This document shows positions 1-21,539 of a DNA stretch of 21,539 bases, one piece after another. The notes under the pieces were generated by a model. The model searched no databases. It saw only the letters and a list, made by a program, of their open reading frames with translations, and was not told the origin of the DNA. Source of the DNA: Dehalococcoidia bacterium. GTDB lineage: Bacteria; Chloroflexota; Dehalococcoidia; Dehalococcoidales; JAUWYK01. Location of the stretch: assembly GCA_030615865.1 (NCBI GenBank), contig JAUWYK010000027.1:1-21539 (forward strand), given 5' to 3'. Position numbers and translations under genes: made by a program. Each line of letters starts with the position of its first letter. Within the stretch, counting starts at the first letter, position 1.

Positions 1-236
1 AGGCAGATAACAGCGTCATACCGCTTAGTCTGGGCTAATTTCTTGGCTACTAGTGGGATTTCAAATGCGCCTGGTACCCAGGCAATCTCTATATCCTCCT
101 CGTTGACACCGTGGCGAAGCAAGGCATCCTGTGCCCCCTCAACTAGTTTCTTATTAATAAACTCGTTAAATCGGGAGACAACCAGCCCAAACTTCAGCCC
201 CTTCCCCAATAACATACCTTCAAAACGTTTGCTCAT
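1..236 (-). CDS. ribH: 6,7-dimethyl-8-ribityllumazine synthase, N-terminal part (cut by window edge)
   Basis: Condenses 5-amino-6-ribitylaminouracil with 3,4-dihydroxy-2-butanone 4-phosphate to the lumazine precursor of riboflavin; family members form 60-mer or pentameric cytosolic shells. The visible 78 residues begin [20 protein letters not shown] and contain the family hallmarks SRFNEFI (residues about 21-27) and WVPGAFEIP (about 53-61), which build the substrate pocket. The start is ATG at 236, preceded by AAGGAG seven to eight bases upstream, so it is well supported. It is the last visible gene of the minus-strand order ribD-ribE-ribBA-ribH, separated from ribBA by a 159-base spacer that holds a palindromic repeat. 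The C-terminal half lies outside the window. Confidence 0.95.
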
Positions 237-264
237 TACTTTCTCCTTATTATGAGATTGTTTG

Positions 265-388
265 GTAACCCTATCCCCTTTACCCTTCACTTGTGAAGGA
301 CTTATCCCCTTCCCCTTGATAAGGGGAAGGGGAATTGGTTGTATAAGAGAGGCTTCGCTCGCCAGAGGCGACTCTGTCGACCTCTCTT
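265..388. repeat. Palindromic intergenic repeat, copy A (ribBA-ribH spacer)
   Basis: It begins with GTAACCCTATCCCCTTTA, which is repeated exactly at 1689. It contains a small inverted repeat CCTTCAC/GTGAAGG (284-299) and then a perfect 13-base inverted repeat TCCCCTTCCCCTT (305-317 with 321-333) around a 3-base loop. After this comes a decayed version of the GAGGGGCTTCGCCCC hairpin seen in copy B. AAGAGAGG (345-352) can also pair with CCTCTCTT (381-388), enclosing a smaller TCGCC/GGCGA stem. No T-run follows on either strand, so it is not a plain terminator; it may act in mRNA stability or be a mobile miniature repeat. Confidence 0.75.
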
Positions 389-395
389 TGACGCT

Positions 396-1613
396 CTAAT
401 CATCTTCAGCATTCGGTATTTCTAAGCGATGACCTAATTTTTTCTGTTTTGTCTCAAGGTAATGAAGATTATACAGATTGGGAGTGGTGACAATAGGTAC
501 CGTCTCCACCACCTTTAACCCATAACCTTCCAAACCTATCACCTTTTTGGGATTGTTGGTGAGCAGTCGAATCCCGTGCAAACCCAGCTCAGCCAGGATT
601 TGGGCACCGATACCGTAGTCGCGCAGGTCTGGAGCAAAACCTAACGACAGGTTAGCCTCCACAGTATCCAGACCTTTATCTTGAAGGGCATAGGCGCGAA
701 TCTTATTATGGAAGCCAATGCCTCGACCCTCCTGCCTCATATATAGGAAAACACCTCGCCCCTCCTCAACAATACTTCGCATTGCCAGGGCAATCTGCTC
801 ACCACAATCACAACGAAGACTACCAAATATATCGCCGGTAACACACTCACTATGAACTCGGACTAGCACCGGCTCGTCAGTGGATATATCACCCATGACC
901 AAGGCTAAATGTTCATCTGGGTCTATATCACTTCTATAGGCAATAGCAATAAACTCACCATAATTTGTTGGCAACTTAGCCTCAGCTACCCGATGCACCA
1001 GCCTTTCATGACGAAGGCGATAGGCAATAAGGTCAGCTACGGTCACAATCTTAATCCCATACTTCTCTGCCATCAGCTTGAGTTGAGGTAGCCGTGCCAT
1101 AGAGCCATCTTCATTCATAATCTCACAGATAACCCCTGCCGGATAAAGACCAGCTAGCCTAGCTAAATCAACTATAGCCTCGGTATGCCCGACCCGTGCC
1201 AGGACACCACCATCTCTAGCCCGCAGTGGAAACATATGCCCAGGCCGGGCTAAATCCTCAGCCTTAGTTGCCGGGTCAATTACGGCTCTTATTGTCTCTG
1301 CCCTGTCTGACGCCGAAATACCAGTGCTTACCCTATGTTTAGCTTCAATAGACACGGTAAAAGCTGTAGAAAACTTTGAGGTATTCTCCCCTACCATTAG
1401 GGGAATCCTTAATTCATCTAACCGCTTACCTATAGTAGGTAGGCAAATCAATCCCCTAGCATGTAGTGTCATAAAGTTAATAGCTTCTGGGGTAACTTTC
1501 TCGGCAGCCACGGCTAGGTCACCTTCGTTTTCCCTAGTCTCATCATCAACTATAATGATAAACTTACCTGCCTTTATATCCTCAATAGCTTCGGGAATGC
1601 TTGATAAGCCCAT
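396..1613 (-). CDS. ribBA: Bifunctional 3,4-dihydroxy-2-butanone-4-phosphate synthase / GTP cyclohydrolase II
   Basis: Supplies both precursors of the riboflavin pathway: DHBP from ribulose 5-phosphate (N-terminal half, residues about 1-200) and the pyrimidine from GTP (C-terminal half, about 207-405). The first domain shows DDETRENEGDL (23-33), HARGLICLP (51-59) and RPGHMFPLRA (123-132). The second shows the zinc site HSEC...RCDC with Cys257, Cys268 and Cys270, RQEGRGIGF (293-301), and NNPKK near the end. The length of 405 is normal for the fusion. ATG at 1613 follows GAGGAGG at good spacing. It lies 253 bases downstream of ribE and 159 upstream of ribH, with a palindromic repeat in both spacers. 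All catalytic motifs of both halves appear intact. Confidence 0.97.
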   Translation of the reverse strand: MGLSSIPEAIEDIKAGKFIIIVDDETRENEGDLAVAAEKVTPEAINFMTLHARGLICLPTIGKRLDELRIPLMVGENTSKFSTAFTVSIEAKHRVSTGISASDRAETIRAVIDPATKAEDLARPGHMFPLRARDGGVLARVGHTEAIVDLARLAGLYPAGVICEIMNEDGSMARLPQLKLMAEKYGIKIVTVADLIAYRLRHERLVHRVAEAKLPTNYGEFIAIAYRSDIDPDEHLALVMGDISTDEPVLVRVHSECVTGDIFGSLRCDCGEQIALAMRSIVEEGRGVFLYMRQEGRGIGFHNKIRAYALQDKGLDTVEANLSLGFAPDLRDYGIGAQILAELGLHGIRLLTNNPKKVIGLEGYGLKVVETVPIVTTPNLYNLHYLETKQKKLGHRLEIPNAEDD

Positions 1614-1652
1614 GATTATCCCTCCTCAACCGAAAACAGAATGAGTTAAGAG

Positions 1653-1678
1653 ATTATTTATCAACCTCACCCCTTTAA
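1653..1678 (-). repeat. 26-base repeat, also found at pyrE start and at the pyrC/carA junction
   Basis: Read on the minus strand this 26-mer contains GGGGTGAGGTTGATAA. It matches 5293-5318 (plus strand) at 24 of 26 positions and resembles 18749-18775 more loosely. Here it lies just upstream of the ribBA ribosome-binding site and beside repeat copy B. Confidence 0.7.
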
Positions 1679-1688
1679 TTCTTGTTTA

Positions 1689-1768
1689 GTAACCCTATCC
1701 CCTTTATCCCCTTCCCCTTAACAAGGGGAAGGGGAAGCTAGTTTCTATAGAGGGGCTTCGCCCCTCTA
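1689..1768. repeat. Palindromic intergenic repeat, copy B (ribE-ribBA spacer)
   Basis: It shares GTAACCCTATCCCCTTTA with copy A and has the same perfect 13-base stem (1707-1719 with 1723-1735), but with loop AAC instead of GAT. A second perfect hairpin follows: TAGAGGGGC (1748-1756) pairs with GCCCCTCTA (1760-1768) around a 3-base loop. Farther on, 1770-1810 contains an imperfect pairing of CTCCCCTTTCCT with AGGAGAGGGGGAG. The rest of the 253-base ribE-ribBA spacer shows no gene. Confidence 0.75.
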
Positions 1769-1866
1769 AAACTCCCCTTTCCTACTACCAGAGTAAGGAG
1801 AGGGGGAGATATAGGTTTTGAACGGGTTCACCCCTTTAAAATTCCCTTGATAAATCACCTCATAAA

Positions 1867-2496
1867 TTAACTTGCTAAAAAGCCGTGCTCCTGTAAGAAA
1901 TCAACAGTTATACCGGTGCTATGAGCCTGGCTAAGCTGTTCCACATATTTAGCAATAATATCCACCTCCAGATTAACCAGGTCGCCTACCTCCCGGCTAC
2001 CTAGAGTAGTATATTTCTGGGTATAATCAACCACAGAAACCTGAAATGAGCTGGTATCTTTGGTGACTACAGTTAGACTAACCCCATCAACAGCAATAAA
2101 ACCCTTGTCCACCATATAGCGCATCGCTTTGGGGGGGGCTTTAAATCTAATGAGCATCGCCCCACCATCCCATATAACCGAGGCTACCCTTCCGGTATCA
2201 TCCACATGCCCCTGGACTAAATGACCTCCCAAGCGCCCGCCTAAAGCTAGAGGTGGTTCCAGATTAACTCTATTCCCAGCACAAAGTAGTCCAAGATTAG
2301 TCCGCTTTAATGTTTCCGGCATTATATCAACCGAAAATGAGCCGGTATTAAAATTGGTTATTGTCAGGCATGCCCCATTAACAGCAATGCTTCCGCCAAG
2401 CTCTATTCTTTGAAGAACATCACTAGCAGCGATAACCAGATTTCCTGGTTTGGCTGAAATAACTTTACCTACCTCTTCTACAATCCCAGTGAACAC
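1867..2496 (-). CDS. ribE: Riboflavin synthase, alpha chain
   Basis: Dismutates two 6,7-dimethyl-8-ribityllumazine molecules to riboflavin plus a recyclable pyrimidine; it works as a trimer and is the final step of the pathway. The 209-residue protein begins MFTGIVEEVGKV, the classic family start, and has two tandem lumazine-binding half-domains. The second opens around GGRLGGHLVQGHVDDTG and contains the family signature FIAVDGVSLTVV. The start is GTG at 2496, five bases after AAGGAG; an out-of-frame ATG overlaps it two bases upstream (ATGTG) and would encode nothing useful. It lies 36 bases after ribD and was probably transcribed from the same promoter. The length is typical of the family and no residue looks lost. 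Confidence 0.96.
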   Translation of the reverse strand: MFTGIVEEVGKVISAKPGNLVIAASDVLQRIELGGSIAVNGACLTITNFNTGSFSVDIMPETLKRTNLGLLCAGNRVNLEPPLALGGRLGGHLVQGHVDDTGRVASVIWDGGAMLIRFKAPPKAMRYMVDKGFIAVDGVSLTVVTKDTSSFQVSVVDYTQKYTTLGSREVGDLVNLEVDIIAKYVEQLSQAHSTGITVDFLQEHGFLAS

Positions 2497-2532
2497 ATAC
2501 TCTCCTTAGATAAAATTAGCTAAATAGCAAAG

Positions 2533-3648
2533 CTAAAGCCTAGCCGCCTTTGTTTTTGCGGCAACATATCCGCTGACTATCAAATCTTCACCAAGCCTTT
2601 CCACAGTAACCCGCTCTAATTTAAGCGAGTCTACCACTTTATCAACCCCTTTACCCTCAACTGCTGTCTTCGCCTCCTGTCCGCCAATAATAATAGGGGC
2701 AATAAAGGCAATAACCTTATCTACAAGCCCGCAGTCAAATAGAGAACCAATAAGAATCCCGCCACCCTCGACTAAGACGCTGGTAATTTCCCGCTCAGCT
2801 AATACCTTTAACAACTTTTCCAAATCTACTCGCCCTTCGGCTGAGGGCAATTCTAATAGTTCAGCACCCACTTCAGCAAAAGCTGTTTTCTCCTCTGGCT
2901 TAACCAACCTGCCCAGTGCCAGAAGCGTCTTACCCGGCTGGCTAAATACTCGGGCAGTTAATGGCGTTCTGCCTTTACCATCGACAATTACCCGGAGCGG
3001 TTGCTTCCTAGCGGTTCCTCCCCTGCCACCACAACACCTAGCGGTAAGTTGAGGGTCATCAGCCAGGACAGTATTCACCCCGGCCATAATAGCATCAGCG
3101 GTATAACGCAAATTATGAACATACTTCCTGGCTTCGCCACCGCTAATCCACTTAGAATCACCGCTCTTAGTAGCAATCTTCCCATCCAGGCTTATAGCAA
3201 ATTTTGCGGTAACAAAGGGCATGTCGGTAGTAATGAATTTAGTATAAGTCTCATTAACCTGTTTAGCCTCTTCCTCATGCTCACCGACATATACCTTAAT
3301 GCCTTCCCTCTCTAGTTCGTCCTTACCTCGCCCTGAAACTAGGGGATTGGCGTCGAGCATAGCCAAATGAACCTCAGTAATGCTGGCAGCAATAATTGTC
3401 TGACTACATGGCGGGGTCCGACCATAGTGGCAGCATGGTTCTAAGGTAACATACATCACACTCCCTCTGGCTTCTTCGCCTGCCTGTTGTAGTGCTAATA
3501 CCTCGGCATGATGGGAGCCAGGTGGCTGCGTATAGCCCTGCCCTACAACTGCATCACCCTTAACCACTACCGCCCCGACCGCCGGGTTAGGACTAGCCTG
3601 TCCCAAAGCCAATCTAGCTAGGGAAAGTGTCTGCTCCATGTAGTCCAT
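2533..3648 (-). CDS. ribD: Bifunctional diaminohydroxyphosphoribosylaminopyrimidine deaminase / 5-amino-6-(5-phosphoribosylamino)uracil reductase
   Basis: Carries out the second and third steps of the GTP branch of riboflavin synthesis. The N-terminal zinc deaminase (residues about 1-140) shows SPNPAVGAVVV (19-29), HAE (His47, catalytic Glu49) and PCCHYGRTPPC with zinc ligands Cys72 and Cys81. The C-terminal NADPH-dependent reductase begins near residue 143 with PFVTAKFAISLDGKIA and includes VNTVLADDPQLT and VLVEGGG. It is 371 residues, the usual length. ATG at 3648 is the first in-frame start after a stop, but the strong GGAGGGAGG lies about 16 bases away and is better spaced for an out-of-frame ATG at 3659. 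It is the first gene of the rib operon. No FMN riboswitch is visible in the short leader. Confidence 0.96.
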   Translation of the reverse strand: MDYMEQTLSLARLALGQASPNPAVGAVVVKGDAVVGQGYTQPPGSHHAEVLALQQAGEEARGSVMYVTLEPCCHYGRTPPCSQTIIAASITEVHLAMLDANPLVSGRGKDELEREGIKVYVGEHEEEAKQVNETYTKFITTDMPFVTAKFAISLDGKIATKSGDSKWISGGEARKYVHNLRYTADAIMAGVNTVLADDPQLTARCCGGRGGTARKQPLRVIVDGKGRTPLTARVFSQPGKTLLALGRLVKPEEKTAFAEVGAELLELPSAEGRVDLEKLLKVLAEREITSVLVEGGGILIGSLFDCGLVDKVIAFIAPIIIGGQEAKTAVEGKGVDKVVDSLKLERVTVERLGEDLIVSGYVAAKTKAARL

Positions 3649-3696
3649 GCTACTGTCATTCTAGCACCTCCCTCCAAAAAAGTGCAACAATAGTCA

Positions 3697-3702
3697 ATTA
3701 TA
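3697..3702 (-). promoter_or_regulatory. Probable -10 element of the rib operon promoter
   Basis: A perfect TATAAT on the minus strand about 50 bases before ribD. The hexamer 17 bases upstream (TTCTCC, inside the preceding terminator) is a weak -35. Transcription from here would give a leader of roughly 40 bases. Confidence 0.5.
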
Positions 3703-3709
3703 CTTAGCC

Positions 3710-3744
3710 AAAAATAGTAGGAGAACCATGTTTGGCTCTCCTAC
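3710..3744 (-). terminator. Rho-independent terminator of the SIMPL-domain gene
   Basis: On the minus strand GTAGGAGAGCC pairs with GGTTCTCCTAC (11 pairs including one G-U) around loop AAACAT, followed by TATTTTT. It lies about 40 bases after the stop of the SIMPL gene and insulates it from the rib operon. Confidence 0.85.
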
Positions 3745-3783
3745 TTACCTAAGCAACCTTAGTTAGACCGGTAACCCAGTTTA

Positions 3784-4548
3784 TTACATAATGCTATATA
3801 CTACCTGAATTGTAAGGCGGATTTCTGTTTCTCCTGGGCTGATTGGGGTAGGTGGGGCTGGAGTAACTTCAACCTCAGCCCTCGCCGGATAAGGAATAGG
3901 AACATAGCCACCAACCTCACTAATATAGGTTGGTTTGCTCAGCTTCACGCCAGCCAACTCAGCTAGCTGTTTCGCCTCGGCTTTGGCATCGACTATCGCT
4001 TTTTCTCTGGCTTCCTCATAATAGTTACTTGGGTCATCCACAATGAAACTGATACTATTTATTCTGATATAGTCCCCACCTGCTTTAGCTACGGCATCAA
4101 TAATAATTCCGGTATTATCCACCTTTCTAATTTTAGCCGTCACCATGTTGTTTACCCGGTAGCCAATGAGTATTTCCTTATCCTCATGCCACCTCCTCAC
4201 TGGATAAATATTGTAGTATTGGGTCTTAATATCCTTCTTGGCAACGCCATGCTCATCAAGCTTTTTTATTACGGCGTCCATCGCTTCAGCCGCCTGCCAT
4301 TGTGCCTCAGTCACCGTAGCTGCCTGAGCTTCAACACCCAGGTTAAGGATGGCTACATCAGGGACTACAGTAACCTTCCCCTCTCCGGTCACCCAGATTC
4401 CGGTATTCTGCTGGCTAAAAATTATGCCCGCATTTGGCAACAATCTTGTAGAGCCATTCTCTGGGGAAGGAGTCCAACCGCATCCGCTTGCCCCAACAAT
4501 GATTGCTACCAGCGCTAAACAACCAATAAATACTAGATTTCTTTTCAT
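3784..4548 (-). CDS. SIMPL-domain (DUF541) exported lipoprotein
   Basis: The 254-residue protein resembles the SIMPL/DUF541 family, periplasmic or surface proteins whose molecular role is poorly known; some members are linked to oxidative or envelope stress. Visible are a basic start MKRNLVF, a hydrophobic segment, and a lipobox-like ASGC with Cys23. The family-like opening ITV is replaced by IWVTGEGKVTVVPDVAILNLGVEA, the typical beta strand with G-G-V-P-D. Conserved-looking YNIYPV and GYRVNNMVTAKIR lie in the middle and EAREKAIVDAKAEAKQLAELAGV in the second half. The ATG at 4548 is chosen because AGGAGG sits seven bases before it; an in-frame ATG at 4563 would overlap that ribosome-binding site. 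It is transcribed alone and divergently from lepB. Lipid attachment is inferred, since -3 is Ala rather than Leu. Confidence 0.85.
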   Translation of the reverse strand: MKRNLVFIGCLALVAIIVGASGCGWTPSPENGSTRLLPNAGIIFSQQNTGIWVTGEGKVTVVPDVAILNLGVEAQAATVTEAQWQAAEAMDAVIKKLDEHGVAKKDIKTQYYNIYPVRRWHEDKEILIGYRVNNMVTAKIRKVDNTGIIIDAVAKAGGDYIRINSISFIVDDPSNYYEEAREKAIVDAKAEAKQLAELAGVKLSKPTYISEVGGYVPIPYPARAEVEVTPAPPTPISPGETEIRLTIQVVYSIM

Positions 4549-4568
4549 TTCTAACCTCCTCATCTTAT

Positions 4569-4574
4569 ATTATA
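4569..4574 (-). promoter_or_regulatory. Possible -10 element for the SIMPL-domain gene
   Basis: A perfect TATAAT on the minus strand, 20 bases before the chosen ATG at 4548. No good -35 is present, and the implied leader is only about 14 bases. The region 4575-4640 is AT-rich and could contain another promoter. Confidence 0.35.
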
Positions 4575-4689
4575 ACGAAGAAACCAAATTTTGGTTAGCA
4601 CTAGTTATAACATTTTTATAACAATCAATCTCACAAATCTTTAAAGGTTTAAATCATGACTGCACTAGAAGGACAGAGGGGAAATAGGG

Positions 4690-4695
4690 TATAAT
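4690..4695 (+). promoter_or_regulatory. Probable -10 element for lepB-pyrE
   Basis: A perfect TATAAT 31 bases before the lepB ATG. No convincing -35 was found at 16-18 bases. The lepB ribosome-binding site is AGAGGT, about ten bases before the ATG. Confidence 0.45.
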
Positions 4696-4726
4696 TCAGA
4701 TTAGACCTAAAGAGGTAGCTTACTAT

Positions 4727-5272
4727 ATGAAAACCTTTCTCCGTGAGACTCTAATCACGCTCATACTGGCGGTGGTCATCTTCTTTAGCCTACAAATCAC
4801 AGTCCAGAGTTTTGTCGTAGTAGGTTGTAGTATGGAGCCTGGCCTTCATGAAAGGCAACGACTATTAATTAACAAAGTCGCTTATACCTTCCATGAGCCG
4901 GAAAGAGGTGATGTGATTGTATTTGAGCCAGCTAATAACCGGCGAGCAGACTACATCAAGCGTATCATTGCCTTACCCGGCGACACTGTAGAGGTAAAAA
5001 TGGGGACGGTATATGTTAATGGTTCACAACTAGACGAGCCTTACATCAAAGACCCCCCAAAGTATACTATCCACCAGGAAAAAGTCCCGAAGAATAACTA
5101 CTTTGTTCTTGGTGATAACCGCAATCATAGCAACGATTCCCATAACGGCTGGACAGTGCCACACCAAAACATAACTGGCAAAGCCTGGTTATCAATCTGG
5201 CCACCAGGCGAATGGGGGCTTATCTCCAACTACTCCCTACAAGAGCAACTAGCTAGTTCTGGGAGTAAATGA
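4727..5272 (+). CDS. lepB: Signal peptidase I (leader peptidase)
   Basis: Membrane-bound serine protease of the S26 family that cleaves signal peptides from exported proteins. One N-terminal transmembrane segment (residues about 8-32) is followed by the catalytic box GCSMEPGL with nucleophile Ser35. The general base is Lys78 in YIKRIIALPGD, and the C-terminal signature GDNRNHSNDSHNGW follows. At 181 residues it is the short Gram-positive-like type with a single anchor. It is followed after 34 bases by pyrE on the same strand and probably shares a transcript with it. The two export-leader proteins at 10.9-12.5 kb are plausible substrates, which is inference only. Confidence 0.96.
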   Translation: MKTFLRETLITLILAVVIFFSLQITVQSFVVVGCSMEPGLHERQRLLINKVAYTFHEPERGDVIVFEPANNRRADYIKRIIALPGDTVEVKMGTVYVNGSQLDEPYIKDPPKYTIHQEKVPKNNYFVLGDNRNHSNDSHNGWTVPHQNITGKAWLSIWPPGEWGLISNYSLQEQLASSGSK

Positions 5273-5292
5273 CTGCTTGCCGGGTGCATATA

Positions 5293-5318
5293 TTAAGGGG
5301 GTGAGGTTGATAAGTAAT
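5293..5318 (+). repeat. 26-base repeat covering the pyrE start region
   Basis: It matches the minus strand of 1653-1678 at 24 of 26 positions. It contains GGGGGTGAGG followed by TTGATAA, so both the likely ribosome-binding site and the TTG start of pyrE fall inside the repeat. Confidence 0.65.
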
Positions 5319-5873
5319 GTAGAGGACATCTTTGAAAAATCAGGAGCTCTACTTAAGGGGCACTTCCTACTCACTTCCGGGCTACACTCCCCCATCTACT
5401 GGGAGAAGTTCCGTGTTTTGCAATACCCCGTCTACACCGAGCAGCTTTGCCGCAAAATTTCTAGCCACTTCCAGAAGCAAAGAGTCCAAGTGGTAGCCGG
5501 ACCGACTACTGGTGGTATTATTCTGGCTTTCGAGGTGGCAAGACAGTTAAGAGTACGCGGCATATTTGCCGAAAAGGAGGGGGCTAACGAGAGAGTCTTC
5601 AGACGAGGTTTTAGCATTAGCTCAGGTGAGCGAACCCTCATCGTTGATGACATCCTTACCACGGGTAGCTCTATACGCGAAGTTATGGCAGCAGTAACCA
5701 GGCAAGGAGGCATAGTAGTAGGCATAGGAGTATTGGTTGACCGCTCTGAGCAAAGAATAGAATTTGGCGTCCCACTTTTTAGTTGCCACCGTGCCATAAC
5801 CCCAACCTATACGCCGCAGGATTGCCCATTGTGCGCTACCAAAGTCCCCTTAGTCAGACCCGGTGGTGGCTAA
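5307..5873 (+). CDS. pyrE: Orotate phosphoribosyltransferase
   Basis: Transfers the phosphoribosyl group of PRPP to orotate, giving OMP, the fifth step of UMP synthesis. The 188-residue product shows FLLTSGLHSPIYWEKFR (21-37), VVAGPTTGGI (62-71) and the PRPP loop LIVDDILTTGSS (111-122). It ends with CPLC..VPLVRPGGG (Cys173, Cys176), a C-terminal motif seen in many thermophile-like PyrE proteins. The TTG at 5307 is chosen because it begins near the usual family N-terminus; TTG at 5277 and GTG at 5301 are in-frame alternatives. The frame has no ATG start. It lies between lepB and the convergent mutL (6 bases apart) and is not under the PyrR attenuator seen at 15.3 kb. Confidence 0.92.
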   Translation: MISNVEDIFEKSGALLKGHFLLTSGLHSPIYWEKFRVLQYPVYTEQLCRKISSHFQKQRVQVVAGPTTGGIILAFEVARQLRVRGIFAEKEGANERVFRRGFSISSGERTLIVDDILTTGSSIREVMAAVTRQGGIVVGIGVLVDRSEQRIEFGVPLFSCHRAITPTYTPQDCPLCATKVPLVRPGGG

Positions 5874-5879
5874 AAACAG

Positions 5880-7571
5880 CTAGCCCCGACCAAACTCCTT
5901 TTCCAGTTGCCTTGAGCTGAGGTGAATCATTGTTGGTCTACCATGGGGACAGGTATGAGGAATAGCTGCCTGCTCCAGTTGCCGCACCAGCTCACGCATT
6001 TCATCATCGGTTAATGCCTGTCCGGCTCTCACTGCACTGTGGCAAGCAATAGACATGGCTATGATTTCTACCCAATCGCCTCTATCCCCTCCAGATGAGG
6101 AATCCAGCAGCTCCCTCACCACTCCTACCCAGTCTTTATTATGAAGCAGAGCCGGCACCGCTCGAACTAGATAGGTTCTATCACCAAAGGGCTCAATGGA
6201 AAAGCCAAATCCAACTAAGCTTTGATACTGCGATTTCAGAACTTCCTCTTGTTTGGGATTAACCTCAAGTGTCACCGGCTCAAGTAATCCTTGAACCTCT
6301 ATTTGTTGCTGTGACCTCTGGTATTTAATCTGGTCAAAAAGGACGCGCTCATGGGCAGCATGCTGGTCAATAAGATATAAGCCATCACGACTCTCGGCTA
6401 TAATATAGCTGTTGGATAGCTGACCTAAAACCCGCAGAATGGGTAGAGATTCTGCCGGAATCTCAGGAGCCCATGGTGCCGGACTGGTGAAGCTGACCTT
6501 GGCTGATGTCCATAACGTCTGTCCTGGCTCTGGCGGTGATTCATAGGCCACAGCTACTTCCTCAATTTTGGGCACTGGCATTTGTTCAACTAAAGCTTGG
6601 CGCACCACCCTCTGGACAGTACCAAAAACCATGTGCTCATCACGAAATTTAACCTCGGTCTTGGACGGATGAATATTAACATCCACTTCTTGATGAGGTA
6701 GTGAAATATTGATAATAGCAATTGGGTGTTTCCCCGGCATCAAAAGCCCGTGATATGCCTCGTCTACCGCCCGAGCCAGCAGGCGGCTACTTACCCAGCG
6801 ACGGTTAACGAAGAAGCTAAGGTAACCCCAACCTGAGCGGCTTACTGCTGGTGCGCCTACCATACCCATCACCTGAGGCATTGAAACTACTGCCCGGCTC
6901 CTAATCTCCAGCATATTCTGGGCTATCTCCAAACCATAAACCTCAATCACACTATCTATCAGCTGACCACTTCCCGGTGTTCTCAGAGCCATCCTGCCAT
7001 CAATGGACAAAGCAAATTTAACCTCAGGGAAGGCAAGGGCATATTGACTTACTACATTAGCAATATGGCTATTTTCCGTAGCCAGTGACTTGAGGAACTT
7101 CAATCTTGCCGGCACCTTGCGGAATAGATTGCTCATAGTAACCGTAGTCCCCTGGGAACGTCCCTGGCTTCTGCGGTTAGCAATAATACCATCCTTCAAA
7201 CAGAGATAAGTGCCTACCCTTTCACCAGCAGCACCGGTAATAATGTCTACATCGGCTACAGCAGCTATACTGGGCAGTGCCTCCCCGCGGAAGCCAAGGC
7301 TTGAAATAGACTCTAAATCCTCCAGACTACCTATCTTGCTGGTAGCATACCTATTAAAGGCAAGCTCCACCTCCCCAGAAAGAATGCCAACCCCGTTATC
7401 GGTTACCCTAATCAAGCTCACCCCGCCACCCTTAACCTCAATAGAAATCTGGTTTGAGCCAGCGTCCAACGAATTCTCCACCAGCTCCTTCACCACCGAT
7501 GCCGGTCTCTCCACCACCTCACCGGCGGCAATCTGGGACACTACTTTTGGGTCTAAGACTTTAATCGGCAT
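5880..7571 (-). CDS. mutL: DNA mismatch repair protein MutL
   Basis: GHKL-type ATPase that links mismatch recognition by MutS to downstream repair. The N-terminal ATPase begins MPIKVLDPKVVSQIAAGEVV, with KELVENSLDAG (28-38), VTDNGVGI (56-63) and TSKI...SSLGFRGEALPSI (78-102). A linker of about 60 residues near 330-390 leads to the C-terminal dimer/endonuclease domain with DQHAAHERVLFD, ACHSAVRAG and CPHGRPT. The endonuclease metal motif DQHA(X)2E(X)4E has Asp in place of the last Glu. ATG at 7571 is chosen because a strong promoter overlaps the longer frame (to 7616) and the family starts here. It is 563 residues, normal length. No mutS is in the window. Confidence 0.96.
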   Translation of the reverse strand: MPIKVLDPKVVSQIAAGEVVERPASVVKELVENSLDAGSNQISIEVKGGGVSLIRVTDNGVGILSGEVELAFNRYATSKIGSLEDLESISSLGFRGEALPSIAAVADVDIITGAAGERVGTYLCLKDGIIANRRSQGRSQGTTVTMSNLFRKVPARLKFLKSLATENSHIANVVSQYALAFPEVKFALSIDGRMALRTPGSGQLIDSVIEVYGLEIAQNMLEIRSRAVVSMPQVMGMVGAPAVSRSGWGYLSFFVNRRWVSSRLLARAVDEAYHGLLMPGKHPIAIINISLPHQEVDVNIHPSKTEVKFRDEHMVFGTVQRVVRQALVEQMPVPKIEEVAVAYESPPEPGQTLWTSAKVSFTSPAPWAPEIPAESLPILRVLGQLSNSYIIAESRDGLYLIDQHAAHERVLFDQIKYQRSQQQIEVQGLLEPVTLEVNPKQEEVLKSQYQSLVGFGFSIEPFGDRTYLVRAVPALLHNKDWVGVVRELLDSSSGGDRGDWVEIIAMSIACHSAVRAGQALTDDEMRELVRQLEQAAIPHTCPHGRPTMIHLSSRQLEKEFGRG

Positions 7572-7587
7572 GTTAAACCTTAATGAT

Positions 7588-7616
7588 ATTATACACGCTT
7601 CCGTGTAAAAAGTCAA
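7588..7616 (-). promoter_or_regulatory. mutL promoter
   Basis: On the minus strand TTGACT (7611-7616) is followed by a 17-base spacer and TATAAT (7588-7593). This is the best sigma-70-like promoter in the window. It gives a leader of about ten bases carrying AAGG before the ATG at 7571. Confidence 0.85.
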
Positions 7617-7631
7617 TACTTTTCTTAAAAA

Positions 7632-9812
7632 TTATTTTATCTTCTCCAGCCGGGCAATGCTTAGTAGGAGCTTTTTAATTCCTACCCCCTTAAAGACAAC
7701 CACTACTTCCACGTCATCCTTTACCGGCTTACAGCTCACCACTATCCCGTCACCAAATTGGGCGTGGCGGACTTGGTTGCCCGCCTTTAACTCTGGAACT
7801 GTCAAGCTGGGGGCAGAAGCCTTATCCCAGGAATACATCGCTGTGGTGGCTAAACTTTCCTCTCCCTGCCACAAGCCACCGCCCGAAATTAGGTGCTGTG
7901 GAATATCTTGTAAGAAGCGTGATGGTCTATTTACCGTGCTTGAGCCCATCAGGCTACGGCGGAAGGCACGAACCAGATATACCCTCTGCTTGGCTCTGGT
8001 TACGCCTACATAGCACAGCCGCCTCTCCTCTTCCATCTGCGCCGGGTCATCAAACGACTTAAAATGGGGCAAGATGCCATCCTCCATGCCAACAATAAAC
8101 ACCACCGGAAATTCCAGACCCTTAGCCTGATGCAGGGTAATCAAAGTTACCGCATCCACACTTTCATCAAGCCCATCCACATCTGATACCAAGGTTACTC
8201 CCTCCAAAAAGGCAGCTAAACCCTGTGGCGGTTTCAAATCACGGTATTGTTTGGCTACAGTGCGAAGCTCAAGAATATTCTCCCAGCGCTCCTCTCCGTC
8301 GGCTCCACCTAATAGATATTCCTCATAACCAGTGCGTTTTATAACCAAATCAAACAAATCAACCAAGTTCAGCTCCTGACTGTGGATAATAAACTCCTGC
8401 ATCAAGCTTACAAAACCAGCCAGTGCCTTGGTGATACGAGGGCTAAACGGAGGCTGATGCTCCTCACTATTTTCTGGCTTGGCTATAAGCTGTAGCCCCT
8501 CATACTCAGGGATACTCATAGACTTTGCCCAGTTAGATAGTCTGGCTATTGTTTGCTGCCCAATGCCACGCCCAGGGACATTGATTACTCTTAACAGACT
8601 AACACTGTCATAAGGGTTCTGAATAAGTCTAAGGTAGGCAATAATATCCTTTATCTCTCGCCGTTCATAGAAGCGAGTACCAGCTACCAGCTTATAAGGA
8701 GTCCCGTAGCGAACAAATGCCTCCTCAAGCGCTCTTGACTGAGCATTAGTCCGATACATTACCGCGCAGTTACCTAGGTTAAACTTGTCCTGCCCTACCA
8801 GACGCTCTACCTCGCTAACCACAAACTGGGCTTCCTCCTGTTCGGTATAGGTCTCAACAACCGTAGTTAGCCCCCCCGGCTCATTGTTTGTCCACAAGCC
8901 CTTGGGCTTGCGCTCTTGATTAGCTGAGATTATGTTAAATGCCGTTTCCAGAATTAGCTTGGTTGAGCGATAATTCTGCTCCAGCAACACCACTTTAGCC
9001 TCGGGATAATCCTTCTCAAAGCTAAGGATATTACGTAGGTCAGCAAACCGCCATGAGTAGATTGACTGGTCGGGGTCGCCAACTACGCATATATTGCGGT
9101 ACTTCTCTCCCAGTTGCTTTATTAGTTCGTATTGAACCAGATTAGTATCCTGAAACTCATCCACTAGGATATGCAGGTATCTTGCTTGGTATCTAGACAA
9201 AATGTCAGGGCTTCGTCTGAATAGCTGCACTACCTTCATTAGCAAATCATCAAAGTCCAGGGCACTGCTCTGAGTTAATAGCTGCTGATAGCGCTCATAG
9301 ACCCGCCCCACCACCTCCTCAAAGTAGCTACGGCTGCGCTGAATATAGTCTTCCGGGGTTAACACATGGCTCTTAGCCGCAGTAATGGCTGAGGCTATAG
9401 CCCGAGGGGCATATTGCTTGGGGTCAAGACCTACTTCCTGAATTCCCCGCTTTATCAAGCTTATCTGGTCTTCTTCATCATAGATTACAAACCGGGGGTC
9501 AAGACCCATAGCCCTGCCATCACGGCGCAGGATACGGGCACAAATGGCATGAAAGGTGCCTAGAGTTAAATCTCTTACCGAGCCACTGACCAGCCGGTTC
9601 AGCCTTTCCTCCATCTCCCTGGCGGCTTTATTGGTGAAGGTAACTGCCATAATGCGGTGGGGGTTAACCCCGCAAACCTTAATAAGGTAAGCCACCCGAT
9701 GAGCAAGGACCCTGGTCTTACCACTGCCCGGACCAGCTAAAATCAGCACTGGCCCCTCAATAGCCTCTACTGCTTCCCTCTGTGCTGGATTAAGCTCAGC
9801 CAAAATATCCAT
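7632..9812 (-). CDS. pcrA: ATP-dependent DNA helicase of the UvrD/PcrA family
   Basis: Superfamily 1A 3'-5' helicase used in nucleotide excision and mismatch repair and in clearing stalled complexes. The 726 residues carry every SF1 motif: AGPGSGKTRVL (Lys32), VTFTNKAAREM, LVDEFQDTN, VVGDPDQSIYSWR, EQNYRST, LITLHQAKGLEFPVVF and EERRLCYVGVTRAK. The last 50 residues (GNQVRHAQFGDGIVV...) form the PcrA-type C-terminal Tudor-like domain that contacts RNA polymerase in characterised members. It starts MDILAELNPAQREAV at ATG 9812, the standard family N-terminus, but no ribosome-binding site precedes it. It lies just upstream of mutL on the same strand, separated by the mutL promoter. PcrA and UvrD cannot be distinguished by name here; the C-terminal domain favours PcrA. 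Confidence 0.96.
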   Translation of the reverse strand: MDILAELNPAQREAVEAIEGPVLILAGPGSGKTRVLAHRVAYLIKVCGVNPHRIMAVTFTNKAAREMEERLNRLVSGSVRDLTLGTFHAICARILRRDGRAMGLDPRFVIYDEEDQISLIKRGIQEVGLDPKQYAPRAIASAITAAKSHVLTPEDYIQRSRSYFEEVVGRVYERYQQLLTQSSALDFDDLLMKVVQLFRRSPDILSRYQARYLHILVDEFQDTNLVQYELIKQLGEKYRNICVVGDPDQSIYSWRFADLRNILSFEKDYPEAKVVLLEQNYRSTKLILETAFNIISANQERKPKGLWTNNEPGGLTTVVETYTEQEEAQFVVSEVERLVGQDKFNLGNCAVMYRTNAQSRALEEAFVRYGTPYKLVAGTRFYERREIKDIIAYLRLIQNPYDSVSLLRVINVPGRGIGQQTIARLSNWAKSMSIPEYEGLQLIAKPENSEEHQPPFSPRITKALAGFVSLMQEFIIHSQELNLVDLFDLVIKRTGYEEYLLGGADGEERWENILELRTVAKQYRDLKPPQGLAAFLEGVTLVSDVDGLDESVDAVTLITLHQAKGLEFPVVFIVGMEDGILPHFKSFDDPAQMEEERRLCYVGVTRAKQRVYLVRAFRRSLMGSSTVNRPSRFLQDIPQHLISGGGLWQGEESLATTAMYSWDKASAPSLTVPELKAGNQVRHAQFGDGIVVSCKPVKDDVEVVVVFKGVGIKKLLLSIARLEKIK

Positions 9813-9821
9813 TTATAGCTC

Positions 9822-9830
9822 ATTATAACA
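9822..9830 (-). promoter_or_regulatory. Extended -10 promoter of the helicase gene; near-leaderless transcript
   Basis: The minus strand reads TGTTATAAT, an extended -10 (TGnTATAAT). Its end is only nine bases from the ATG at 9812, so the expected transcript start is within about three bases of the start codon. The -35 region (TTTTAA) is weak. Confidence 0.6.
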
Positions 9831-9971
9831 TTGGCACCAGGCAGTTAAAAGGAGTTATTTATTGAGGTTAGTTTGGAAAAACTTTGTACTTACTACTTCC
9901 AAAGAGCAGCTAATCGTCTCGCCGCTTTCTTGTAGATCTAGGATGTGGTCGCATAGTGACCACAATAACAC

Positions 9972-10014
9972 AAAAACTTTGCCTTCTCTATACCTATTGA
10001 GGCGAGAAGGCAAA
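9972..10014 (-). terminator. Rho-independent terminator of the DUF1616 gene
   Basis: TTTGCCTTCTC (9978-9988) pairs perfectly with GAGAAGGCAAA (10004-10014) around a 15-base loop. On the minus strand the stem is followed by GTTTTTG. The rest of 9831-10042 shows no gene. Confidence 0.75.
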
Positions 10015-10042
10015 CCTAGTTAGAGCTATGACCTTGTGTGTG

Positions 10043-10396
10043 TCATGCGGTATTGCCCCCTCGTCTCACTATAAGCCTCTTGAGACAATAGATTACCACA
10101 GGTATAATAGTAACGGTAATAATAACTAGGACAGCGTTAGACCCTGTAATACTCATCCCGATTAGTTTGTTCAGAGCAATAATACTAAGTGTTACCGCGG
10201 CAATTGACAGGCCAAGGGAAAGGGCGAGCCTTTCTACGATATTTATTTGCCGACCACTGAAGAATACCAGTGTCCAAGCAAAGCCGGGTAGAAAGAACAC
10301 CAGTATGAAGCCCAGGATTACCCTGATGGCAGGCACACTGTCAAGGAATGGGACAGCAGACCCGATGATTTCCTTAATTCCAGATAGCCAATCCAC
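10043..10396 (-). CDS. Short DUF1616-like membrane protein
   Basis: The 117 residues match the N-terminal hydrophobic core of DUF1616 proteins: IRVILGFILVFFLPGFAWTLVFF (24-46), then ERLALSLGLSIAAVTLSIIALN (55-76), then a third membrane segment VLVIITVTIIPVVIYCL (89-105) and a basic tail. Full DUF1616 proteins are about 300 residues with an extracellular C-terminal part, which is missing here. The gene nevertheless has a good terminator, so it may be a functional short form or a shortened relic. The start is GTG at 10396, the only in-frame candidate before a TGA; GGGAG lies about 11 bases upstream. AAGGAG abuts the GTG too closely to serve it. It is divergent from the truncated membrane-protein fragment at 10438. 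The function of the family is unknown. Confidence 0.7.
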   Translation of the reverse strand: MDWLSGIKEIIGSAVPFLDSVPAIRVILGFILVFFLPGFAWTLVFFSGRQINIVERLALSLGLSIAAVTLSIIALNKLIGMSITGSNAVLVIITVTIIPVVIYCLKRLIVRRGGNTA

Positions 10397-10437
10397 TCCT
10401 TGTGGTTCTCCCTCTCAATACTGAGTCTGGATGTTAT

Positions 10438-10734
10438 ATGAATATGCCTAATATTACTAAAATGCCTAAATTTGATTATCTAATACTATTACCCATAATA
10501 GCATTGGCATTCTACATTGCCTTTATCCCACACCAAAACTACCCTTACCCGGTGCACATTGATGAATGGGTTCACCTAGCTTACTCCAAGGCTATGCTCA
10601 AAGCAAGTAGCACCACCTTCTTAACTGAAAACGGCATATCCCTCCTTTACACTCGGTCACCCTGTCAAAACCCTGACCTAACTGAGGTAAGAAAGAATAT
10701 CTACCTGCTTAAAGAAGCCCAGAATGGCAAATAA
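10438..10734 (+). CDS. Truncated integral membrane protein, probable gene remnant
   Basis: The 98-residue product has one transmembrane segment (YLILLPIIALAFYIAFI, about 14-30) followed by HQNYPYPVHIDEWVHLAYSKAML. An HIDEWVH-type motif just after the first membrane helix is typical of the start of large multi-span membrane proteins resembling GT-C glycosyltransferases; the remaining spans are absent. After about residue 68 the sequence becomes polar and unrelated-looking (SPCQNPDLTEVRKNIYLL), as expected after a deletion joined it to another frame. ATG at 10438 or 10444 is possible; neither has a good ribosome-binding site. I read it as a remnant, but a small membrane protein cannot be excluded. 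Confidence 0.45.
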   Translation: MNMPNITKMPKFDYLILLPIIALAFYIAFIPHQNYPYPVHIDEWVHLAYSKAMLKASSTTFLTENGISLLYTRSPCQNPDLTEVRKNIYLLKEAQNGK

Positions 10735-10860
10735 GCGTACCCAGCTCTAGACCTTATTTTAGGGTATCACTCAGTAAATAGCAATTTGTCCTAAATGGGG
10801 CCAAAAAATTGAGCGCTATTCTAGTGTAGTGCTAAACTAACTACCAAGCGTCCTAAATGG

Positions 10861-10869
10861 TGGTATAAT
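10861..10869 (+). promoter_or_regulatory. Extended -10 promoter for the TPR gene
   Basis: TGGTATAAT, an extended -10, 18 bases before the ATG at 10888. No convincing -35. The 11-mer GTCCTAAATGG lies immediately upstream (10850-10860) and also at 10788-10798. No clear ribosome-binding site separates promoter and start. Confidence 0.55.
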
Positions 10870-10887
10870 ACTAGAAACAGCATTGTT

Positions 10888-11310
10888 ATGAGGCAGAAAA
10901 GCTGGTATAAGGTTGTCCTAGCCCTCACTTTAGTATTAGCAGTTGCTGCCTCATTGTGGTTTGCAGCACCGGTTATGGATACAGCCGTTTCCGCCAACAA
11001 TCAGGGACTTGACTACAACAACGAAGGGGAATACGACAAAGCGATAATCGCTTTCACCAAGGCGATAGAGCTTGACCCTGAGCTTGCCTTTGCCTACAAC
11101 AATCGGGGCTGGGCCTATATTGAGTTGGGGCAATATGAGCAAGCGATTGCTGACTGCACCAAGGCGATAGAGCTTGACCCTGAGCTTGCCCTTGCCTACA
11201 ACAATCGGGGCTGGGCCTATATTGAGTTGGGGCAATATGAGCAAGGGATTGCTGACTGCACCAAGGCAATAGAGCTTAACCCTAACCTCTTGGCTCCTAT
11301 GAAAGACTAA
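10888..11310 (+). CDS. Exported tetratricopeptide-repeat protein
   Basis: The 140-residue protein has a basic N-terminus and hydrophobic core (residues 9-28) with a signal-peptidase site at VSA/NNQ (after 36). About three TPR units follow: NNQGLDYNNEGEYDKAIIAFTKAIELDPELA, then two nearly identical 34-residue units ending TKAIELDPELA(F/L)AYNNRGW. The conserved TPR positions (W/L, G-Y, A, F, A, P) are kept. TPR domains mediate protein-protein contacts; no enzyme domain is present. It ends abruptly, only nine residues after the last helix (NPNLLAPMKD), so it may be a shortened relative of longer TPR proteins. Its export leader resembles that of the next gene downstream. The partner is unknown. 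Confidence 0.85.
   Translation: MRQKSWYKVVLALTLVLAVAASLWFAAPVMDTAVSANNQGLDYNNEGEYDKAIIAFTKAIELDPELAFAYNNRGWAYIELGQYEQAIADCTKAIELDPELALAYNNRGWAYIELGQYEQGIADCTKAIELNPNLLAPMKD
11059..11262 (+). repeat. Tandem duplication of a 102-base TPR unit
   Basis: Positions 11059-11160 and 11161-11262 differ at only two bases that I can see (Phe/Leu and Ala/Gly changes). A third, partial copy begins at 11263. The near-identity, including silent positions, points to a recent in-frame duplication. Confidence 0.9.
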
Positions 11311-11422
11311 TGTAAGTCCTGTTATATCCTTCCTGGTCAAGAGTTCACTCAATCTCCTACTAAACCAATATACTTCATTCAGCACCTTTACTAATGTACT
11401 ATTTGGACTGTACTAAAGTAAC

Positions 11423-11451
11423 TTGACAAAGTAGGTGTTATTTTGTTAAAT
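11423..11451 (+). promoter_or_regulatory. Promoter for the surface-protein gene
   Basis: A perfect TTGACA (11423-11428), a 17-base spacer and TTAAAT (11446-11451, four of six matches to the -10 consensus). The expected start near 11458 gives a leader of about 13 bases containing AGGG. Confidence 0.6.
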
Positions 11452-11470
11452 CTAACTAGGGTAATAAGAC

Positions 11471-12508
11471 ATGAAGTACAAGAGTTATTTCAGAGTAGTA
11501 GCATTTTCTTTAGCATTAGCAATTGCTACCTCATTGCTGTTTGTCTCACCAGTTATGCTCCGCTACGCCCAAGCCAATGGCTATGGAGGTGTGGAGTGGG
11601 GTGGTGGGGGAGGTGGCGTAACATATCCTGGCCTGACTCTTCTAGGAAGCAGGATTAACTCTGAGGGAGTAATAACCGAAGATGTTACTGCTCTATCATC
11701 TGATGCGCGATGTTATCTAACGATAAATAAGGGCACAATGGCTCTAAACAAGTCGGGTAACCCCCTATACGGGATAATTATACTTGAGATGGAAGACCCA
11801 CCACCTCCGCCTGCAGGTTTCAGTATTGTTGGTTGCATTTGTGACTTTCTACCCGAAGGGGCTACCTTTGAGCCATCAGCAACCCTCACCATTACCTATG
11901 ACCCAGCTCTTTTGCCTAAGGGGGTTTCTTACAAATGCCTTGTCATAGCTATGTGGGATAAGGCAACTGGCAAGTGGGTTATACTGGATTCCACCGTTAA
12001 CACTAATACCGTCACCGCCCAAATAAGACACCTCACTGCTTTTGCCATTCTGGCTGGTACCGCTCCCGCTGTTTTTACTGTTACTGACCTCGCCATAGTT
12101 CCCGGTGAGGTTGGTATTGGGGAAAAGGTAACTATTAGCGCCCTTGTTAACAACACCGGTTACCTTAGCGAGAGCTATGAAGTAACCCTTAAGATAAATG
12201 ATGTAGTGGTAGCCACTGAAAAGGTAACGCTGCCTTGTCATGCCAGCCAGAAGGTAACCTTCGTCACAGCCAAGGATGTTGCCGGAACCTATAGTGTAGA
12301 TGTCAACGGTCTAGCTGGTACATTTGAGGTCAGGGAAGCACCGCCAGCACCAGCACCAGCACCACCTCCCCCACCCCCACCTGCACCACCCCCGCCTATA
12401 CCACCTCCTGCCGAACCATTTAACTGGTGGTTCATTGGCATTCCTATTGCTAGCTGCATGATTATCGGTATGGTTATCTGGCTAATAACTAGCCGCCGAA
12501 GAGCTTGA
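11471..12508 (+). CDS. Cell-surface protein with CARDB-like domain, proline stalk and C-terminal membrane anchor
   Basis: The 345-residue protein has a signal peptide (cleavage likely at AQA/NGY, after 35), then a glycine-rich stretch (38-49). A beta domain spans about 50-200, including GATFEPSATLTITYDPALLPKGV and RHLTAFAILAG. A CARDB-like Ig-fold domain covers about 202-289 (FTVTDLAIVPGEVGIGEKVTISALVNNTG...). Residues 289-315 are a proline/alanine stalk, followed by a transmembrane helix (about 319-341) and an SRRRA tail. The order secreted domains-stalk-helix-basic tail indicates an outward-facing anchored protein. It may act in adhesion or in presenting a surface layer; nothing shows an enzyme active site. 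It ends with tandem stops TGA TAG. Its export leader resembles that of the TPR protein upstream, suggesting leader sharing by duplication. Confidence 0.85.
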   Translation: MKYKSYFRVVAFSLALAIATSLLFVSPVMLRYAQANGYGGVEWGGGGGGVTYPGLTLLGSRINSEGVITEDVTALSSDARCYLTINKGTMALNKSGNPLYGIIILEMEDPPPPPAGFSIVGCICDFLPEGATFEPSATLTITYDPALLPKGVSYKCLVIAMWDKATGKWVILDSTVNTNTVTAQIRHLTAFAILAGTAPAVFTVTDLAIVPGEVGIGEKVTISALVNNTGYLSESYEVTLKINDVVVATEKVTLPCHASQKVTFVTAKDVAGTYSVDVNGLAGTFEVREAPPAPAPAPPPPPPPAPPPPIPPPAEPFNWWFIGIPIASCMIIGMVIWLITSRRRA

Positions 12509-12683
12509 TAGGGCTCGACTCTCTTTACGGCAATTGCAGCCCGTTTTGCCAAGGGTGAGAGCAAATCACTTGAGGCAATGTATGAGCAGTTTGATAAAAT
12601 GATTAGGTTCCATGCCAAGCGAACGGGGGATAGAAGGGCAGAGCCTAAGCAAGTATCGCAAAAAGAAGAGCAAACTATCGCAG
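12509..12683 (+). other. Spacer between convergent genes; open frame without a start
   Basis: After tandem stops TGA TAG the same frame stays open for 70 codons (12512-12721), but its end is antisense to speE. Its first ATG is at 12578 with GAGG only three bases away. The translation (AIAARFAKGESKSLEAMYEQ...) is unrecognised. It may be a decayed gene end or chance. No clear terminator for either flanking gene was found. Confidence 0.3.
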
Positions 12684-13604
12684 TTAGCCACGGTAGATAT
12701 ACAGGGGTTCATTATCGGTTATAAGGCTTATTTGCTTGGATAGTTCACCTCTTAGGTGCTTGGGCAGGGAAAACATGCCTTGGTGGGTCAGCCCATCATA
12801 GAATTTCAAGCCACTGAGTGACCGGGCTGAAATCCTATCGTCCACCTCAGTAACTGAAATCAGAAGAGGGTTAAGATTTTGCGAGGCTAGGCAAAACCCC
12901 CACGGACCACCAAAGGAGGGCACATCTACCTGATAGGGACAAACTATAGGGAAAACGCTCTTTAGCGTGTTATTTACTGCGGTAAAGTTTAATAGCTCAG
13001 TCCAGGCTGCTGACCCGGCTTGAACAGTAATAATTCCGTTAGCGGTAAGTCGGTCTCGAACTAGCTGATAAAATTCCTGGGTATAGAGTAAGTAAGCTGG
13101 ACCCTCTTCTATAGGGTCAGGTAAATCAATAATAATTATGTCAAACTTCTCCCCACATTTAGCTAGATAATCTCTGGCATCAACATGGTGTAGTTCACTT
13201 CGCCTATCTTCAAAAGAGCCTCGGCTGTGATTTGGCAAAAATTTTTGGCAAATAGCCACCACCTCTTCATCAATGTCAACCATCACCGCCCTTTTTACCG
13301 TGTTATGGGACAATACCTCTCTTATGGTAGCTCCTTCACCACCCCCAGCAATAAACACCGTCTCAGGACAGGGATGCGTTATCATTGCTGGCTGAACCAA
13401 AGCCTCGTGATAGATAAACTCATCAACCTCACTGGATTGAATCTTGCCATCCAGCACTAAGCATTTACCAAAGCTGCCAGTACCAATAATTTGGATAGAT
13501 TGAAACTTCGACTGCCCGGTATATAGCATCTCTTCGATGCTATGCAGTTGAATTAAATTTCGGCTTACTCTATCGTAAAACCATTTATCAGGGTCTGTAT
13601 CCAT
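12684..13604 (-). CDS. speE: Polyamine aminopropyltransferase, thermospermine-synthase-like
   Basis: Transfers the aminopropyl group from decarboxylated AdoMet (made by the adjacent SpeD) to a polyamine. The 306-residue protein has an N-terminal beta domain and a Rossmann methyltransferase-like core. The core carries GGGEGATIREVL (87-98), VMVDIDEEVV (108-117) and DLPDPIEEGPAYLLYT (160-175). The spermidine-synthase hallmark is D-S/T-x-D-P; here Asp160 and Asp163 are kept, but the context D-x-x-D-P-x-x-x-GP-x-Y-x-LYT, together with QAG and VPSFGGPWGF (228-237), looks like the ACL5/thermospermine synthase branch. Substrate choice therefore remains open. ATG at 13604 has a weak ribosome-binding site, 22 bases after speD, so translational coupling is likely. 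Confidence 0.92.
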   Translation of the reverse strand: MDTDPDKWFYDRVSRNLIQLHSIEEMLYTGQSKFQSIQIIGTGSFGKCLVLDGKIQSSEVDEFIYHEALVQPAMITHPCPETVFIAGGGEGATIREVLSHNTVKRAVMVDIDEEVVAICQKFLPNHSRGSFEDRRSELHHVDARDYLAKCGEKFDIIIIDLPDPIEEGPAYLLYTQEFYQLVRDRLTANGIITVQAGSAAWTELLNFTAVNNTLKSVFPIVCPYQVDVPSFGGPWGFCLASQNLNPLLISVTEVDDRISARSLSGLKFYDGLTHQGMFSLPKHLRGELSKQISLITDNEPLYIYRG

Positions 13605-13626
13605 AGCTTTTATCTCAAACCACCCA

Positions 13627-13980
13627 CTAGGTATCTAAAATCCCTCTTTGTATCTCTACCATAGTGTGGTTTTTGGCACCAAGCTTTCTTATCAGTACTT
13701 GGGCTGCCCTTTCCATCTGGACGGAATCACCACAAGTGAAGATATCGGCTGCGGCATAATTATGTTCCGGCCAGGTATGAATAAACAGGTGGGATTCAGC
13801 AATAATTACCACCCCGCTTACCCCGTGGGGATTAAATTGGTGAAAGGACTCCCCTAATACCGTAGCCCCAGCCTCACTTGCCGCTGTCAGCAGAACGCTT
13901 CTGAGAAAGCCTAAGTCGTTTAACACCTCCTTATCGCAGTCTTTCAATTCCAAGAGTAAATGTTTACCTAGTGCATTCAA
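13627..13980 (-). CDS. speD: S-adenosylmethionine decarboxylase proenzyme, class 1B
   Basis: Produces decarboxylated AdoMet, the aminopropyl donor for SpeE. The 117-residue proenzyme cleaves itself at AES, between Glu62 and Ser63, turning Ser63 into the pyruvoyl cofactor. Ser63, His68 and Cys83 fall at exactly the catalytic positions I recall for the Thermotoga maritima enzyme. The motif ESHLFIHTWPEHNYAAADIF is intact. The start is TTG at 13980, eight bases after a strong AAGGAGG; an out-of-frame ATG overlaps at 13976. It heads a speD-speE pair. The 122-base upstream spacer has a short CCCTC/GAGGG hairpin (14071-14084) without a T-run, and no clear promoter. Confidence 0.96.
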   Translation of the reverse strand: MNALGKHLLLELKDCDKEVLNDLGFLRSVLLTAASEAGATVLGESFHQFNPHGVSGVVIIAESHLFIHTWPEHNYAAADIFTCGDSVQMERAAQVLIRKLGAKNHTMVEIQRGILDT

Positions 13981-14102
13981 TCACCTGCCCTCCTTAGAAG
14001 ATTTAATTAGTCCCTAAACGGAACCAGATACAAGCCAAATTGTAAAACAATATCCATATCTTTATCAATACCCTCACCCGAGGGGAATAAACAAAGGCAA
14101 TA

Positions 14103-15095
14103 CTAACCCAGCCCTCTATATAAAGCCTGAAAATCGAAGTATTGCTCCATAATTTCAGCGAGCTTGGGTAACTTCTTCTCCTGGTTAAATCTGGTCTTAC
14201 TCAGGGCGTCTTCAATACTCGTCACTGTAGTTATAGTATCACCTTTGACTAAAATAAGGGGGATGCCCTTATCCTCGGCTCTATAGACAACGTCAGGGAT
14301 TGGTGCCGTATTGCCACTGAGAATAAGGCATTTAGTTGACGTCTCTAGGGCTGCTAGTTGCATATCCGGGCGCTCACCCCTAACTACTACTGCCTTATTC
14401 GTTTTACGACCAAAGTATTGTGGACCAGGGTCGACACACATTGCCCCTAGCATAAAGTTGTCCACTAACTCTGCCGATTTCTCAGCGCAGTTAAGTATTT
14501 CCCCCTGAACATGCTCAGCCAGCTCACCTACAGTTAAGCTAAATAGCACCCTATCCTCAGGAAGCACCCCTAGAATATTTATCCCCCCCTCACCAAGCTG
14601 TGTAGATATCTCGTTACGAACCTGCTCCACCCGACCTCTTGGCACCTTGTTCAATACTACACCCAGTAAGTGTTCCTCAAAACCCTTACACTCATCGATA
14701 AACTTTGCCTTAGCTAATCCTTGGGAGTAACTCTCGACAAAAATCACCCTGGCATCCAGTGCCTCAACTATGCTCTGTTGGCTTATGCCCTCAATAATAA
14801 CCACATCTTTGCTCAGGGAAACCTTAGCATAGGCTTCCTTAACCTTGTTTGGCAAATTGCCCTGGTCACTAATAACTGGGCAAAGATGGTCTACAGGCTC
14901 ATCTAAAGCAAGAACATGCTTCATAAATGCAGCATCACTGTCAATACCTCCTATTGGCGGCTCTCCACCATCAGTGACAATCGGTTTTAAAAAGCCTACT
15001 TTCTTGCCATCTTCCACCAGACGCTTGCCTACGCCAGCGCAAATTGCCGTCTTACCGGCGAATCCTTCCAAAGAGGTTACATATAAAGCAACCAA
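14103..15095 (-). CDS. BioD-like/DRTGG-domain protein (phosphotransacetylase-associated family)
   Basis: The 330-residue protein joins a dethiobiotin-synthetase-like P-loop NTPase to a DRTGG domain, the architecture of the N-terminal part of long Pta enzymes, but without the catalytic Pta domain. The P-loop region is YVTSLEGFAGKTAICAG (about 5-21), with Ser where a glycine normally begins the loop. GFLKPI and VVIIEG follow. The DRTGG part covers roughly residues 190-290, with NFMLGAM and VVVRGERPDMQLAAL. A regulatory or nucleotide-sensing role is inferred, not shown. TTG at 15095 is preferred: it follows GGGGGTG, and a promoter at 15138-15166 lies inside the longer frame, which starts with an unlikely Cys-rich extension. 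Confidence 0.8.
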   Translation of the reverse strand: MVALYVTSLEGFAGKTAICAGVGKRLVEDGKKVGFLKPIVTDGGEPPIGGIDSDAAFMKHVLALDEPVDHLCPVISDQGNLPNKVKEAYAKVSLSKDVVIIEGISQQSIVEALDARVIFVESYSQGLAKAKFIDECKGFEEHLLGVVLNKVPRGRVEQVRNEISTQLGEGGINILGVLPEDRVLFSLTVGELAEHVQGEILNCAEKSAELVDNFMLGAMCVDPGPQYFGRKTNKAVVVRGERPDMQLAALETSTKCLILSGNTAPIPDVVYRAEDKGIPLILVKGDTITTVTSIEDALSKTRFNQEKKLPKLAEIMEQYFDFQALYRGLG

Positions 15096-15137
15096 GCTAC
15101 ACCCCCTACACTTTGTAAAATCTAAACATACCAGCCT

Positions 15138-15166
15138 ATTATAATCCCTCACACTCCATTGGTAAA
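15138..15166 (-). promoter_or_regulatory. Promoter of the BioD-like/DRTGG gene
   Basis: On the minus strand TTTACC (15161-15166), a 17-base spacer and TATAAT (15138-15143). The leader of about 36 bases contains GGGGGTG before TTG 15095. It is back-to-back with the pyr operon promoter. Confidence 0.7.
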
Positions 15167-15178
15167 GGCTTAGCCTTT
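15164..15178. promoter_or_regulatory. Palindrome overlapping a -35 element, possible operator
   Basis: AAAGGCT-T-AGCCTTT is a perfect 7-base inverted repeat with one central base. It overlaps the -35 hexamer of the DRTGG-gene promoter, a position where a repressor would block polymerase. It lies about 64 bases from the divergent pyr -35. Confidence 0.4.
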
Positions 15179-15241
15179 TACACCAGCTTGGTAAATTTTG
15201 ACAAATAGTAAAAGTTTCACACATATAACACATTTAAAATG

Positions 15242-15270
15242 TTGCAATAATCAGATTAATGTGGTATAAT
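15242..15270 (+). promoter_or_regulatory. Promoter of the pyrR-pyrB-pyrC-carA-carB operon
   Basis: TTGCAA (15242-15247), a 17-base spacer and TATAAT (15265-15270) with TG one base ahead, making it an extended -10. The expected start near 15277 gives a leader of about 120 bases before pyrR, holding the attenuator. Confidence 0.8.
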
Positions 15271-15307
15271 GTTAGTTTAACAAAGTCAAAAAGATAATGA
15301 ATTTGAA

Positions 15308-15338
15308 CCTTTAAGCTAGTCCAGAGAGGCTGGCAAGG
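15308..15338 (+). promoter_or_regulatory. PyrR-binding RNA hairpin (anti-antiterminator)
   Basis: AGTCCAGAGAGGCT at 15318-15331 matches the PyrR-binding consensus ARUCCNGNGAGGYU at all positions. CTAGTC (15316-15321) pairs with GGCTGG (15328-15333) around hexaloop CAGAGA. A 5'-side bulge TAAG and a lower stem CCTT/AAGG complete the expected shape. With UMP or UTP, PyrR should stabilise this hairpin and allow termination. Confidence 0.9.
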
Positions 15339-15376
15339 GGATGTGAAAGAGACTAAAGAGCAAGACCTCTTGCCGG
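15330..15376 (+). promoter_or_regulatory. Antiterminator of the pyr attenuator
   Basis: CTGGCAAGGGG (15330-15340) can pair with CCTCTTGCCGG (15366-15376) over 11 positions including two G-U pairs. It uses the 3' arm of the PyrR hairpin and the 5' arm of the terminator, so the three structures are mutually exclusive. Confidence 0.8.
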
Positions 15377-15396
15377 CGAAGGTAAGAGGTGTTTTT
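15365..15396 (+). terminator. Attenuator terminator before pyrR, also sequestering its ribosome-binding site
   Basis: ACCTCTTGCC (15365-15374) pairs with GGTAAGAGGT (15381-15390), ten pairs with one G-U, around GGCGAA, followed by GTTTTT. The ATG of pyrR comes directly after the T-run. The ribosome-binding site AAGAGGTG is in the 3' arm, so the hairpin could block translation as well as transcription. Confidence 0.85.
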
Positions 15397-16005
15397 ATGC
15401 CTAAGAAAGTCATAATGACCCCAGAGGACATCAGACGAACTCTGGCTCGTATTGCCCATGAAATTATAGAGCGAAATAAAACTATCGAGCATCTGATACT
15501 GGTTGGCATGCACACTCGTGGTGTGCCCCTGGCTAAGCGGCTAGCCGCCAATATAAAAGATTTTGAGACATTAAGAATACCTGTCGGTGCGCTAGACATT
15601 AGCTTCTATCGGGATGACCTTTCCTCACTAAATCCGCAACCTGTCATCAAAGGCACCAATATTCCGACAAGCATTGATGACAAATCTATAGTGTTAGTTG
15701 ATGACGTCCTATATACCGGACGCAGTACCCGCGCCGCTATGGATGCCCTCATTGACCTGGGACGACCTCAATCAGTTCAATTAGCTGTCCTTATAGACCG
15801 TGGGCACCGCGAGATGCCGATACGAGCTGACTATGTCGGTAAGAATATACCAAGCTCCAGACATGAGGAAATACAGGTTCAACTGGTAGAAACTGATGGC
15901 ATAGATGAGGTAGCAATTACAAGCTCAGCTAACGATAAGCCTCCCACCAGTGAATTGAGCAAAGCAGGCTACCTCAAAAGGAGTGACCATGGCTCTGGTA
16001 AATAG
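15397..16005 (+). CDS. pyrR: Pyrimidine operon regulator PyrR (bifunctional, uracil phosphoribosyltransferase fold)
   Basis: RNA-binding attenuation protein that senses UMP/UTP and PRPP; characterised PyrRs also have uracil phosphoribosyltransferase activity. The 202 residues show [36 protein letters not shown], and DISFYRDDL. The PRPP loop is [22 protein letters not shown], followed by [23 protein letters not shown]. About 20 extra C-terminal residues (after VAITS) exceed the usual length of about 180. ATG at 15397 follows AAGAGGTG at eight bases. GTG at 15343 is in frame and would add 18 residues across the attenuator. The gene overlaps pyrB by 17 bases. Its own binding site lies in the leader, so it should control the whole operon by feedback. 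Confidence 0.95.
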
Positions 16006-17434
16006 AAGTCTGGTGACCATAGATGATTTTTCTAACGGTGAAATAGAGGCAGTATTTTCCTTGGCTGATACAATGGCAGGCTCTATGGACGAGCAGTTTG
16101 GTATATGCCAGGGCAAGATTATGGCAAGCCTGTTTTTTGAGCCTAGCACCAGGACACGGCTTTCATTTGAGGCAGCAATGCACAGGCTTGGGGGTAGTGT
16201 CATAAGTGCCGTCGATATACAGGCAACTTCGCTGGCAAAAGGTGAAAGCATCGCTGATATGGCGAGAGTGGTCGGGAGTTATGCCGACATAATTGTCATT
16301 AGACACCCGTGGGAGGGAGCCGCCAAGGTAGTTGCTGACTACGCTGGCATCCCGGTAATAAATGCCGGTGACGGAGGTCATCAACATCCAACCCAGACCC
16401 TGTGCGACCTCTACACCATCAAGAAGGAAAGGCAAACTATCAAGGGGCTAAAAATCTCTCTCTGGGGAGACCTGAAATATGGGCGAACGATACATTCCCT
16501 AATCTTCGCTCTGGCTAGGTTCGGTGCTACCATTCTCTTTCGCCCGGCACCAGGTCTTGAGGTACCGAAGCATATTATAGAAAAACTAACCGCAGAATAC
16601 GGTGGCGAACTGAAAAGGTATGAAGCCCTAGACCAAGCGGTCAAAGGAGGTCTTTTCCCCCTGGATGCCATATATATAACGCCAAGTAGTCCCCATCAAC
16701 TGGCAATGATACCCGACATCAGTATTCAAGTCGAGCTGAAGACAGGGGTTGACGCCTTTTATGTTACCAGACCTCAGAAAGAGAGATTCGCCACTGCTGA
16801 AGAAGAGCAAGACCTGAAGGAGGGCTACCCAGTAGTAGATAAAAAACTCCTTAAACAAAAGGAATTCAAGAGGACCCTTATTATGCACCCATTGCCCCGC
16901 GTTGATGAGTTAGCCTACGAACTGGATGCTGACCCGCGGAGTATGTACTTTAAACAAGCAGCTTGGGGAGTGCCGGTCAGAATGGCACTCATAGCCCTGC
17001 TACTTGGAACTAAGGAAGTTTCTGTTCCGAGAGAAGAAGATGAATCTTTTGCCCGGGAAATAGACTATCCCCTGTATAAGCGAGATTTTGGCATCAAGTG
17101 CCCCAACCCAAGGTGTGTGTCAATACAGGAAACTGAAACAAAGTATATCAAGCCTGAGTTTAAAATAGTAAACCGTGAGCCGTTGACCCTAAGGTGTATC
17201 TATTGCGAGCATGGATTCGAGCCCAAATATGTCGCCAGTTCAGATTGGCATGAGGGCAGATTGGCAAACAAAAAATATCATAGCGCTGACAGTCATTTAG
17301 CGAGAAAAATAAAACCGGAGAATCTGATTGTCTTCAATTCAGAAAGTGAAGCCGAGGCTCGTGGTTTCAAGCCCAGCTACTATGCCAAAGCACGTCAGGA
17401 GAGAAAGAAGGGAAGGGCGAGCAAAAAGCAATGA
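15989..17434 (+). CDS. pyrB: Aspartate carbamoyltransferase fused to PyrI-type zinc ribbon and Ada-like tail
   Basis: Commits carbamoyl phosphate and aspartate to pyrimidine synthesis. The catalytic part (residues 1 to about 345) has [13 protein letters not shown] (49-61), SLAKGES (81-87), [18 protein letters not shown] (128-144), [10 protein letters not shown] (258-267) and HPLPRVDE (300-307). Residues about 226-256 look like an insertion before YVTR. Residues 371-406 carry CPNPRC (Cys371, Cys376) and CIYC (Cys403, Cys406), matching the zinc-binding C-terminus of PyrI (CxxxxC, CxxC), but no PyrI nucleotide-binding domain is present. Residues about 427-468 look like an Ada metal-binding domain with all four ligands replaced. 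The 481-residue length far exceeds the usual roughly 310. ATG 15989 follows AAAGGAG. It overlaps pyrR and pyrC. Confidence 0.95.
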
Positions 17435-18777
17435 AACCCTTGCTTATCCAAGGTGGTCGCATAATCGACCCCAGCCAGGGGATAGATGAAACTGGCAGTT
17501 TGCTTATCACTGACGGCAAAATCTCGTGGCTGGGCAGAGGAGAAATAACCCCACCCCAGCCAGATTATGATGTCCTTCACGCGCAAGGGCTAATAGTCTG
17601 CCCTGGATTTGTTGACCTGCACTGCCATCTTAGACAGCCAGGGTTTGAGGAGAAGGAAACCATTGCTACCGGAACCAAAGCTGCCGCCAGAGGTGGCTTT
17701 ACCACTGTCTGCTGTATGCCTAATACTGAGCCGCCACTGGACAATCAAACTGTTGTAGATTATGTAAAATCAATTGCAGCTAAAAAAGGCGTAGTTCGTG
17801 TTCTGCCTATAGGCTGTATCTCCAAGGGCAGAAGGGGGGAGGAGTTAGCTGAGATGGACGAGTTAGCCTCAGCCGGGGTAATTGCCTACAGCGATGATGG
17901 CGAACCAGCCCTAGACTCACGCCTTATACGCCAGGCACTAGATTATAGCCGTGCTTCTGGCTTGCCGATTATTGACCACTGTGAGGATATGTCCCTAACT
18001 AAAGGTGGGCAGATGAACGAAGGCATAATATCTACCAGATTAGGGCTTCAAGGGATACCAAATGCCGCTGAGGAAATTATAGTTGCCCGCGACCTGGCTC
18101 TGGCTCAACTAACCGGGGGGCGACTGCACATCGCCCATACCACTACCGAAGGCTCAGTTGAACTTATTCGTCATGCCAAGGGTAAAGGCATTAAGGTTAC
18201 CGCTGAGGTTACACCACACCACCTGACCCTGACCGAGGAGAAGGTCACCGGCTATGATACCAACGCCAAGGTAAATCCACCGTTGAGAACTAAAAAGGAC
18301 ATCCAAGCCTTAATTCAGGGGCTCAAGGAAAATGTGATTGACATTATTGCTACTGACCATGCCCCCCATACTGAGGCTGATAAGCAGTGTGATTTTGCCC
18401 TGGCTCCCTTCGGCATTAGTAGTTTTGAAACCGCCCTGGGCAGTCTTATGAGTCTGGTACGCAATGGACAGCTACCCTTGACCACCCTTATCGCCAAGCT
18501 CACCTATGAACCAGCCAGGATTATTGGCAATAAATTTGGCGAATTGGGCACATTGGCTATCGGAGCACCGGCTGATGTTACTATCTTTGACCCTGATATG
18601 GACTGGGTGGTAGATACCAAGGCTTTTGCCTCAAAGGGCAAGAATACTCCCCTGGCTGGCTCGGTGCTTAAAGACAAGGTAATGGCAACTATATCTCGGG
18701 GGAAGCTAGTTTATAAAGACGACTCTATTACTGTAAAGGAGAGGGGGATCAAAGGGGGAGAGGTAGATAAATCATAA
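17431..18777 (+). CDS. pyrC: Dihydroorotase (type I)
   Basis: Cyclises N-carbamoyl-L-aspartate to dihydroorotate, the third step of UMP synthesis. The 448-residue amidohydrolase has the metal ligands DLHCHLRQPG (His64, His66), SDDGEPA (154-160; Asp as bridging ligand), HCED (His183), HIAHTTTE (His236) and ATDHAPHT (Asp309). PHHLTLTEE and NPPLRTKKD are also intact. The ATG at 17431 overlaps the pyrB stop as ATGA, so the two are translationally coupled. The last 12 residues or so (KERGIKGGEVDKS) are encoded by purine-rich repeat-like DNA (18733-18775) resembling spacers in the rib operon. Otherwise the length and motifs are standard for the long bacterial form. Confidence 0.97.
   Translation: MKPLLIQGGRIIDPSQGIDETGSLLITDGKISWLGRGEITPPQPDYDVLHAQGLIVCPGFVDLHCHLRQPGFEEKETIATGTKAAARGGFTTVCCMPNTEPPLDNQTVVDYVKSIAAKKGVVRVLPIGCISKGRRGEELAEMDELASAGVIAYSDDGEPALDSRLIRQALDYSRASGLPIIDHCEDMSLTKGGQMNEGIISTRLGLQGIPNAAEEIIVARDLALAQLTGGRLHIAHTTTEGSVELIRHAKGKGIKVTAEVTPHHLTLTEEKVTGYDTNAKVNPPLRTKKDIQALIQGLKENVIDIIATDHAPHTEADKQCDFALAPFGISSFETALGSLMSLVRNGQLPLTTLIAKLTYEPARIIGNKFGELGTLAIGAPADVTIFDPDMDWVVDTKAFASKGKNTPLAGSVLKDKVMATISRGKLVYKDDSITVKERGIKGGEVDKS
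18749..18775 (+). repeat. Diverged copy of the 26-base repeat, inside the pyrC 3' end
   Basis: The segment reads AAAGGGGGAGAGGTAGATAA and so resembles 5293-5318 and the minus strand of 1653-1678 with several changes. It encodes the last residues of PyrC and supplies the only purine-rich candidate ribosome-binding site for carA. Confidence 0.45.
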
Positions 18778-18778
18778 G

Positions 18779-19873
18779 ATGACTAAACGGGCAATATTAG
18801 TCTTGGAAGACGGCTCAGTCTATGAAGGCTACTGCTTCGGTGCTGAGGCTAGTGCCTATGGCGAGGTGGTATTCAATACCAGCATGGTGGGATATCAAGA
18901 GATGCTAACCGACCCCTCTTATGCCGGACAGATTGTGGTTCCCACCTATCCCCTCATTGGCAACTACGGCATCAATGAGCAGGACTTTGAATCAAAGAAA
19001 ATACAGGTAAGGGGCTTTGTGGTAAGGGAGGAGTGTTACCAGCCCAATCACTACCTCAGCACCAAGACCCTCCATGAATTTCTGGCAGAAAGTGGTATAC
19101 CCGGAATTTATGGCGTGGATACCCGCGCCATTACCCGCAAGCTTCGCTCAGCCGGAGTAATGATGGGCATGATAACCAGCGATAAGACTCCACAGCAGGC
19201 TCTGGAAGAGTTAGGCAAAGTGCCCGGCTATGGCTCAATTGATTATGTAAAGCAGGTTACTACTGATGCTCCCTACCAGTGGGAGCCAGAATTGAACGAG
19301 ACTGCACCAGCACACCATATAGTTGTCATTGACTGTGGCTTAAAATACAGCATCCTCCGCACTCTGCGCCGAATGGGCTGTGCGGTGACTGCAGTCCCCT
19401 GCATTATGTCAGCCAATAAAATCCTAAATCTGAAACCCGATGGTATTCTTCTATCCCCAGGTCCTGGTAACCCCGAGCTACTGGATTACATAGTGGACAC
19501 GGTTAAGAAGCTCGTTGGCAAGAAGCCGATTATGGGTATCTGCCTTGGTAATCAAATAATTGCTCGAGCCCTTGGTGCCAGGACCTTCAAGCTGAAGTTT
19601 GGTCATCGTGGGGCTAACCACCCCGTCCGGGACCTGGCTACCGGTCAAGTTTATATTACTGCTCAAAATCACGGCTATGCGGTAGACCCTGATAGTCTCA
19701 AAGACAGTCTGGGGGTTACCCATATAAACCTGAACGACGGCACGGTAGAGGGGATGCGCCACAAAGAACTGCCCGTCTTTTGTATCCAGTACCACTCCGA
19801 AGCCTCCCCCGGCCCCTGGGACAGCACCTATCTGTTTAAAGAGTTTGTGGAGATGGTGAGGGGGGAGAAATGA
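18779..19873 (+). CDS. carA: Carbamoyl-phosphate synthase, small (glutaminase) subunit
   Basis: Hydrolyses glutamine and channels ammonia to CarB for carbamoyl phosphate. The 364-residue protein has the CPSase small-chain N-terminal domain (LVLEDGSVYEGYCFGA...GEVVFNTSMVGYQEMLTDPSYAGQ) and a class I glutamine amidotransferase domain. The latter carries LLSPGPGNP (224-232), nucleophile Cys255 in GICLGNQ, and the His339/Glu341 pair in QYHSEASPGP. The ATG is one base after the pyrC stop. The purine-rich GGGGGAGAGG lies about 14-24 bases upstream, somewhat far. The stop overlaps the next gene's start as ATGA. In most bacteria carB would follow directly, so the following gene is an insertion into a standard junction. 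Confidence 0.97.
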   Translation: MTKRAILVLEDGSVYEGYCFGAEASAYGEVVFNTSMVGYQEMLTDPSYAGQIVVPTYPLIGNYGINEQDFESKKIQVRGFVVREECYQPNHYLSTKTLHEFLAESGIPGIYGVDTRAITRKLRSAGVMMGMITSDKTPQQALEELGKVPGYGSIDYVKQVTTDAPYQWEPELNETAPAHHIVVIDCGLKYSILRTLRRMGCAVTAVPCIMSANKILNLKPDGILLSPGPGNPELLDYIVDTVKKLVGKKPIMGICLGNQIIARALGARTFKLKFGHRGANHPVRDLATGQVYITAQNHGYAVDPDSLKDSLGVTHINLNDGTVEGMRHKELPVFCIQYHSEASPGPWDSTYLFKEFVEMVRGEK

Positions 19874-20991
19874 ATTCTACATTAGAATCTTTTCAGCACC
19901 TAAAACGTCTCTACTCACCTGACTTTTCAGCATCTCTGTCAGAAGACAGTTTCTTATACAGGCTTCTGACTGAGCAACGAACAGAGGCAGAGATATGGCG
20001 ACAACACATAGACGATTGCTTAGAGCTAGCTTACAGATACAATTTGGTAGACGCTGATTTAGAGGCTAGATTAAGAAAGGGCGATTGGGAGTCTTGGGAA
20101 GCAGCCATAAACGAGCTAAAAGTTGGCAAATTTTTGGAGAATCTCTTTGGAGTTAGCTCTTTGCGCTGGCGTCCTCAGGGGCGAGGAAGAAGAGTTGGGG
20201 AATTTGAAGTTGTTTTAAGTGATTTAGATATTACTATTTTCGTTGAGGTCAAAACCATTTTACTTAGAGATTTAGAGAATTTAGAGCAGCGTGTATTTGA
20301 TAAACTAAGGCGTTGTATTAAAAAAGTACCCCTTCCATTTATCCTCTCTGTTCAGTTAAGAAATGCAGGTCAAACAGAGAACTTCAGCGAAAGACGTCTG
20401 AAGGGATTTCTTGTACGAGAACTGAGCAAATGCAGCACGGAAGACACGGAAAAGCATTACGAACTTCCTGATTACCAAGACATGACAGGATTGCATCTTG
20501 AAATCCAGGCTTATCCAAATCCAAAGCGTAGGACTTGTCTCCTTGGCGCTTGCGGCTATAATGTCAGGATGATGAATAATGCAGAATATGTAAAGCATTC
20601 ACTCAGCAAAGCCTACGAAAAATTAGCTAATGGAGATAAACGCTCAATAGTCGTATTATGTCCTTCACCAAATTATTTGATTGATGAGTATGACATCCTG
20701 AATGCCTTATTGGGAACCAAAGTATTTACTGTGACCATGAGCGGTGATGGATCGGTAATAGATACAAAAACATCTCGTAAACCTGACGGATTCTTTCAGC
20801 TTAAGCATAAGCAAAAGTTAAGCCTAGTCGGAGTTTATAAAGAACGTTTTACTGAAGACGCAATAAGAGGAGACTTGGAATTATACCATAATCCGCTCAC
20901 AGTAAATCCGCTTGATGATTCCATTTTTAAGGGAAAAGGTGTGCGCCAATTGGTTAAAGTGAGTGACAAAGAAATGGGGTGGATTAATTAA
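19870..20991 (+). CDS. Unrecognised protein with PD-(D/E)XK nuclease-like signature, inserted between carA and carB
   Basis: I do not recognise a named family for this 373-residue protein. Residues 78-130 carry a restriction-endonuclease-fold pattern: an acidic helix [11 protein letters not shown] (Glu82), then [16 protein letters not shown] (Glu111/Glu113), then [10 protein letters not shown] with Glu126-x-Lys128. That is the E...(D/E)...ExK arrangement. A mostly helical N-terminus (1-75) and a mixed C-terminal half with no second known motif surround it; there is no signal peptide or membrane segment. Translation is coupled to carA through ATGA, using GGGGGGAG inside the carA end. Base composition is low: one 60-base line (20221-20280) has 16 G+C, against 34 in the last full line of carA and 40 in one line of carB, suggesting recent transfer. 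Nuclease activity is inference. Confidence 0.8.
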
Positions 20992-20993
20992 AT

Positions 20994-21539
20994 ATGTCTA
21001 AACCATCTAAAGTATTAATCATAGGTTCGGGGCCCATCATCATCGGGCAGGCGGCGGAGTTTGACTACGCCGGCACCCAGGCGTGCAAGGCGATGAGGGA
21101 GGAGGGGGTAACCTCGGTGCTGGTGAACTCCAACCCGGCGACCATTATGACCGATGAAGGCATCGCCGATATTATCTATATTGAGCCGCTCACCGTGGAT
21201 ATGGTCGCCCGCATTATCGAGCGGGAGCGCCCTGATGGTCTATTGCCTACCCTTGGCGGTCAGACCGGACTTAATTTAGCCGTAGACCTGGCTGATGCCG
21301 GTGTCCTGGATAAGTATAATGTAAGGTCTCTGGGAACGCCGATACAGACAATAAGAAATGCTGAAGACCGGGAGCTATTCAAGCAGATGATGGTCAGCAT
21401 CGGTGAGCCAGTGCCTGACAGTGCTACCGTTAATACCCTGGAAGAAGCCAGGAAAGTAGCCAAGAAGATAGGTCTGCCACTTATAATCCGCCCCGCTTAC
21501 ACCCTGGGCGGGACTGGGGGAGGAATGGCATATACCTGG
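20994..21539 (+). CDS. carB: Carbamoyl-phosphate synthase, large subunit, N-terminal part (cut by window edge)
   Basis: Makes carbamoyl phosphate from bicarbonate, ammonia and two ATP; each half of the protein is an ATP-grasp domain. The visible 182 residues begin [20 protein letters not shown] and show [53 protein letters not shown], and [14 protein letters not shown]. All are hallmark residues of the first carboxyphosphate domain. ATG at 20994 lies two bases after the nuclease-like gene's stop; GGGGTGG about 12 bases upstream sits in the end of that gene. The DNA is markedly G/C-rich at the start. No frameshift is seen up to the right edge. Confidence 0.97.

Follow-up and report, generated by a model that had tools for sequence, protein, structure and literature searches.

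The window, by which we mean the whole stretch of DNA analysed here, comprises 21,539 nucleotides from a Dehalococcoidia bacterium (GCA_030615865.1, contig JAUWYK010000027.1, positions 1 to 21,539, forward strand) and contains genes in the order pyrR-pyrB-pyrC-carA. These genes and the parts of the pyrB product are as follows.

15343..16005, + strand: pyrR, pyr operon regulator / uracil phosphoribosyltransferase (NF003549, 254.6 bits, cut-off 138), directly upstream of pyrB and overlapping it
15989..17434, + strand: pyrB, 481 aa, ATCase catalytic chain (TIGR00670) followed by a PyrI zinc ribbon and an Ada-like tail
15989..17008, + strand: ATCase catalytic domain, residues 1-340, positions R54, R105, R229 and Q231 kept
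16313..16327, + strand: E109 and K113, catalytic-chain residues on the surface that, in E. coli ATCase, faces the zinc ribbon
16601..16744, + strand: insertion, residues 205-252, about 33 residues longer than in P. abyssi ATCase, partly of low model confidence
17009..17086, + strand: variable linker, residues 341-366, mean identity 0.48
17093..17221, + strand: PyrI-type zinc ribbon, residues 369-411, ligands C371, C376, C403 and C406 (PF02748)
17222..17263, + strand: conserved bridge, residues 412-425 (SSDWHEG), missing from the tail-less clade
17264..17386, + strand: cysteine-less Ada-like ('sunset') domain, residues 426-466 (NF051437, PF02805 and profile comparison)
17431..18777, + strand: pyrC, dihydroorotase (TIGR00857, 444.1 bits, cut-off 279.05), its start overlapping the pyrB stop (ATGA)
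18779..19873, + strand: carA, carbamoyl-phosphate synthase small subunit (TIGR01368, 496.9 bits, cut-off 307.35)

The pyrB gene starts with the ATG at 15989, an alternative GTG 6 bases upstream (15983) being given by the ORF tool, and its stop codon ends at 17434. The product scores 314 bits against the ATCase catalytic chain model TIGR00670 (cut-off 236.95), and both carbamoyltransferase domains are present according to Pfam. R54, R105, R229 and Q231 (E. coli numbering), which we take to be active-site residues of E. coli ATCase, are each kept in 33/33 tail-bearing alignment rows, window included. The insertion directly precedes the TRxQKER strand, residues 205-252 standing where P. abyssi has 15 residues, and within it [12 protein letters not shown] looks by eye like the next [12 protein letters not shown].

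The sequence-only reading had placed a PyrI-type zinc ribbon after a complete ATCase chain, and this assignment holds: PyrI_C (PF02748) matches residues 369-411 with an E-value of 7e-11 and 42.2 bits (cut-off 23.4), the C371 codon lies at 17099 as had been read, and the spacing C371-x4-C376-x26-C403-x2-C406 fits the PyrI zinc domain (x4, x23 and x2 in the E. coli PyrI from L123). The equivalog model of the whole PyrI chain, TIGR00240, stays below its cut-off in the window PyrB (28.4 vs. 148.55 bits). A sequence search of the PDB with the window tail alone returned PyrI chains only (11 distinct sequences at E ≤ 10, the best being 1pg5_B at 3.3e-5), and the corresponding search with a profile of 43 tails returned 12 PyrI sequences together with one ferredoxin at E 6, with no Ada chain among the matches. 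Against the PyrI zinc part, the score was 39.5, vs. at most 20.9 for 100 shuffles. PyrI_C is above the cut-off in 61/61 aligned members, a set that consists of the window protein, 38 genome-scan loci and 22 of 119 other proteins among the matches listed, and whose choice was guided by diversity rather than made at random. The four ribbon cysteines and N373 are kept in all 61 of these members, as well as in 33/33 tail-bearing and 6/6 tail-less rows of the tree set. The mean identity reaches 0.80 in the ribbon and 0.73 in the Ada-like domain, vs. 0.48 in the linker and 0.15 at the extreme C-terminus, indicating that the ribbon and the Ada-like domain are both under selection.

The absence of the allosteric nucleotide-binding domain of PyrI, also claimed in that reading, was borne out by Pfam, in which PF01948 (this domain) gave no match at E ≤ 10 in the window PyrB. 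The fused PyrB-PyrI model NF009916 gives 97.7 bits vs. a cut-off of 800, and this score comes from the catalytic part. The search for a separate pyrI, suggested in the same reading, found PF01948 in 0/44 genomes with close relatives and in 0/245 genomes of the class (overlapping sets of unstated assembly completeness), with 7/14 control genomes positive; a separate pyrI gene is thus rejected for the sampled genomes. The window PyrB is a class-II ATCase that carries the PyrI ribbon in cis and lacks the PyrI nucleotide-binding domain, and from this missing domain we infer that the enzyme would be insensitive to CTP and ATP.

The residues at which the ribbon would meet the catalytic chain were compared with those of E. 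coli ATCase, in which, according to PMC6056424, rAsn111 forms a bond with cGlu109 in the R state; PMC6981877 places rAsn111, rAsn113, rGlu142 and rLys143 at the catalytic–regulatory interface. The equivalent of rAsn111, N373, is kept in 39/39 ribbon-bearing rows and the rGlu142 position is E or D in 38/39 of them; the rAsn113 position is variable, and rLys143 is not retained (H in 28/33 tail rows). On the catalytic side, c109 is acidic and c113 basic in 38/39 ribbon-bearing rows each, the tail-bearing locus L078 breaking both, and the same pair is seen in 2/2 PyrI-partnered chains. Among the ribbon-less carbamoyltransferases of the class (8 of 9 fetched, putative as to exact substrate), c109 is acidic in 1/8 and c113 basic in 1/8, a contrast within the class that is confounded by kinship. 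As an independent control, the PyrI-partnered chains of P. abyssi, M. jannaschii and Sulfolobus have E, E and D at 109, respectively, and R at 113; human CAD, without PyrI, has P at 109 and E at 113. The retention of the c109/c113 and rAsn111 contact residues favors a ribbon that would be docked as in E. coli.

The residues that follow had been aligned by eye with Ada-type metal-binding domains, with each metal-binding cysteine replaced by His, Ser, Ser or Ala. In the window PyrB, the matches are sub-threshold, i.e., 12.5 bits for Ada_Zn_binding PF02805 on residues 438-463 (cut-off 23, E 0.15) and 18.4 bits for 'sunset' NF051437 on residues 426-463 (cut-off 27). The PF02805 cut-off is passed by the divergent member L073 (24.4 bits, E 2.9e-5), with L077 close at 22.9, and the NF051437 cut-off by three members, in genomes G144, G026 and G022 (28.4, 27.4 and 27.1 bits, respectively). 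At E ≤ 1, the sunset model matches 56/61 aligned members and the Ada model 40/61 (best 3e-6 and 0.002, respectively). The 43-tail profile was further compared with an Ada-type methyltransferase (L145, PF02805 58.6 bits) whose home genome, G025, also encodes a ribbon-bearing ATCase, and hhalign gave an E-value of 1.1e-8 over 42 gapless columns, in the same register as the by-eye alignment. The tail scores 56.7 against this Ada domain, vs. at most 17.9 for shuffles (0/100 as high), and 29.7 against E. coli Ada, vs. at most 22.0 (100 shuffles); chance likeness is rejected because the shuffles never reach the real scores. Thus, the single-sequence match to Ada is weak, and it is the family and profile evidence that makes it firm; the profile searches against PyrI and Ada that the sequence-only reading had called for returned matches to both.

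In this alignment, Ada C1–C3 correspond to H431, S435 and S463, and C4 to A466, three residues beyond the aligned block, so all four Ada cysteine zinc ligands are missing from the window tail. S435 is conserved in 61/61 members, H431 in 58/61 (Tyr in the other three) and S463 in 53/61. The tail may represent a captured Ada-type domain that would be unable to bind zinc through the Ada site, and its role, at a guess, could be partner binding or oligomerisation. The fold matches of the tail model include 1u8b and 1zgw, the DNA-bound Ada N-terminal domain, while the full-length fold search matched catalytic chains only and is therefore uninformative on the tail. Among 25 genomes, the sunset model had 10 matches, eight of them in ATCases and one each in an Ada-type methyltransferase and a nuclease, which rules out a general ribosomal-protein tag in these genomes, as none of the 10 is ribosomal. 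A Staphylococcal-nuclease homologue (L144:141-986) whose C-terminus matches the sunset model at 48.8 bits is encoded in genome G114, the ATCase of which has a divergent Ada-like tail.

The tail is common to 1220 clustered proteins at E ≤ 0.001, from 1296 candidates. A genome scan with two peptide patterns, which is not exhaustive, yielded 44 loci, all titled Dehalococcoidia, Dehalococcoidales, Dehalococcoides or Chloroflexi. PF02748 was found in 51/245 Dehalococcoidia genomes, and a whole-protein search found a catalytic chain of the window type in 54/245, namely the same 51 and three (G244, G086 and G217) in which pyrB is cut short by the end of a contig or by a run of N. The G217 copy was considered as a ribbon-less ATCase and rejected as such, since the gene enters a stretch of N. 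In a phylum sample of 400 genomes, 14 match, of which 13 were already counted; the other, G439, lies outside the fused group and has pyrB, pyrI and pyrC as three separate, consecutive genes. Queries with the L077 tail, which is divergent, and with a ribbon of the tail-less form returned 3 proteins each, and those named by source (P0123 and P0125) are from Dehalococcoidia. The ribbon-bearing, effector-less ATCase architecture is conserved in Dehalococcoidia.

This architecture occurs in two forms. Seven loci (L065–L071, three of them family-scanned) possess the ribbon and end at about 390–420 residues without the tail. The tail-less loci form one clade with a support of 100/99 (six of the seven used in the tree). 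Support for a single tail-bearing clade is not firm (44/29), so that the tail may have been either gained or lost. The tail-less clade indicates that the ribbon is maintained in the absence of both the tail and the nucleotide-binding domain. Among loci with enough flank to be scored, some genomes being counted twice, pyrR lies upstream in 47/52 (the misses being L078 and the tail-less L068–L071) and pyrC downstream in 65/72 (the misses being the tail-less L065, L066, L067, L068 and L071 and the tail-bearing L073 and L078), i.e., directly downstream in 65/67 tail-bearing vs. 0/5 tail-less loci.

We propose that the cis ribbon stabilises the catalytic trimer, that CTP/ATP control has been lost and PyrR control has taken its place, and that the tail serves protein contact, an explanation that we regard as probable when taken as a whole. 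The zinc-loaded ribbon would dock, through a contact of the rAsn111–cGlu109 type, on a catalytic chain (its own or an adjacent one) at the carbamoyl-phosphate face and, once docked, would act as a built-in buttress, stabilising the trimer in a single activity state. Because an effector domain and the PyrI dimer contact are both lacking, neither CTP/ATP control nor classical c6r6 assembly would be expected. Pyrimidine control would instead pass to PyrR, encoded directly upstream, such that transcriptional control replaces effector control; an Rfam scan gave no match, and hence no PyrR RNA target was seen. The cysteine-less Ada-like tail might be used for protein contact, e.g., oligomerisation or partner binding.

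A different primary role would follow if the ribbon and tail served to scaffold a complex with PyrC (or carbamoyl-phosphate synthase) that channels intermediates. The distribution of pyrC adjacency between tail-bearing and tail-less loci argues for such a scaffold, as does the ATCase–dihydroorotase complex of Aquifex aeolicus, with six and six subunits, described in PMC3880350. However, the tail-less loci are a single clade, so the association between tail and pyrC may rest on one event; moreover, adjacency is common among pyr genes, and L078 bears a tail without an adjoining pyrC. Taken together, the scaffold is an unlikely, although tenable, explanation. Alternatively, the Ada-like tail could stand in for the domain that was lost, as a new module for oligomerisation or regulation that links two catalytic trimers or responds to a ligand. 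Such a replacement is consistent with a tail as strongly conserved as the catalytic parts and with the occurrence of cysteine-less sunset domains elsewhere (the matches include ribosomal variants in NCBIfam), but the tail-less clade does without it, and we hold this option to be doubtful. Equally tentative is a separate kind of holoenzyme, in which the ribbon would be a permanent lock, in cis, on the conformation of the catalytic trimer, and a captured, metal-less Ada domain would fill the place of the nucleotide-binding domain by joining trimers or recruiting PyrC, the next enzyme.

It is improbable that the tail binds DNA or RNA like an Ada domain and thereby makes the enzyme a moonlighting ATCase: its kinship with the Ada N-terminal domain, the DNA-bound structures among the fold matches and a basic C-terminus point that way, but the four metal-binding cysteines are gone and conservation is lowest at the basic C-terminus. 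A functionless fossil ribbon, as the missing partner domain might suggest, is very hard to reconcile with the invariant cysteines, with an identity well above that of the linker and with its retention in the tail-less clade. The pairing of the window chain with the product of a separate pyrI gene appears barely credible; G439, of the same phylum, does encode pyrB, pyrI and pyrC separately, but the related genomes were uniformly negative for PF01948 in the controlled search described above.

ATCase is a textbook allosteric enzyme in the feedback control of pyrimidine synthesis, and the role of the ribbon by itself has so far been approached through engineered fragments. Compared with the PyrBI ATCase (class B, E. 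coli PyrB6-PyrI6), the window PyrB has its ribbon fused to the catalytic C-terminus, lacks the nucleotide-binding domain and possesses an extra Ada-like tail. It resembles the fused PyrB-PyrI (NF009916), which we take to be the Thermotoga and Treponema type, in that catalytic and PyrI parts share one chain; however, the fused PyrB-PyrI retains the nucleotide-binding domain. The window PyrB may have arisen from such a fusion by reduction, as the sequence-only reading suggested. In 1991, the Schachman laboratory reportedly combined the E. coli catalytic trimer with a 70-residue zinc polypeptide isolated from PyrI; that complex likewise has the zinc domain alone and no effector domain, but it was laboratory-made from E. 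coli parts, whereas the window version is natural and covalent. The tail is homologous by profile to PF02805 and NF051437 and, unlike these, has no cysteine ligands and sits on a metabolic enzyme. The fusion of PyrB, ribbon and Ada-like domain was not found described in an open-licence library, and the ATCase architecture is real, conserved and apparently new to the literature. A natural, conserved ATCase that has the coupling element (the zinc ribbon) without the effector sensor offers a direct test of the ribbon's own role, and the tail is a case of a central metabolic enzyme that reuses a DNA-repair domain stripped of its metal site.

Several other reading frames lie in the same window. A 373-aa ORF follows carA at 19870-20991, overlapping the carA end, and has no Pfam match at E ≤ 0.01 and no NCBIfam match at E ≤ 1e-4. 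Divergent from pyrR, on the minus strand at 14106-15233, an AAA_26 + DRTGG protein is encoded that resembles long phosphate acetyltransferases in their N-terminal part but lacks the catalytic part. A 345-aa protein at 11471-12508 gives a sub-threshold CARDB match, and inspection by eye also shows a stretch rich in proline and a hydrophobic segment at the C-terminus.
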